Shown piece by piece: positions 1 to 64,000 of a stretch of 64,000 bases of DNA (positions are counted from its first letter, which is position 1; every line of letters starts with the position of its first letter). The notes beneath the pieces are model-generated. The model worked only from the letters and a program-made list of their open reading frames with translations, had not been told where the DNA came from and ran no database searches. This DNA comes from Methylococcales bacterium. GTDB lineage: Bacteria > Pseudomonadota > Gammaproteobacteria > Methylococcales > Methylomonadaceae. The position numbers were made by a program, and so were the translations under genes. Location: positions 1 to 64,000 of the forward strand of contig JAURYI010000058.1 of assembly GCA_030654015.1 (NCBI GenBank). Direction: 5' to 3'.

Positions 1-2
1 CT

Positions 3-740
3 ACCGCCGCGACTGCGCTAATCGGTGGCTTACTGCTGGGCGATGCGGCATTCATAGGGTTGATGGTCGTGTCCTGCTTAACCATGTGGCTGCCCGTGTG
101 GCTGGTTGCAGTGGTGTTAAGAGAAACACGGAATTTGGCACTGGCGGTTGAACTGGCTATGTTCATTGGTGTGCTGGGTGTGGCAGGTTTTTATGCCTAC
201 ACAGGCGATCCTGCAACAACGTGGCAGGCGGCATTTGCACCTTTATTGGAAATGCTGCCAGAAGACGCGCCTGTTCAGGGAATGCGTGACTGGATAACCA
301 TGTTCTCGCATTACATGACGGGCGTATTTGCTGCAAGTAGCCTGTGTGCTGTGCTGTTCGGCTTGTTTTTAGCGCGTTGGTGGCAGTCGGTACTGTACAA
401 CCCTGAAGGTTTTAAACGTGAATTTTTGTCTTTACGGACAGGCGCGCGTTTAGCCATCGGCAGTATTATCGTGATTATTGTGGCAGAAACGACTTCGGGA
501 CTGCTTGCCGAAATGGCATGGAATATCACGATATTATTGTTCGTGTTGTATTTGTTTATCGGCACGTCGGTACTGCACACGCAGCTTGCCGCGATGAAGC
601 AAAGCAAATATTTAGTACCGATGCTCTACATAACACTGTTTTTAATTCCTCATGTCGCGTTTCCTGTCGCTTTAGTCGGGCTATGTGATGCGTGGCTTAA
701 CTTACGAAAAATACCATCGGCACCCTCCTCTAAGGGATAG
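3..740 (+). CDS. DUF2232/YybS-like membrane protein (5' partial; frame is open to the window start)
   Basis: Multi-TM ORF immediately upstream of rplI, the usual location of this family; frame open upstream of position 60. Confidence 0.7.
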   Translation, partial: TAATALIGGLLLGDAAFIGLMVVSCLTMWLPVWLVAVVLRETRNLALAVELAMFIGVLGVAGFYAYTGDPATTWQAAFAPLLEMLPEDAPVQGMRDWITMFSHYMTGVFAASSLCAVLFGLFLARWWQSVLYNPEGFKREFLSLRTGARLAIGSIIVIIVAETTSGLLAEMAWNITILLFVLYLFIGTSVLHTQLAAMKQSKYLVPMLYITLFLIPHVAFPVALVGLCDAWLNLRKIPSAPSSKG

Positions 741-777
741 TTGCCGATCATTAACCGAAAACTGAGGTATTACAACG

Positions 778-1227
778 ATGGAAGTCATTCTTCTTGAAAA
801 GATAGCAAACTTGGGTAATCTGGGCGATAGAGTCTCTATCAAAAAAGGTTACGGTAGAAACTATCTCGTTCCACAAGGTAAAGCTGTTCCTGCAACAGCA
901 AGCAAAATCGCTGAATTTGAAGTACGTCGCGCTGAACTTGAAAAAGCCGCTACTGAAAAATTATTAGCTGCACAAGCACGCGCGGCTAATTTAGCTAAAT
1001 TAGCGGTTGTCATCACGCACAAAGCAGGCGACGAAGGTCGTTTGTTCGGTTCTGTTGGCACACAAGCGATTGCCGAAGCGATTACCGCAGCTGGCGAAGC
1101 CATACAAAAACACGAAGTGCGTTTACCGCACGGCACGATTCGCCACATCGGCGATTACGAAGTTGTTGTTCATTTACACAGCGATGTTAATGCAACCATT
1201 TCCGTAAAAATCGCGGCTGAAGCTTAA
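778..1227 (+). CDS. rplI: 50S ribosomal protein L9
   Basis: [36 protein letters not shown], classic L9 N-terminus. Confidence 0.98.
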
Positions 1228-1250
1228 TTTTTAAGCCGAACTCCGCATGA

Positions 1251-1283
1251 AGACCTTTCAGGTTTTAAAAACCTGAAAGGTCT
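1251..1283. repeat. Intergenic palindrome, cctgcgagg/cctttcagg-type
   Basis: agacctttcaggttttaaaaacctgaaaggtct. Confidence 0.75.
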
Positions 1284-1309
1284 CTTTATATCCAGCCCCG
1301 CCTTTTATT

Positions 1310-2572
1310 ATGCGCGTTCTTTATTCCGCTGTTTTTTATCTGATTATTCCTTTCGTTTTGTTTCGCCTCTATTGGCGCGGCTTCAAAACGCCGCATCATC
1401 GTCTGCGCTGGAATGAGCGTTTGGCACTTTATAATCAACAATATCCCCAAGGCGTTATCTGGTTTCATGCCGTTTCCGTCGGCGAAGTTGAAGCCTTATT
1501 CCCCTTAGTCAAACAGATGCAAGCTCTGCATCCAGACAGCCCGATACTCATCACTACCATGACACCGACAGGTTCGGCGCGTGTTAAAGCCGTACTGGGT
1601 GAATCGGTTGCGCACGTTTATGTGCCTTACGATATACCCGATGCTGTGTATCGCTTCATGCGCTGTTTTAAGCCTAAAATCGCGGTGATGATAGAAACGG
1701 AAATCTGGCCCAATTTATTTATCTATTGCGGCAAACATAATATTCCGCTGTACATTGTCAATGCGCGTATTGCGGCAAAATCAGTGGCTAATTATCAAAA
1801 AATGTCCGCCCTGATTCATCCTGCACTGGCGCACGTTGATATGATTGCCACGCAAACCCAAGCCGATGCCGAACACTTTATTGCCATTGGCGGCAGTAAA
1901 GACAAAGTGAAAAATCTGGGCAATATCAAATTTGATGTGGAAATTTCCCAAGACACCATTGACCAAGGCTTACAACTAAAAGCCGAGTTATTCAAAGACC
2001 GTTTTGTGTGGCTGATTGCCAGCACCCATAAAGACGAAGAAGCGATTTTTTTAGAGCTTTATCCGCAGCTTAAAGCCAAAATCCCCGAATTATTATTGGT
2101 TATCGTGCCGCGTCATCAACAGCGTTTTGCCGAAGTGAAAAAAATCTGTGAAGCAGAATTGACGACCGTGATGCGCAGTTCCAATGCCCGCGTTAATGCC
2201 CAGACTGATTTATATGTCGTCGATAGCATCGGCGAATTAAAAATGTTTTATGCAGCCGCTGATATTGCCTTTGTCGGTGGCAGTATGGTGTCCGCAGGTG
2301 GACATAATATCCTTGAAGCCGCCGCTGTCGGTGTGCCTGTCCTGTTTGGCCCTTACATGACCAACTTCAAAGAAATAGCTGATGGTGTGTTAAAACAACA
2401 AGCGGCTATTCAGTGTCAAACGACAGACGATGTGGTGCAAGCGGTGTTTGAATTGTATCAACAACCTGATTATCGAGCGGCACTGTGTGCCAGAGGAAAA
2501 ACCTTTATTCACGATAATCAAGGCACAGTTATTCGCATTTGTGATTTGCTGGAATCCGCTTTTAACCCTTAG
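1310..2572 (+). CDS. waaA: 3-deoxy-D-manno-octulosonic acid transferase
   Basis: WFHAVSVGEVEA and FVGGSMVSAGGHNILEAAAVGVPVLFGPYM motifs. Confidence 0.95.
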   Translation: MRVLYSAVFYLIIPFVLFRLYWRGFKTPHHRLRWNERLALYNQQYPQGVIWFHAVSVGEVEALFPLVKQMQALHPDSPILITTMTPTGSARVKAVLGESVAHVYVPYDIPDAVYRFMRCFKPKIAVMIETEIWPNLFIYCGKHNIPLYIVNARIAAKSVANYQKMSALIHPALAHVDMIATQTQADAEHFIAIGGSKDKVKNLGNIKFDVEISQDTIDQGLQLKAELFKDRFVWLIASTHKDEEAIFLELYPQLKAKIPELLLVIVPRHQQRFAEVKKICEAELTTVMRSSNARVNAQTDLYVVDSIGELKMFYAAADIAFVGGSMVSAGGHNILEAAAVGVPVLFGPYMTNFKEIADGVLKQQAAIQCQTTDDVVQAVFELYQQPDYRAALCARGKTFIHDNQGTVIRICDLLESAFNP

Positions 2573-2777
2573 CAAATAGCCTGTCCAGCGGATATTTTTT
2601 ATCCGCTTCATCCGTTCCCCGCGTTTCCAATGCTATGCCTACAGATAAAATGTGTGTTTGCATTAAATTCTTGTTAAGATATTGTCCAAGTTTAGTAGGT
2701 ATGTTTTTAAGCTAAGTTTAAAAACAATCAATGAAATAAACAAAGTTGAGCAATTTACTCGACTACTAGGAGATTAT

Positions 2778-3263
2778 ATGCAAATCAAGTTTCCATTTGA
2801 TTCATCCAAACCCGTGGTGGGTGAGGCAAGCATCGACATTGATAAGTCAACGCATGATGTTTTTTCTTACATCGGGGAACACTTTTTTTATAATTACCCT
2901 AAATGGGCGGTAGAAGTCATTGAGTTCGAGCCGCTGGATGGTAAAGACGTTTTTGTCGGTGCGACAGCAAAACAGATTCGTAAAGATGGCGGGGCAGCAG
3001 CAGAGTCCATTTTTAAAATCACTGATTATCAACCCGATTTTAAACTGATTTTTGAAGGGCTGACCGCCCCTTATAAACACAGTTACTTATTAGAAAGTAA
3101 CAAACAGGAACAACTAACACGCCTGACTTTTCGTTTTGAATTATTAGAACTTGAGGTTTTTATGCGTCCGTTTGAAAAAATGATACGTTACGCCATCGAA
3201 GACGGCACTGAAGCTACCGTTGAAAATATTAAAAACTTAATCACTGTTGAATCTGGCAATTAA
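2778..3263 (+). CDS. SRPBCC/START-like small protein
   Basis: MQIKFPFDSSKPVVGEASIDIDKSTHDVFSYI...; strong RBS (aggag) before the ATG at 2778, so the longer ORF start at 2682 is unlikely. Confidence 0.65.
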   Translation: MQIKFPFDSSKPVVGEASIDIDKSTHDVFSYIGEHFFYNYPKWAVEVIEFEPLDGKDVFVGATAKQIRKDGGAAAESIFKITDYQPDFKLIFEGLTAPYKHSYLLESNKQEQLTRLTFRFELLELEVFMRPFEKMIRYAIEDGTEATVENIKNLITVESGN

Positions 3264-3295
3264 ACAGATTTAACCTGCAATTTTTGGAGATTATC

Positions 3296-3742
3296 ATGAC
3301 TTTTGTTGTTGAAAAAGATAGCGGTCTTATTCCGCAAGTGCTGTCCGCCATTTTGGATGAATGCGTTAATGGGGTTACTTTATCCGACCCTGATTTGGAG
3401 GATTCGCCGATTATCTATGCCAACAAAGCCTTTGAAAATCTAACAGGTTATAGCCAAGAGGAAATCATCGGCTACAACTGCCGTTTTTTACAGGGTGAAG
3501 ACCGAGAACAAGCCGAACGTTACCAGATTGCCGAGGCATTGAAAAAACATGAAGCAATCGAAGTTACCCTGCGCAATTATAGAAAAGACGGCACTTTATT
3601 TTACAATCACTTAAAAATAGTCCCGTTGTTCGATAGAAAACAGCGCGTTCTCTATTATCTGGGTGTGCAGTACGATATAACCAAACAGGTAGATGCCAGC
3701 AATCAGATTAAGTCATTGACTGAGTTGTTAAATAACCGATAA
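3296..3742 (+). CDS. Short LOV-domain (PAS) blue-light sensor protein without effector domain
   Basis: GYNCRFLQGED contains the photoactive-Cys LOV motif (GxNCRFLQ); ATG preceded by ggagattatc. Confidence 0.9.
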   Translation: MTFVVEKDSGLIPQVLSAILDECVNGVTLSDPDLEDSPIIYANKAFENLTGYSQEEIIGYNCRFLQGEDREQAERYQIAEALKKHEAIEVTLRNYRKDGTLFYNHLKIVPLFDRKQRVLYYLGVQYDITKQVDASNQIKSLTELLNNR

Positions 3743-3773
3743 CACTGTTTTTACAATACCGAGGTAAGCTGTT

Positions 3774-4595
3774 ATGAATCCGATAGAAAATGCTAATAAT
3801 AGTGACAGTCTGGCTTTTTTATTTGGTCTGGCTATGGTCGCTTTTGTTTTGTTGCTGATTATAGAAAAACGCAGACCGTATCTACGCTTTCCTCAAAAAA
3901 CCTACAAAGAATCGTTCGTGACCAATACCACGGCATTCCTGTTTAATAACGTCATTTTAACCGCCTTAAAAGCATCATCATTATTTTTGGTGGCGCAGCA
4001 ATTTGCCACTCATGGCATATTAAGCAGTTTGCAAGAGGGGCCTATTAAATGGTTATTGGCGTTCCTGCTGTTTGATTTAGCCATTTATGCGTGGCATTTT
4101 GCCAGTCATAAATACGAATGGCTATGGCGGTTTCATAAAATACATCATAGTGATAAATGCTTTAACGTGTCTACAGGGTTTCGTTTTCACGTTTTCGACA
4201 TCATGCTGGAAATTGCTTACAAATGTATCTTTGTTGTTGTTATCGGTGTTGATGCGTATGTTGTCCTGTCGATTGAAATTATTGAATTATTTTTCATCTT
4301 TTTTCATCATGCCAATATTCGCGTCCCCTTTGAAACCTTTGTTTCACAACTGATTATCACGCCATCGCTACACCGAACCCATCATTCGACCTCACGCAAA
4401 GAACACGATAGCAATTACGGTATTGTGCTGTCATTTTGGGACAGGATGTTCAATACTCGCAACGAACTGGCTCCTCAGAATATCGGTCTGGATTTAATTG
4501 AAGCAGACAATTTTATTCAATTATTTTCGCTGGCATTTATTACCGAGCGCAAAATCATGAGGCTATTTGGCTGGATTCCTAAAGGTAAAAAATAG
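3774..4595 (+). CDS. Sterol desaturase/fatty acid hydroxylase family membrane protein
   Basis: His clusters HFASHKYEWLWRFHKIHHSD and HRTHHS, with TM segments. Confidence 0.88.
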   Translation: MNPIENANNSDSLAFLFGLAMVAFVLLLIIEKRRPYLRFPQKTYKESFVTNTTAFLFNNVILTALKASSLFLVAQQFATHGILSSLQEGPIKWLLAFLLFDLAIYAWHFASHKYEWLWRFHKIHHSDKCFNVSTGFRFHVFDIMLEIAYKCIFVVVIGVDAYVVLSIEIIELFFIFFHHANIRVPFETFVSQLIITPSLHRTHHSTSRKEHDSNYGIVLSFWDRMFNTRNELAPQNIGLDLIEADNFIQLFSLAFITERKIMRLFGWIPKGKK

Positions 4596-4606
4596 CGACC
4601 ATTGCC

Positions 4607-5557
4607 ATGATAATTAAAACCCAAAAAGCCATTGCTACCAGTGAAATAACCGATCCTCTGATATTTAAACAGCGGCGTAAAATCATTAAATCCCTGTTGG
4701 CGATAACAGGCGCAAGTATTGCGCCCGCGTGGGCAAATGATAATAAATCGGCGTGGCTGAATTTACCTGAAAGTCAGTTTTCAGAAAAATTACTGACACC
4801 AACGCCTGCCGAACTGATTAAAAATTATACTAATTATTATGAATTTGCTTTTAACAAGGAAGACTCCACCGAGTTGGCGCAAAGTCTTAGCGTTGACCCT
4901 TGGTCGGTAGAAATAAGCGGTGCGGTAGAAAAACCGGGTAATTATCATCTGGAAGATATTTTGCGTCAGCAAACAATGGAAGAGCGCGTTTACCGGTTTC
5001 GGTGTGTTGAAGCGTGGTCTATGGTTGTCCCGTGGATTGGTTTTTCGCTGGGTAATTTAATTAAAAGCGTTAAACCCTTGTCAACGGCGCGGTTTGTGAA
5101 ATTTACCACTATTGAACAACCTGATGTTATGCGCAATCAACGCAGTAATGCCATGCTCACATGGCCTTATAGTGAAGGATTGCGTATAGACGAAGCCATG
5201 CACCCGTTGACTATTCTGGCAGTGGGGATGTATGGCGATGTATTGCCGAAACAAAACGGCGCACCATTACGTCTGATTGTGCCTTGGAAATACGGTTTTA
5301 AAAGTATCAAAGCCATTGTAAAAATTGAATTGCTGGAAAAACCGCCACTGACAACGTGGAATCAAGCCGCCCCCAGTGAATATGGCTTTTACGCCAATGT
5401 CAATCCAGACGTACCGCATCCGCGCTGGAGTCAAAACAGTGAGCGGCAATTGGGCAGTCGATTTTTTTCACCACGCCGTCAAACAGAATTATTTAACGGC
5501 TATGGCGAACAAGTCGCTGCATTGTATCGTGACATGGACTTACGGCATTTTTTCTGA
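4607..5557 (+). CDS. msrP: Protein-methionine-sulfoxide reductase catalytic subunit MsrP
   Basis: Molybdopterin-binding oxidoreductase: YRFRCVEAWSMVVPWIGFSL, PLRLIVPWKYGFKSIK. Confidence 0.95.
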   Translation: MIIKTQKAIATSEITDPLIFKQRRKIIKSLLAITGASIAPAWANDNKSAWLNLPESQFSEKLLTPTPAELIKNYTNYYEFAFNKEDSTELAQSLSVDPWSVEISGAVEKPGNYHLEDILRQQTMEERVYRFRCVEAWSMVVPWIGFSLGNLIKSVKPLSTARFVKFTTIEQPDVMRNQRSNAMLTWPYSEGLRIDEAMHPLTILAVGMYGDVLPKQNGAPLRLIVPWKYGFKSIKAIVKIELLEKPPLTTWNQAAPSEYGFYANVNPDVPHPRWSQNSERQLGSRFFSPRRQTELFNGYGEQVAALYRDMDLRHFF

Positions 5558-6177
5558 TGTTTGCACGCATAGATAAATTATGGCTCACAACATTGCTGGC
5601 GTGTTTAATTCCGCTGCTCTGGTTGTTTTTAGATATTGCTTTTGACCAATTAGGGTCAAATCCGATTCAGGCATTGCACATTCGCTTGGGTGACTGGACA
5701 TTGCGGTTTCTCTGTTTGACACTGGCGATTACCCCCATTCAAACGGTTACCAGATGGCGCGGTATGACAGTGTATCGCCAGTTATTCGGTTTATACACTT
5801 TCTTTTATGCCAGCCTGCATTTGCTGGCGTATTTGCTGGTGGATCACGTTCTGCAATGGCGACTTATCGGTATTGATATTATCGAAAGCTCTTATATCTG
5901 GTTTGGTGTAGTGGCGTATATCATTATTTTGTTATTAGCCATGACTTCATCCAAATGGAGTAAAAAACTGCTCGGTAAAAACTGGAAAAAACTGCATCGG
6001 TATATTTATTATGCCGCAGGTGCTGCCATTCTTCATTATTTCTGGCAACTGAAAGGCAATCTGGTTGAGCCGTTGTTTTATTTAATTATCATCGCCTTAT
6101 TGCTGGGGTTTCGGGTCTTGGTCTGGCTGACCAATCGGCAGTTAAGCAAAATGATGATTCCCAAAAGTCGCGAGTAA
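5557..6177 (+). CDS. msrQ: Protein-methionine-sulfoxide reductase heme-binding subunit MsrQ
   Basis: Multi-TM ferric reductase-like protein directly overlapping the msrP stop. Confidence 0.93.
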   Translation: MFARIDKLWLTTLLACLIPLLWLFLDIAFDQLGSNPIQALHIRLGDWTLRFLCLTLAITPIQTVTRWRGMTVYRQLFGLYTFFYASLHLLAYLLVDHVLQWRLIGIDIIESSYIWFGVVAYIIILLLAMTSSKWSKKLLGKNWKKLHRYIYYAAGAAILHYFWQLKGNLVEPLFYLIIIALLLGFRVLVWLTNRQLSKMMIPKSRE

Positions 6178-6194
6178 TTTGCTTGCGCACCCAC

Positions 6195-6893
6195 TCAAGC
6201 CCGCGCACAGACCCATACATCCACACGCTCCACGCCCGCTTTTTTCAAGACATTCGCCAATTCCTGCACTGTTGATCCTGTGGTCATCACATCATCAACA
6301 ATGGCGATATGTCGCGCCTGCATCGGTTTAATCACGGAAAACGCATTTTTCACATTAGTGCGCCGTTGTTTAGAGGTTAGTGTTGTTTGATGCGGCGTAT
6401 CACGATGCCGTATACAGGACTGCACATCAACGGGAATCTGTAATATTTTGCCCGCCGCGTTGGCAATTTCAATAGATTGATTAAAACCGCGCTCCCGATA
6501 ACGGGCTTTGTGCAGCGGCACGGGTAACAGGCAGTCGGGCAGGGGCGCGTGGTGTTTAACACTGTCGGCTAACAACGCACCCAATAAGCGGGCATTTTTA
6601 TACTGGGTATTGAATTTTAAGCCTGCAATTAAATGACGTGTTGCACCGTGATGCAGTAACGGCGCGTAAGTCACATCGTAAGCAGGCGGATGGCTTAAAC
6701 AGTGACCACACAGCGGCGCGTCCATCGGCAACGCCCCTGCGCAGTGGTAACAGCATTGGGTGTTTTTTGCCAGTTGCGTATAACACGGATAACACAGGTC
6801 TAAACCCTGCCATCCCTGATGATTACAGAGAATGCAGGTAGGCGGTAATAAGGATTGCTGTATAATGTTAAGCCAGTTGTACACGTTATTCAT
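6195..6893 (-). CDS. comF: ComF family protein (phosphoribosyltransferase-like)
   Basis: N-terminal CxxC zinc ribbon; VDDVMTTGSTVQELA PRPP motif; start trimmed to MNNVYNW. Confidence 0.92.
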   Translation of the reverse strand: MNNVYNWLNIIQQSLLPPTCILCNHQGWQGLDLCYPCYTQLAKNTQCCYHCAGALPMDAPLCGHCLSHPPAYDVTYAPLLHHGATRHLIAGLKFNTQYKNARLLGALLADSVKHHAPLPDCLLPVPLHKARYRERGFNQSIEIANAAGKILQIPVDVQSCIRHRDTPHQTTLTSKQRRTNVKNAFSVIKPMQARHIAIVDDVMTTGSTVQELANVLKKAGVERVDVWVCARA

Positions 6894-6922
6894 TGATAAT
6901 GGTTGATAACAGATAATAATCT

Positions 6923-6990
6923 CCACGAAAAACACAAAAAACACGAAAAAATCTCTTTGGATATTTTCGTGCCTTTCGTGTTTTTCGTGG
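6923..6990. repeat. ccacgaaaaacac-type inverted repeat
   Basis: ccacgaaaaacac...cgtgtttttcgtgg upstream of bioB. Confidence 0.75.
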
Positions 6991-7029
6991 ACAGTTTTTT
7001 GTGCTTTTTAAAGTTGGAGATTAACACAG

Positions 7030-8001
7030 ATGTCGCAAAACCCCGTATTACGCCACGATTGGCAACTCGATGAAGTGCAAGCCCTGTATGCACTGCCGTT
7101 TAATGATTTGATTTTTAACGCGCAAGTGGTGCATCGCGCTCATTTTGATGCCAATGAAATCCAAATCAGCAGCTTATTGAGCATTAAAACGGGTTCATGT
7201 TCAGAAGATTGCGGTTATTGTCCGCAAAGTGCGCGTTATGACAGCGATATAACGCCCGAAGCCCTAATGCCGATTGATAAAGTATTAGAAGCAGCACAAG
7301 CGGCTAAAAATCAAGGCGCGTCACGGTTTTGCATGGGTGCGGCGTGGCGTAAACCTAAAGACAAAGACATCGAGCGCGTGGTGGAAATGGTGCAGGGTGT
7401 GAAAGCAATGGGACTGGAAACCTGTGTGACTTTAGGTATGTTGACCGATGAACAAACCCTACGTTTAAAAGACGGCGGTCTGGATTATTACAATCACAAT
7501 CTGGATACCTCGGAAGATTATTATTCCGAAGTTATCACCACGCGCACTTATCAAGACCGTCTGGATACGCTGGCACGGGTGCGGGATGCGGGTATTAATG
7601 TCTGTTGCGGCGGTATTGTCGGCATGGGCGAGACCGATGTTGATCGCGCTAAATTACTGCAAGAACTGGCTAACTTACCGAAACATCCTGAAAGCGTACC
7701 GATTAATATGCTGGTGCAAGTGGAAGGTACGCCACTCATGGGGACAGAAGCCCTAGACCCGATTATTTTTATTCGCACCGTAGCCGTTGCCAGAATCATG
7801 ATGCCAGAATCGCGGGTTCGTCTGTCGGCAGGTCGTAACAATATGAGCGATGAAATGCAGGCGTTATGCTTTTTAGCGGGAGCAAATTCTATTTTTTATG
7901 GCGATAAATTATTAACCACTGATAATCCGATGACCAATCAGGATTTAGCGTTGTTTGCCCGTTTGGGTGTGCGTACTGGCGGATCCAGTTACGCCGCGTA
8001 A
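7030..8001 (+). CDS. bioB: Biotin synthase
   Basis: [17 protein letters not shown] radical SAM motif. Confidence 0.98.
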
Positions 8002-9152
8002 TGCACACGTTAAGCAATCATCTGGCAGAGCTGGCAAAACAAGGCTTGTATCGTTCTCGCAAGGTTGTCGAGTCACCGCAAAGTATTTTGCTGCAAATTG
8101 ATGGTAAGCAGTATATCAATTTTTGCAGCAATGATTATTTAGGCTTGGCGAATCATCCCGACGTGATTAAAGCCTTTAAAACAGCGGTGGATACCTATGG
8201 AGTCGGTAGCGGTTCAGCGCATTTAATTTGCGGGCATACTTCGGCGCATCATGCGCTGGAAGAAGATCTGGCGGCTTTTACGGGGCGCGATAGAGCCTTA
8301 TTATTTTCCACAGGTTATATGGCAAATATGGGCGTTATTGCCGCATTAGTCGGTCGTCACGATACCGTCTTTCAAGACCGTTTGAATCATGCCTCGTTAT
8401 TGGATGGTGCGTTATTATCGGGCGCACGCTTTAAACGATATAGCCATAATGATACGGCGCATCTGAGCGAGCTGATGAGCTATACCCCTGCAAAAAAACT
8501 GATTGTCACTGATGGCGTGTTTAGTATGGATGGTGATTTCGCGCCAATACCTGCGTTAGTCGCCATAGCCAAAGCGCGTAAAGCGTGGTTAATGATCGAT
8601 GATGCGCATGGTTTAGGCGTGTTAGGTCAGCACGGTGGCGGCATATTGGAACATTATGGCTTGGATCAAAATGATGCTGACATTCTGATGGGGACATTGG
8701 GTAAAAGTTTCGGTACGTTTGGCGCGTTTGTAGCGGGTTCTGAAGAATTGATTGAAACGCTGATTCAAAAAGCCAGAACCTATATTTATACCACTGCGTT
8801 ACCTGCCGCTGTTGCCGAAGCCACCCGCGTGAGTTTAAAACGGCTCATTGCCGATGATTGGCGCAGAGAAAAACTAAAACACTTGACTGAACGTTTTAAA
8901 TCAGGCGCAAAGCAATTGAATTTACCCTTAATGCCTTCTGACAGTGCCATTCAGCCGCTGCTGGTCAACGATAGCCATCAGGCAGTTACCATTAGCGATT
9001 TTTTGTTTGATAAAGGGTTTTTAGTCAGTGCGATTCGTCCGCCTACCGTTCCTAGAGGTAGTGCGCGATTGCGCGTGACGCTGTCTGCGTCGCACGAAGA
9101 AGAACACATCGACCGCTTGCTGGATGTGTTTTCTCAAATTCACACCTCATGA
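8001..9152 (+). CDS. bioF: 8-amino-7-oxononanoate synthase
   Basis: NDYLGLANHP, DGVFSMDGD, GTLGKSFGTFGAF. Confidence 0.97.
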   Translation: MHTLSNHLAELAKQGLYRSRKVVESPQSILLQIDGKQYINFCSNDYLGLANHPDVIKAFKTAVDTYGVGSGSAHLICGHTSAHHALEEDLAAFTGRDRALLFSTGYMANMGVIAALVGRHDTVFQDRLNHASLLDGALLSGARFKRYSHNDTAHLSELMSYTPAKKLIVTDGVFSMDGDFAPIPALVAIAKARKAWLMIDDAHGLGVLGQHGGGILEHYGLDQNDADILMGTLGKSFGTFGAFVAGSEELIETLIQKARTYIYTTALPAAVAEATRVSLKRLIADDWRREKLKHLTERFKSGAKQLNLPLMPSDSAIQPLLVNDSHQAVTISDFLFDKGFLVSAIRPPTVPRGSARLRVTLSASHEEEHIDRLLDVFSQIHTS

Positions 9153-9952
9153 ATGAACACCTTATGCCTAAGCTCTATTTTGAAACAGTCGGCACGGGCA
9201 AACCCATTACCCTTGTACACGGTTGGGCAATGCACAGCGGTATCTGGAGCGGTTTTGCCCAGCAGTTGGCAGAGCATTATCAAGTCACCTGCATAGATTT
9301 ACCGTCGCATGGGCGTAGTAGAGACGCGATTAATCGCGTCTCTACACCATTCACCTTGGAAGCGGTCGGTGACGCGCTGGTCAACGCATTGCCTGAAACG
9401 CCCAGTTGCTGGTTGGGTTGGTCATTAGGCGCGACGGTCGTCTTGGATATAGCCCGCCGTTATCCTGAGTGCGTCAACGCGCTGATTTTATTGGCGGGTA
9501 ATCCGTTGTTTGTCGGCACGGACGATTGGGCAGGTGTGAAGCCTACGGTATTGGATGCGTTTGCCGAAAATTTAACGCTGAATTGCCAAGCTACGTTACT
9601 GCGGTTTCTTGCTTTGCAAGTCAACGGCTTGTCTGATGGTAAAGTGCTGTTAAAAGACCTGAAAGCGGCGATTATGGACTGCCCAGCACCCGATAATGCC
9701 AGTTTGCAAGGCGGTCTGGAGATACTCAAACACAGTGATTTACGCGCCGCTTTAGCTGAACTTAACATCCCTGTGTCGGTAATTTTAGGTGATAAAGATA
9801 CTCTCGTGCCTGTTGCTGTTGCTGAACACCTGCGCAGTTTGGGTATTGCGTACCCAAGTATTATCAACGGCGCAGGTCATGTGCCGTTTCTCTCCCACCC
9901 GCAACAACTACTTGCCCTGATTAACCGTTTCATGGATGACTCATGCCCTTAG
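9149..9952 (+). CDS. bioH: Pimeloyl-ACP methyl ester carboxylesterase
   Basis: Alpha/beta hydrolase, WLGWSLGA nucleophile elbow, in the bio operon. Confidence 0.93.
   Translation: MNEHLMPKLYFETVGTGKPITLVHGWAMHSGIWSGFAQQLAEHYQVTCIDLPSHGRSRDAINRVSTPFTLEAVGDALVNALPETPSCWLGWSLGATVVLDIARRYPECVNALILLAGNPLFVGTDDWAGVKPTVLDAFAENLTLNCQATLLRFLALQVNGLSDGKVLLKDLKAAIMDCPAPDNASLQGGLEILKHSDLRAALAELNIPVSVILGDKDTLVPVAVAEHLRSLGIAYPSIINGAGHVPFLSHPQQLLALINRFMDDSCP
9318..9345. repeat. 28-bp perfect palindrome inside bioH
   Basis: gtagagacgcgatt|aatcgcgtctctac. Confidence 0.95.
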
Positions 9953-10716
9953 ATAAAGCCAAAATTCGCCAGTCTTTTTCTGCCGCTTCCACGACGTATG
10001 ACGGTGTTGCGCAATTACAAAGAGCCATCGGTTACGCACTGTTAGCGTCGGTTGACCGTGACATCACAGGAACATTATTAGACATCGGTTGCGGGACGGG
10101 GTTTTTAACCGCTGAATTATTACGTTTTCATCCAGAACAACTTATCGCACTGGATATTGCCTTGCCGATGTTGCAGACTACGCGGAGCAGACAGTGGGAA
10201 CACACGCCCAGCTTATTATGCGCCGATGCCGAATATTTACCGCTCATCAATAACAGCGTTCATCACGTCTTTTCTAATCTCGCTTTGCAATGGTGCAGTA
10301 ATCTGGTCGCAGTGTTCACCGATATAAAACGCCTGCTTAAACCTGAAGGACAGTTCATTTTTTCTACGTTTGCGCCGCACACTTTACAGGAACTCAAAGC
10401 CGCGTGGCAGAGCGTTGATGACTACGCGCACGTTAATGATTTTTATAATGCCGAACAACTGCACGCCTTTTTACAGCAAGCAGGTTTTACGGATATTCAC
10501 ATCACCAGCACACTGTATACACCGCATTATGAGTCGGTTTTAACCTTGATGCGCGAGTTAAAGCATATCGGCGCACACAACGTGCAGGTAAACCGTAACA
10601 AACATTGCACCACAAAAACCGCTATGCGGCGCATGATTGCCGCATACCAAATCGCACATGAGCTGAATGGCAAAATCCCTGCCAGTTTTGAAGTATTTAT
10701 AGTGAGGGCAAGTTGA
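9943..10716 (+). CDS. bioC: Malonyl-ACP O-methyltransferase
   Basis: LDIGCGTGFLTAEL SAM motif; operon position. Confidence 0.95.
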   Translation: MPLDKAKIRQSFSAASTTYDGVAQLQRAIGYALLASVDRDITGTLLDIGCGTGFLTAELLRFHPEQLIALDIALPMLQTTRSRQWEHTPSLLCADAEYLPLINNSVHHVFSNLALQWCSNLVAVFTDIKRLLKPEGQFIFSTFAPHTLQELKAAWQSVDDYAHVNDFYNAEQLHAFLQQAGFTDIHITSTLYTPHYESVLTLMRELKHIGAHNVQVNRNKHCTTKTAMRRMIAAYQIAHELNGKIPASFEVFIVRAS

Positions 10717-11378
10717 TGAAGAACGCTTATTTTATTACAGGCACGGATACCGAGGTCGGCAAAACCTATGCAACAGTGGCATTTATGCACTACGTCAAAC
10801 AGCAAGGCAAAACTGTTATCGGCATGAAACCTGTCGCCGCTGGGTGTACGCTACACGATGGAAAATTGAAAAATGACGATGCGTTAGCATTACAAAAACA
10901 CGCTTCAATACAGGTCGATTATGACTTGATTAACCCTTACGCCTACTTAAAACCCGTGTCGCCGCATATTGCAGGTGCGGATAATCCTGTCAATGTTGCC
11001 AGAGTAGGGCAGGTATTTCATAGCTTGCAGAGCTTGGCGGATGTGGTGTTAGTGGAAGGTGCAGGCGGTTGGTACGCGCCTATCAACAACCAGCAAGCAA
11101 TCAGCGATTTGGCACACGCCTTGGCGTTGCCTGTCATCATCGTCGTCGCCATTCGTTTAGGCTGTATCAACCACACCTGTTTAACGTATCAGGCGATTCG
11201 CGCCTCTGGTTTACCGTGTGCGGGTTGGGTTGCCAACTGCACCGACCCCGCTATGCTCAACCGTGATGACAATATCGCCACCATCGCCAGACTGATAGAC
11301 GCGCCGTTGCTGGGTGTATTGCCCTATCAACCACAAGCAGATTTTGATTTTTTAGCGCGGCAATTGCTGTTAAGTTAA
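10713..11378 (+). CDS. bioD: Dethiobiotin synthetase
   Basis: FITGTDTEVGKTYATVA, GMKPVAAGC, VEGAGGWYAPI. Confidence 0.97.
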   Translation: MMKNAYFITGTDTEVGKTYATVAFMHYVKQQGKTVIGMKPVAAGCTLHDGKLKNDDALALQKHASIQVDYDLINPYAYLKPVSPHIAGADNPVNVARVGQVFHSLQSLADVVLVEGAGGWYAPINNQQAISDLAHALALPVIIVVAIRLGCINHTCLTYQAIRASGLPCAGWVANCTDPAMLNRDDNIATIARLIDAPLLGVLPYQPQADFDFLARQLLLS

Positions 11379-11416
11379 TGCTAGTAGTCAGTCCATTTTA
11401 TTATGACGGTGCGATA

Positions 11417-11450
11417 GACCTGCGATGTTTTTAAAACCTCGCAGGTTTGT
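11417..11450. repeat. cctgcgagg-type intergenic palindrome
   Basis: gacctgcgatgtttttaaaacctcgcaggtttgt. Confidence 0.8.
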
Positions 11451-11511
11451 CATAACTAAACTGACGGTGTATTAGGGTGCTGGCTTAAATAGCTGATTTT
11501 ACCGTTGACCA

Positions 11512-11543
11512 TGACTGCCAGTCCTCCGAAGGACTGGCAGTCA
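11512..11543. repeat. gactgccagtcc-type palindrome
   Basis: tgactgccagtcctccgaaggactggcagtca. Confidence 0.88.
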
Positions 11544-11709
11544 TTCATGCCGTGTAACCTACTACCACAGGCTGGACAAGTAATTTCTTGATTATTAGCA
11601 AATTGACCACTACCGATTTCTGAACTGCTTATAGTTCGGAGTCCAAGGCATGACTTGGATTTTTAAAAACGTCCAAAACGTGTTTTGGACTCCTACACAA
11701 GGAAAAATA

Positions 11710-13011
11710 ATGACTGCAACTCAACAAGCCCAACAACTCCTCGATTTTATTGATGCCAGTCCCAGCCCCAGTCATGCGGTCAATACCATTGAAACGCAAC
11801 TGGCGGCATTTGATTTCAGCAAACTCGATGAAACGGAAAAATGGACGTTGTACGCGCGCGGACGTTATTACGTTGTCCGTGATGATTCGTCTATTATCGT
11901 GTTTGTCTGTGGACAAAAACCAATCGTTGATACAGGTTTTAAACTCATCGGTGCGCATACCGATTCTCCTGGGTTACGCATTAAACCCAATCCTGCCACC
12001 GCAATGGATGGTTTATTGCGCTTGGGTGTGGAAGTTTATGGCGGCCCGATACTGGCAACTTTTGCCGATAGGGATTTAAGTCTGGCAGGGCGGGTCAGTT
12101 ATAAAAATGAGCAGGGCAAAGTCGCCAGTCAATTGGTGAAATGTGATAAGCCGTTGTTGCGCTTGCCTAATCTGGCGATACACATGAACCGCACGGTGAA
12201 TGAAGACGGTTTAAAACTGCATAAACAACTGGAATTGCCGCTCATTTTAACGCGCTTAACCGAAGAACAATTACCGACGGCGTATTTTTCCAACTGGTTG
12301 CAACAGCAGTTAAGCATCGAAGCCGAGCGTATTTTATCGTGGGATTTGGCGGTTTATGATACCCAAAAAGGCGTATTGTGGGGCGCGGATAATGAGTTTT
12401 ATGCCGACAGCCAACTGGATAATTTAGCTTCCTGTCATGCGGCGTTATTAGCATTATTGGATGACACCGTGTTGCAAACCGACAGCACTTTGGTGTGCGC
12501 GTTTTTTGACCACGAAGAAATCGGCAGTGAAAGTCATAAAGGCGCGGATGGCAGTTTTCTTGCTGATGTGCTGGGACGTATTGCCTTGGCAACGCAAACC
12601 GATAGCGAGGATTTTTGTCGGGCATTGGCAAAAAGTACCATGATTAGCGCGGATATGGCGCACGCTTATCAACCCAGTTTTCCAATGGCGTATGATCCAG
12701 ACCATAAAGTGCTGGTGAATCAAGGGCCAGTGATTAAAGTCAACGCAAACCAGCGGTACAGTACCACCAGCGGTTCAGACGCACTGTTTGCCGAGTGTTG
12801 TGAGTTGGCTGGTGTACCGTATCAAAAATATTCTCATCGTAATGATCTAGGCTGTGGCAGTACCATCGGGCCTATGGCTTCCAGCCGCTTGGGTATTCAT
12901 TGCGTCGATGTCGGCAATCCATTGTGGGCAATGCACAGTATTCGCGAAAGTGCGGGCGTGTGGGATCATCATTATTTAATCAGTGCGCTGCGGCAATTTT
13001 TTATAAGGTAG
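11710..13011 (+). CDS. M18 family aminopeptidase
   Basis: GAHTDSPGLRIKPNP, FFDHEEIGSESHKGADG; start trimmed to the ATG at 11710. Confidence 0.94.
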   Translation: MTATQQAQQLLDFIDASPSPSHAVNTIETQLAAFDFSKLDETEKWTLYARGRYYVVRDDSSIIVFVCGQKPIVDTGFKLIGAHTDSPGLRIKPNPATAMDGLLRLGVEVYGGPILATFADRDLSLAGRVSYKNEQGKVASQLVKCDKPLLRLPNLAIHMNRTVNEDGLKLHKQLELPLILTRLTEEQLPTAYFSNWLQQQLSIEAERILSWDLAVYDTQKGVLWGADNEFYADSQLDNLASCHAALLALLDDTVLQTDSTLVCAFFDHEEIGSESHKGADGSFLADVLGRIALATQTDSEDFCRALAKSTMISADMAHAYQPSFPMAYDPDHKVLVNQGPVIKVNANQRYSTTSGSDALFAECCELAGVPYQKYSHRNDLGCGSTIGPMASSRLGIHCVDVGNPLWAMHSIRESAGVWDHHYLISALRQFFIR

Positions 13012-13116
13012 TCAACTACACACTCTTAAGTTAGACTTAAAACATTTTTAGTTATTTTATACGGCGGCACTTTGCAGTCTTTACTGTTTTTCTATTTATT
13101 GCGGCATTATCAAAAA

Positions 13117-13641
13117 ATGAAAAGTCTCCGTTTGTTCGGTGTTTTTTTATGCGGTTTGCTGTGTTTGGCATCCGCTCATGCCGATACCTCGCCTGTTGAG
13201 GAATATAAAATAAAAGCGGGGTATATCTTCAATTTCACCAAATTTATTACTTGGTCTGAAGAAGCCAATACTGAGACCTTTAATATCTGCATTGTCGGCA
13301 CTGATCCGTTTGGTGAGGTCATTAATGGCATTGAACAGCATTCAGCGTTTAATCACCCTATCAAAGTATTCAGATTGTCAGCGGTTAATCAAGAGCCGCA
13401 TTGTCATATTGTTTATATCGGAGCAGGCGGCAATGTTAAAGCAGCGACGCTGGGTAAGAATATATTGACGGTCGGTGAAGAAGCTCCCTTTATCAAACAA
13501 TGCGGCATGATTGCGTTTGTTAAACAGCAGGACAAAATAAAACTGCAAATCAATTTAAAACAGCTGCAACAAAGCGGTTTGAAAGTCAGCGCGAAATTAT
13601 TGGAAGTTTCTGAGCTTGTCGAAGGATGCGGACATGATTAA
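13117..13641 (+). CDS. YfiR family periplasmic protein
   Basis: Signal peptide; EEYKIKAGYIFNFTKFITW and ILTVGE...GMIAFVKQQDKIKLQINL, typical YfiR. Confidence 0.85.
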   Translation: MKSLRLFGVFLCGLLCLASAHADTSPVEEYKIKAGYIFNFTKFITWSEEANTETFNICIVGTDPFGEVINGIEQHSAFNHPIKVFRLSAVNQEPHCHIVYIGAGGNVKAATLGKNILTVGEEAPFIKQCGMIAFVKQQDKIKLQINLKQLQQSGLKVSAKLLEVSELVEGCGHD

Positions 13642-16045
13642 ACACATTGCTGATTTATCCATTAAGAATAAATTGCTGTTGATTGTTATCTTTCCCAGTT
13701 TGCTGTCGTTGATGGCGGTAGCGGTATTTTTAATGGTACTTGAAATCAGCGAGTTTCAAAAAAATACCCGTGATGATTTATCAGCGATAGCCACCATTAT
13801 CGGTAATCGCAGTACAGCGGCATTATTGTTTCATGATCAAAAACTGGCGCGGGAAAATCTTGCCGTCATCAACACCTTACCTGAAGTACGCGCTGCCTGT
13901 CTTTATGATGCCGCAGGCGATATCTTTGCGGAGCTACTGAAAGATGAAGCGACTGATACCGCAGAATGGAATTGCCCCGTCTCTGTCGAGGGCTGGACAA
14001 CCAAATTTACCGATACTAAATTGTGTGTGGTGCAAGCGATTATCGACAATACGGAAAAGCAGGGAACGGTGTACATTCATGCCGATTTTGAGGCAGCGTA
14101 CTGGCGCAAAATACAATTTGTCGGCCTTTTGTTTCTGGTATTGATGAGCGTATCCATACTGACCTTCTTGTTATCTGCGCCGTTGTTAAAACTTATTTCA
14201 GCACCTATCAGTAAATTGGTGAAGGCGGCTAAAGCAATCAGTGCCAGCCACGATTATTCGTTACGCGCTATTAAAGTCAATGAGGACGAATTGGGTGTAT
14301 TGGTAGATGCCTTCAACGGCTTGATTGAGACGGTGGAAACGCAGAATTTGGCGGTGCTGGAGGCAAAAAATCGTTATCTTTTATTGTATGACGATAATCT
14401 GTCAATGATGATTAGTATCAATGCCTTGGGTAATATATTGTCGGTCAATCAGACCTGTGCGGATCAGCTGGGTTTAGACAGTGAAGATTTTAAAAGTCAC
14501 TCCATTTATGATTTTATCTACACGGCTGATATACCCACTATGAGTGCTTTTATTGAACAGTGTCTGCTCAATCCTACACGGGTACATAAGCAAGAATTCA
14601 GACAAATCGGCAGTCAGGGACAAATTGCTTGGTTGCGAGTGACTGCTAAATCGCTGGATCACGAACATCATCTCGAGAATTTATTGTTAGTGTGCGAAGA
14701 CGTAACCGACGCGCGTGACCTGAGTGAAAAAATCGCCTATCAAGCCAGTCATGATGCACTGACAGGGCTTGCCAATAGAAGTGAATTTGACCGCCATGTT
14801 AAAGAGACAATAGAGCAGGTTGCCATAGAAAATGCTGAACACGTTTTATGTTATCTGGATCTGGATCAATTTAAAGTCATTAATGATACCTGCGGACACC
14901 TTGCAGGAGATGAACTGTTGAGACAATTGGGTGAGTTATTAAAAATACATATTCGCACACAGGATTTTATTGCCCGTCTCGGCGGTGATGAATTTGGCGT
15001 ATTAATGTACTATTGCTCGTTAGCCGATGCCTATGCGCTGTGTGAAAACCTGCGTGATGTTATCAAAGATTTTCGCTTTGGCTGGGAAGGGAAAAGTTTT
15101 TCTATCGGCGTGAGTATTGGACTGGCGGTGATTAATAAAGCCAGTCCGAGTGCCGTTAATTTGTTTAAAGAGGCGGATTCGGCGTGTTATGCGGCAAAAG
15201 ATAAAGGGCGTAATCGCATTCATGTCTATAGTCCTGATGATGAAGAACTGGCTTTAAGACAAGGGGAAATGCAGTGGGTGGAAAAAATTCAACGCGGCAT
15301 AGAAAATAATAGTTTCTGTCTTTATGGACAACCTATTGTTCCCATTGCCAAACACGATGAAGGTTTGCATTTTGAAACTCTGATACGTTATCGTGAGGAA
15401 TCAGGACATATTATTGCCCCTTACGCTTTTTTACCAGCAGCAGAACGCTACGGCTTAGCACCCTTACTGGATAAATGGGTGATTAGTTCCTTATTTGAAT
15501 TTATTGCCACCACGCCGCAATTTTTAGAAAACTTATCCTTGTGTTCGGTCAATTTATCGGGCTTATCCTTTTGCGATGAAACCATGCTGGCATTTATTTA
15601 TGAACAATTTGAGACGTGGAAAATACCTACGCATAAAATATGTTTTGAAATAACGGAAACGGCGGCGATTGGTAATTTATCGTACGCCATAAAATTTATA
15701 AATTCTTTAAAAGAGCGCGGCTGTTTATTTTCATTAGATGATTTTGGCAGCGGTTTATCGTCTTTCGGCTATTTAAAAAATCTGCCTGTCGATTTTCTTA
15801 AAATTGATGGGTTATTTGTTAAAGATATGCTGGATGATAAAGTAGACCTTGCTATGGTAAAGTCAATTAACGAAGTCGGACACGTTATGGGTAAAAAAAC
15901 CATCGCTGAATTTGTAGAAAATGAAGCCATATTTAACCTGCTCAATGTATTGGGCGTAGATTATGCACAAGGCTATGGTATTGGAAAGCCCGTCTTATTA
16001 AATGAACTTAAACTCATAAAACCTTTTATGGCACCGTCAAAATGA
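13634..16045 (+). CDS. Membrane sensor with HAMP, PAS, GGDEF and EAL domains (YfiN-like N-terminus)
   Basis: ARLGGDEFGV intact; EAL-type signature FETLIRYR; ATG overlaps the YfiR stop (ATGATTAA). Confidence 0.92.
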   Translation: MIKHIADLSIKNKLLLIVIFPSLLSLMAVAVFLMVLEISEFQKNTRDDLSAIATIIGNRSTAALLFHDQKLARENLAVINTLPEVRAACLYDAAGDIFAELLKDEATDTAEWNCPVSVEGWTTKFTDTKLCVVQAIIDNTEKQGTVYIHADFEAAYWRKIQFVGLLFLVLMSVSILTFLLSAPLLKLISAPISKLVKAAKAISASHDYSLRAIKVNEDELGVLVDAFNGLIETVETQNLAVLEAKNRYLLLYDDNLSMMISINALGNILSVNQTCADQLGLDSEDFKSHSIYDFIYTADIPTMSAFIEQCLLNPTRVHKQEFRQIGSQGQIAWLRVTAKSLDHEHHLENLLLVCEDVTDARDLSEKIAYQASHDALTGLANRSEFDRHVKETIEQVAIENAEHVLCYLDLDQFKVINDTCGHLAGDELLRQLGELLKIHIRTQDFIARLGGDEFGVLMYYCSLADAYALCENLRDVIKDFRFGWEGKSFSIGVSIGLAVINKASPSAVNLFKEADSACYAAKDKGRNRIHVYSPDDEELALRQGEMQWVEKIQRGIENNSFCLYGQPIVPIAKHDEGLHFETLIRYREESGHIIAPYAFLPAAERYGLAPLLDKWVISSLFEFIATTPQFLENLSLCSVNLSGLSFCDETMLAFIYEQFETWKIPTHKICFEITETAAIGNLSYAIKFINSLKERGCLFSLDDFGSGLSSFGYLKNLPVDFLKIDGLFVKDMLDDKVDLAMVKSINEVGHVMGKKTIAEFVENEAIFNLLNVLGVDYAQGYGIGKPVLLNELKLIKPFMAPSK

Positions 16046-18171
16046 AACGACCCCCTCTCATAGCTGCACTTGTTTACTGCTCTATCAGTCAGGCAATGGC
16101 TGAAGTTGATTATTTCTCCATGTCACCCGCTGAACTAGCAGCAACGACCGTTACTATTGCTACGGGTACACCTAAAGCCGTGTTTCAATCTGCCGCTGTG
16201 ACCAGTGTGGTGACCGCCGAGCAGATTAAATCAATGGGCGCGACGGAATTGCATGAAGTATTGGAAACCGTTCCCGGTGTTCATGCCAGTTTACAAAGCA
16301 GCACTTATGATTATAGTTACAGTTTGCGCGGCATCCGCAATGCGACCAATTCAGAATTGCTGATGATGGTGAACGGGACGCGGATTAATACGCCGTTTCG
16401 TGGTTCTACCATGACACATTTTGAACTGCCGCTGGAAGCGGTTGAGCGTGTGGAAGTCATTCGCGGCCCTGGCTCTGCGCTCTATGGTGCTGATGCGTTT
16501 GCGGGGGTTATTAATATCATTACCAAAAAAGCCAAAGACATTAACGGCACAAAAATGGGTGTACGCGCAGGTAATGCCAACACCGAAAGTGCATGGGGAC
16601 AACACAGCGCACAATGGGCAGGCTGGGATATTGCCGCCAGTTTACAATATCAGCACACCACGGGTGATCCTGACAGAACGATTGTTACTGACTTTCAAAC
16701 CACCAAAGATAAAGCCTTTGGCACTAATGCTTCCAACGCGCCTGGTGCGTATCAGGGGCGATATGAAACCTTGGATGCACATCTTAATTTACAGCGTAAA
16801 CATTGGGATATTGATTTCTGGTCATTTACCTCAATGAATGGTGGTTCGCGACTGGGTGTTGGGGCAGTATTGGATCCTAACGGAGAATCCAACGGGCAAC
16901 AATATGTCGGGGATGTGCATTTTTCTACCGAAGACTGGCTGGATGATTGGGAGCTAACCGCGCATCTCAGTTATTTACAGGCTAATTTTAGCGGAGATTT
17001 TCAGTTATTTGCCAATAATGCCCAGTTACCCATAGCAGCTGATGGCAATATCAGCAACAGTCTGAATCCTGCATTGAAAAGGACGTTATTTCCTGATGGT
17101 GCTAATGACGATTTAGGACGAATAGAGAATATTCCAGCCATTGAGCTGAGTTCGATTTATAAAGGCTTTGATAATCATTTATTACGTTTTGGTACTGGGT
17201 TTCGTTATGAACAAATCAGCACCAGACACGCCAGAAATTACGGTGCGGGTGTTATTAACGGTACACAACCGCCTGCGGTGATTAGTGGAGCATTAACGGA
17301 TGTATCTAATACACCTTACAGTTATTTAGCCGGTATCGGTCGTTCTATCTGGTCGGGAGTATTGCAGGATGAATGGCAATTTGCGGATAATTGGCAATTA
17401 ACAGCAGGCTTGCGTTACGATAATTATTCAGATTTTGGCAGCACTTTCAATCCGCGTGCCGCGTTAGTGTGGGATGTTAATAAACAAGTCACCACTAAAC
17501 TGCTGTACGGTAAAGCCTTTCGTGCGCCCAGTTTTTCAGAACAGGGTAATCAGAATAATCCAGTGCTGTTGGGCAATAAAGATTTAAAACCTGAAACCAT
17601 CAACACCTTTGAATGGGCAATCGACTACCGTCCTGTGAGTTCACTGAGAACCGCGCTCAACGTGTATTATTATGAAATTAAAGACTTGATTGCCGCCGTT
17701 CCTGATGTCGGCAAACCATCGGCTACCTTTCGTAACAGCGGCAATCAGCATGGTTATGGCAGTGAGTTTGAATGGAACTGGCAGGCAAGTGAACAATGGA
17801 GCGTATCGGGTAATTATGCGTGGCAACGTGCCATCAGTCAGCAAACGCATGATCGGGTCACTTATGTACCCGAGCATCATATTTATGCGGCTGTTGACTG
17901 GCAGTTTTTACCGCAATGGCAATTACAGCCGCAAATTAACTGGATTGGTGGGCGCGTGCGTACCGCGACAGATAATAGGCAATTACAAGATTATCAAACT
18001 ATTGATTTAACCTTACGCGGTAAAAAACTGTTTAATCATTTGAATGTAACCGCCTCGGTACGCAATCTATTGGATGCTGAAAATAACCTTGAACCTGCAC
18101 CGACCGCATTACCCCAAAATATTCCGATGTCAGGCAGATTGTTTTATTTGGAAGCGGCGGTAAACTTTTAG
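16042..18171 (+). CDS. TonB-dependent receptor
   Basis: Plug domain (VVTAEQIKSMGATELHEVLETVPGV, RGPGSALYGADAFAGVINI) and C-terminal beta-barrel strand. Confidence 0.95.
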   Translation: MKRPPLIAALVYCSISQAMAEVDYFSMSPAELAATTVTIATGTPKAVFQSAAVTSVVTAEQIKSMGATELHEVLETVPGVHASLQSSTYDYSYSLRGIRNATNSELLMMVNGTRINTPFRGSTMTHFELPLEAVERVEVIRGPGSALYGADAFAGVINIITKKAKDINGTKMGVRAGNANTESAWGQHSAQWAGWDIAASLQYQHTTGDPDRTIVTDFQTTKDKAFGTNASNAPGAYQGRYETLDAHLNLQRKHWDIDFWSFTSMNGGSRLGVGAVLDPNGESNGQQYVGDVHFSTEDWLDDWELTAHLSYLQANFSGDFQLFANNAQLPIAADGNISNSLNPALKRTLFPDGANDDLGRIENIPAIELSSIYKGFDNHLLRFGTGFRYEQISTRHARNYGAGVINGTQPPAVISGALTDVSNTPYSYLAGIGRSIWSGVLQDEWQFADNWQLTAGLRYDNYSDFGSTFNPRAALVWDVNKQVTTKLLYGKAFRAPSFSEQGNQNNPVLLGNKDLKPETINTFEWAIDYRPVSSLRTALNVYYYEIKDLIAAVPDVGKPSATFRNSGNQHGYGSEFEWNWQASEQWSVSGNYAWQRAISQQTHDRVTYVPEHHIYAAVDWQFLPQWQLQPQINWIGGRVRTATDNRQLQDYQTIDLTLRGKKLFNHLNVTASVRNLLDAENNLEPAPTALPQNIPMSGRLFYLEAAVNF

Positions 18172-18194
18172 GTTTTGGTTAAAATGCAAATGCA

Positions 18195-18215
18195 GAGACG
18201 CGCTGTGTGCGTCTC
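18195..18215. repeat. gagacgc/gcgtctc palindrome after the TonB receptor gene
   Basis: gagacgcgctgtgtgcgtctc. Confidence 0.7.
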
Positions 18216-18224
18216 CATTCAACT

Positions 18225-18929
18225 TCAAAACAGCCCTTTATTCGTCAGCATCTGCAAATAATCACTGTTTTTTTCAGCGGCACTAGTCAACAGATCATCG
18301 ACTTTAATCACGCAAGGTACACGCATTCCGTGATAATCAACTAATGGACCCACTTCAATAAACCGTATGCCTAATGCTGAACTGATTCGTTTTGCCGTCG
18401 GTTCCATAATAGCGTACCAGTAATCAATATTATGCTCTGCACTCATTCTAACCGCACAGGCAAATAATGCCAGTGTCAGATGAGCCGAACTCTTGCGCTC
18501 ATCGAGAGAACGTGATTCATCAGTATCATTGGTGACGATTAAATCCTGCTCATTTTTTCGTCGTCTAAAGGTTTTTGAAACACAAAACCGCGATAATTCA
18601 GCTAAATTAGTACGCGGCATGGTGTCGAGCAATGCTTTATTTTCAATGTAACTATTTTCTTCGATGGGAAATAATTTTTGTGGATTTTGCTTGTCGGGCA
18701 ATACAAGACGGGTAGTTGCCATATAACAGTTAGTTTCACGGTGGCGAATCAAATAATGACTGGAATTATGATCATAATCGTCAAACTCCACACCATCTTC
18801 TTCGGGGTCGAGAAAGCCTCTTTCAAGGCAATACACCTGATAACGTAACTTATAAACTTCTTGTTTAAGGTCATACGAATCCGCAGGTATCATCTCAAAA
18901 TACTGATTAAACGCATCAAGAATACTCAT
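18225..18929 (-). CDS. PEP-CTERM/exosortase system-associated acyltransferase
   Basis: YKLRYQVYCLERGFLDPE...; N-acyl amino acid synthase-like fold. Confidence 0.8.
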   Translation of the reverse strand: MSILDAFNQYFEMIPADSYDLKQEVYKLRYQVYCLERGFLDPEEDGVEFDDYDHNSSHYLIRHRETNCYMATTRLVLPDKQNPQKLFPIEENSYIENKALLDTMPRTNLAELSRFCVSKTFRRRKNEQDLIVTNDTDESRSLDERKSSAHLTLALFACAVRMSAEHNIDYWYAIMEPTAKRISSALGIRFIEVGPLVDYHGMRVPCVIKVDDLLTSAAEKNSDYLQMLTNKGLF

Positions 18930-18940
18930 TGTTATCTCAG

Positions 18941-20215
18941 CTAATTAATGGCTTTAAAACCAATATCTGTGCGGTAATAAATGCCATTCCACTGAATGGG
19001 TTTGGCAAGTATATAGGCATTGGTTTGCGCTTCTTTAATATCGCTACCTAAGGCACAGGCACATAACACTCTGCCACCTGCGGTGACAATATCATCACCG
19101 ACTTGTTTAGTGCCTGCGTGAAACACTTTGCTATTGTCATTATCGACAACAGGCAGACCTGAAATAATCGCGCCGCTGGCATAATTATCAGGGTAGCCGC
19201 CTGCCGCTAACACCACACCTAAGGCAACGCGCTCATCCCATTCACTGCTGACTTTATCAAGATTGCCCGCCAGAGCCGCTTCGCACAGTTCCACTAAATC
19301 GCTTTTCAAACGCATCATAATGGGCTGGGTTTCAGGGTCGCCGAAGCGGCAGTTATATTCCAGCACTTTAATCACGCCATCGGGGGTAATCATTAAACCC
19401 GCGTATAAAAACCCCGTGTAAGGCAAACCATCTTCCGCCATACCTTTCAACGTAGGTGCAATGACTTCATTCATAACGCGCTGATGAATGTCAGGCGTAA
19501 CAATCGGGGCAGGGGAGTACGCACCCATACCGCCCGTATTCGGGCCTTTATCGCCATTATCGCGGGCTTTATGGTCTTGTGAAGTTGCCATTGCTAAAGC
19601 GTGTTGACCATCCGCCATGACGATAAAACTGGCTTCTTCACCCTGTAAAAATTCTTCGATAACGACTCTATGACCTGCTTCACCAAAACTATTGCCCGAT
19701 AACATATCTTCAACAGCGGCAATGGCTTCGGCTTCGCTTTGGGCAACAATAACACCTTTACCTGCGGCTAAACCATCGGCTTTGACCACGATAGGTGCGC
19801 CGTGTTGTTGAATGTAGGCAATAGCCTGTTGCTGGTCGGTAAAACTTTGATAGCTCGCGGTGGGAATGTTGTAGCGAATCATAAAATCTTTGCAAAAGGT
19901 TTTTGAGCCTTCCAGTTGTGCAGCTTTTGCACTAGGGCCAAAACACGCCAGACCTGCTTGTTGAAAGCTGTCAACAACGCCTAAAACTAACGGAACTTCA
20001 GGGCCGATGATGGTGAGACCGATGTTTTCTTGTTGGGCAAATACCAATAAGCCTGCAATATCATCCACTGCAATAGCGACATTTTCTACGCCAGATTCCA
20101 GTGCCGTACCTGCATTACCCGGTGCGACAAATACTTTATCGACTTTGGTCGATTGTTTAACTTTCCATGCGAGGGCGTGTTCACGTCCACCGTTACCGAC
20201 GATGAGGATTTTCAT
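18941..20215 (-). CDS. purD: Phosphoribosylamine-glycine ligase
   Basis: MKILIVGNGGREHALAWK; ATP-grasp motifs. Confidence 0.98.
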   Translation of the reverse strand: MKILIVGNGGREHALAWKVKQSTKVDKVFVAPGNAGTALESGVENVAIAVDDIAGLLVFAQQENIGLTIIGPEVPLVLGVVDSFQQAGLACFGPSAKAAQLEGSKTFCKDFMIRYNIPTASYQSFTDQQQAIAYIQQHGAPIVVKADGLAAGKGVIVAQSEAEAIAAVEDMLSGNSFGEAGHRVVIEEFLQGEEASFIVMADGQHALAMATSQDHKARDNGDKGPNTGGMGAYSPAPIVTPDIHQRVMNEVIAPTLKGMAEDGLPYTGFLYAGLMITPDGVIKVLEYNCRFGDPETQPIMMRLKSDLVELCEAALAGNLDKVSSEWDERVALGVVLAAGGYPDNYASGAIISGLPVVDNDNSKVFHAGTKQVGDDIVTAGGRVLCACALGSDIKEAQTNAYILAKPIQWNGIYYRTDIGFKAIN

Positions 20216-20240
20216 AAGCGAGTCTCGTAAATAGAGTCAT

Positions 20241-20316
20241 GTAGGTTGGGGTGAGGTACGAACCCCAACATTTAAACAGTTTATTGTTGGGGTTCAGAAA
20301 GCTCACCCCAACCTAC
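20241..20316. repeat. gtaggttggggtgag palindromic element between purD and purH
   Basis: 15-bp perfect outer arms gtaggttggggtgag/ctcaccccaacctac plus inner gaaccccaaca/tgttggggttc. Confidence 0.9.
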
Positions 20317-20323
20317 ACAGTGA

Positions 20324-21883
20324 TTAATGTCTAAAATGGCGCATACCCGTAAACACCATGGCGATATTGTGTTCATCAGCGGCAGCAATTACTTCGTTAT
20401 CACGCATTGAACCACCTGGTTGAATCACAGCGGTAATGCCTGCTTCTGCGGCGGCATCAATGCCATCTCTAAACGGAAAAAACGCATCGGAAGCCATCGC
20501 TGAACCTTCAACCACTAAACCACCATCAGCGGCTTTAATACCTGCGATTTTAGCGGAATAGACACGGCTCATTTGTCCTGCACCAACCCCAATCGTTTGT
20601 CCGTTTTTGCAATAGACAATCGCATTGGATTTAACAAATTTAGCAACTTTCCACGCAAATAATAAATCGGCGAGTTCTTGTTCGGTAGGAGCGCGTTTGC
20701 TGACGACTTTAATATCGGAGGCAGTGATTTTACCAAAATCTTTATCCTGCACTAACAAGCCACTCGCGACTTTTTTGAAATCCAGACACGCGGCTTCTGT
20801 GCTTGTCCACGCGCCGCATTCTAAAGCGCGAATATTGGCTTTAGCGGCTAGAGCGGCTTTTGCACCCGCGCTGATAGTAGGGGCAATAATGACTTCGACA
20901 AATTGACGGTTGATAATTTCAGTGGCAGTGGCTTCGTCTAATTCTTGGTTGAAGGCGATAATGCCGCCAAATGCAGACGTTGGGTCAGTTTCGTAGGCTA
21001 AATTGTATGCGGTCAATAAATCGTCGGCTTCGGCAACGCCGCACGGATTGGCGTGTTTTACAATCACGCAGGTGGGTTTGTCGGTGAAGGCTTTGACGCA
21101 TTCTAAGGCAGCATCGGCATCGGCGATGTTGTTGTAGGATAATTCTTTGCCTTGAATTTGTTGAGCGGCGGCAATTGTGCCAGAGACAGGTGATTTTTCG
21201 GCATAAAACGCGGCATTTTGGTGCGGATTTTCGCCATAACGCAGCGTTTGGCTTTGATAAAATTGTAAATTCAGCACTTCAGGTAATACTTTGTTGTTCA
21301 AACCACCCAGATACGCGGCAATTGCGGTGTCATAGCTTGCGGTGTGTTCAAAACTTTTTAACGCCAAGTTGAAGCGGGTTGTTTGGCTGAGGCTAGTTGC
21401 ATTAGCGTTAAGTTCGGCAATAATCGCTGCGTAATCAGTTGGGTCAACCACAACCGCCACATCATGGTGATTTTTAGCCGCCGCACGAATCATGGTCGGA
21501 CCGCCAATATCAATATTTTCAATCGCGGTTTCAAAATCACAATCAGGTTTAGCGATGGTTTCTGCAAACGGGTACAGATTAACAACCACTAAATCAATCG
21601 GATTGATGCCGTTAGCTGCCATCACTGCATCGTCTATACCACGTCGCGCCAAGATACCGCCATGCACTTTGGGGTGCAGGGTTTTTACTCTGCCATCCAT
21701 CATTTCGGGAAAACCTGTGTAATCAGAGACTTCAGTGGCGGCAATATGTTGTTCAGACAGCAGTTTAAACGTACCGCCTGTGGATAGAATTTCTATGTCC
21801 AGTTGGTTGAGTTGTTGGCAAAAATCAACGATTCCCGTTTTATCGGAGACACTAATCAGAGCGCGGGTGATTTTTTTGTTCAT
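20324..21883 (-). CDS. purH: Bifunctional AICAR formyltransferase/IMP cyclohydrolase
   Basis: [39 protein letters not shown]. Confidence 0.98.
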
Positions 21884-22005
21884 ACAGACCTTTGAATGAG
21901 AGTAAATGTAAACTTAATTTATTGTCCACGAAAAGCACGAAAGCCACGAAAAATACTTGTAGCATGAAGCGGCTATAAGTTCATACACCGTTCGACTGTA
22001 TAAAT

Positions 22006-22038
22006 AAACCTGCGAGGTCTTAAAGACCTCGCAGGTTT
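22006..22038. repeat. cctgcgagg palindrome nested in a ccacgaaaa-type inverted repeat
   Basis: aaacctgcgaggtcttaaagacctcgcaggttt; outer gtccacgaaaagcacgaaa ... cgtgctttttgtgtgtttcgtggac (~21925..22120). Confidence 0.85.
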
Positions 22039-22128
22039 GAGTGATTTGTACGCGCTGACTTTTTGCAAACCACTTGGCTGCTTTATGTCTTTTCGTGCTT
22101 TTTGTGTGTTTCGTGGACATTGATGCTG

Positions 22129-22416
22129 TTAGCTAATACCGTATTGATCCATTTTTTTACGCAAGGTACTACGACTTAAGCCCAGTGCTTTAGCCGCTTT
22201 GGTTTGATTGTAGCCTGTGTGTTCCAGTGTGGCTTCCAGTAGCGGTTTTTCAACTTCACTGAGTACCATCGCATATAAATCGACTGCATCATGACCGTTT
22301 AACTGTGCAAAATACTGTCCTACGGTTTGTTTGACATAGACCGACAAAGGCACAATATCTGCCGTTTTTTTACGATCAATGCTGATGATTTCAGCTGTTT
22401 TTTGAGAGGCTTCCAT
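22129..22416 (-). CDS. fis: DNA-binding protein Fis
   Basis: C-terminal HTH YNQTKAAKALGLSRSTLRKKMDQYGI, next to dusB. Confidence 0.95.
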   Translation of the reverse strand: MEASQKTAEIISIDRKKTADIVPLSVYVKQTVGQYFAQLNGHDAVDLYAMVLSEVEKPLLEATLEHTGYNQTKAAKALGLSRSTLRKKMDQYGIS

Positions 22417-23402
22417 TATGATGTCGCGTTATCGGTGGTTAAAGAGTTGAATACAGAATTAATCAGTTTACGTTGTTCGTCGGGTGTTTGTGCTTGATTA
22501 ATAATTGCTTTAGTGTCGGTGTCTATGGAGTCAAAATGCTTAAAATACCAACCGATATGTTTTCGTGCCATTCTAACACCCAGCGTGTTGCCATAGAAGC
22601 TATATAAGCTGTCCAAGTGGGTCAAAATTGTCTGGTGAATGTCGGTAACGGTTGGTTTATTAATGGTTTTTCCTGTGTTAAGAAAGTGATTTATTTGCGT
22701 AAACAGCCACGGATTTCCTTGTGCCGCACGCCCTATCATAATGGCATCAGCCCCTGTGCTGCTCAGTACGAAGTGGGCTTTTTCAGCCGAATCAATATCA
22801 CCGTTGGCAATCACAGGAATGGTGACCGCCTGCTTGACGTGTTTGATGGTGTCGTATTCTGCTTCACCTGTAAATTTACAGGCGCGAGTGCGTCCGTGTA
22901 CTGTCAGTGCGGCAATGCCAGATTGTTCGGCAATGTGTGCGATAGAGACCGCATTACGGTTATCGGTATCCCAGCCAGTACGAATTTTTAACGTAACGGG
23001 GACATCAACGGCATTTACTACGGCAGTCAGGATTTTTCTGACCAAGGCTTCATCTTTTAATAATGCCGACCCTGCGGCAACCGAGCAGACTTTTTTAGCA
23101 GGGCAACCCATATTTATGTCAATAATGCGTGCGCCACGGTCAGCATTAAACTGCGCGGCTTCTGCCATAAACTCAGGATTCGTACCTAAAATCTGTACTG
23201 ACCCCAGACCTGATTCATTGCTTATATCGGCTTTTAATACCGTTTTTTGATGATGACGCAAAGCAGGATTTGAGGCGACCATTTCCGATACCGCAAACCC
23301 CGCACCTTTTTGGCGGCATAATTCTCTGAATGGACGGTCGCTGATACCTGCCATCGGTGCGAGAATGAGCTTGTTATCCAGTAAGTAAGAGCCTATTTGC
23401 AT
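22416..23402 (-). CDS. dusB: tRNA-dihydrouridine synthase B
   Basis: LAPMAGISDRPFR, INMGCPAKKVC, TVHGRTR; start trimmed to MQIGSY. Confidence 0.97.
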   Translation of the reverse strand: MQIGSYLLDNKLILAPMAGISDRPFRELCRQKGAGFAVSEMVASNPALRHHQKTVLKADISNESGLGSVQILGTNPEFMAEAAQFNADRGARIIDINMGCPAKKVCSVAAGSALLKDEALVRKILTAVVNAVDVPVTLKIRTGWDTDNRNAVSIAHIAEQSGIAALTVHGRTRACKFTGEAEYDTIKHVKQAVTIPVIANGDIDSAEKAHFVLSSTGADAIMIGRAAQGNPWLFTQINHFLNTGKTINKPTVTDIHQTILTHLDSLYSFYGNTLGVRMARKHIGWYFKHFDSIDTDTKAIINQAQTPDEQRKLINSVFNSLTTDNATS

Positions 23403-23515
23403 GAGTGTTATGAAATCGAAAAAGGCGCGTATCATAACCTGAAAACAGGTTTAATGGGGGAATCATTTAGTGATACAGGTCAGGTCGGCATGAGCCTATC
23501 CCGACCTGCACATAA

Positions 23516-24043
23516 TCAATCGTTAGTATCATTCCAGATAGGATTGTCTAAATCTTCTTGTTCCAGTTTGACAATATCTTCAGGGTAGATGTGCCAGAAA
23601 GATTTATCAATGGTCGCATTTTTATAGGTTTCTTTCTTTTCGTGGGTGAACGGACACCACCAGTTTTCGACCAGTTTGACCATGTAAGCGTGCCATTCAA
23701 ACAAGGCGACGCTGTAAGGACAGTACCATGTGCAGTTTAAAATCCAGAACAGTTTGGATTGCGACAGACTGGCTTTGAATGAACCGTTCATCGTAATCTG
23801 GTTTTTTAAGGTGTAACGATGAGTAGCACGGTCTGGAATAAAATCTCCCCATTTTTTGACGTTGGTCGCGCCCATCATGCGCAGATGGTAGTAGGTTAAA
23901 TAGGCACTAAGTACAACGAATGGGAAGGTGATGATGGGTAAATAAACAAATACCATGCCGATAGCGCGTACTATCACGGGTTGTTTTTGATGGTTTTTAC
24001 CGATGTCAACGCGGCTGGCAGAACAGGAGTCGCACGCTTTCAT
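23516..24043 (-). CDS. Uncharacterised membrane protein with N-terminal CxxC
   Basis: MKACDSCSASR...; hydrophobic stretch VIVRAIGMVFVYLPIITFPFVVLSAYLTYY. Confidence 0.6.
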   Translation of the reverse strand: MKACDSCSASRVDIGKNHQKQPVIVRAIGMVFVYLPIITFPFVVLSAYLTYYHLRMMGATNVKKWGDFIPDRATHRYTLKNQITMNGSFKASLSQSKLFWILNCTWYCPYSVALFEWHAYMVKLVENWWCPFTHEKKETYKNATIDKSFWHIYPEDIVKLEQEDLDNPIWNDTND

Positions 24044-24249
24044 TTTTTATTATCCTCATGATTAAGTGGTTGAGTAATTAAAGGGGGTTCAATGTTGTCA
24101 TCATTCAATAATTGATAAATGCTCAGGCATCCTGAACAACAAAATTTCTGAATACTGTTGGGTGCAGTAAGAAAAAATCCGTCAATTTCTACTGGCAGCC
24201 CACAAAGTGTACAGCGTTCTTGCTGTTGTTCAGTATTGTTCATAGCCAA
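24040..24249 (-). CDS. Small metal-binding domain protein resembling the N-terminal domain of P-type metal ATPases
   Basis: CTLCGLPV...QKFCCSGCLSIYQLL. Confidence 0.7.
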   Translation of the reverse strand: MAMNNTEQQQERCTLCGLPVEIDGFFLTAPNSIQKFCCSGCLSIYQLLNDDNIEPPLITQPLNHEDNKK

Positions 24250-24252
24250 TGT

Positions 24253-24780
24253 CTACAGCCTTACAATGTTTCTATAGAGTGGACAGGTTTCTTCATGCGC
24301 ACCCGATAAATAAGCAGTGGACATTAAAAACTCATTGACGATTTCACCGCCTGTAAACAAAAACGTTTTTTTAAACAGTTTCGTCCATTGTTCTTTAGTA
24401 AGCGAACGATGGTTATCCAGCCACAGATTAAAAGAACCGAACTCTTGTTGTATGACTAACAGGCGTTGCGCATTGACGATGGCGGCATTAATTTTCAAGC
24501 GGTTGCGAATAATACCTGCATCTGCCATTAAACGCAGACGGTCTGCTTCGGTATAATTTGCGACCGTTGCAATGTCAAAATTATCGTAGGCAGCATGAAA
24601 ATGGGCGGCTTTTTTCAAAATCGTTGTCCACGACAAACCTGCCTGATTGATTTCCAGCACTAAACGACCAAACAGCTGATTATCATCAGTCAACGGAAAG
24701 CCGTATTCGGTATCGTGATAGCGTTTATGAACCGAATCTTCAGGTTCATTCAGCGCGTACTGGCAATAACTTTGTACCAT
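24253..24780 (-). CDS. tag: DNA-3-methyladenine glycosylase I
   Basis: YHDTEYGFPLTDDNQLFGRLVLEINQAGLSWTTIL. Confidence 0.95.
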   Translation of the reverse strand: MVQSYCQYALNEPEDSVHKRYHDTEYGFPLTDDNQLFGRLVLEINQAGLSWTTILKKAAHFHAAYDNFDIATVANYTEADRLRLMADAGIIRNRLKINAAIVNAQRLLVIQQEFGSFNLWLDNHRSLTKEQWTKLFKKTFLFTGGEIVNEFLMSTAYLSGAHEETCPLYRNIVRL

Positions 24781-25642
24781 TTAATCTTATCCAGTCTTCT
24801 TGTTGGTCGAGCGGCTCAAAGGCGATGTAGGGTTGATAAGCATCAATAACCGATTGTGCTTGTTCTGCTAAGATGCCCGACAAAACCAGCGACCCGTTAG
24901 GCGCGACCAAGGCACTGATGTCTTGTGCCATTTCAATCAACGGTTTCGCCAGAATATTGGCTAACACCACATCGGCTTGCAGCGGTGCAAATTGCTCAGG
25001 CAGATAAGAGATGATTTTATCGGCAACGTTATTTTTTAAGGCATTACTTATCGTCGCGGTAATGGCTTGCGGATCAATATCCACCGCATGAGCGATTTTT
25101 GCATCGAGCAACACGGCGGCAACCGCTAAAATGCCAGAGCCACAGCCATAATCAATGATCACTTTATCGGTTAAATCGTGGCTCGCCAACCATTCCAAGC
25201 ATAGTGCCGTTGTAGGGTGTGTGCCTGTACCAAACGCTAAACCTGGATCTAATGTTAAACATACCGTCCCTGCTTCGCGTTGTTCTTGATCGGTAGGGCA
25301 GACCCATAACCTGTCAGCAAATTTCATGGGCTTATAAAATTCCATCCACGCCCGTTCCCATTCCTGATCGTCAATATGTTCTTCCAGCCAGTCCTGCAAT
25401 TCATCGGCTTTAAACTGGGCGAAAACGGCAGTTTTGATACCGCTAATATCGGTATCGAGTTCATACAAAGCGATAACCTGAGTATTGCTCCAGATTTTGG
25501 TTTCACCAATGGCAGGCTCATAGACAGGTTCGTCTTCCGCATCCATATAAGTGACGGATACCGCGCCGAGCTGGTCAAAAAAATCCGCCAGTTGGGGTGC
25601 AGTGTTTTCGTTGGTTGTAACGGTGATTTGATGCCAAGCCAT
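24746..25642 (-). CDS. prmA: Ribosomal protein L11 methyltransferase
   Basis: LDPGLAFGTGTHPTTALCLEWL, VIDYGCGSGILAVAA. Confidence 0.97.
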   Translation of the reverse strand: MAWHQITVTTNENTAPQLADFFDQLGAVSVTYMDAEDEPVYEPAIGETKIWSNTQVIALYELDTDISGIKTAVFAQFKADELQDWLEEHIDDQEWERAWMEFYKPMKFADRLWVCPTDQEQREAGTVCLTLDPGLAFGTGTHPTTALCLEWLASHDLTDKVIIDYGCGSGILAVAAVLLDAKIAHAVDIDPQAITATISNALKNNVADKIISYLPEQFAPLQADVVLANILAKPLIEMAQDISALVAPNGSLVLSGILAEQAQSVIDAYQPYIAFEPLDQQEDWIRLNGTKLLPVRAE

Positions 25643-25743
25643 AGGTTAATTAATGTGTGGGTGTTCGACAGACGCGCGGAGTTCAAACCTAGGTTTGTCC
25701 AGAGTGCAGTAGTGTTTGTTGAATGACTGCCAGTCCTTGAAAG

Positions 25744-25860
25744 CATTAGTATCTACACAAGTTTCATAAGCATTTGATTTTTAAAGAAATCATTGTTTTG
25801 AAAAAATCTTATAACCCATTGTTTTACAAAGAGTTATCAAAGATGTGTAGATACCTTTGC
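25744..25860. mobile_element. 117-bp MITE-like insertion inside a gactgccagtcc palindrome
   Basis: Flanked by 8-bp direct repeats CTTGAAAG (25736..25743, 25861..25868); internal TIR GTATCTACACA. Confidence 0.8.
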
Positions 25861-25885
25861 CTTGAAAGACTGGCAGTCATAAAGC

Positions 25886-27229
25886 CTAATGAATCCCCAG
25901 CTTTTTTTCCAGATAATGAATATTCTGCCCACCTGCGGCAAAACCACTGTCATTCATAATGTCTTGCTGTAATGGAATATTTGTTTTAATGCCGTCAATA
26001 ATCAGTTCACTTAAGGCGGTATTCATCCGTGCAATCGCACTGTCACGGGTTTCGCCGTGCGCAATCAGTTTGCCTATCATGGAATCATAATACGGCGGCA
26101 CTTTGTAGCCGTTGTAAATATGGGTTTCACAACGAATGCCAGGACCACCCGGCATATGGAATTGGTCTATCGTTCCAGGGCAGGGCATAAAGGTTTTTGG
26201 ATCTTCGGCATTCAAGCGGCATTCAATCGCATGACCTGTGATTTTAACTTGGTCTTGCGTAATAGATAAACGCTCCCCAGAGGCAATGCGCAGTTGTTCT
26301 TTAACGATGTCAAAGCCTGTGACCATTTCCGTGACAGGATGCTCAACTTGCACACGGGTGTTCATTTCGATGAAATAAAACTCGCCTTTTTCATACAAAA
26401 ATTCAAACGTACCCGCGCCTAAATAACCAATATCGACACAGGCTTGAGCGCAACGCTCGCCGATGAATTTACGCTGGGCTTCGGTAATAAACGGGGCAGG
26501 GGCTTCTTCAACCACTTTTTGATGACGACGCTGCATAGAGCAGTCACGTTCGCCTAAATGAATGGCGTTGCCGTGTGAATCCGCCATGACCTGAAATTCA
26601 ATATGGCGCGGGTCTTCAAGAAATTTTTCCATGTACACGGTCGGATTGCCGAACGCACTGCCTGCTTCGGCTTTGGTCATCGCAATCGCGCCAATCAACG
26701 CGGCTTCGGTGTGTACGGTACGCATACCGCGTCCACCACCGCCACCTGCGGCTTTAATAATCACAGGGTAGCCTATGTACTGTGCCAGTTTTAAATTTTC
26801 GGCATCATTATCGGATAACGGTGAGTTATCACCTGGAACACAGGGTACACCTGCGGCAATCATGGCTTTTTTAGCCGATATTTTATCGCCCATGATACGG
26901 ATGGTTTCGGCATTCGGGCCGATAAATACAAAGCCGCTTTTCTTTACTTTTTCAGCAAAATCAGCATTTTCAGACAGAAAACCATATCCGGGATGAATGG
27001 CTTCGGCATCGGTGACTTCCGCCGCACTGATAATAGCGGGAATATTCAAATAACTGTCGGTAGACGACGCAGGGCCGATACACACGGATTCATCGGCTAA
27101 ACGAACGTGTTTTAAATCACGGTCGGCTTCTGAATGCACGGCAACCACTTTAACGCCCAATTCTCGACAGGCGCGTAAAATACGCAGGGCAATTTCGCCG
27201 CGATTGGCGATAACGATTTTAGAAAACAT
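25886..27229 (-). CDS. accC: Acetyl-CoA carboxylase biotin carboxylase subunit
   Basis: [24 protein letters not shown]-grasp. Confidence 0.98.
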
Positions 27230-27243
27230 ACATTATCCCCTGA

Positions 27244-27678
27244 TTATTCAATGATGAATAACGGTTGACCATATTCGACAGGTTCGGAGTTGTCCACCAG
27301 AATTTTGGTGACAGTACCGCTTTTATCGGACTCAATTTGATTAAGAATTTTCATGGCTTCAATGATACATAAGGTATCGCCGACCATGACAGATTGACCG
27401 ATTTCAACAAATACTTTCGTGCCAGGGGAGGCGGAGCGGTAGAACGTGCCGACCATCGGTGATTTAACGATGTGACCGCTAATTTTTTCTTCTACAGGTG
27501 CTTGCGCGACAGCGGCTGCGGCGGGTGCGCCAACAGGTGCAGGTGCGTAAGCGACGGGTGCAGGTGCGGAAGAATAGCGATTAATGCGAATAAATTCTTC
27601 GCCCTCTTTAATTTCCAGCTCGGCAATGCCTGATTCCTCGATAATTTCGATGAGTTTTTTAATTTTTCTAATATCCAT
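27244..27678 (-). CDS. accB: Acetyl-CoA carboxylase biotin carboxyl carrier protein
   Basis: Biotinylation motif IEAMKI. Confidence 0.97.
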
Positions 27679-27683
27679 GATGA

Positions 27684-28127
27684 TTACTTCTCGGCTAATA
27701 ATTGATGGGCGGCTTGTAAAGCCAGTTCATATCCTGTTGCTCCCAATCCACAGATAACGCCTTTGGCAATATCGGAAAAATAAGAGTGTTTTCTAAAAGG
27801 TTCGCGTGCGTGGACGTTGGATAAATGAACCTCTATAAAAGGGATTTGGGTGGCTGACAATGCGTCACGAATGGCGACACTGGTATGAGTAAAGGCGGCA
27901 GGGTTGATGATAATAAAATCAACGTTATCGTAATAAGCCTGATGTATCAATTCAACGATCTGGTGTTCTGCGTTGTGTTGATGAAAACTTAACTGGTGAT
28001 TCAATACCGCTGCCTGTTGTTCCAGTGTGTGCTGAATATCCGCGAGGGTTTTGTTACCGTAATGATTAGGTTCGCGTACCCCTAGCAAGTTTAAATTGGG
28101 GCCATTTAAGACGGTAATGTGTGCCAT
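27684..28127 (-). CDS. aroQ: Type II 3-dehydroquinate dehydratase
   Basis: [33 protein letters not shown]. Confidence 0.97.
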
Positions 28128-28306
28128 TTAGTATTTTTTTAGTAGGGGTTTATGCGACGGCGGCTACTATGCCGAATTTACTCAAGATTGTCCAGATATT
28201 ATACATTTAGCTACAGATAGCGACAATAAGGATATTGTTTGCGTTTGTTAATCACACAATGCTTATTTTTATCGTGGACAATTTCTCGTGCATAACATCA
28301 TCTTTT

Positions 28307-28813
28307 TTACAGCAACGGCGTAATGACCTGCACCAACTGCTCAGTAGAAAATTCTCCCGCCTGCTGATGAATAATTTTGCCTTGTGCGTCAACCACCACC
28401 GTATACGGTAACGCGCCGATACGATTACCCAACTGACGCGCCATGACCATTGCTGCATCGCCGCCCATTAAGATTGGATAATTGATATTGATGGTTTTCA
28501 GGTAATCAATAACCGCTGTTTTATCATCCACCGCAATGCCGATAAACTGCACATTTTTCGTGGCGTATTTTTCTTGTAAGGCGATAAATTCGGGTATTTC
28601 TTTACGGCACGGCGCACACCATGTTGCCCAGAAATTGATAATGCGGATTTTGCCCTGCCATTCGCTGCTGTTGTGCGGCTTGTCGGTGGTATCGGGCAAG
28701 CTGAATTCAGTGAACGGCGGCGGTGGTTGTGCAGGTGACATCACAAACCGTGCGGTGAGTCCTACGCCTAAGGCGAGAACGGCAACAATAATAATCAGTT
28801 CGGAGGGTTTCAT
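28307..28813 (-). CDS. TlpA family thioredoxin-like protein
   Basis: INFWATWCAPCRKEIPEF with N-terminal membrane anchor. Confidence 0.93.
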   Translation of the reverse strand: MKPSELIIIVAVLALGVGLTARFVMSPAQPPPPFTEFSLPDTTDKPHNSSEWQGKIRIINFWATWCAPCRKEIPEFIALQEKYATKNVQFIGIAVDDKTAVIDYLKTININYPILMGGDAAMVMARQLGNRIGALPYTVVVDAQGKIIHQQAGEFSTEQLVQVITPLL

Positions 28814-31005
28814 TGTTGTACCCGTTGTAAAGATTGTAAAAAAGTATCGGTATTCTGATAGCCGATGACGCGGTTTTCTGGGTGTTCTTTTTGATCAACA
28901 CTAAAAAATAAAATAGCAGGTGGGCCGATTAACTGGAATTTTTCCAGCAGGGCTTTATCAGCATCGGAATTGGCGGTGACATCGGCTTGTAACAGCACAA
29001 AATTGCTGAGAGCTTGTTTTACTTTGGCATCGGTGAATGTATAGGCTTCCATTTCTTTACACGACACGCACCAATCAGCATAAAAATCCAGCATCACGCT
29101 TTTACCTTCTGCGCTGGCTTGTTTTATTTTTGCTTCTAATTCGGCAACTGAATGGATACGTTGAAATACTAAACCTTGTTCGGCGGATTGTGCGTTACCG
29201 CCGACAGCAAAACCGTGTAAGGGCTTTAACGGATTGCTGTTGCCCATGCTCAAACCAATCAGTAACAACACGCCATAAACCAGCATCATCACACCCACGC
29301 CTTTCCATAATTTACGCCAGCCTGAGGCGTTTTCGGGTAAGGGGTCTACGGCACTTAAATAAATCGCGGGTAACACTAACAGCATCGCCCATAACAGCAT
29401 CGTCACGGTAGGTGGGATAACGCGGCTGAGCATCCACACGGCAACAGCGAGCATTACCACACCGAACACCGCTTTAGTGACATTCATCCAATCGCCCGCT
29501 TTGGGCAATAATTTACCAGCAGACGCACCCAGTAATAACAACGGCATTCCCATACCTAAACCCAAGGCAAATAATGCACTACCACCTAACACGGCATCGC
29601 CTGTCTGCCCGATAAAAATTAATGCACCTGCTAACGGCGCGGCAACACAGGGGCCGACAATCAGCGAAGACAATGCGCCCATAATCGCCGCGCCCCATAA
29701 TGAGCCGTCTTGATGCCTGACGCTGGAGTTGTGCAGTTTGGTTTGAATGGAGGCGGGCAGTTGCAGATTATAAAAGCCGAACATGGATAACGATAACAGC
29801 ACGAACACCGCGCTGAATAAGCCCACTATCCACGGCTGTTGAAACAGCGTTTGTAAGTTTTCACCAAACAGTGCGGCAAGTATGCCAAATAAAGTGTAGG
29901 TGAGCGCGGAAGCCACCACATAACTCAGCGACAGAAAAAATGCGCGGCGGGTGGTGATGTGATTGCCATGTCCAACAATAATGCCCGATAAAATCGGAAT
30001 CATCGGAAAAATACACGGAGTCAGTGACAGCAATAAACCGAAGCCGAAAAAGCTCAACAAGGTCATGGCAAAACTATCGTGTTTTAAAGAATCGACAATT
30101 TGATCCTGTTCCGATAACACAGGTGCGGCTGTAGCGGTGGCGGTGCTGGCATTAGCCGCTGGTAAAGCTAATTCAACCGTTTGCGTCATCGGCGGATAAC
30201 ACACGCCGCGTTCAGCGCACCCTTGAAAACTGGCTTTCAGGGTAATGGTTCGCGCTTCTGTTGTGGTGCGGATTAACGGCACGGCAAACTTGAGTTCATC
30301 ATAAAAAATTTCTACTTTGCCGAAGGCTTCCTCTTCTTTGTGGATGCCGTTGGGGATGGTGAAATTCCCCAGTTGAGCATTTGGCGCGTTGACTAATTCC
30401 AAATGAATTTTGTCGCGGTACAGATAATAACCTTTAGCAATCTGCCAACTGACCGCGACCGTATTGTCATTATTCACATTGGCAAAAAATTGAAATGCCT
30501 GTTCGGGTGGCAATAAATCATCTTTCTTTTTAGAGCCTTGCAACAATGCCGCCAGTGGATTAGCTTGTGCAACTGGCGCGGCAGCAATAGTAGGTAATGC
30601 CACCTCCACGCTGGTTTTTTGCGGCGGATAACAGATGCCTTTCTCCGCACAGCCTTGATAACGTAACAGCAAGGTCACGCTGGTTGCACCATCGGCTTTA
30701 ATGGGTTGTATGACTTTCAGCGTGTTATGGTAGATTTCCATATTGCCGAAATACTCATCATGTTTGATTTCGCCTTTGGGAAATGCAGCATCACCTAAGG
30801 AAACCTGTGGCGTTTTGGATTCAATACGGGTTTTATCACGGTATAAATAATAACCGTCCATAATCTGCCAAGTGACTTCGATTTGTTCAGCATTGAGTGC
30901 GGTTGCCGAGACTTTAAACACTTGGTCGGGCGGTAAAGTGTCAGCGGCGAACGCGCTTTGCAGGCACAATAGCAGGAGTAAGAAAAACGTATTAATCAGT
31001 GGCAT
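28810..31005 (-). CDS. dsbD: Thiol:disulfide interchange protein DsbD with two N-terminal DsbD-alpha-like domains
   Basis: Transmembrane cytochrome c biogenesis region, C-terminal FYADWCVSCKEME; two QGCAE(K/R)G(I/V)CYPP units. Confidence 0.95.
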   Translation of the reverse strand: MPLINTFFLLLLLCLQSAFAADTLPPDQVFKVSATALNAEQIEVTWQIMDGYYLYRDKTRIESKTPQVSLGDAAFPKGEIKHDEYFGNMEIYHNTLKVIQPIKADGATSVTLLLRYQGCAEKGICYPPQKTSVEVALPTIAAAPVAQANPLAALLQGSKKKDDLLPPEQAFQFFANVNNDNTVAVSWQIAKGYYLYRDKIHLELVNAPNAQLGNFTIPNGIHKEEEAFGKVEIFYDELKFAVPLIRTTTEARTITLKASFQGCAERGVCYPPMTQTVELALPAANASTATATAAPVLSEQDQIVDSLKHDSFAMTLLSFFGFGLLLSLTPCIFPMIPILSGIIVGHGNHITTRRAFFLSLSYVVASALTYTLFGILAALFGENLQTLFQQPWIVGLFSAVFVLLSLSMFGFYNLQLPASIQTKLHNSSVRHQDGSLWGAAIMGALSSLIVGPCVAAPLAGALIFIGQTGDAVLGGSALFALGLGMGMPLLLLGASAGKLLPKAGDWMNVTKAVFGVVMLAVAVWMLSRVIPPTVTMLLWAMLLVLPAIYLSAVDPLPENASGWRKLWKGVGVMMLVYGVLLLIGLSMGNSNPLKPLHGFAVGGNAQSAEQGLVFQRIHSVAELEAKIKQASAEGKSVMLDFYADWCVSCKEMEAYTFTDAKVKQALSNFVLLQADVTANSDADKALLEKFQLIGPPAILFFSVDQKEHPENRVIGYQNTDTFLQSLQRVQQ

Positions 31006-31313
31006 GACGCTATCCAGTTGAGGTAATCGGGCAAACCGCGTTCGATTGCAATGGCAATAATTTCAGGCAGTTGATAAGGGTGGTGAGTTTTTATCATGGT
31101 TTCCAGTAACGGATAGGCATCTTGTCGGGCTTTAATGAGCAATAAAACTTCGTCCGCCGTTTCAATCTGTTCCTGCCAACGATACACCGACGTGATATTC
31201 GGCACGATGTTGACACACGCGGCGAGATTATTTTCAACTAATAAACGGGCAATTTTTTCTGCCGTGTCTTTATCAGGACAGGTGCAGAAGATAATTTGAT
31301 ACTCAGTGGACAT
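30996..31313 (-). CDS. cutA: Divalent-cation tolerance protein CutA
   Basis: YQIIFCTCPDKDTAEKIA, NIVPNITSVYRWQ. Confidence 0.96.
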   Translation of the reverse strand: MSTEYQIIFCTCPDKDTAEKIARLLVENNLAACVNIVPNITSVYRWQEQIETADEVLLLIKARQDAYPLLETMIKTHHPYQLPEIIAIAIERGLPDYLNWIASCH

Positions 31314-31428
31314 TTTTATCGACGGTCAAGGTTAAACAATGGATATTATCCTAGAAATTCATAACAATTGTCTTTATATTGTCGTAAAACGCAACATATC
31401 TCTACACTACTGCTTGGAGTGATGAACA

Positions 31429-31794
31429 ATGGATATAAACGAAAAAATTACCATGTTAAAAAATGCCTACGCCCAAGGGTTTGTTTCCAAGGAGGATTTT
31501 GAAAGTCGCTTGGCTGCTTTATCCACCGCCACCAAGGAAGTGGTCAATACCACCACAATGGATAAAGCGGGGCAGTTTGTTGAGCGGGTAATGGACTCCA
31601 ATACGCTGAATGAAGCCGCTGGTGAAGCCAGAAAAATGGTGAAACGCGCGTTACAGACCGACATGGCGGCCGATGTGGCTACGGGTGCGGCAGGCGGTGC
31701 TATTATTGCCTCAGTCGTGCCTATTATCGGTACAGGTGCGGGTGCTGTGGTCGGGGCGGCGTTTGGTGCTTATAAACACCTGACTAAAAAATAA
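31429..31794 (+). CDS. Small protein with short N-terminal SHOCT-like stretch and C-terminal glycine zipper
   Basis: KNAYAQGFVSKEDFESRLAAL; AAGGAIIASVVPIIGTGAGAVVGAAFGAY. Confidence 0.6.
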   Translation: MDINEKITMLKNAYAQGFVSKEDFESRLAALSTATKEVVNTTTMDKAGQFVERVMDSNTLNEAAGEARKMVKRALQTDMAADVATGAAGGAIIASVVPIIGTGAGAVVGAAFGAYKHLTKK

Positions 31795-31832
31795 TGCGTT
31801 ACTGTAACGCCTTTGCTATTGAGAATATAAAC

Positions 31833-32276
31833 ATGAAAATTTTCCAAATCGTGTTGCTGGTGGTGCTGATTGTGCCGTTTGCAGAAATTTATCTGCTGTT
31901 GGGTGTCGGGAGCATTATCGGCGCGTTTCCCACTATTTTGCTGGTGGTATTTACTGCCGTATTGGGGGCTTGGTTGTTACGGCAACAAGGTTTTATGACT
32001 TTTCGCCGCTTTCAGGAAAGTCTGGCGCGTGGCGAAATACCCGCTTATGAAATGATTGAAGGGCCGTTAATTTTAGTCGGCGGGGCATTATTATTAACGC
32101 CGGGTTTTATTACCGATATATTGGGCTTAGCGTGTTTAATTCCGTCAACCCGCAAAAAAATTGCGCAGTACATCATCGAACATCATCTGGTGGTAGCCGA
32201 TGCGGCGGCAGGTTTTGGACAGAGTAAAGCGGCACAAAGTAATGTGCTGGAAGGCGAATTTCGTAAAGAAGACTAG
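31833..32276 (+). CDS. fxsA: FxsA family membrane protein
   Basis: PFAEIYLLLGVGSIIG, EGPLILVGGALLLTPGFITDILG. Confidence 0.9.
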   Translation: MKIFQIVLLVVLIVPFAEIYLLLGVGSIIGAFPTILLVVFTAVLGAWLLRQQGFMTFRRFQESLARGEIPAYEMIEGPLILVGGALLLTPGFITDILGLACLIPSTRKKIAQYIIEHHLVVADAAAGFGQSKAAQSNVLEGEFRKED

Positions 32277-32340
32277 CTAAGACCGCGCGGCGGGCTGTAT
32301 GAAAACCAGCACGCGGCGCGGAGGAGCGAACGACTACTAT

Positions 32341-32592
32341 TTAGTGAGTCGCTTCTGGTGTTGTTTCGGTTGCTTCACCTGCGGTATTGGTATTTTTATT
32401 CATACCCGAATACACAGGACACCAGCCAGTATAACCCGTTGCAACCAGCACCAAGCCAATTACCAACAACGCGATAGATGCGGTAAAAATAGAAATAACC
32501 AGAGCCGCAGAACCCGCATAAAGACGGTATTTCTTTTCTTGGCAACCCACGTTGTGTTCACGTTTAAGCATACGTTTAAAATCAAAACTCAT
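32341..32592 (-). CDS. DUF2892-like inner membrane protein
   Basis: EKKYRLYAGSAALVIS...LVATGYTGWCPVYS. Confidence 0.65.
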   Translation of the reverse strand: MSFDFKRMLKREHNVGCQEKKYRLYAGSAALVISIFTASIALLVIGLVLVATGYTGWCPVYSGMNKNTNTAGEATETTPEATH

Positions 32593-32693
32593 TTCAAAAT
32601 CCTCTTGGTATTATTTAGGTCAGTAAGGTTTACGCACTGGCGTAAAATCTATGGCAATATACACAGCTACAAAAAATCTGCAAGCAATAAGCA

Positions 32694-34904
32694 ATGGATA
32701 TTAACAAAATTACCGACTCGTTAAATAACGCACAACATCAAGCCGTCACTGCGCCCTCTCAATCTGTACTGGTGTTAGCAGGTGCGGGCAGTGGCAAAAC
32801 GCGGGTGTTAGTTCACCGTATTGCGTGGCAAATTGAACACAATAATATTTCCCCGCACAGTATTCTAGCCGTCACCTTTACCAATAAAGCCGCTCGAGAA
32901 ATGCGCGGACGTATTGAACAGCTCATCAATATCCCTACGCAAAACTTATGGATAGGCACGTTTCACGGTATCGCGCATCGGTTATTACGCCGCCACGCGG
33001 CACAAGCTCGCTTGCCCGACGGCTTTCAAGTCATGGATTCCAGCGACCAGTTGCGCGTGGTAAAACGCCTGCTTAACTCGCTGAACATGGATGAAAAAAC
33101 GTGGGTACCGCGTGAAATACAGTGGTATATCAATGCGCAAAAAGACGAAGGCATCCGCGCCAAACATATTCCCAATACGGGCGACCCGCATGAGCAGCAA
33201 CGCATTTTGTTATACCGTGCTTATGAAGAATTATGCAACCGTTCAGGCTTGGTGGATTTTGCCGAATTATTGCTACGAGCGCATGAATTATTACGCGATA
33301 ACGACGAGTTATTAGCGCATTATCAACAGCGTTTTCGCCAAGTTCATGTCGATGAATTTCAAGACACCAACACCATACAATATGCGTGGTTACGCTTATT
33401 AACCGAGGGCAAAGATAACTTATTTATTGTCGGTGATGATGATCAATCCATCTACGGCTGGCGCGGCGCGAAAATTGCCAATATGTACCGCTTCCAAACC
33501 CATTATCCCAATCACCAAGTCATTAAACTGGAACAAAACTACCGCTCCACTGGCAATATACTTAAAGCCGCTAATCAGGTAATTGCCAAAAATCAGGGGC
33601 GCATGGACAAAGAGCTATGGACAACCGCCAGTGATGGCGAATTAATTTCTGTATACACCGCATTTAACGAACGTGATGAAGCTGATTTTGTGGTGGAAAA
33701 AATTCGCCGTACATGGATAGCACAAGGCAATAAACGCAGTGAAGCGGCGATTTTGTACCGTTCCAATGCGCAATCACGGCAGTTTGAAGAGCAACTGGTT
33801 GCCAAAGGCATACCGTACCGCGTTTATGGCGGTTTGCGCTTTTTTGATCGTGCGGAAATTAAGAATGCACTGGCGTATTTGCGGCTGTTATCCAATCGTC
33901 ATGATGATGCGTCGTTTGAGCGCGTAGTGAACACGCCCACACGCGGCATCGGCGCGAAAGCCATTGATGACTTGCGCCATCTTGCCCGCGAACACAATAT
34001 TTCCCTGTGGACAGCTGCAAGCCGACTGAACACCCGTGCCATTAACGGCTTTCTGCATTTGATTACCATGCTAAGCCAACAGGCAGAAGGTTTGGAATTG
34101 AGCGAACGGGTTGATTTAGTCATTAGAACCAGCGGGTTAGTAGAGTTGTATCAAAAAGATAAACAAGATAAAGGCGAAGAAAAACTGGAAAACTTAGCCG
34201 AATTAGTCAACGCCGCGAAGCTGTTTTATTTTGATAAAGACAACGAAGAAGGCATGACCGAGCTGGAATTATTTTTAACTCATGCCGCGCTGGAATCGGG
34301 CGAACAGCAAGCTGAGGGTGACGATGATTGCGTCCAGCTGATGACCTTGCACAGTGCCAAAGGTCTGGAATTTAACTTAGTATTTTTAGTCGGCATGGAA
34401 GAAGGTTTATTTCCCTCCGCACAATCAGTCGATGACACGGCGCGTTTAGAAGAAGAACGCCGCTTGTGCTATGTCGGCATCACCCGTGCCAGACAGCAGC
34501 TATACATGACTTACGCCGAATCCAGACGCTTATACGGACGGGAAACCTACCCCAGACCCTCGCGGTTTTTGCGTGATATTCCCGAAGCATTACTGCACGA
34601 CATCAGAATGCAGGCAAGTGTCAGCTATCCAGTGACAGCAACAAAATCAACATCCAGTTCTGGCGAATTCAACAAGCCGCGCCCCGCCTATCCACCACCC
34701 AGTCCCACTAAACCCGCCACCCCGCGTACTTCCGTCACCACAGGTCGTTATAAAACAGGGCAAAAAGTCAGCCACGCTAAATTCGGTGTCGGCATAGTGA
34801 TAGCCAGCGCAGGCGAAGGCGCGAAAGAAAGCGTAATGGTTAATTTTAAACAAGTAGGCGTAAAGCAGTTAATGCTGGCTTATGCGCAGTTGGATATATT
34901 GTGA
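32694..34904 (+). CDS. uvrD: DNA helicase II
   Basis: Walker A LAGAGSGKTRVLVHR; VDEFQDTN; GDDDQSIYGWRGA; C-terminal UvrD tail. Confidence 0.96.
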   Translation: MDINKITDSLNNAQHQAVTAPSQSVLVLAGAGSGKTRVLVHRIAWQIEHNNISPHSILAVTFTNKAAREMRGRIEQLINIPTQNLWIGTFHGIAHRLLRRHAAQARLPDGFQVMDSSDQLRVVKRLLNSLNMDEKTWVPREIQWYINAQKDEGIRAKHIPNTGDPHEQQRILLYRAYEELCNRSGLVDFAELLLRAHELLRDNDELLAHYQQRFRQVHVDEFQDTNTIQYAWLRLLTEGKDNLFIVGDDDQSIYGWRGAKIANMYRFQTHYPNHQVIKLEQNYRSTGNILKAANQVIAKNQGRMDKELWTTASDGELISVYTAFNERDEADFVVEKIRRTWIAQGNKRSEAAILYRSNAQSRQFEEQLVAKGIPYRVYGGLRFFDRAEIKNALAYLRLLSNRHDDASFERVVNTPTRGIGAKAIDDLRHLAREHNISLWTAASRLNTRAINGFLHLITMLSQQAEGLELSERVDLVIRTSGLVELYQKDKQDKGEEKLENLAELVNAAKLFYFDKDNEEGMTELELFLTHAALESGEQQAEGDDDCVQLMTLHSAKGLEFNLVFLVGMEEGLFPSAQSVDDTARLEEERRLCYVGITRARQQLYMTYAESRRLYGRETYPRPSRFLRDIPEALLHDIRMQASVSYPVTATKSTSSSGEFNKPRPAYPPPSPTKPATPRTSVTTGRYKTGQKVSHAKFGVGIVIASAGEGAKESVMVNFKQVGVKQLMLAYAQLDIL

Positions 34905-35046
34905 GGTGTTTTTCATAGCATGAATGGCGATTTGTCGCTTGCGGAATAAGCAAAAAAGCAAAAAACCTGCTACGATATGAACTATATTTTATTTAGAGCT
35001 ATTTGTTTTCTCACGCAAACAATACTTCTCCTACAGGATACTGGAA

Positions 35047-36075
35047 ATGGCGGCAAGCGATTCACTATACGACGACGATACAAAATCTAAAGGCATACTC
35101 TGGGGCTTTGGTGTATTTGCACTCATTGTCGTTTTCGTTCTGGTTGTATTGGGTGCGTGGTGGGGACGAGAACCGGATCAGTTCAATATTCTGGATGCTG
35201 CACAGGAACGGGCAAAAGAAACCGATACCACTAATATGCCTGTCGGCTATGTGTACAGCAACACGCTGGCGCATATTGCGGAATTGTTATTGCATAAAAG
35301 CGGCGGCTATATCACTAATGACGTTGCGCCTCCAGGTGTATTATTGGATAACATTTCCAACTGGGAATACGGCGCGCTGGTAATGTTGCGTGATGCGACT
35401 TCGGCATTAAGAAACCATTTTGCCAGAGATCAGTCGCAATCAGCAGAAGACCCCGATTTAGCGATTGCCGAGCCTTATTTTTACTACGAAAACGATTCAT
35501 GGGCGTTGCCATCAACGGAAGCCGAGTATGAAAAAGGCATTGAAGCTCTGCATAAGTACATGACACGCCTACAAAAATACGGTGGTAATGTCAAACAAGC
35601 GCAATTTTATTCGCGTGCTGATAACTTATGGCAATACACCGAGGTGGTTATCAAGCGTTTGGGCGGTTTGTCTACCCGTTTAGCCGCTAATAGTTCAGGT
35701 GCGAATTACGGGCCGGGTTTGACGGAACTGGAAAGAAAAGAAGCCGATAAACAAGGTACGCCGTTAGCCAAAGTGTCATGGCTGGAAATCGACGACGTGT
35801 TTTATGAAGCGCGTGGTGCAAGCTGGGCGTTATTACATATCCTCAGAGCCATTAAACATGACTTTAAAGATATTCTGCTTGATAAACGGGCGATGCGTAC
35901 GGTCGATATTATGATTAAAGCCTTGGAAAATGCGTTGACTCCGATTTTAAGTCCGATGGTATTAAACGGTGATGGTTACGGCTTGTTTGCCAACTATTCA
36001 CTATCAATGGCAAATTACATAGCGCGAGCCAATGCAGCAGCACTGGATTTACGCGATATTATGAACAGAGGTTAA
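35047..36075 (+). CDS. DUF2333 family protein
   Basis: Single N-terminal TM; DNISNWEYGALVMLRDATSALRNHFARDQSQS. Confidence 0.8.
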   Translation: MAASDSLYDDDTKSKGILWGFGVFALIVVFVLVVLGAWWGREPDQFNILDAAQERAKETDTTNMPVGYVYSNTLAHIAELLLHKSGGYITNDVAPPGVLLDNISNWEYGALVMLRDATSALRNHFARDQSQSAEDPDLAIAEPYFYYENDSWALPSTEAEYEKGIEALHKYMTRLQKYGGNVKQAQFYSRADNLWQYTEVVIKRLGGLSTRLAANSSGANYGPGLTELERKEADKQGTPLAKVSWLEIDDVFYEARGASWALLHILRAIKHDFKDILLDKRAMRTVDIMIKALENALTPILSPMVLNGDGYGLFANYSLSMANYIARANAAALDLRDIMNRG

Positions 36076-36080
36076 TCATT

Positions 36081-36380
36081 ATGAAAGAATCCGTTTCTTA
36101 TAATTTAGCTGAATTCGATATTTGGAAGCGGTTTTTCTTTATGTTGGTATTTGCGGCGATTGCCAGTCTGGTGCGCTTGCTGATATGGGCAGTGACAGCT
36201 TTTCAAGTGGTATTCGCCCTGCTCACAGGTAGAGCGAATCAACACATACTCAGCTTCGGACGTAGTTTGTCCGTGTACACTTATCACATCATGCTGTATT
36301 TAACATTTTGTACGGAAACTTTGCCGTTTCCGTTCACGGCTTGGAATATAAGTGCGGATTTACAATTGCCTGACGAATAA
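36081..36380 (+). CDS. DUF4389 family membrane protein
   Basis: FFMLVFAAIASLVRLLIWAVTAFQVVFALLTGRANQHILSFGRSLSVYTYHI. Confidence 0.75.
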   Translation: MKESVSYNLAEFDIWKRFFFMLVFAAIASLVRLLIWAVTAFQVVFALLTGRANQHILSFGRSLSVYTYHIMLYLTFCTETLPFPFTAWNISADLQLPDE

Positions 36381-36391
36381 AGTATATTCCC

Positions 36392-36420
36392 GTACAGACG
36401 TTGCATTGCAGCGTCTGTAC
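36392..36420. repeat. gtacagacg palindrome between the DUF4389 and DarP-like genes
   Basis: gtacagacgttgcattgcagcgtctgtac. Confidence 0.8.
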
Positions 36421-36430
36421 AGTGTTTGAC

Positions 36431-37102
36431 TTAATCGTCGTCTTCATCCTCATCAAATTCGTCGAATTCGTCTTCATCATCAAATTCGTCAAACTCGTCG
36501 TCAAATTCTTGTTCGTCATCTTCTTGGTCATCATCGGCTGATAATGCCAATGTTTCTTCGGTTTCAGCTTGTAATAACTCTTTAAGATAACGGTATAACA
36601 GCCGTGAGGATTTTGGCGGTTTGGCTAATTCGGCTTCTTTTTGCGCATTACGCATAAGCTGTCTGAGTTGCTGTCTATCCGCATGATCGTATTCATACAG
36701 AAACTCAGTTAATGCGTCATTGCCTTTGGCAATCAGTTTGTCGCGCCAATGTTCGGCAAGATGATGTTCCCTGACGGCGTGCGCACTGGTATTGTTTATC
36801 CGTGCCACTTTTGCTATAAACGGTTCAGTTTCAATTTTGTGCAACTGTCCTGCAATATATTTCAACAAGCGTTTTCTCGCGCCTGTGTGTGGCATTCGTG
36901 ACACTTCAAGCACTGCTTTATTAATGTTTTCAGGCAGTTCAAGGCTTTTTATGTGGGTTAGCGACAATGCTGCCATTTCTTCACCTAAGGTAAAAAGCGT
37001 CGCTATCTCTTTTTTTATTTTTGTTTTATTCGGACGCACGGCGTAATAGACAATTTCGCCGTGTTCATCATATTCATATTCGTAATCTAATTCTTCGTTC
37101 AT
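36431..37102 (-). CDS. Ribosome-associated DarP/YjgA-like protein with an acidic C-terminal tail
   Basis: RPNKTKIKKEIATLFTLGEEMAAL...RKRLLKYIAGQLHKIE; poly D/E/F tail. Confidence 0.82.
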   Translation of the reverse strand: MNEELDYEYEYDEHGEIVYYAVRPNKTKIKKEIATLFTLGEEMAALSLTHIKSLELPENINKAVLEVSRMPHTGARKRLLKYIAGQLHKIETEPFIAKVARINNTSAHAVREHHLAEHWRDKLIAKGNDALTEFLYEYDHADRQQLRQLMRNAQKEAELAKPPKSSRLLYRYLKELLQAETEETLALSADDDQEDDEQEFDDEFDEFDDEDEFDEFDEDEDDD

Positions 37103-37331
37103 TATTTAAACCATTACCATTAAAAAACTGCTGCAAAATGCCAGCAACAAACGCTACTTTACCATGAAACATAATGTTGTTTAGCACTGACAAGAAAAGG
37201 CAGGCATATAAAGAATATATCGCACCTTGTGGTAATATCAGCAGTAGAAAAATGCAGAACAACATTACACTCAAAAACCGTTAAGTTTAACGGACTTAAT
37301 CTTATTAGCAGCTATAAAAAATGGTAACTAC

Positions 37332-37805
37332 ATGACAGAACTCAAAATCCCCACCCTGCGCACCATCGCCGCACTTTTTTTCGTCGCTCTGAGCTATTCA
37401 GCGCAAGCCCGTACTGTGATGACTATCACTTGTAATGAACCGAATGGGACGCGCACTGATTTCTATCAAGGCAAGTTTCAGGAAGAGCAAGATGGTTTTG
37501 CGGGTGTCACCCCTAAATTTATTTTTGATGATACAAAACCGCAGTTAGCAACTGCCCTTTATCAACCTGCTGCCGCTGCAAAGGAGATGGGTTTTAGAGA
37601 GTCCGTTGTCTTCAAAATCATTGTGCAGACCACTGAACAAATCACCATGGTTGCTACCCCTAATGACAAGAATGTTGTACAAATGTACTCGATTTTCCCC
37701 AAGCAGGGTATTGGCTATTTTTCCATTCATAGATACATGGCTGTTAAAGATGGCGAGGCAAGTACCGCAACGTTACTTGCAAAATGCAATATAGTGAAAA
37801 ATTAA
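37332..37805 (+). CDS. Hypothetical secreted protein
   Basis: Signal peptide-like N-terminus; no family recognised. Confidence 0.55.
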   Translation: MTELKIPTLRTIAALFFVALSYSAQARTVMTITCNEPNGTRTDFYQGKFQEEQDGFAGVTPKFIFDDTKPQLATALYQPAAAAKEMGFRESVVFKIIVQTTEQITMVATPNDKNVVQMYSIFPKQGIGYFSIHRYMAVKDGEASTATLLAKCNIVKN

Positions 37806-37828
37806 ACAATGCCCCGTTCGAAAAGAGA

Positions 37829-37961
37829 CTGTGAAAGTATTTATGTGGGAGAGGCTTTAGCCTCGAATGCGAGGCGAAAAGCCTCGCCCACATTATATAA
37901 AAACGATGACTTACAAAATTCAAAAATTGTTTTGTGAGTTATTTTTATAATATTTTCACAG
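37829..37961. repeat. Composite inverted-repeat element (MITE-like)
   Basis: Outer ctgtgaaagtat/atattttcacag; inner tgtgggagaggcttt...aaaagcctcgcccaca. Confidence 0.65.
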
Positions 37962-37982
37962 CCTAAAAAGGAAGGAGAATTA

Positions 37983-38786
37983 TTATTTGATTACCTGTTG
38001 TCCGTCTTTAAATTCACCTGCAATTTTTTTACCATTCGCCCGCGTTAATGTGCCTTTACCTTCCGCTTTATCATTTTTAAATTCACCGATATATTGGTCG
38101 CCATTTAAAAAAGATAATGTGCCTTGTCCTTCAGATTTATCGGCTTTAAATTCGCCGACATATTTATCTCCATTGGTATAAATTAATGTGCCTTGCCCAT
38201 CACGTTGACCATTTTTAAACCCACCGTCATATTTATCCCCATTCAATATAGTTAGTGCGCCTTGCCCGTCATATTTACCATTTTTAAATGTGCCGACATA
38301 TTTATCACCATTGGCATAAGTAAGCGTGCCTTGCCCATCATAATTACCGTCTTTAAAGCTGCCTTCGTATTTTTCGCCGTTAGCTAACGTTGCGACACCT
38401 TGCCCATCATGCTTACCATCTTTAAAACCACCTTCATATTTATCGCCATTGGTTAACATAAGCAAGCCCTGCCCATCACGTTTACCGCTTTTAAACTCAC
38501 CGATATACTTATCGCCATTCGCTAATTTATGCTTGCCGTTACCATCTGGTTTACCCTCTTTAACCTCGCCTTCGTATTTATCGCCATTAGCGAGAATATA
38601 GATACCTTGTCCTTTAGGTTCACCATTTTTAAATTCACCTTCATATTTATCGCCATTGGCTAAACTCAGTATGCCTCTGCCATTAACACAATCGCCATCA
38701 CAGCCATCGCCTGCAAGCACCGCATTATTGAATAAGAGTAGAGTAATAAAAATAATTTTTGGAACGCTGTTATTTATTATAGTCAT
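37983..38786 (-). CDS. Secreted MORN-repeat protein
   Basis: About ten tandem 23-aa (LANGDKYEGEFKNGxxxGQGxxx) units after a signal peptide. Confidence 0.93.
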   Translation of the reverse strand: MTIINNSVPKIIFITLLLFNNAVLAGDGCDGDCVNGRGILSLANGDKYEGEFKNGEPKGQGIYILANGDKYEGEVKEGKPDGNGKHKLANGDKYIGEFKSGKRDGQGLLMLTNGDKYEGGFKDGKHDGQGVATLANGEKYEGSFKDGNYDGQGTLTYANGDKYVGTFKNGKYDGQGALTILNGDKYDGGFKNGQRDGQGTLIYTNGDKYVGEFKADKSEGQGTLSFLNGDQYIGEFKNDKAEGKGTLTRANGKKIAGEFKDGQQVIK

Positions 38787-38903
38787 GACAAAATACCTGA
38801 AAAATTAAACAGATTCTGTTTGCTGATGATGCAATGGAATCAAAAATCATGATTTTTGACTCCGCCTGTCAGCATTACTTTGTTTTTTACTATTATCAAT
38901 TGA

Positions 38904-39164
38904 TTAATCACAAAACTTGGGCGCATCACCGCCTTCTGTTTTTACCATCTCACAGCCCCGTTTGATTTCATCTTCAATCAGCGAACAAGCATTCTGATCG
39001 TTGCACGGTGGATGCGTCGCAGGAGAAATTTCCAAGCATTGTTTCACAAGAACCGCCGCCGCTTTTTTGCCTACTTCTTTACGGCAGGATACTGCTTCAT
39101 CGGCAGCATTCGCTACTGAATTGATACTGAACGCTATCAGTGCGGCTGTTAAATACTTGATCAT
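38904..39164 (-). CDS. Small secreted Cys-rich hypothetical protein
   Basis: MIKYLTAALIAFSINSVANAADEAVSC signal peptide; upstream extension overlaps a dispersed repeat so start trimmed. Confidence 0.6.
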   Translation of the reverse strand: MIKYLTAALIAFSINSVANAADEAVSCRKEVGKKAAAVLVKQCLEISPATHPPCNDQNACSLIEDEIKRGCEMVKTEGGDAPKFCD

Positions 39165-39306
39165 GGTTTTTTCCGATGGGTTAGGATATATTGAATTAAA
39201 TGGTAGTGAAATAGAGCTACTAGCTAAAACATAGAATAATTTTATTTCATTCATGCAGAAGAATTTATCACGTCCTAAGCCAAACGCAATGCCTTTCAAA
39301 AAATAG

Positions 39307-39421
39307 CAGGTCAGAATAAGCACAGCCAAGTGATAGCGCAGGGTGGGCGTTTTTGACAATTCGCGGAGTTTGTCGGAAACACCTGTTTTCACTCGCGCTC
39401 AAACAGGCATCCCCGACCTAT
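39307..39421. repeat. Dispersed ~114-bp structured repeat, copy 1 (degenerate)
   Basis: aggtcagaataag...gcgcagggtgggcgttt.tgacaatt...gtttgtcggaaacacctgttttc...gacctat; related to 41648..41761. Confidence 0.8.
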
Positions 39422-39424
39422 AAA

Positions 39425-40348
39425 TCAATCCAAAAATGCCCTAATAGCCGCTATACCTTGCCCACCCGCGTGTTGTGCTGTTGTTAAATCAGCGAGGGTT
39501 TGACCACCTAGCGCGTACACAGGCACATTACACATACCAACCCATTCAGTGAATTGTGACCAGCCAAGCGGCGCGGTATCGGGGTGGGTTTGCGTGGCTA
39601 ATACGGGGGCGAGTACCACAAAATCTACGCCGATGTGTTGGGCGTGCTGTAATTCTTGCAGATTATGACAGGACGCAGCCAGCCATTTAATCAGGGCAGG
39701 GCGGTGCTGTGTTGCCATTAAATCACGGCTGGTTAAATGCAGACCATCTGCTAAATCAGCGGCATTATGAACGACAGAATTGATGAGCAATAACGCGCCG
39801 TGTTCTTTGCACAATGAATACGCCTGTTTAATAAACGCATGACTCTGTTGCGAGGATAAATTTTTCAAACGCGCTTGTATCAGTTTCAAGCCATTAGCCA
39901 ACAGCTTTTCCAGATTAGTGGTTAAGCGTGATGGGTCGCCGTCATCGAGAATGGCGTAATGTGGCGGCAGTTGCGCGGCGGTAATGATGGCATGATTTGC
40001 CGCTGGGAAAGCGTAATTTGTTAAATCGCTGGGATTGACCCATTGAATGGGTTGGTTTTCCGCACTGTGCGGTTCACCTGTAAAGTGGTCAACGGTGAAC
40101 ACTTGTAGCTGTACGGCTTTATCTGGGTATTGATGATTGATGGTGATTAACGGCGTGGCGTGTTGTACGTCTATGCCCAGTTCTTCCTTAAGTTCACGTT
40201 GTAACGCTTGTATGGCGGTTTCGTCAGCTTCGATTTTGCCGCCCGAAAATTCCCACAAGCCGCCTTGGTGACGCGCGTCATCACGCAAGGCGATTAAAAT
40301 TTGCCCTTGGGGGTTTTTGATTACGCCGACGGCTACGCGGGTTTGCAT
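39425..40348 (-). CDS. Nudix (MutT-like) hydrolase fused to a thiamine phosphate synthase-like domain
   Basis: GGKIEADETAIQALQRELKEELGID plus ThiE-like C-terminal half. Confidence 0.92.
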   Translation of the reverse strand: MQTRVAVGVIKNPQGQILIALRDDARHQGGLWEFSGGKIEADETAIQALQRELKEELGIDVQHATPLITINHQYPDKAVQLQVFTVDHFTGEPHSAENQPIQWVNPSDLTNYAFPAANHAIITAAQLPPHYAILDDGDPSRLTTNLEKLLANGLKLIQARLKNLSSQQSHAFIKQAYSLCKEHGALLLINSVVHNAADLADGLHLTSRDLMATQHRPALIKWLAASCHNLQELQHAQHIGVDFVVLAPVLATQTHPDTAPLGWSQFTEWVGMCNVPVYALGGQTLADLTTAQHAGGQGIAAIRAFLD

Positions 40349-40366
40349 TATGTTCTCTCAAAATAG

Positions 40367-40395
40367 ACCTGCGAGGTTTTTAAAACCTCGCAGGT
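40367..40395. repeat. cctgcgagg-type palindrome upstream of the Nudix/ThiE-like gene
   Basis: acctgcgaggtttttaaaacctcgcaggt. Confidence 0.88.
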
Positions 40396-40403
40396 TTTGG
40401 CGA

Positions 40404-41618
40404 TTACGTCCGATATTCGGCATTAATTTTTACATAGTCGTAGGAAAAATCGCAGGTCAAAACCTCTTGGCTTGCTGTGCCGCGTCCTAATTTAACCGTC
40501 ACGGTGATTTCCTGTTGATTCATCACCGCTTGTCCCGCTTCTTCGGTGTAGTCATCGGCACAACCGCCGTTTCTGACGATACACACGTCACCCAGATAAA
40601 GCTGCACGTCTTCCAGTACCATATTTTCCACGCCCGCACGTCCGACAGCGGCAAGAATCCGCCCCCAATTCGGGTCACTGGCAAAAAATGCGGTTTTTAC
40701 CAGTGGCGAATGGGCGATAGTTTTAGCAACGCGCACCGCTTCTTCATCGTTGCTGGCATCTGATACTACAATGCGGATAAGTTTGGTCGCGCCTTCGCCG
40801 TCTCTGATAATCAGTTCAGCGAGTTGTTTACACACGCTCATCAGTGCGTCGGCAAATACAGGGTAATGTTCACTGTCGGCAGTGATTTCAGGCGCGACAC
40901 TGCAACCACTCGCCATAATCACACAGGCATCATTAGTGGAGGTATCGCCATCAACAGTAATACGATTAAACGATTGTTCAACGGCTAACGCTAAACACTG
41001 TTGCAACAGCGGCTGTTGAATTTTTGCATCGGTGGCAATAAAACCGAGCATGGTCGCCATATTGGGCTGAATCATGCCCGCGCCTTTGGAGATGCCATTA
41101 AAGGTGATGGTTTCACCAGCGATAGAAATGGTTTTAGTCACGCCTTTAGGAAACGTGTCGGTAGTCATAATCGCTTTGGCGGCATTTGCCCAGTTGTCAC
41201 TGCTAAGCTGAGCAATGGCGGCAGGTAACACGGCGGTAATTTTAGCAACGGGTAATAATTGCCCGATGACACCTGTAGAAAACGGTAACACCTGATTGGG
41301 TGCGTTACCCGCTAATTTAGCTAATTCCTCACAAGAGCTTAAAGCCGCCTGCATTCCCAGTTCGCCCGTTCCTGCATTGGCATTGCCTGAGTTGATTAAA
41401 AACCAGCGCGGCGCGTGTGCCAGATTGGCTTTTGCAACATGAACAGGTGCGGCACAAAACGCATTTTGGGTGAATACCCCTGCACAGGTCGCGCCTTCGA
41501 CTGCGTGCAGCAATAAAATATCATCTCTGGCGGTTTGCTTAATACCCGCATTAGTTGTGCCTAGGGTAATGCCTGTAATACTGGGCATTATCGGGAAATC
41601 GCATTGTCCTACTGCCAT
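40404..41618 (-). CDS. argJ: Bifunctional glutamate N-acetyltransferase/amino-acid acetyltransferase
   Basis: ISKGAGMIQPNMATMLGFIATDA autoprocessing site. Confidence 0.97.
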   Translation of the reverse strand: MAVGQCDFPIMPSITGITLGTTNAGIKQTARDDILLLHAVEGATCAGVFTQNAFCAAPVHVAKANLAHAPRWFLINSGNANAGTGELGMQAALSSCEELAKLAGNAPNQVLPFSTGVIGQLLPVAKITAVLPAAIAQLSSDNWANAAKAIMTTDTFPKGVTKTISIAGETITFNGISKGAGMIQPNMATMLGFIATDAKIQQPLLQQCLALAVEQSFNRITVDGDTSTNDACVIMASGCSVAPEITADSEHYPVFADALMSVCKQLAELIIRDGEGATKLIRIVVSDASNDEEAVRVAKTIAHSPLVKTAFFASDPNWGRILAAVGRAGVENMVLEDVQLYLGDVCIVRNGGCADDYTEEAGQAVMNQQEITVTVKLGRGTASQEVLTCDFSYDYVKINAEYRT

Positions 41619-41647
41619 TCGTTAATCCTCGTTTGGTTAATTATTTG

Positions 41648-41761
41648 TAGGTCAGAATAAGTCTACCCAAGCGTAGCGCAGGGTAGGCGTTTCTGACAAT
41701 TCCGTAGTTTGTCGGAAACACCTGTTTTCGCTTGCACTCAAACAGGTTTATTCTGACCTAC
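41648..41761. repeat. Dispersed ~114-bp structured repeat, copy 2
   Basis: Perfect 14-bp terminal inverted repeats GTAGGTCAGAATAA / TTATTCTGACCTAC. Confidence 0.88.
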
Positions 41762-41768
41762 AGGAGTA

Positions 41769-42911
41769 TTAAATTTTAAAAAATATCAGCACGTTATCAA
41801 TTCGTTCAACGTCTGTTTTCATGCGTTCGCATTGGCATTTAAGCCAAGCTAACTGCTCGGTTTGTTGGCTCAGGGCAAACGGAAAAATAACTTCTATTTC
41901 TATTTGCCCATCTAAATAGTGAATTTTAAAGTCTTCTATCAGCGGCTTTATATCGGCTAAATAATCATCCAGTAACAACTTTACATCACGGCGGCACAGC
42001 GGGCTTTTTTCAAACAAACCTTCGTCGTTTTCAGCATCAACATGAACCAATACATCCATCACATCATCAAAACGGCTGATTAATTCATCACGCACTGCGT
42101 CACTGATACTATGCCCTTCCGATACGGTAATGCGCGGGTCAACAATAATATGCGCATCAATCAACGCATCTTCGCCCATTTGCCGTGAGCGTAATAAATG
42201 AATACCTTCCACGCCTTCAATAGCTAAAATAACAGCCCGAATTTCAGAGAGTTTGCGGGGCGGTAAGGCGGTATCGACCAGTTCTTTGATGCCTTGCATA
42301 ATCAGATTGGCACCGATTTTAACCACCATCAACGCCACCACAATGGCGGCAATCGCATCGGCAAGCGGATAACCCAACAGCACTGCACCGATACCAAACA
42401 ACACCACCACGGAGGAAATCGCATCACTGCGTTGATGCCACGCATTGGCTAATAACAGCTTAGAGCGGGTGACTTTGGCAATACGTTTGGTGTAATGATA
42501 CAGCCATTCATTGACTAAAATGGAGACCACGACCACGCCCAAACTCATCACGTCAGGCGTTGCTAACTGTTCAGGTTGTTCCATGCGTTTCATCACTGAC
42601 CACGCAATACCGCCGCCAATCACCAATAAACTGAGTCCCAAAATAACAGTGGCAATGGTTTCAAAGCGTCGATGCCCGTAAGGATGCTCGTGATCCGCCT
42701 CCCGACTGCCTAATCGAACCGCGACAATCACCAGAAAATCGCTTAATAAATCGGATAAGGAATGCACACCATCGGCAATCAACGCCGATGACTGCCATAA
42801 CACACCAAAGCCGATTTTAAGTGCGGTTTGCGATACATTAATCGCCGCGCCGACATAACTGGCGCGGGCTTTTAATTTTCGCGCCTGCTCCATTTCACTA
42901 AGATCAGACAT
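41769..42911 (-). CDS. Cation diffusion facilitator transporter
   Basis: LIADGVHSLSDLLSDFLV, EADHEHPYGHRRFE. Confidence 0.95.
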   Translation of the reverse strand: MSDLSEMEQARKLKARASYVGAAINVSQTALKIGFGVLWQSSALIADGVHSLSDLLSDFLVIVAVRLGSREADHEHPYGHRRFETIATVILGLSLLVIGGGIAWSVMKRMEQPEQLATPDVMSLGVVVVSILVNEWLYHYTKRIAKVTRSKLLLANAWHQRSDAISSVVVLFGIGAVLLGYPLADAIAAIVVALMVVKIGANLIMQGIKELVDTALPPRKLSEIRAVILAIEGVEGIHLLRSRQMGEDALIDAHIIVDPRITVSEGHSISDAVRDELISRFDDVMDVLVHVDAENDEGLFEKSPLCRRDVKLLLDDYLADIKPLIEDFKIHYLDGQIEIEVIFPFALSQQTEQLAWLKCQCERMKTDVERIDNVLIFFKI

Positions 42912-43141
42912 TACGAGCCCACTTCGATAACAATAATATATTCATAATCGTCAGTTGCCGTCGTTTCCAGCACTTTATGCCCATTAATACGACACCATGC
43001 GGGAATATCCTGCATCACGCCTGAATCAGTGCAAATGACTTCCAACTGATCACCGACTTGCAGTTGCTTGATTTTATCTTGGGTACGAATGACAGGCAGC
43101 GGACACAATAACCGCCGCGCATTGAGAGTTTCTTTCATCAT
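42911..43141 (-). CDS. tusA: TusA/SirA-like sulfurtransferase
   Basis: LNARRLLCPLPVIRTQDKI; CPxP motif. Confidence 0.9.
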   Translation of the reverse strand: MMKETLNARRLLCPLPVIRTQDKIKQLQVGDQLEVICTDSGVMQDIPAWCRINGHKVLETTATDDYEYIIVIEVGS

Positions 43142-43258
43142 AACTTATAGGGATTAGCGTGAGTGAGTCACATTTTAACGCACACGCAGGCAAAAATGTG
43201 AACACAACAACGTAATAATGACGCGCCCGACATTTTTATTCAGGCGAAAGCAGCTTTA

Positions 43259-44938
43259 TTAATCCACCTGATAAGCAACACAAAATTGAATATCGCCTTC
43301 TTTACGACGCAATAAACCTTTCAAACCCAATGCTGAAATCGCCGATTTTATCGTTGCCGACTTTTCATAATTGTCCTGAATTTTTCGCGCCTCATCATGA
43401 TCCGCACGATACATTTGTTGAGCTAATTTATGTAAGCCATGCGCCAAATTCAACGTAATAGACAAGGACACGGTGTTATCGGCAATCTCACCGAATGCCG
43501 ATGATAGTGCGGCTCTTGTGATACGGACATTAATTTTTTCCTTTGTGCCATTCAAATCCGCTTGCTGTATATAATAAGTAAATAAACAATTATCAACATA
43601 TAATATGGATGGTTCAATCGACCAGCGAAAAAATATATCCTGCTGGTTTTCAATTTTAAAATCAGTTTGTGTAAATAAAACAGCCAATGCGATTAATTCA
43701 TTTTGCAACACGCTATTGTCTTTTATTTCAATCCAGCCATAAGGATGAAAAATAATATCTTCGCTGTGAGAGCTAAATATAAAGCCGCGATTATGTGCCG
43801 CCAAACCCCATAAAATAGCCTGTTGCCTTGCTGTTAAACACAAATCAATTATTTTTTCCTTACCCAATGTCCCTGCATATAATGGTTTATCAGTATGTTG
43901 TAATAAGGTTATCCCATATTTATGCGGCTTAAATAAATAACCGCTGGTAAAACTATCGGATAACACCATCAATTCCTTTTTTAACGCAGCTCTATCCTTA
44001 TTAAAATCGTTAACCAACGCTTCGATATACGCCATTTTACCATCGGCTGTTATGCCTTTTTCTATTTCATCCAACGAAAACCAAACCAAACGATTATCGG
44101 CTGTTATTTTATCGTGTAAATGAATATAACCGGCCAGCGTCAACTTAATATGAAAAACATCCAGATAATATTCAGTAAACGCATGATTAGGCGCAGAACC
44201 CTGAACCTGCCGATACGGCTTTAAACTACGCCACAAGGTAAATGTATAATGAGTATCAAAAATTAATCCCGCTTCTTCCTTTAATTCCCGTTTTAAAGTC
44301 TCAGGCAATACGGCTTTAATATCACTATTACTGGACTGCACAGCCTGCAAACACCGATTTTTATTATCAGTAAAACCGACAATATCACGCTGATTTAACC
44401 GCCCGCCAACCAAACCATAATCCCCTGCTGTTTTATCAAAGCGTTTATGGGTATCTTCCCGTTGATAAAATAAAATCTTATCATTCAGTTTAATAATACT
44501 CCACGCCACATAAATATAACGAATCGGCGGCGCGTCACCACTCGCATGATAGTCAACCCGATTAGATTCAATATATCTTAATAAATCCCGCTGTGCATTT
44601 TTCTTATCATCCGCAATCCCTTGAGTATTCCAAAAATTATCCGCCAACAACCGAGATTCTTTATCACTCATTGCCGTTAATACCGACAACGCTAATAACT
44701 GCGCAGGAAAAGAAATAAAACACCATTCGCCTTTTTGCAAAGAATCAGTATTTAATACTGCCAAAGTATCCAGCAAGTTTTCAATTAAATTAACAGTATT
44801 TTCAGCAACAGCCTGATTAACTTGTTCTGAACACAGCACGTTAATTAAATCCTCACGTTTAACCGCGTAAAAATCGCCTTCTTCTTCGGCGTAGCGAGGT
44901 AAATAAGTAATAAGGGTTTTAATTAGCTGTGCCGACAT
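43259..44938 (-). CDS. Large (559 aa) Nudix-domain protein
   Basis: LVGGRLNQRD...ETLKRELKEEAGLIF; RExxEExG catalytic core at 44267..44290. Confidence 0.75.
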   Translation of the reverse strand: MSAQLIKTLITYLPRYAEEEGDFYAVKREDLINVLCSEQVNQAVAENTVNLIENLLDTLAVLNTDSLQKGEWCFISFPAQLLALSVLTAMSDKESRLLADNFWNTQGIADDKKNAQRDLLRYIESNRVDYHASGDAPPIRYIYVAWSIIKLNDKILFYQREDTHKRFDKTAGDYGLVGGRLNQRDIVGFTDNKNRCLQAVQSSNSDIKAVLPETLKRELKEEAGLIFDTHYTFTLWRSLKPYRQVQGSAPNHAFTEYYLDVFHIKLTLAGYIHLHDKITADNRLVWFSLDEIEKGITADGKMAYIEALVNDFNKDRAALKKELMVLSDSFTSGYLFKPHKYGITLLQHTDKPLYAGTLGKEKIIDLCLTARQQAILWGLAAHNRGFIFSSHSEDIIFHPYGWIEIKDNSVLQNELIALAVLFTQTDFKIENQQDIFFRWSIEPSILYVDNCLFTYYIQQADLNGTKEKINVRITRAALSSAFGEIADNTVSLSITLNLAHGLHKLAQQMYRADHDEARKIQDNYEKSATIKSAISALGLKGLLRRKEGDIQFCVAYQVD

Positions 44939-44950
44939 TATTTATAACCT

Positions 44951-45475
44951 TTATTTTGCATTTTTCTCTACGTCACTAATGATTTCAGCTAAAAAAGCAG
45001 CGCGAATGTGTAAACTGGTTTGAGTTGGAATAGCGCGTAATAATTCCAATACTTCCGATTTTGAACGGGTTTGTTGACGGATAGCGCGGACTAAAACACC
45101 AAGCGTACCATGCGCAGTTACACCGAGGTTTTTTGCCGCAAGTTTGGCGGCGGTATCATCCGTCAAAAACAAGCTATTTTTAAATTCTAAGCATAAATGC
45201 AACGCTTCCTGCTCACCTGCGTGTAAAGTATAAAATGGGGTTAGTGCATTGACTTGTGGAGAAAAGTATTCAGCGCGGTGACGAATTAAATTCACTTTTG
45301 TATGAAGCAAGGCTTGCGGACGATGGTGTTGCACTTCATGCCAAACTGTTTCTGGAACAATTACTATGTCAAAATCAGAAATAAGTTCAAGACTATTTAA
45401 TTCATCTAAATGAATAATGGGCCCCGCATCAGCAATAACAATTGTTTTAGTCTTTTCCATGCAAGCCCCAGTCAA
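44951..45475 (-). CDS. PIN-domain (DUF3368-like) putative ribonuclease toxin
   Basis: IVIADAGPIIHL...IVPETVWHEV...LTDDTAAKLAAKNLGV. Confidence 0.8.
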   Translation of the reverse strand: MTGACMEKTKTIVIADAGPIIHLDELNSLELISDFDIVIVPETVWHEVQHHRPQALLHTKVNLIRHRAEYFSPQVNALTPFYTLHAGEQEALHLCLEFKNSLFLTDDTAAKLAAKNLGVTAHGTLGVLVRAIRQQTRSKSEVLELLRAIPTQTSLHIRAAFLAEIISDVEKNAK

Positions 45476-45644
45476 TATCTTCTCGAATCAACTGCTCATT
45501 AATAATTTGTTGGTGTGATTCTAAATAGCGGCGCATGGCTTCTATAATTAGCGCATCCATATTAACAATCCAACCTTGCTCAACCATATTTTGTGCTTGC
45601 TGCCAAAGTTGATCGGGTATTTCAGTTTTTACAAGTGTAGTCAT
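45447..45644 (-). CDS. Ribbon-helix-helix-like putative antitoxin
   Basis: 65 aa; VKTEIPDQLWQQAQNMVEQGWIVNMDALIIEAMRRYLES; overlaps the start of the PIN gene. Confidence 0.65.
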   Translation of the reverse strand: MTTLVKTEIPDQLWQQAQNMVEQGWIVNMDALIIEAMRRYLESHQQIINEQLIREDIDWGLHGKD

Positions 45645-45655
45645 GATAATTAGCC

Positions 45656-46993
45656 TTATGAAAAACTACGGCTATAAATATGCCGTGCTAATTCAAATAG
45701 ATAAGGTGCTTTTTTACGGTAATCAAACTCTTCAAACGTTATTTCTACTTTTCCCATTCTTACATCTACACGAGGATAAGAGTTAATTAGCCAAAACATT
45801 TGATAAAGTAATTTATCCAATAATACTTTGTCTTTTCTAAGCTCTGAGTTACTTTCCTGAATATTATTGGCTAATGCAGGGAAGCGAAACGCATCTTTAA
45901 TAATTTTTTCGCTGGCTACCTTGTTTTGAAGGTTGCAATAAGCCTTTTTAATGTCCAGAGCAATTAACTTATTTTTATTTTGATTTTCAAAAGTTTCTTT
46001 TGTTAAATTCTCACCAGAAAACAGTTTAAATAGTATTTCTTCGTAAGTTTTCTTTACCTCGTAAAAATTAAACATAATTCGCATATTAATCATAAATAAA
46101 TAAGCGATTATTTGTTCATCAACGGCATTAAATACGGTTGAATTATGGGTTATCCAGTTACGAGTGCTTTTCATAATCCACGCTAAACCTCTTATTTTTT
46201 TCGGTTCTGTTGCTTCCCATTCGTGCGTTAATGTTCTGATAAAGAGTTTGTACAAGGTCGATTTATCAACTGGTTCACGCAAGGGTAAAAAATTGGCTAA
46301 CACGTCTAAATAATTATGGCTATCTTCAAGGCTAATTTTCTTTTCAGATTCTTCAATAAAGCTATTAAATAACAGTTTATTTTCAGCATTAATGAAGTTT
46401 TTTAAACTGTGACAAGCTTCAATAATTCCACGCCTTAATATTGCATAAGAGGATTGTTGTGCTGTTAGCCAATCTCTTAATTTTATATAATCTGCATCTA
46501 TTTTTTCAAAAACAGTGACTTTCGGCATATAAATTTCAGTACACTTATTTTCAAATCCTTTTACTGTGCTAGTTTCCGCAGTCATAAAGCACATTATCTC
46601 GGCAGGTATACCTAAATGAATTAAATCATTAAAAATATAAAATCCTCCATTTTCGTGAAATTTTCTTTTATCGGTGTAATATTCTGGAATATCTTTGTCT
46701 AAATCAACGTGTTCGCCATTGTCTAAACGAACGTCAATAATAATGGCATCAATTTCATTGAGAATGGCATGATTTTCTTTAAATTCTTCATAATCAAAAT
46801 AATTACGGCATAAATAAATGGTATGCAGACTTTTTTGTTGTGTGCAAAATTCATTTAAATCAGATGGCTTCGTTTTCAGGCTAAATAAGTCATTATCCCA
46901 CGCATCAAAACTTAATAAATTACCAAACATTTGATTTAAAATATTTTTTCCTGCTTGCAAACCGCCAAAGTCTTCAATCCAAAGTATATTCAT
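45656..46993 (-). CDS. Receiver-like domain protein with C-terminal HEPN-like region
   Basis: Receiver residues ILWIED / IIIDVRL / CFMTAET / FEKID; C-terminal RNWITH (RNxxxH) at 46145..46162. Confidence 0.65.
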   Translation of the reverse strand: MNILWIEDFGGLQAGKNILNQMFGNLLSFDAWDNDLFSLKTKPSDLNEFCTQQKSLHTIYLCRNYFDYEEFKENHAILNEIDAIIIDVRLDNGEHVDLDKDIPEYYTDKRKFHENGGFYIFNDLIHLGIPAEIMCFMTAETSTVKGFENKCTEIYMPKVTVFEKIDADYIKLRDWLTAQQSSYAILRRGIIEACHSLKNFINAENKLLFNSFIEESEKKISLEDSHNYLDVLANFLPLREPVDKSTLYKLFIRTLTHEWEATEPKKIRGLAWIMKSTRNWITHNSTVFNAVDEQIIAYLFMINMRIMFNFYEVKKTYEEILFKLFSGENLTKETFENQNKNKLIALDIKKAYCNLQNKVASEKIIKDAFRFPALANNIQESNSELRKDKVLLDKLLYQMFWLINSYPRVDVRMGKVEITFEEFDYRKKAPYLFELARHIYSRSFS

Positions 46994-46996
46994 ATT

Positions 46997-48406
46997 TTAG
47001 CCTTCTAATAAGTTTTTATGGAGTTTTAATTCTGCGCTAAACAGTTGTTCATTTGCAGTGCAATTAAATTGAGCGTGTTCGCCTAATAATTCAATCAGGC
47101 GATTAATAAAAGCAAGTCCTTTATGTGTGCCAGCTAGTTGGCTGTTAGCATTAGCTTTGCAAGCATTGCTGACGCTGAAAATGTAATATTCTGCATCTAT
47201 ATACCAATTAATTTGAATTTTTCCTGTGCCGCCCCAGTATTTTAAAGCATTAAGGATTAATTCTGAGCTGATAGCAAACATCAGTGAGAATTTAATTTGA
47301 TTTGCGCCAAATTGCGCGGTACTTTTTTCAATATTGACTTCAAGCGCGGTTATGGATTGAAGCCAATGATAGAACTTTTCTACATCTTTTTGATTTACGT
47401 CCAACGGTAAAACCTGTTCAATAAAGGCTTTGCGGGTGGGTTTAATTAATTCGCCTTGATTGTTTATCAGTTTGCGTAAACCTGTGGCATCCTCCATAAA
47501 GATGATACGGTTGAGTGATTGGCGCAAAGCTGAGGCAATAAACCATTCAGGCGTTGCATCACCTGCGTTGTCTTGTTGCCAAGCGCGTTTAAATTCTTCG
47601 GTATCGTAAATGGATTGTTTAAAGGTATCTATTAAACAATCGGTTAAGGTGATGGTTGAGAATAAAGCGGCAATTTCGTTAATCGCTTCATAATGTTTTT
47701 GATTTTTTTCGTAGTCTTCGCTACCTAATAAACGAATGGCTTGTCTGAGAGATTCGGGGGCGGTTGCGAGGGCATTACGCATGGTGTGGGTGAAGAAAGA
47801 GAGCATTTCTTTTTCTTTTTCGTGTGCTATTTTATTAGCTTTTTTTGTTTCTTCTATTTGTAACTCAATCTTTTCTGCATTATAAATTGATTTTAAATAA
47901 TCTTTTTTATACTCTATTTCTATAGTGTCTTCCATGCTATCATCATTATAAATATAAAATGCTTTATTAATATATTCTTCTGCTTTTTCATATTTGTTAT
48001 TTGAAACAGAGACGTTACTTGCCAAAATATAAAATAGCTTTTTATGCTCTTCTGAATCAGAAAACTTAGCAAGAAGATAGTATTCGTTATTTTCGGATTC
48101 TTCACAATCATTGTTACTTAATTTATTAGCTATATTAAAATCTTCGTTAGCTTTTGTAAAGTCACGCAGATTTAGATAACAGTTTCCACGCTTTATATAA
48201 GCTTCGCAATTATTAGGCTCTTGTTCAATAGCCTTATTAAAGCAATACAAAGCAGTTTTCCACTCTTCTTGCTCATAAAAATTTAATCCAAGCTCATAAT
48301 TATCAAAATCACAATTTGTTTCGATACTTTTTACTTTCCCTTTTTCATCCAAATTAACCTGTATATAAGGTTTTGTCGCTGTTTTTTCTTTTTCATGATT
48401 TTTCAT
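46997..48406 (-). CDS. Soluble TPR-repeat histidine kinase
   Basis: TPR GLNFYEQEEWKTALYCFNKAIEQEPNN; H-box FFTHTMRNAL (His codon 47786..47788); N-box ELILNALKYW; HKGLAFINRLIELLG. Confidence 0.8.
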   Translation of the reverse strand: MKNHEKEKTATKPYIQVNLDEKGKVKSIETNCDFDNYELGLNFYEQEEWKTALYCFNKAIEQEPNNCEAYIKRGNCYLNLRDFTKANEDFNIANKLSNNDCEESENNEYYLLAKFSDSEEHKKLFYILASNVSVSNNKYEKAEEYINKAFYIYNDDSMEDTIEIEYKKDYLKSIYNAEKIELQIEETKKANKIAHEKEKEMLSFFTHTMRNALATAPESLRQAIRLLGSEDYEKNQKHYEAINEIAALFSTITLTDCLIDTFKQSIYDTEEFKRAWQQDNAGDATPEWFIASALRQSLNRIIFMEDATGLRKLINNQGELIKPTRKAFIEQVLPLDVNQKDVEKFYHWLQSITALEVNIEKSTAQFGANQIKFSLMFAISSELILNALKYWGGTGKIQINWYIDAEYYIFSVSNACKANANSQLAGTHKGLAFINRLIELLGEHAQFNCTANEQLFSAELKLHKNLLEG

Positions 48407-48459
48407 GATTTTGTTCCTATTTTATAAAAACGCTAAAAACATTATAACACCGCATAATA

Positions 48460-48933
48460 TTAGAACCGATGCCATCCAGAACCACCGCATTTACGACAAT
48501 CAACTTCAAAATCTCCGCTGCCGTCACATTTACTGCATGGCACAGTAAATGTTCCTTTACCACTGCATCTTCGGCATTCAACTTCTTTGATGTAATTTCC
48601 TGTCCCATTGCAACGATTACATGATTTTGAATTGCGCGTTCCAGTACTCTGACAGGATAAACAAGGCTTTGCTGGTAATTTGAAAATTCCAGTCCCCTCA
48701 CAATTTCGACACGTCCCCGTAAAAGTACCCGTACTATCGCATTTTTTGCAATCAAACGTCTTTTTTCCTGAGCCATTACAACTAAAGCACGTTCCATAGC
48801 TGTTAATTGGGCTAATGCAGTTTTTGAACGTAGTTCTGACACGATTTTGGTCACGTTTAGCGCGGTGGCTGTAATTGTTTCTTTCAAATAACGCGCCAAG
48901 TAACGTAAAAAAAAGTCCCATAAAAAGCCTCAT
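48460..48933 (-). CDS. CxxCxGxG (DnaJ zinc-finger-like) repeat protein without J domain
   Basis: About eight CxxCxxxG units: CFSCNGSG, CKKCDSTG, CRNCEGTG, CLSCQSTG, CNRCNGTG, CRRCSGKG, CSKCDGSG, CRKCGGSG. Confidence 0.75.
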   Translation of the reverse strand: MRLFMGLFFTLLGALFERNNYSHRAKRDQNRVRTTFKNCISPINSYGTCFSCNGSGKKTFDCKKCDSTGTFTGTCRNCEGTGIFKLPAKPCLSCQSTGTRNSKSCNRCNGTGNYIKEVECRRCSGKGTFTVPCSKCDGSGDFEVDCRKCGGSGWHRF

Positions 48934-49048
48934 GATTGATTGCGGATGTTACGCACCGATTTTTTAAAATCAGTGGGTTACAATTTTATTCAGTTTTAAT
49001 CCCTTCGGCACAGGAAAATGTTTCAGAGGGATTACTGCCGTTACCACT

Positions 49049-49162
49049 TTATAGAATAGAAAGTGCCACCCAAATTCCAATAAAAATATATAAAGGTGCG
49101 CCAATGTCGGCTATAACGTTTGCTACCGTAAAAACTGCTAGTACGCCTACTACGATTTTCAT
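49049..49162 (-). CDS. 37-aa hydrophobic microprotein (not in the ORF track)
   Basis: MKIVVGVLAVFTVANVIADIGAPLYIFIGIWVALSIL*; its ATG overlaps the upstream ParB-like stop (TGATG). Confidence 0.5.
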   Translation of the reverse strand: MKIVVGVLAVFTVANVIADIGAPLYIFIGIWVALSIL

Positions 49163-49680
49163 CAATGTTTCCTTGTTTGTTTTGAAGTTGGGTATAGCTT
49201 AGCCCTTTGTGTTTCGAGTCTAAACAGAGTGAATCGGTTGCGCTGGTCTTCGTCGGTTTCCAGCCACGCTTTATGCTGTTTGGCTATCGCTGAAAATAGC
49301 GGGGCTTTGGGTAAGCCTTGCAGACTCATTAGGTCGGTGACGCTGCGGGGTTTGCCTGTGTCTATTTTGCCGAATGCGGCTTCGTCTTCTATGCCTTTGA
49401 TGATGACGGTTTGAAAGGCTTTGCCTGTGTTGACACACGCGGTTAGGCGGTGTTGTCCATCGAGTAAGCGTCCCGATTTTGAAAAGGCGATGGTTTCGCC
49501 ATTGAGCATCCATTCATCATTTTTTAGTGCGGTGCTGAGCATTTTGACGTGCGCGGGTTTTAACGGGCGGTTGTCGTGGTTGGTGGTGGCTAGCAGATGT
49601 TTTGCCAGTTCGGGGGTGATTTGTGCCACGCCTGTTTGTATGCTGGTTGTTATGAATTCGATTGTGTCCATTTTCATCAC
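49162..49680 (-). CDS. ParB-like nuclease-domain protein
   Basis: LKPAHVKMLSTALKNDEWMLNGETIAFSKSGRLLDGQHRLTACVNTGKAF. Confidence 0.65.
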   Translation of the reverse strand: MMKMDTIEFITTSIQTGVAQITPELAKHLLATTNHDNRPLKPAHVKMLSTALKNDEWMLNGETIAFSKSGRLLDGQHRLTACVNTGKAFQTVIIKGIEDEAAFGKIDTGKPRSVTDLMSLQGLPKAPLFSAIAKQHKAWLETDEDQRNRFTLFRLETQRAKLYPTSKQTRKH

Positions 49681-49957
49681 CCTGTGTTATTTGTTGTTTT
49701 CTCTGTTGTTGGCGATATTATAGGGCTGGCGTTATGGCTTGTAATGTGAGGGCTGTAGGAGATTTTTAGGGGTTTTCGGTGTTTGTGGTTGTGTTGTAAG
49801 TGGCTTTTGGTCTGGGCTTTAAGCGGGTTAATGGCTTTAAAATCAGTGCGTTGTTTGTGGGAAGGTTGTGGGAGGAATTTAAATCGTCTGCGGCTTTCTG
49901 TGTGTTGGTACGTTATGGTGCGATAATACGCGACCATTATTTTTATAGGATTACAGT

Positions 49958-50863
49958 ATGTGGTTTAAAAATCTGAGTATTTTTCGCTTAACGGAGGCGT
50001 TTACTTTATCGGCTGAGGAGTTGGAGGAAAAGCTGGAGGTGGTGGCGTTTCGTCCTTGTGGGTCGCATGAGGATTTTTCCTTGGGCTGGGTGTCGCCTGT
50101 CGGTAAGACTGCGCCGCTGGTGCATAGTGCGAACGGTTTTATGATGATTTGCACTAAGAAAGAGGAGCGGGTATTACCTGCATCGGTTTTAAATGAAATG
50201 ATGCTGGAAAAAATTGCTGAAACGGAAGAGGCAGAAGGGCGTAAATTATCCAAAAAAGAACGCACGGCGATTAAAGATGAGCTGATTTTTGAGTTGTTGC
50301 CGCGTGCGTTTACTTTTTCGCGCAAACTTTATGCGTATATTGATGTGCAGGGTGGTTTTTTGGTGGTGGATTCTGCGTCTGCCAATAAAGCAGAAGATTT
50401 GCTGAGTTTATTGCGTAAATGTTTGGGTTCGTTGCCCGCTGTGCCGCTGAATACCGTGGATAAACCGATTGCGACCATGACAGAGTGGTTGTTAACGCAA
50501 GAAACACCTAAGGATGTGACGATTGAGGATGAATGCGAGTTACGCTCTCCTGAGGAAGCGGGCGGGGTGATTCGTTGTAAACGTCATGATTTGTCGTTGC
50601 CTGAAATTAAAAATCATCTGGATATTGGCAAGCAGGTGATTAAACTGGCAATCAATTGGGAGGATCGCTTGAGCTTTATACTGGATGAGAATTTATCGGT
50701 TAAGCGTTTGAAATTTTTGGATTTGGTACAGGATCAGGTGACTGATACTAATGCAGATGATGAAGCGGCGCGATTTGATGTGAATTTTTCGATTATGTCG
50801 TTGGAATTGGCGAATTTTATTCCGCGTCTTTTAGAGATATTCGGTGGGGAACTGAAAGCATAA
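49958..50863 (+). CDS. rdgC: Recombination-associated protein RdgC
   Basis: MWFKNLSIFRLTEAF...FRPCGSHEDFSLGWVSPVG. Confidence 0.97.
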   Translation: MWFKNLSIFRLTEAFTLSAEELEEKLEVVAFRPCGSHEDFSLGWVSPVGKTAPLVHSANGFMMICTKKEERVLPASVLNEMMLEKIAETEEAEGRKLSKKERTAIKDELIFELLPRAFTFSRKLYAYIDVQGGFLVVDSASANKAEDLLSLLRKCLGSLPAVPLNTVDKPIATMTEWLLTQETPKDVTIEDECELRSPEEAGGVIRCKRHDLSLPEIKNHLDIGKQVIKLAINWEDRLSFILDENLSVKRLKFLDLVQDQVTDTNADDEAARFDVNFSIMSLELANFIPRLLEIFGGELKA

Positions 50864-50897
50864 AAAAAGCCCAGTGACTTTCGTCACTGGGCTTTTT
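50862..50897. terminator. Bidirectional intrinsic terminator between rdgC and the Lpp-like gene
   Basis: aaaaaaagcccagtgac-tttc-gtcactgggcttttt. Confidence 0.9.
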
Positions 50898-50919
50898 CAT
50901 GCCGTTAAGCAATGAGAAA

Positions 50920-51198
50920 TTATTTTCTCATTGTTTTTGCGAACATTGCATCCAATTTGCTGTTAGTTTCTTGAGCATATTGAGCCGCACGGTTAGCAGC
51001 AGCTTCAGCAGAAGCAGCTTGAGCAGAAGCTGAATCAGCAGCTGATTTAGCAGATGCAGCGTCAGAAGAAGCTTGTGAAACTGAAGATTTCAAACCATCA
51101 ATTTGTGATTGTAAGTTAGCGATGTCGTCGTTAGTAGCACAACCAACAACTAAGCTAGCAACCATAGCGATCATAGTTAATTTTACGATTTTTTTCAT
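50920..51198 (-). CDS. Lpp/OprI-like alanine-zipper lipoprotein
   Basis: Lipobox VVGCATND; Ala-rich coiled coil; C-terminal MRK. Confidence 0.85.
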   Translation of the reverse strand: MKKIVKLTMIAMVASLVVGCATNDDIANLQSQIDGLKSSVSQASSDAASAKSAADSASAQAASAEAAANRAAQYAQETNSKLDAMFAKTMRK

Positions 51199-51278
51199 TT
51201 TTATTTACCTTGTTTTTGAGAGTTATATGAACATAAAACTGGGATTAATTTACCACTATTTGCCGTATTTTTCCAATT

Positions 51279-52310
51279 TTATTTTATTTTTACTACTGTT
51301 CCCGTATCCAACCATTGGCTTAGATGATCGATTTGAGTGTTAGTCAAGGCGATACAACCATGCGTCCAGTCAAATGCTTGGTGAACTCTTTCGTCCCCCG
51401 CACCTATACCATGTATGCCTATTTGCCCACCTAATGGTGTATTTTGTGGCGGTATCTGGTTAGATTGATGCGCGGTAACAATGCTGTAATAGTCAGTTTG
51501 ACTAATTACACCACGCTTCAATGCGATTTCCGCATCTTGCGTAGACGGATAGGTTAAACCAAAAAATTTACGAAAATTACTTTTTTCGCCAACCCAGCCA
51601 ATTCTATAATTACCGTAGGGCGTAATATCATCACCACGATGCCCTTTTAAGCCTGCGCCTTTTCGCCCGATGGCAATGCCACTGAGCGTTTCCAGCGTCT
51701 GCTCACCTTGTTTTACTTCAATTTTATGTGCTTTGGTGTCCACTAACAACCAAATAGAGCTATCTGCATAACTCGGAACATGACTGCTTACACTCGCAGG
51801 TGTATTACTGCTCACAGTCGCAGGTTTATAAACACTCACATTCGCGGGTACATGACTGCTTACAGCCGCAGGTGCATAACTACTTACTACGCTCGCGGGT
51901 GTATGACTCATCACACTAGCAGGTTTATAAACACTTACATTCACGGGTGTATGACTGCTTACAGCCGCAGGTGCATAACTACTTACTACGCTTGCGGGTG
52001 TATTACTCATCACACTAGCAGGTTTATAACCGCTCACATTCGCGGGTACATGACTGCTTACAGCCGCAGGTGCATAACTGCTTACTACGCTCGCGGGTGT
52101 ATTACTCATCACACTAGCAGGTTTATAACCGCTCACACTCGCGGGTGCATGACTGCTTACAGTCGCAGGTTTATAACCGCTTACATTCGCAGGCGCGTAA
52201 TTACTGACACTCGCAGGTGTACGACCGAATAAATTTGCTGGAACACGGCTGTCCGCATTCACCGCAAAAGAGAAAAAACCACAACATAATAATATACAAA
52301 ATCGTAACAT
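51279..52310 (-). CDS. YkuD L,D-transpeptidase with an N-terminal repeat region
   Basis: IGIHGIGAGDERVHQAFDWTHGCIAL catalytic motif; Sec signal; Pro/Ser/Ala/Val repeats. Confidence 0.92.
   Translation of the reverse strand: MLRFCILLCCGFFSFAVNADSRVPANLFGRTPASVSNYAPANVSGYKPATVSSHAPASVSGYKPASVMSNTPASVVSSYAPAAVSSHVPANVSGYKPASVMSNTPASVVSSYAPAAVSSHTPVNVSVYKPASVMSHTPASVVSSYAPAAVSSHVPANVSVYKPATVSSNTPASVSSHVPSYADSSIWLLVDTKAHKIEVKQGEQTLETLSGIAIGRKGAGLKGHRGDDITPYGNYRIGWVGEKSNFRKFFGLTYPSTQDAEIALKRGVISQTDYYSIVTAHQSNQIPPQNTPLGGQIGIHGIGAGDERVHQAFDWTHGCIALTNTQIDHLSQWLDTGTVVKIK
51780..52230. repeat. Tandem in-frame repeat encoding SSYAPAAVSSHVPANVSGYKPASVMSNTPASVV-type units
   Basis: Approximately 24-bp subunits within ~99-bp higher-order repeats. 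Confidence 0.88.
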
Positions 52311-52375
52311 AATTAAAATCTACACTGTAAAAGAGTTTTGGTGTACTTTATCCACCACGTTAATTGTCGCACTAA

Positions 52376-54019
<1,644 letters not shown>

Positions 54020-54058
54020 TTTTTTCCACGAAAATCACGAAAGGCACGAAAAAAGTTC

Positions 54059-54137
54059 GTAGGTCGGGTTAGCGATAGCGTAACCCGACAATCACCGTAG
54101 ATTAATGTCGGGTTACGGCAAGCCTAACCCGACCTAC
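54059..54137. repeat. Palindromic dispersed element (gtaggtcgggtta family)
   Basis: gtaggtcgggttagcgatagcgtaacccgaca...tgtcgggttacggcaagcctaacccgacctac. Confidence 0.88.
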
Positions 54138-54152
54138 TCACTCATTTAAACC

Positions 54153-55247
54153 ATGACAGACTCTGAAAAGTTACTCAATCTTGAAAGCATAAAGAATGAA
54201 ATTAATAAAGCTCAAGAACATTATCCTACTTGCGACTGCGAAAATGTTGAAATTCGAGCAAGACACTTTGGAACAGGTGTTCATTATGTAAATCAATGTC
54301 TTCAGTGTGGCGAGCAACGAGGTAGTTCAATTAAGCGTGAGGTCGCCCTATCAAACCAAAGCATCTCAAAAATACTTCCATTCGACCCTCAGATAAAAGA
54401 AGCATGGAACGCAAGAAAACAGTCATATACGGAAACCATTAGGGCAATGCAAGCGAGGTACAATCAACTTCACACAGATATATTTGGAGAAAATACTGAT
54501 ATTGTATTCTTTCAGAAACAACAAGAACTACGCGAAATTGCAAAAATCAATTTAAAAGAAGCCATCAAATCAGTAGTAGAATCACAAGGAGCCGAGCGGG
54601 CAATAATATTACTCACAGCTGAATTGTCATCCATAAAACGAGAAAAAATTTCTATTCTTCGTCAAACTACAGATAGATTCCAGAGCGAAGATGAATTAAA
54701 AGAATGGTTTATTTCAAATTTTTCTCAAGATTTTTTTATTAAGTCAGAAGTTAAAGGAATTCATTTAGCAGAACAAATTAATGTTCGGATTGATTTTTTA
54801 TTACAAGCAAAACAGCACTTAATCAAAAATGGGTTTACATCTGAATTATTCGGTATTGAGGTAAAATATTTATCACAAGAAAATAGTTTTACAAGAAAAG
54901 CATCACGAAGTCTATGGCAAACAATAAGCTATAATGATTCACAATTTGACACAAAAATTGGATATTGTAAGCCGAAATTTTGTTTGCTTTTTTCTAATTT
55001 GTCATTAGAGAACGAAGTTAAGTTGTTAAATGAATACGATCACGATATTTGGCGTGCAATGATTCATGTGGCTAATCATGCAAGAGTGGGTCAACTCAAA
55101 ATTAGAGGTACAAAAAATAATTTCCTCGGCTGGAATATTGTATTCAGTGACACGACATATTTTTCTTGTCGAAAAGTTAATAGTGACTTTGAATACAGAA
55201 AATCAAAAGAGGATTTAATTCACAAAGTTCGAGTTGGTAGCTTTTAA
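54153..55247 (+). CDS. Hypothetical protein with Zn-ribbon-like N-terminus and PD-(D/E)xK-like nuclease core
   Basis: CDC...NQCLQCGEQ; INVRIDFLL...LFGIEVKYL (D at 54792, ExK to 54866). Confidence 0.6.
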   Translation: MTDSEKLLNLESIKNEINKAQEHYPTCDCENVEIRARHFGTGVHYVNQCLQCGEQRGSSIKREVALSNQSISKILPFDPQIKEAWNARKQSYTETIRAMQARYNQLHTDIFGENTDIVFFQKQQELREIAKINLKEAIKSVVESQGAERAIILLTAELSSIKREKISILRQTTDRFQSEDELKEWFISNFSQDFFIKSEVKGIHLAEQINVRIDFLLQAKQHLIKNGFTSELFGIEVKYLSQENSFTRKASRSLWQTISYNDSQFDTKIGYCKPKFCLLFSNLSLENEVKLLNEYDHDIWRAMIHVANHARVGQLKIRGTKNNFLGWNIVFSDTTYFSCRKVNSDFEYRKSKEDLIHKVRVGSF

Positions 55248-55269
55248 AAACTGCTTACTTTCAAAGTGA

Positions 55270-55301
55270 GTAGGTCGGGTTAGACTTGCCGTAACCCGAC
55301 C
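55270..55301. repeat. Short copy of the gtaggtcgggtta palindrome
   Basis: gtaggtcgggttagacttgccgtaacccgacc. Confidence 0.85.
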
Positions 55302-55310
55302 ATTTCAAAC

Positions 55311-56135
55311 TTAAAGCTCTACATGATGCGCAATATCATGCAGCGTACAAATCAACAACACCCCCGCCGTAATCAACGCAATCTGCTGTAATGAAGTTTT
55401 AGTATCGGTTTTTTTGTGCAGAGACGGAATTAAATCGGCAACGGCGATATAGATAAAACTCGATGCGGCTAATGCCAGAAAATACGGCAAGCTGTCGTGC
55501 AAATCTGCCAAACTGAAATACGCTAATACGCCGCCGATGACGGTGGTTAAACTTGCTAGTACGTTATAAAACAACGCCTTGCCTTTGCCGTAGCCGCTTT
55601 CTAATAAAATGGCAAAATCGCCCACTTCTTGCGGAATTTCATGCGCGGCAACGGCTAAGCTGGTGACGATACCTAGCTGCACATCGGTTAAAAATGCCGC
55701 GCCAATCAGTACGCCATCGACAAAATTGTGAATGCTGTCGCCGATAATAATTAACGCGCCAGCGGATTTACTGACTCCGTGATGATGCCCATGTTCGTGT
55801 TCGTGACTATGGTCGTGTTCATCGTCGTAAGCCGCGCAATCGCCAAAATGGCAATGTCGCCACACCAATAATTTTTCCAGTACGAAAAATCCCAGTATGC
55901 CGACTAAAATCGTGCCTGACAGTGTTTGAAACTGTTCAGGTTTCACGGCTTCAAAGGCTTCGGGAATCAAGCCCCAAAAGGCAACAGCCAATAACGCACC
56001 AATCGCAAAACTAATGCCGTGCGGTAACACGGCGTTGCGTTGCGCATCGGGCAATAATAAGAAAATACCAGCCGCCAGTACGCTTAATACACCACCGACA
56101 GCGGTAAAAATAATAATATAGATCAGTAAATGCAC
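55311..56135 (-). CDS. ZIP family metal transporter
   Basis: HDHSHEHEHGHHHG His-rich loop; GDSIHNFVDGVLIGAAF; AHEIPQEVGDFAIL. Confidence 0.95.
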   Translation of the reverse strand: MHLLIYIIIFTAVGGVLSVLAAGIFLLLPDAQRNAVLPHGISFAIGALLAVAFWGLIPEAFEAVKPEQFQTLSGTILVGILGFFVLEKLLVWRHCHFGDCAAYDDEHDHSHEHEHGHHHGVSKSAGALIIIGDSIHNFVDGVLIGAAFLTDVQLGIVTSLAVAAHEIPQEVGDFAILLESGYGKGKALFYNVLASLTTVIGGVLAYFSLADLHDSLPYFLALAASSFIYIAVADLIPSLHKKTDTKTSLQQIALITAGVLLICTLHDIAHHVEL

Positions 56136-56140
56136 AGTCC

Positions 56141-56875
56141 TTATGTTCTCCAGATAAGTGTTGCCATACGTCCTGTTTGGGTGTCGCGACGATAGGAATA
56201 AAAACGTTCTTGTTCAGTGACGGTGCAAAAATCACCGCCATACACGGCATGAATACCCAGTGCCGCTAATTCAATTCGCGCCAGTTGGTAAATATCGGCT
56301 AAGTATTTGTTATCGCTGGTGTGCGTAAAGGCAGGGGCAAAGGCGGCAGATTTTGCCAGAAATGCCTCGCGTACTTCCGCGCCCACTTCAAAACACGCCG
56401 CGCCAATGGCGGGCCCTAGCCAGACTAACACCTCAGTGGTCGCTAAGGCGTTGACAGTATTGGTGATAATACCTGCTAATAAACCGCGCCACCCTGCATG
56501 AATGGCGGCGATTTGTTTGCCGTCAGTGGAGCAGATTAATAGCGGCAAACAATCGGCGGTCATAATCGCACACACTACGCCTGCTACATTGCTATAACTG
56601 GCATCGGCTTGTTGTAGCGTGTTGTTTTGCGCGGCATTGATAACAATATCGCTGTGTGTTTGTTCCAGCCACACGGGATCGCTGGGTAACGCCAACATGG
56701 TTTTTATGCACTGCCGATTTTCACTGACACACGCCGCCTCATCGCCGACGTGGGTCGCAGGATTCAGGCTGGTGTATGGCGCGACACTCACGCCGCCCGT
56801 GCGTAGTGTCGTAGCGGCGTGAATGTTGGCAGGTGCAGGCCAATCAGGAGTGATCCAGTGTTTATTCTTGTTCAT
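56141..56875 (-). CDS. pgeF: Peptidoglycan editing factor PgeF/YfiH (multicopper polyphenol oxidase family)
   Basis: TADCLPLLICS, AAIHAGWRGLLAGI; start trimmed to MNKNKHWITPDWP. Confidence 0.94.
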   Translation of the reverse strand: MNKNKHWITPDWPAPANIHAATTLRTGGVSVAPYTSLNPATHVGDEAACVSENRQCIKTMLALPSDPVWLEQTHSDIVINAAQNNTLQQADASYSNVAGVVCAIMTADCLPLLICSTDGKQIAAIHAGWRGLLAGIITNTVNALATTEVLVWLGPAIGAACFEVGAEVREAFLAKSAAFAPAFTHTSDNKYLADIYQLARIELAALGIHAVYGGDFCTVTEQERFYSYRRDTQTGRMATLIWRT

Positions 56876-57806
56876 TTTCAGCGAGGGCGGCAAGTAAACG
56901 CACCATATCATCAGGCATGGGTTGTACCCATTCCATGTATTCATCGGTGACGGGATGTTGTAAACCGAGCTTTTCGGCGTGTAAGGCTTGGCGTTTAAAA
57001 CTGCGCAGTTCTTTTTCCAGTTGTTCACTGCAATTAGCGGGCATTTGAAAGCGTCCGCCGTACATCGGATCGCCTAATAAGGGGAAGCGAATATGCGTCA
57101 TGTGGACACGGATTTGATGGGTGCGTCCTGTTTCCAATTTGACGCGAATCAGGGTATGACGGGTAAAGCGATGCACCACACGGTAGTGAGTAATGGCTTC
57201 TTTGCCCGCATCACGCACCACATAACGTAAACGGTCTTGCGGGTGTCTGCCGATAGGCTCATCAATCGTACCGCCTGCGGTCATGCGCCCACGGCAAATC
57301 GCCAAGTATTCACGGGTGATGGTGCGTTCTTGTAGTTGTTGGGTCAGGCTATGATGCGCTTGCAAAGTTTTGGAAATCATCAACAAGCCGCTGGTGTCTT
57401 TGTCTAGGCGGTGAATAATACCGCCTCTGGGCAAAGTTTCCAGACTGGCATCATGATTGAGCAGGGCATTTAATAATGTACCGTTCCAGTTACCTACCGC
57501 AGGGTGTACCACCAAGCCCGCAGGTTTATTGACGATGAGTATGCTGTCATCCTCAAATACGATGTCCAAAGGGATAGGCTCAGGTTCAGCATGAATCACC
57601 ACTTCGGGTTCAGCATCGAGGGTAATCACTTCACCACCGTCTATTTTATCTTTCACTTTCAGCGGTACACCATTCACCTGCACACGCCCAGCTTTCACCC
57701 ATGTTTGTAATTTACTGCGCGAATAATCGGGAAATAGTTCCGCAAGCACCTGATCCAAACGCATTCCTGCCATTTCGTAAGGTACTTCTTCCATTAATTT
57801 TGTCAT
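56862..57806 (-). CDS. rluD: 23S rRNA pseudouridine synthase D
   Basis: S4 domain; GIIHRLDKDTSGLLMISKT. Confidence 0.96.
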   Translation of the reverse strand: MTKLMEEVPYEMAGMRLDQVLAELFPDYSRSKLQTWVKAGRVQVNGVPLKVKDKIDGGEVITLDAEPEVVIHAEPEPIPLDIVFEDDSILIVNKPAGLVVHPAVGNWNGTLLNALLNHDASLETLPRGGIIHRLDKDTSGLLMISKTLQAHHSLTQQLQERTITREYLAICRGRMTAGGTIDEPIGRHPQDRLRYVVRDAGKEAITHYRVVHRFTRHTLIRVKLETGRTHQIRVHMTHIRFPLLGDPMYGGRFQMPANCSEQLEKELRSFKRQALHAEKLGLQHPVTDEYMEWVQPMPDDMVRLLAALAENEQE

Positions 57807-57883
57807 AACAAGTCTTCTGAATAACCCATAGTTAAGTTATACTCACACGATAAACAGCCATTTATTCGGCGAGAAAACTTCTA

Positions 57884-58759
57884 ATGTTACAACGTGTCAT
57901 GAGCATCATGCGATTAATTTTAATAAAATTTTTATTTATTGGCTGTTTAAGCCTTGCACTTTCAGGCTGTGGAACGCTGGATACTTTAGGCAATATGTTT
58001 TCAGGCGGCTCTGATTCCAGTGAGGATGAGTACGTTGGTTGGGATGTGCAGAAGTTCCGTAGCGAAGCCAAAGCCGCTGTCGATGCGGGCAGTTACGACA
58101 AGGCGGTTAAACTCTACGAAGCCATTCAAACACGTTATCCTTTCGGTGACACTGCCGCACAAACCGAACTGGATTTAGCCTACGCTTATTACAAAGCAGG
58201 TAAGCATGAAGAAGCCGTCGCCACCGCCGATCGGTTTATCAAAATGAATCCGCGCAGTGCAGGGGTTGATTATGCCCTCTACTTAAAAGGGCTGGCAAAT
58301 TACAATCGCGACATCGGTTTTATTGACCGCTTTTTGCCTACAGATACCTCACAACGGGATCAAAATAAAGCACAAACTGCTTACAATAATTTTAAAGAAC
58401 TCATTACGCGCTTTCCTAACAGTCGATACGTTGCGGATGCCAAACTGCGGATGATAGCTCTTAATAATAATTTAGCCATGCACGAAGTGCATATTGCCCG
58501 TTATTATATGAAGCGCAAAGCCTTCGTCGCCGCAGCAAGCCGTGCATCGGATGTGGTTGAACGCTATCAAGGTACACCTGCTGTTCCTTATGCCCTGCAA
58601 GTTATGCAGGAAGCCTATACTGAGCTGGGTATGGCGGATTTAGCAAAGGATGCAGCACGGGTTTATGATCTTAATTATCCCAATGGCCCGCCTGTTACCG
58701 AACATAAAGATGCCACGGCTTCACATCAAGTGTGGGATTTTATTGGACTGGAAAAATAA
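57884..58759 (+). CDS. bamD: Outer membrane assembly lipoprotein BamD
   Basis: Lipobox LSGCG; TPR-like YEAIQTRYPFGDTAAQTELDLAYAYYKAG. Confidence 0.95.
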   Translation: MLQRVMSIMRLILIKFLFIGCLSLALSGCGTLDTLGNMFSGGSDSSEDEYVGWDVQKFRSEAKAAVDAGSYDKAVKLYEAIQTRYPFGDTAAQTELDLAYAYYKAGKHEEAVATADRFIKMNPRSAGVDYALYLKGLANYNRDIGFIDRFLPTDTSQRDQNKAQTAYNNFKELITRFPNSRYVADAKLRMIALNNNLAMHEVHIARYYMKRKAFVAAASRASDVVERYQGTPAVPYALQVMQEAYTELGMADLAKDAARVYDLNYPNGPPVTEHKDATASHQVWDFIGLEK

Positions 58760-58811
58760 TTAGCTGTTACCGATCAGAACTATCAGCATTAAAATAAATC
58801 TGTTATTTTTA

Positions 58812-58843
58812 TGACTGCCAGTCCTTTAAAAGACTGGCAGTCA
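58812..58843. repeat. gactgccagtcc-type palindrome after bamD
   Basis: tgactgccagtcctttaaaagactggcagtca. Confidence 0.88.
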
Positions 58844-58888
58844 TTCATGTGGCTGTAACAGGTTTAACCCATTACCAAATGACGATAC

Positions 58889-60955
58889 TTAAGATTGTAA
58901 TTTAGAAATATCCGCACAAGTTAAAAACTGCTCAGACAACAGATTGAGCAATGCCAAACGATTGGCGCGTAATTCCACATCATCACACATCACCATCACG
59001 CTATCAAAAAACGCATCAACATCATTACGCAACGCCGCTAAGCGGGCTAACGTCGCGCTGTAATCGTGTTGCGCAAGCAGTGGCGCAATATCAACAGCAG
59101 ATTGCTTCGCACTGCTTAATAATTGCACTTCAGCGGCTTCGACTAACGCGCCGATAGTTGCAGCGGCAGGTGATTCGGATTTTTTCAGGATATTGCGGAT
59201 GCGTTTATTGGCGGCGGCTAGGCTTTCAGCTTCGGGTAATTGGCGGAAGGCTTTTACAGCGGCTAGGCGTTGCATGAAGTCTAAGGGATCAGCGGGTTTA
59301 ACGGTCATCACTGCATCAAACTCATCGGCACTGTAGCCTTTATCTAAGCAATAGCCTTTTAAACGGTCAAACACGAAATCAACTACCGCTGTTTCGGTAT
59401 TTTCCACGTCAAAGCTGTGCGTGAATAGCGACAATGAAAATTCGATAACCTTGCGAATATCCAGCGTTAAATCATTTTCAATCAGTGTGCGTAATGAACC
59501 CAACGCGGCACGGCGTAAGGCATAGGGGTCTTTATCGCCCGTGGGAATCAAACCTGCACTAAAAATACCTGTCAGCGTGTCGATTTTTTCGGCAATCGCT
59601 AGAATTTGTCCTGTGGTACTGCTCGCCGTTGGACTGCCTGATTGTTTAGGAAAATACTGTTCTTCCAATGCCCACGCCACTTCGCTGGCTTCACCTTCTG
59701 CTAAGGCATAATAACGCCCCATGATGCCCTGTAAATTGCCAAATTCACCGACCATTGAAGTCAATAAATCGGCTTTCGCTAATAACGCGGCACGTTTTGC
59801 CAGTTCTACATCGGCATTTAAATGCTGAGCAATAAATTCAGCCAGTTTAATCACGCGGTGGGTTTTATCTGCCACTGTGCCGAGTTTTTCTTGAAACACG
59901 ATGTTCGATAAACTCAACACCCGTTCAGCTAACGTTTGCTTGCGGTCTTGATTCCAGAAAAATTCGGCATCCGCTAAACGCGGTGTTACCACGCGCTCAT
60001 TGCCTTGTTGTATGGATTCAGGGCGCGTGCTTTCGATATTACTAAAGGTAATAAAATGCGCCAACAAACCGCCGTCGGCATTTTTCACAGGAAAATATTT
60101 TTGATTAGTCTGCATGGTGGTAATCAACACTTCCGCAGGCAATGCCAAAAAGCGGTCATGAAAACCGCCTGTAATCGGCACAGGAAATTCATTCAGCGCG
60201 GCGATTTCTTCTAATAAATCGGCTTCAATATGCGCGATACCGCCGACATTTGCCGCAGCAGATGTTGCCGCGTCTTTAATAATGGCTTTACGTTGTTCAA
60301 TATCAGCAATGACTTTGCCTTGCGTGTACAAAATATCCGCGTAATTTTCAGGCTTATCAATGCTGACAGAATGCGGCGCGTGAAAACGATGTCCTTGTGT
60401 AGTCGCGCCCGTTTGCAAGCCTAAAATTTCCGTTTCAATGACTTTATCGCCATACAGTAACACCGCCCAATGCACAGGACGGACAAATTCAGTGGTAAAA
60501 CTACCCCAACGCATCCGTTTAGCAATCGGCAGATTGGCAATACTGGTGCGAATAATATCGGCAATCAGCTCTTCAGTATTCTGCCCTTTAACGGCTTGCG
60601 TATAAGACAGCCATTCGCCTTTATCGGTTTTCAAGCGTTCCAATTGGTCAAATGTCGTACCGCAACTGGTCGCAAAGCCTAACGCCGCTTTACTTGGGCT
60701 TCCGTCTGGTGCAAATGCCGCTTGTATCGCAGGGCCACGTTTTTCAACCGTTTTATCAGGTTGTGAACTGGCAAGGTTTTCAATAAACACCGCTAAACGT
60801 CTGGGGGTGCAGTAGGCTTTACTGGCAGTAAAACCCAATTCAGCGGCGTTTAAACCCTGCACGATGCCATCTAATAAGGCATTGCTGAGTTTTAATAAAG
60901 TTTTAGGGGGAAGTTCTTCTGAACCTAATTCAAAAAGTAAATGTTGTTGGGTCAC
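58889..60955 (-). CDS. glyS: Glycyl-tRNA synthetase beta subunit (GTG start)
   Basis: LLFELGSEELPPK; MRWGSFTTEFVRPVHW. Confidence 0.97.
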   Translation of the reverse strand: MTQQHLLFELGSEELPPKTLLKLSNALLDGIVQGLNAAELGFTASKAYCTPRRLAVFIENLASSQPDKTVEKRGPAIQAAFAPDGSPSKAALGFATSCGTTFDQLERLKTDKGEWLSYTQAVKGQNTEELIADIIRTSIANLPIAKRMRWGSFTTEFVRPVHWAVLLYGDKVIETEILGLQTGATTQGHRFHAPHSVSIDKPENYADILYTQGKVIADIEQRKAIIKDAATSAAANVGGIAHIEADLLEEIAALNEFPVPITGGFHDRFLALPAEVLITTMQTNQKYFPVKNADGGLLAHFITFSNIESTRPESIQQGNERVVTPRLADAEFFWNQDRKQTLAERVLSLSNIVFQEKLGTVADKTHRVIKLAEFIAQHLNADVELAKRAALLAKADLLTSMVGEFGNLQGIMGRYYALAEGEASEVAWALEEQYFPKQSGSPTASSTTGQILAIAEKIDTLTGIFSAGLIPTGDKDPYALRRAALGSLRTLIENDLTLDIRKVIEFSLSLFTHSFDVENTETAVVDFVFDRLKGYCLDKGYSADEFDAVMTVKPADPLDFMQRLAAVKAFRQLPEAESLAAANKRIRNILKKSESPAAATIGALVEAAEVQLLSSAKQSAVDIAPLLAQHDYSATLARLAALRNDVDAFFDSVMVMCDDVELRANRLALLNLLSEQFLTCADISKLQS

Positions 60956-61503
60956 GATGCGTTGCCTATATTTATTAATATTGTTTTGTCTGCTTTGTAA
61001 GGATTCTTAATTAAATAATCTGTCCATGCAAATAACAGTGTTATACCTTGAGCGTTATTTTCCTTTAAAGCTCTAAATAAGGATTTAAATCTGTAATCAT
61101 CTTTGCTAGTAGCGGGTTTTGACTGTTTTTTAAGTTCTTCGATATTATTTGAAAGATTATAATCTTCCAGAGATAAATTAACTTGTAGACATTCAGCTAG
61201 TAACCATTTTTCAAGCACTGGATGTAGTATTAGATAATGATGTTTTTTTGGATGTAGTTTATGTCTATATAGCTCTACATTATATTTAACGGTTACTAAT
61301 TCAAATTCATTTAAATAAGGTGGAGCTTTTTTATCTTTGTCTAAAATACCTACAGCGAAATCATCAATCAATTTTTTACTTTGCATTGCCTTTGTTACAG
61401 ACGTACAGCATTTTTGATGGTTGTAACCTATTTTTGTTGGCAACAAAGTTTCCATTAAATTCGTATCGAGAAAACACTCAGGAAGAATATGATTATCCAT
61501 CAT
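60952..61503 (-). CDS. Small protein with TOPRIM-like acidic residues, partner of the upstream ATPase
   Basis: CFLDTNLMETLLP ... FAVGILDKDKKAPPYLNEFELV; start overlaps the ATPase stop (ATGATGGATAA), stop overlaps the glyS start (GTGA). Confidence 0.6.
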   Translation of the reverse strand: MMDNHILPECFLDTNLMETLLPTKIGYNHQKCCTSVTKAMQSKKLIDDFAVGILDKDKKAPPYLNEFELVTVKYNVELYRHKLHPKKHHYLILHPVLEKWLLAECLQVNLSLEDYNLSNNIEELKKQSKPATSKDDYRFKSLFRALKENNAQGITLLFAWTDYLIKNPYKADKTILINIGNAS

Positions 61504-62527
61504 GACGCGTAAATCGCTCATAATTAAAAAACACATCTATACCATAATCATATACTTCATTCACTTCATCATCCGTTAAACGATTAATAACCGTTTGCCC
61601 GTCTTTAAAATCAGCGATAAAAATCGCTAATTCTTTGCGTGTCTCTTCTGTTTCTAAAAAATCATTCAATACATAAGGACTATGCGTAGCAATGAAAAAC
61701 TGATTGCTAGTTGAATTAATGACATCTTGAGTGAAGTGGGCAATGTAGGGCGGAAAACAATGCGCTTCGGGTTCTTCAAATAGAAGAATTGAATCTTTAT
61801 TTGAAGCGATAGCTGTTTTGAAAAAAATTACTCTTTGTAAAGTATCTGCTATTGAATGGTAGGGTAATAAAAAAACAGCTCCGCCACTTATTTCTTTCAT
61901 TACTTTTAAAGAGTCGCTGGTTTTATCAAAAACAAGCTTTAATCCGTAATCTGAAAACAAATTTGAAATTTCTTTTTTTAAGTTTGGAAGCGTTTGAATT
62001 ATATTAAATAAATTTCCTCCAAATGGAGAAATTAAATTTGTAATATTTTGTGAATGATAATCAAAGTTTGAAATAAATTTATATTGTTTGACATTGTCTT
62101 CAAATAACTCATCATTATAATACATACTTATATATAATTTATCATCTACCTCTATATCCACAATGGTATAATCGCCTAAAAGAGGATTATCTAAATTTTG
62201 TTTGCTTATTAAGCAATGGAGATCTTGAGAAAGTTCTTTAATATTTTTTTTTAGACTTAGGTAGATTGAATAATCATTTGTTTTTATGCCAATTTCTTCT
62301 TTTGTGTTTCCTTCAAAAAATAACTCTACAAGAGAATCTACACGAATAAAGTCATTCAATTTAAAATCATCATTTAAACCAAATAACCCAATCGCCTCCA
62401 AAATATTAGATTTTCCAACATTCGGCTTACCAATTAACAAATTAATCCGTTTACAATCGCTTAAAGTGACATCTTTAAGCGATTTAAAATTGGTAATTTG
62501 TACGGATTTAAAAAAGTGATTATTCAC
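61493..62527 (-). CDS. AAA family (OLD/ABC-like) ATPase
   Basis: Walker A LIGKPNVGKSNILEAIG; Walker B ILLFEEPEAHCFPPY; H-loop FIATHSPYVLND. Confidence 0.9.
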   Translation of the reverse strand: MNNHFFKSVQITNFKSLKDVTLSDCKRINLLIGKPNVGKSNILEAIGLFGLNDDFKLNDFIRVDSLVELFFEGNTKEEIGIKTNDYSIYLSLKKNIKELSQDLHCLISKQNLDNPLLGDYTIVDIEVDDKLYISMYYNDELFEDNVKQYKFISNFDYHSQNITNLISPFGGNLFNIIQTLPNLKKEISNLFSDYGLKLVFDKTSDSLKVMKEISGGAVFLLPYHSIADTLQRVIFFKTAIASNKDSILLFEEPEAHCFPPYIAHFTQDVINSTSNQFFIATHSPYVLNDFLETEETRKELAIFIADFKDGQTVINRLTDDEVNEVYDYGIDVFFNYERFTRHDG

Positions 62528-62539
62528 GAAATAAACCGT

Positions 62540-63445
62540 TTAATTTTGACACATCGGAAAACCCAGCGATTCGCGGCGGGCGTAGTAGGCTTCGGCGACG
62601 GCTCTTGATAGGGTTCTGACTCTTAGAATGTAACGCTGGCGTTCGGTGACGGAGATGGCGTTGCGGGCATCTAATAGGTTGAAGGTGTGCGAGGCTTTTA
62701 GCACCATTTCATACGCGGGTAGCGGTAGGTCTGAGGCGATGAGTTTTTGGCATTCGGCTTCGTAGGTGTTGAAACACTCGAATAGGAAGTCTACGTTGGC
62801 GTGGTCGAAGTTGAAATGCGACATTTCGACTTCGTTTTGGTGGAATACGTCGCCATAGGTGACGATGCCGTGCGGGGTGCGTGTCCACACTAAGTCATAG
62901 ACGCTGCTGACACCCTGCATATACATGGCTAGGCGTTCTAAGCCGTAGGTGATTTCGCCTGTGATGGGACGGCATTCTAAGCCGCCAACTTGTTGAAAGT
63001 AGGTGAATTGGGTGACTTCCATGCCGTTGAGCCAGACTTCCCAGCCTAAACCCCACGCGCCTAGTGTGGGCGATTCCCAGTTGTCTTCAACAAAACGAAT
63101 GTCATGTTCCAGTAGGTCAAAACCCAAGACGCGCAATGAACCTAAATACAATTCCTGAATGTTGTCAGGTGAGGGTTTTAACATCACTTGGTATTGGTAG
63201 TAATGTTGTAGGCGGTTAGGGTTTTCACCAAAACGCCCATCGGTTGGACGGCGTGAGGGTTGGACGTAAGCGGCGTTCCAAGGCTCAGGGCCTATCGCAC
63301 GCAGGAAGGTGGCAGGGTGAAATGTACCTGCGCCGACTTCTTGATCCAGTGGTTGTAAAAGTACACAGCCTTGTTCTGCCCAGTAGGCTTGCAGGGCGAG
63401 GATAAGACCTTGAAAGGTGGTTAAATCATAGAGAGTATTGGACAC
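62540..63445 (-). CDS. glyQ: Glycyl-tRNA synthetase alpha subunit
   Basis: [47 protein letters not shown]. Confidence 0.98.
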
Positions 63446-63477
63446 GGCGGCTTGTTCAGTAGATAAAAAGTGGGCAA

Positions 63478-64000
63478 TTATAGCGTAGAACGGGCGGTAG
63501 TATTCACGGCTTTGTGAAAAGTCGGTTGTTTTTGTTCTGTGCCGTTTCGGTGTTGTTCCAGCAGACGGCGAAAAAACAGCGGGTCTTTCTGTTGGGTAAT
63601 TTCGCCCTCACGCGGGTAAAGCTGGTGTGTGAGTCGTGACAGCCAAAAGCGCAACGCGGCTATCCTTAGCAGGGTTTGCCAGTGCTGTTTTTCCTCATTG
63701 TGTAACGGTCTTAAGGTTTCATAAGCAGACAATAATGCGCTCACTTTACTGGCATTCGGTTTGCCGTTATCACAACACCAGTCATTGGCGGTGATGGCTA
63801 AATCCAGCAGTAAATCGCCTGTTCCTGCACTGTAAAAATCCAGTATGCCGCTGAGTTTGTTGCCAGCAAATAAGACGTTATCCCTGAATAAGTCGGCGTG
63901 TATGACACCGCGCGGTAAGTTATTCGGATAATGTCGGGTTTGAAAATCCAGCTCATCGGTGATTAATTCACGGTCGGTTTCCGTTAGCTGGGTATCCAGT
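63478..64000 (-). CDS. thrB: Homoserine kinase, 5' end outside the window
   Basis: Reverse frame to the window end reads [17 protein letters not shown]...[27 protein letters not shown]. Confidence 0.9.

Follow-up and report, generated by a model that had tools for sequence, protein, structure and literature searches.

A receiver protein with a conserved R-N-x3-H motif and its cognate histidine kinase in Methylomonadaceae: a candidate phosphorylation-gated HEPN-type ribonuclease

In the window (the whole stretch of 64,000 nucleotides analyzed, from a Methylococcales bacterium), one gene encodes a protein in which a receiver domain is followed by a helical C-terminal domain with the motif R278-N-W-I-T-H283, next to the gene of a TPR-sensor histidine kinase (Table 1). 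Among the homologous loci, the kinase/receiver pair is conserved and the motif-bearing helical output domain behaves as a swappable module. We propose that the protein is a phosphorylation-gated HEPN-type ribonuclease, i.e., that in this soluble two-component system, serving defense or stress, the regulator is itself the effector and not a transcription factor, and we put the probability of this reading at roughly 0.6. A broader proposal stands at even odds: that these proteins form a new class of response regulators, in which the phosphorylated receiver directly activates a HEPN ribonuclease, and that sensor kinase, receiver-RNase and NUDIX enzyme constitute a modular immune or abortive-infection system of methanotrophs with exchangeable toxin–antitoxin cargo.

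Table 1. Features of the regulator locus (positions are those of the window)
Feature	Position	Strand	Basis or remark
Receiver + HEPN-like protein	45656..46993	minus	445 aa, ATG start, coordinates include the stop codon; 51 distinct homologues
Receiver domain, residues 1–165	46499..46993	minus	Invariant residues, PDB receiver matches, AlphaFold model
D8 codon	46970–46972	minus	Receiver domain
Phospho-acceptor D87 codon	46733–46735	minus	Receiver domain
T138 codon	46580–46582	minus	Receiver domain
K164 codon	46502–46504	minus	Receiver domain
HEPN-like helical core, residues 166–330	46004..46498	minus	AlphaFold model of residues 166–445 (47 sequences), pLDDT 88.6, pTM 0.89
Second conserved polar set, R253...H257	46223..46237	minus	R253 51/51, H257 50/51
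R278-N-W-I-T-H283 motif (R-N-x3-H)	46145..46162	minus	R and H 51/51, N 50/51; helix end before loop
C-terminal helical extension, residues 331–445	45659..46003	minus	Conserved ARHIYxRSF tail at its end; S443 and F444 48/50
TPR-sensor histidine kinase, 469 aa	46997..48406	minus	TPR_2 5e-11; stop codon 3 bp upstream of the receiver gene
Kinase phospho-acceptor H207 codon (FFTHTMRN)	47786..47788	minus	38/38 loci
Kinase N-box (ELILNALKY)	47237..47263	minus	E382, N386, K389 and Y390 in 38/38 loci
Kinase G2 box (GTHKG)	47117..47131	minus	Last Gly, G430, in 38/38 loci
Antitoxin-like ORF before the PIN gene, 65 aa	45447..45644	minus	Read from the sequence
PIN-domain toxin-like gene	44951..45460	minus	PADLOC PDC-S70 4e-23; ORF list start at 45475, ATG at 45460
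NUDIX-domain protein, 559 aa, conserved downstream partner	43259..44938	minus	PF00293 8e-5; co-occurrence

The receiver domain

The reading frame is real and lies on the minus strand, which the first-pass annotation had left unstated; the plus strand over these positions is full of stops. The hallmarks on which that annotation had based its receiver claim are present and in order: E7-D8 (in WIED), D87 (in IIIDVRL), T138 (in FMTAET), and K164 (in FEKID). E7, D8, and D87 occur in 51/51 distinct homologues, as does D82, and position 138 is Ser or Thr in every one of them. K164 is found in 21/21 sequences of alignment A1 and in 44/51 of a larger automatic alignment; the shortfall looks like an effect of gap placement, with a Lys only a few residues off in at least several of the exceptions.

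The regulator protein gives nothing significant in scans against Pfam, NCBIfam, PADLOC, and PHROGs. Against PDB sequences, the receiver profile yields 14 matches at E ≤ 1, mostly to proteins named as response regulators, CheY, or histidine kinases; all are weak, and the best of those so named is 3kht (E 0.022). The AlphaFold model of the full-length protein (pLDDT 77.8, pTM 0.83) is weak N-terminally, where pLDDT falls under 50 for parts of the stretch 30–55. With this model, Foldseek returns PorX, 3kcn, and 3luf as credible receiver matches, with probabilities of 0.90–0.97 but E values of at least 0.1. Taken together, the invariant residues, the receiver structures among the sequence and fold matches, and a co-varying cognate kinase gene bear out the receiver identity.

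The upstream kinase and the exchange of output domains

A kinase-like gene lies immediately upstream of the regulator in 38/39 homologous loci with context. The sensor parts of these kinases carry TPR in some loci and Sel1 repeats in others. Receiver identity follows kinase identity closely (Spearman 0.77; partial Mantel r 0.74 with the C-terminal domain controlled for), whereas the C-terminal domain follows the kinase weakly (partial 0.30). Single pairs of loci illustrate this: in L033 and L030 the receivers are 98% identical and the C-termini 41%, and in L090 and L078 the relation is reversed (receivers 34%, C-termini 82%). Since the receivers track the kinases and the C-termini track them poorly, output domains have been exchanged between kinase–receiver types, a pattern as expected for a sensor-kinase–receiver module with exchangeable outputs.

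The R-N-x3-H motif and the C-terminal domain

The motif RNWITH lies exactly where the first-pass annotation had placed it (residues 278–283). Conservation of its R and H, named there beforehand as one of two points on which the ribonuclease claim would turn, is complete: across homologues down to ∼23% identity both residues are invariant, N279 is replaced in a single sequence, and W280, R187, and R305 are likewise found in 51/51. The mean column identity of the homologue alignment is ∼30%. In shuffled C-terminal regions, the strict R-N-x3-H appears in 2.1% and the loose Rx4-6H in 55%; the motif alone is thus weak evidence, and it is the invariance or near-invariance of R278, N279, and H283 that sets it beyond chance.

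In HEPN domains, the Rx4-6H motif closes a helix that leads into a loop, and a polar residue follows the R (PMC3710099). RNWxxH shows this spacing, the polar residue, and the conservation. The AlphaFold model of residues 166–445 is helical, and R278...H283 are the last residues of a helix that is followed by a loop and then by the next long helix (helix 106–118 with R113–H118 in the numbering of that model, then helices 120–123 and 128–143). Judged against the same text, this position fits the HEPN rule, which puts the motif where helix 3 runs out into the loop leading to helix 4.

Comparisons with known HEPN domains give a mixed picture. Foldseek with the full and the HEPN-only models against two libraries lists no HEPN and, receivers aside, gives noise; the C-terminal region has no match below E 0.7. 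Likewise, the HEPN-region profile finds no match among PDB sequences even at E 10. When ten HEPN regions are scanned singly against Pfam, L089, the most divergent member, matches two families and no others, HEPN_Swt1 (E 0.12) and the pEK499_p136 HEPN (E 0.13), and the two copies in an outlying genome each list one of these two families (E 0.76 and 0.34), matches in the range 0.12–0.76 that are singly not significant. Compared by hhalign with the alignments of three HEPN families and with a single pEK499_p136 sequence, the region scores a probability below 1%, which a reversed-profile control equals; the local alignment with Swt1 places TRNWxxH over IRNRWAH, at an insignificant score. In the same procedure, known HEPN families reach only 0.07%–17% against each other, and because they mostly fail it, the hhalign negative carries little weight. 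The second point named beforehand was whether the C-terminal fold matches a non-HEPN domain: the model is confident and has the motif at an HEPN-like place, and Foldseek matches the region neither to HEPN nor to any other fold. The assignment to HEPN is good but not proven, and the invariance of R278 and H283 could reflect structure or another chemistry instead.

The NUDIX partner and the surrounding locus

Most homologous loci have the NUDIX gene downstream, in the orientation of the regulator. A full-length copy is present in 14/16 genomes with the regulator versus 1/85 without it (Fisher p 3e-14, with kinship among the 101 relatives ignored). The N- and C-terminal parts of the NUDIX protein have no Pfam match.

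The genes that separate the regulator from the NUDIX gene vary and are of toxin–antitoxin or nuclease type: a PIN gene with a small partner, Phd/YefM-type genes, or Uma2 (L031, L033, L036, L038, L041, L045–L047, and others). The interval from 44938 to 45656 and its counterparts resemble an insertion hotspot. The PIN gene was considered as a core component and rejected, since other loci carry different toxin–antitoxin, Uma2, or PIN genes there. In the homologue from a Methylomonas plasmid, the position of the 65-aa ORF is annotated as ribbon-helix-helix.

Upstream of the kinase, a conserved protein of ∼195 aa without Pfam match is often encoded (e.g., L031:3815-4402, L045:9866-10426); it is absent from the window. 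There, just upstream of the kinase, 48460–48933 (minus strand) encodes 157 aa consisting mostly of CxxCxGxG DnaJ-type zinc repeats, with no J domain match. Further on, 49162–49680 (minus strand) encodes a short protein with "LDGQHRL" that belongs to phage family phrog_5931 (E 7e-39) and is probably truncated in the window, because its homologues in L037 and L043 have ∼300–320 aa. In the protein encoded at 51279–52310 (minus strand), the N-terminal half is rich in near-identical "PASVSSYAPA" repeats and the C-terminal half is different. Beside another copy of the system, L032:10227-13728 is apparently a Lamassu LmuA/LmuB/LmuC set (PADLOC matches for the neighbor set).

Distribution

Relatives of the regulator occur in 50/237 genomes of the same family (about a fifth) and in none of 398 other genomes of the phylum sample. 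The named contigs with relatives belong to Methylococcales such as Methylobacter, Methylovulum, and Methylomonas. One other gammaproteobacterial genome, an outlier, has two copies, and one copy is on a Methylomonas plasmid, annotated as "hypothetical protein." We did not observe relatives in phage records or viral contigs. The system is largely confined to Methylomonadaceae.

Discussion

The predicted sequence of events is as follows. The TPR/Sel1-repeat kinase would sense an intracellular cue and autophosphorylate at H207; the phosphoryl group would pass from H207 to D87 of the receiver, as the conserved residues and the kinase–receiver co-variation suggest. The phosphorylated receiver would then turn on the C-terminal HEPN-type domain, where the R278/N279/H283 motif, probably within a dimer, would cut RNA, with the presumed result that growth or infection is halted. 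The NUDIX protein probably serves this locus as an accessory enzyme.

Two alternatives bear on the output domain. The C-terminus may be a new all-helical domain unrelated to HEPN, its RNWxxH being coincidental or serving some other activity. The missing Foldseek and profile matches and the frequency of the loose motif in shuffled regions speak for this; on the other hand, the motif obeys the HEPN rules in closing a helix and in having a polar residue next to its R, HEPN models are what the divergent members draw, and most comparisons among the known families fail the profile test as well. We consider it improbable. Alternatively, the domain could be HEPN-like and non-catalytic: phosphorylation would govern whether it dimerizes or whether it binds RNA or some partner, for instance the NUDIX protein, and the effector would be elsewhere in the locus. 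Inactive HEPN domains are on record (PMC3710099), and the NUDIX gene is a near-constant companion. However, inactive HEPNs usually lose the R or the H, whereas here both are kept in every homologue despite the overall divergence of the alignment, alongside R253 in all and H257 in 50/51, and a non-catalytic output is, in our judgment, decidedly improbable.

A further alternative concerns the biological role and overlaps in mechanism with the gated ribonuclease: an ordinary stress or developmental two-component system, outside defense, in which regulated RNA decay tunes methanotroph physiology. The near-restriction to one family and the mostly chromosomal location agree with such a role, which we regard as possible, if on the unlikely side. 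The patchy presence, the repeated domain swaps, and the variable TPR/Sel1 sensors fit a conflict system better, as do the dense toxin–antitoxin genes, the plasmid copy, and the Lamassu-like neighbor.

If the gated-ribonuclease reading is right, phosphorelay signaling would control an RNase directly and two-component sensing would be tied to RNA destruction without transcription; response regulators would gain a class of output, and two-component immunity an effector. D87, R278, H283, and the kinase H207 offer a clean genetic test of it. The domain swapping suggests that evolution already handles the pair as two modules, sensor and output, that can be parted.

Comparison with known systems

With the HEPN RNase superfamily (Swt1-like, pEK499_p136), the regulator shares the R-N-x3-H at a helix end, the polar residue after the R, and a helical domain; it differs in that its C-terminus gives no significant profile or fold match. 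In the text of the 2013 HEPN census, the sole mention of a receiver concerns one that stands in the place of HEPN, joined to a transmembrane domain, and not a HEPN–receiver fusion (Anantharaman 2013; PMC3710099). The available portions of open-access papers treating HEPN and receiver domains describe no receiver–HEPN fusion. The abbreviations TPR, HATPase, and REC appear in a figure of predicted, unvalidated systems in PMC13092281, and a related kinase arrangement may therefore already have been predicted.

PorX (receiver–PglZ) is the top Foldseek match of the full model (E 0.11) and likewise joins a receiver to an enzymatic output whose targets are oligonucleotides, but its PglZ output has an alkaline-phosphatase-like fold and is not helical. 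PADLOC-DB 2.0.0 gives no match for the kinase or the regulator of the window. Detocs (defensive two-component system) is the closest concept. By description rather than by sequence comparison, it resembles the present system in the soluble TPR-bearing histidine kinase, the receiver–effector fusion, and the direct, non-transcriptional output. Detocs has a nucleoside phosphorylase as its main effector, and its receiver protein DtcB is a separate one. The loci analyzed here have no second receiver gene that we noticed beside them, and they combine an HEPN-like output with a NUDIX partner.

Follow-up and report, generated by a model that had tools for sequence, protein, structure and literature searches.

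The glyQ–glyS operon of the Methylococcales bacterium studied here carries, between the genes for the two subunits of glycyl-tRNA synthetase (GlyRS), a conserved pair of overlapping genes that probably forms an immune module of the split OLD type. Defence explains the pair best, and this function is putative. According to the sequence and its open reading frames, the cassette encodes a 344-amino-acid ABC ATPase followed by a partner of 182 or 183 amino acids. In the window, by which we mean the whole 64,000-nucleotide stretch analysed, glyQ, the ATPase gene, the TOPRIM gene and glyS are co-directional on the minus strand. The upstream flank is glyQ, which encodes the alpha subunit (62540..63445; Pfam PF02091, E 4.6e-150), and 12 bp (62528..62539) separate its stop codon from the GTG start of the ATPase gene (61493..62527). 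The end of the ATPase gene overlaps the start of the gene for a predicted TOPRIM nuclease at 61493..61503 (ATGATGGATAA). This second gene (60952..61500) encodes 182 amino acids, or 183 when read from the ATG at 61503, and its stop overlaps the GTG start of glyS in the sequence GTGA (60952..60955). The beta-subunit gene glyS forms the downstream flank (58889..60955) and has homologues in 99 of 101 genomes; the GTGA overlap is identical in loci L011, L012, L014, L015 and L016. The original prediction had described such a two-gene cassette with its 12-bp gap and both overlaps, and the sequence confirms this description. The G+C content is 29 to 30% in the cassette and 46 to 51% in glyS and glyQ. 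Because the same gene pair, with short or overlapping junctions, recurs at this place in other genera, including in single-contig genomes, the arrangement is not due to chance.

The first gene product, which we call the type A ATPase, has an ABC/RecF/Rad50-like head of the OLD type. It matches PF13175 (2.1e-16) and PF13304 (1.4e-13), and its AF2 model (pLDDT 89.9) resembles SMC/Rad50 heads (Z 17 to 19), GajA (Z 17.2) and TsOLD (Z 16.7). Among 73 homologues, P35, N36, G38, K39 and S40 of the Walker A motif (GKPNVGKS, amino acids 33 to 40, 62408..62431) and E251, E252 and E254 of the Walker B motif (FEEPE, amino acids 250 to 254, 61766..61780) are invariant, and the Switch/H-loop (THSPYVL, amino acids 281 to 287, 61667..61687) has invariant T281, H282 and S283. 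The centre of the protein is hypervariable (amino acids ~50 to 215, 61883..62380, with the most variable stretch at 85 to 165) and is only 12 to 30% identical between relatives whose TOPRIM proteins are 80 to 98% identical. Judged by sequence, this is as would be expected of a sensor, and we regard the region as a putative one. The variability of this region is pronounced among Methylococcales and slight among the Bacteroidota copies, which counts against the reading as an immune module.

The partner is, as modelled, a protein with a TOPRIM fold, a conclusion based on a VIA re-alignment together with residue conservation. When its AF2 model (pLDDT 95.2) was compared with the PDB by plain Foldseek, no E-value was significant and the top rows were BcsB and STING, with a TM-score of at most 0.30. 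VIA re-alignment of the same candidates then ranked OLD TOPRIM structures first: the top matches are class 2 OLD TOPRIM regions (Z 8.4 to 8.6, covering 146 of 182 amino acids), and GajA, AriB and retron Eco2 are among the rows below. This agrees with the TOPRIM assignment that had been proposed for the small protein. The two-metal site of class 2 OLD consists of E400, E404, D455, D457, E508 and K562 (PMC6755086), and a corresponding set is conserved in matching order in the partner. E8 and D12 (E-x3-D, 61465..61479; E8 in 71/71 homologues, D12 as D in 70 and E in one) are the proposed equivalents of E400/E404, D54 and D56 (DxD, 61333..61341; 71/71) those of D455/D457, E97 (61210..61212; 66 E and 5 D of 71) that of the metal-B ligand E508, and K128 (61117..61119; 69/71) that of the catalytic K562. 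The equivalence is inferred from order and spacing rather than from superposed coordinates, and T506 of class 2 OLD has no clear counterpart. TOPRIM nucleases carry a conserved Glu after beta-1 as well as a DxD motif, and E8, D54 and D56 provide these in all 71 homologues. The DxD of the TOPRIM signature first suggested from the sequence stands, but the glutamate in METLLP does not, as E17 is glutamate in only 60 of the 71 proteins and the catalytic-type glutamate is E8, in the PEC motif. Pfam and NCBIfam gave no match for the TOPRIM protein of the window, a sequence search of solved structures gave nothing convincing, and Pfam and PADLOC returned scattered weak matches only for all 71 members; the type A TOPRIM proteins represent a family without a Pfam model.

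Class 2 OLD proteins, including GajA of Gabija, share with the cassette the combination of an ABC ATPase with a TOPRIM domain and the catalytic set E-x3-E/D, DxD, E and K, and structurally they are the closest to the TOPRIM protein (6nk8, Z 8.6; GajA 8x5i, Z 6.0). However, class 2 OLD fuses the two parts that are separate genes in the window and its relatives, and the TOPRIM protein of the cassette has no significant sequence-family match. Gabija also differs in that a gene for the UvrD-like helicase GajB is absent downstream, where glyS or an unrelated gene is present instead. In PARIS (AriA-AriB, class 4 OLD), the ATPase and TOPRIM genes are separate and adjacent, as they are here, and AriB matches the TOPRIM protein structurally (8ux9, Z 5.7; 8v46, Z 5.0). 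The AriA-type model matches the ATPase (1.3e-17) yet is not clearly the best one, since scores are similar across many OLD, PARIS, Gabija and HEC models (ATPase-Toprim_I-B 5.1e-18, PDC-M38A 5.3e-17, GajA 1.3e-16). Moreover, the TOPRIM protein has no AriB (DUF4435-type) match in Pfam or PADLOC, and the PARIS-like pair that shares the slot (type C) belongs to a family distinct from type A. The PADLOC candidate system HEC-01 likewise has two genes, and its HEC-01A models match the ATPase (7.7e-15) without being the best; HEC-01B is the sole PADLOC match of the window's TOPRIM protein, at a non-significant E of 0.035 to 0.039 and in 1 of the 71 members. A better HEC-01A match is the ATPase of another pair from the glyQ–glyS slot, type B (1.5e-27). 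The same two-gene unit is present as gp15-gp16 in the Geoglobus pleolipovirus GahPV1, with an ATPase that is 37 to 39% identical and a small protein that is 23% identical and retains E8, D12, D54, D56 and E97. In contrast to the cassette, that unit is encoded by an archaeal virus beside winged-HTH genes, has a small protein of 149 amino acids and is not embedded in an operon. Because the ATPase scores are comparable across models and the TOPRIM protein lacks a significant family match, we use the term PARIS/OLD-like: the cassette is a split OLD/PARIS-like pair and not an established PARIS member. Of the PARIS/OLD-like module originally envisaged, the OLD-like ATPase and a TOPRIM protein with the OLD-type metal-site set are upheld, whereas its defence role, like any toxicity or tRNA cleavage, is putative.

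A full-length TOPRIM partner lies directly downstream of the ATPase gene in 70 of 80 ATPase loci. Among 201 genomes of the host family, type A occurs 27 times, 26 of them adjoining glyS, and is absent from 174 genomes. Type B, an ATPase–TOPRIM-like pair of another kind, was counted 15 times in the 201 genomes and adjoins glyS in all 15 cases, and type C occupies the slot twice. The small protein of type B is called TOPRIM-like only because of its E...DxD...ExW...K pattern, and hhalign did not find a relation between the type A and type B small proteins. In most of about 100 relatives surveyed, glyQ and glyS are directly adjacent, as had been assumed. The description of the module as hard-wired into the synthetase operon is correct in that the cassette is embedded there, but it is too strong for the lineage, where the slot is mostly empty and its content turns over. 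It is quite possible, if somewhat below an even chance, that the pair is the same immune module and that glyQ–glyS is merely a permissive junction tolerating inserts that spare the operon, which would change the interpretation of the location only. The slot indeed also takes Bro-N, UPF0149/SEC-C and a 602-amino-acid protein. The nuoF–nuoG junction of Chitinophagaceae contains type A in 2 genomes and elsewhere PDDEXK_3 (GxxExxY-type) proteins, four-helix proteins or glycosyltransferases, and the idea that it is a slot exclusive to such modules was rejected. On the other hand, about 38 of 40 filled glyQ–glyS slots hold ATPase–TOPRIM pairs, from three different families, and types A and B are found nowhere else in the 201 genomes, save for one relocated copy with a glyS fragment alongside.

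Sequence comparison indicates that the cassette is a unit exchanged horizontally at one operon junction. Slot contents differ between near relatives (glyS 96% identical, TOPRIM 47%), locus L023 retains the recombination scar of an exchange, and L019 and L028 combine a near-identical chassis with different putative ATPase sensors. The spread may have occurred by recombination through the conserved glyQ and glyS flanks. The scar and the near-perfect site fidelity in Methylococcales would also suit a homing-like selfish element, whose TOPRIM protein cuts the empty junction so that repair copies the cassette in. We consider this very improbable, as three different families have the site in common, type A occupies other sites in Bacteroidota, most relatives keep empty sites, and the exchange can be explained by flanking homologous recombination without site-specific cutting.

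Two further readings concern the function. The pair could be non-immune and regulate GlyRS or glycyl-tRNA, or act in translation quality, with the TOPRIM protein acting on tRNA and the location reflecting function. AriB is a TOPRIM protein paired with an ABC ATPase and cleaves tRNA (PMC12409363), and three ATPase–TOPRIM families have one synthetase operon in common. In addition, the OLD family member Cran1 of Sulfolobales is a housekeeping protein, a cell-cycle factor and not a defence protein (PMC12796447), which counts against the immune reading. A role in GlyRS regulation is nevertheless improbable in view of the Bacteroidota copies at other sites, the many family genomes without type A, the swapping of slot content between near-identical hosts and a hypervariable ATPase centre that is ill-suited to housekeeping. 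It is also unlikely that the genes are a toxin-antitoxin-like addiction pair, maintained chiefly because cells without it are killed, and with no viral trigger. The genes do overlap, the ATPase could plausibly restrain a toxic TOPRIM nuclease, and some loci retain the ATPase when the TOPRIM gene is gone, a loss bias that is not a fair test because the loci were collected via the ATPase. However, a stable chromosomal site in an essential operon profits little from addiction, and the variable ATPase centre suggests an external, changing target.

We therefore favour a split OLD-type immune module, on the comparative evidence of horizontal exchange, the hypervariable putative sensor, the slot held in common with a PARIS-like pair and the restriction or AbiE genes next to some copies. 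The module is probably virus-sensing. The ATPase would keep the TOPRIM protein inactive until the variable ATPase centre detects some component of a virus; an ATP-dependent rearrangement would then free or activate the metal-dependent nuclease. Class 2 OLD nucleases cut DNA, and the TOPRIM protein may do the same or may cut tRNA, as AriB does when PARIS senses an anti-restriction protein, so that the infection is aborted. The cassette would be transcribed along with the host operon and would not depend on its own regulator. It may resist loss because it precedes glyS, whose start in this genome falls within the TOPRIM stop codon. That unrelated modules of this kind replace one another at exactly this slot suggests that immune genes may be kept by being wired into an operon that the cell cannot lose.

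Searches for defence genes usually turn to islands and mobile elements, and the openly licensed literature that we searched gave no report of glyQ–glyS, or of junctions between subunit genes of essential operons, harbouring defence modules. The predicted two-gene nuclease modules form a class that in these methane-oxidising bacteria sits at one essential-operon junction, swaps between relatives and has a putative sensor of hypervariable sequence. Should the pair prove antiviral, searches for defence systems that skip core operons overlook such systems, and near-identical chassis with differing sensors, such as L019 and L028, could reveal where in an OLD-type ATPase the virus is recognised. A broader idea, which we hold to be doubtful, is that split OLD immune modules generally use embedding in operons as a strategy. 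Different ATPase–TOPRIM families would converge on subunit junctions of essential enzymes (GlyRS, topoisomerase IV, complex I), with the sensor ATPase swapped like an immune allele and the operon giving expression, preventing loss and possibly having its output monitored.

Within the collections searched, plasmids and phages are not the usual carriers of the cassette: scans of phages, plasmids and viral contigs yielded just one archaeal pleolipovirus, a partial match on a Parabacteroides plasmid and a single weak viral contig. In Bacteroidota, type A copies are found at nuoF–nuoG, parE–parC or phoH–purC, or standalone. At parE–parC, a cassette-sized interval was present only in the type A genome at the centre of the search, among the rows listed. 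Some of the standalone copies adjoin HTH, restriction (REase_I), AbiE (AbiEi/AbiEii) or methyltransferase genes.

The ATPase gene (61493-62527, minus strand) and the small gene behind it (60952-61500, minus strand) most likely form a split immune module resembling OLD and PARIS. The original prediction described their layout correctly: the pair lies between glyQ and glyS, with a 12-bp gap after glyQ, the overlap ATGATGGATAA between the ATPase stop and the start of the small gene, and a GTGA overlap of the latter with glyS. The G+C content of the cassette is 29–30%, versus 51% for glyQ and 46% for glyS, in a genome of 3.66 Mb and 141 contigs. The pair is conserved, as a full-length TOPRIM gene lies directly downstream, usually overlapping, at 70 of the 80 ATPase loci that ranked highest among 84,980 species genomes; at the remaining loci this gene is shortened or absent. 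By its named relatives, such as the one in Crenothrix sp. D3 (locus L019), the cassette belongs among those of Methylococcales methanotrophs.

Conserved residues and a modelled fold identify the small protein as a TOPRIM protein with predicted nuclease activity. Neither Pfam nor NCBIfam has a model that matches it. In an alignment of 71 homologues, E8, D54, D56, and H88 are invariant, D12 is present in 70 and K128 in 69, and position 97 is E or D in all 71. The AlphaFold2 model obtained from this alignment has a pLDDT of 95. A plain Foldseek search with this model gave no significant E-values, and re-alignment of the candidates (VIA-align) placed class 2 OLD proteins on top, aligned through their C-terminal TOPRIM regions (6nk8, Z 8.6; 6njv, 8.4) over 146 of 182 residues, supporting the TOPRIM fold that had been proposed; GajA (Z 6.0), PARIS AriB (5.7 and 5.0), and retron Eco2 (5.2) ranked close behind. 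The class 2 OLD site consists of E400, E404, D455, D457, T506, E508, and K562 (PMC6755086), with the same order and E-x3-acid spacing as E8, D12, D54, D56, E97, and K128 of the window, and we infer from order, conservation, and fold that the latter are its equivalents. Of the signature suggested earlier, an E followed by DxD, the DxD was right (D54 and D56), but the E of METLLP, residue 17, is retained by only 60 of the 71 homologues; the catalytic-type glutamate is E8. C9, H28, C32, and H80 are nearly invariant in this family as well and could, together with H88, form an extra metal site (residues 9, 28, and 32 within 61405-61476; residue 88 at 61237-61239).

The ATPase matches AAA_15 and AAA_21, its Walker A, Walker B, and H-loop residues are invariant among 73 homologues, and its predicted structure is an SMC/Rad50/OLD-type head. 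Its scores with the PADLOC models ATPase-Toprim, AriA, PDC-M38A, GajA, and HEC-01A are only a few orders of magnitude apart, so that it is not assignable to one system by sequence. The proposed PARIS/OLD-like nature agrees with the head and the TOPRIM fold; the ATPase sequence fits several systems alike.

Among 201 genomes of the host family, the window's kind of pair (type A) is present in 27 and adjoins glyS in 26 of these, judged by the positions of glyQ and glyS and counting G032 and G319, in which one gene or gene-sized gap intervenes. The 27th copy (L016:5001-6768, also L136) follows hisD, has a broken ATPase and a 70-aa glyS 5' fragment behind it, and reflects either relocation of the cassette or a join made during assembly. 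Type B (L095:274-1900, L093, L097, and L127-L135) combines an HEC-01A-like ATPase with a TOPRIM-like partner of ~180 aa that comes in two subtypes; it occurs in 15 of the 201 genomes and was seen only at the glyS side of the slot (15/15; the G001 copy is a remnant). For this small protein, neither Pfam nor PADLOC gave a match. Genomes with both types have the order glyQ–B–A–glyS. The PARIS-like type C (L094:211-2204 and L096) occupies the slot in two genomes, G006 and G022, and both proteins of the G006 pair match the PARIS AriAB model (1.5e-32 and 6.1e-6). Single-gene inserts are a UPF0149/SEC-C protein in G056 and a 602-aa protein in G002. The latter, the sole slot insert in a close relative (L092:252-2060), has only a weak V-SNARE_C match and is probably a coiled-coil protein. 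Among genomes whose junction is not hidden by a contig break, an ATPase–TOPRIM pair fills ~38 of the 40 slots that carry an insert.

Slot content is exchanged. Within the window's genus, glyS is 88–98% identical and the content differs between genomes: type A in the window, divergent type A in G003 and G007, type B in G005, type C in G006, and the 602-aa gene in G002. Compared with L019, the window shows 99% identity in glyQ, 96% in glyS, and 47% in the TOPRIM protein. Over 78 pairs, ATPase identity is uncorrelated with glyS identity (Spearman −0.15) and TOPRIM identity weakly correlated (0.23). At locus L023, 15 bp (GGCAACTTATCGTGA, as in L014) from the 3' end of the TOPRIM gene of a different cassette lie between the present cassette and glyS, a leftover that we read as a putative replacement scar. 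The ATPase centre is hypervariable, also in type B. Between L019 and another locus, L028, the TOPRIM proteins are 98%, the ATPase ends 90–100%, and the ATPase middle 12–30% identical. For pairs with 65–99% TOPRIM identity, the mean variable/core ATPase identity was 0.29 over 15 pairs from Methylococcales versus 0.79 over 28 pairs of Bacteroidota and other copies, with a p-value of 1e-7 that is indicative only, as sequences recur across pairs. The centre of L019 is closer to that of L023 than to that of L028, and this chassis mismatch, together with the hypervariability, suggests that a putative recognition region is exchanged or rapidly diversifying.

For defense, we infer that the sensor ATPase would keep the TOPRIM effector restrained and that the effector would be released once the variable ATPase centre encounters a component of a virus. 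As the substrate, DNA is slightly more likely, by analogy, because the nearest structures are those of class 2 OLD, and tRNA is kept as a possible substrate because AriB cleaves tRNA (PMC12409363). Modules of the ABC ATPase plus TOPRIM kind are already known; this one is set apart by a distinct TOPRIM family that no Pfam model covers, by its position between genes for subunits of essential enzymes, by one slot common to three families of ATPase–TOPRIM pairs, and by the hypervariable ATPase centre. No prior description of such a module was found in the openly licensed literature.

In Bacteroidota, type A lies at the junctions nuoF/nuoG, parE/parC, and phoH/purC (flanks confirmed by Pfam in one example per junction). 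These sites are outside tRNA-related operons, which argues that the glyQ–glyS site was not chosen for a tRNA function. Other copies are standalone, often preceded by an apparent HTH gene (judged by eye), and some adjoin type I restriction, AbiE, or methyltransferase genes. The pair is also found as gp15-gp16 of GahPV1, an archaeal pleolipovirus of Geoglobus (L010:5364-6805), with winged-HTH genes alongside, and this virus may use it against competitors. Locus L074, assigned to Phycisphaerales but carrying Bacteroidota-like nuo genes, has type A between nuoF and nuoG and, in the same operon, a second, different pair of a PDC-M38A/AbiLi-like ATPase and a TOPRIM-like protein (L074:1705-3623) between the apparent nuoE end and nuoF. 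In Chitinophagaceae, nuoF–nuoG is a permissive slot that also takes up other small genes. The nuoF-nuoG inserts (L109-L126) include PDDEXK_3 (GxxExxY-type) nucleases, which occur in both orientations, as well as four-helix proteins and glycosyltransferases.
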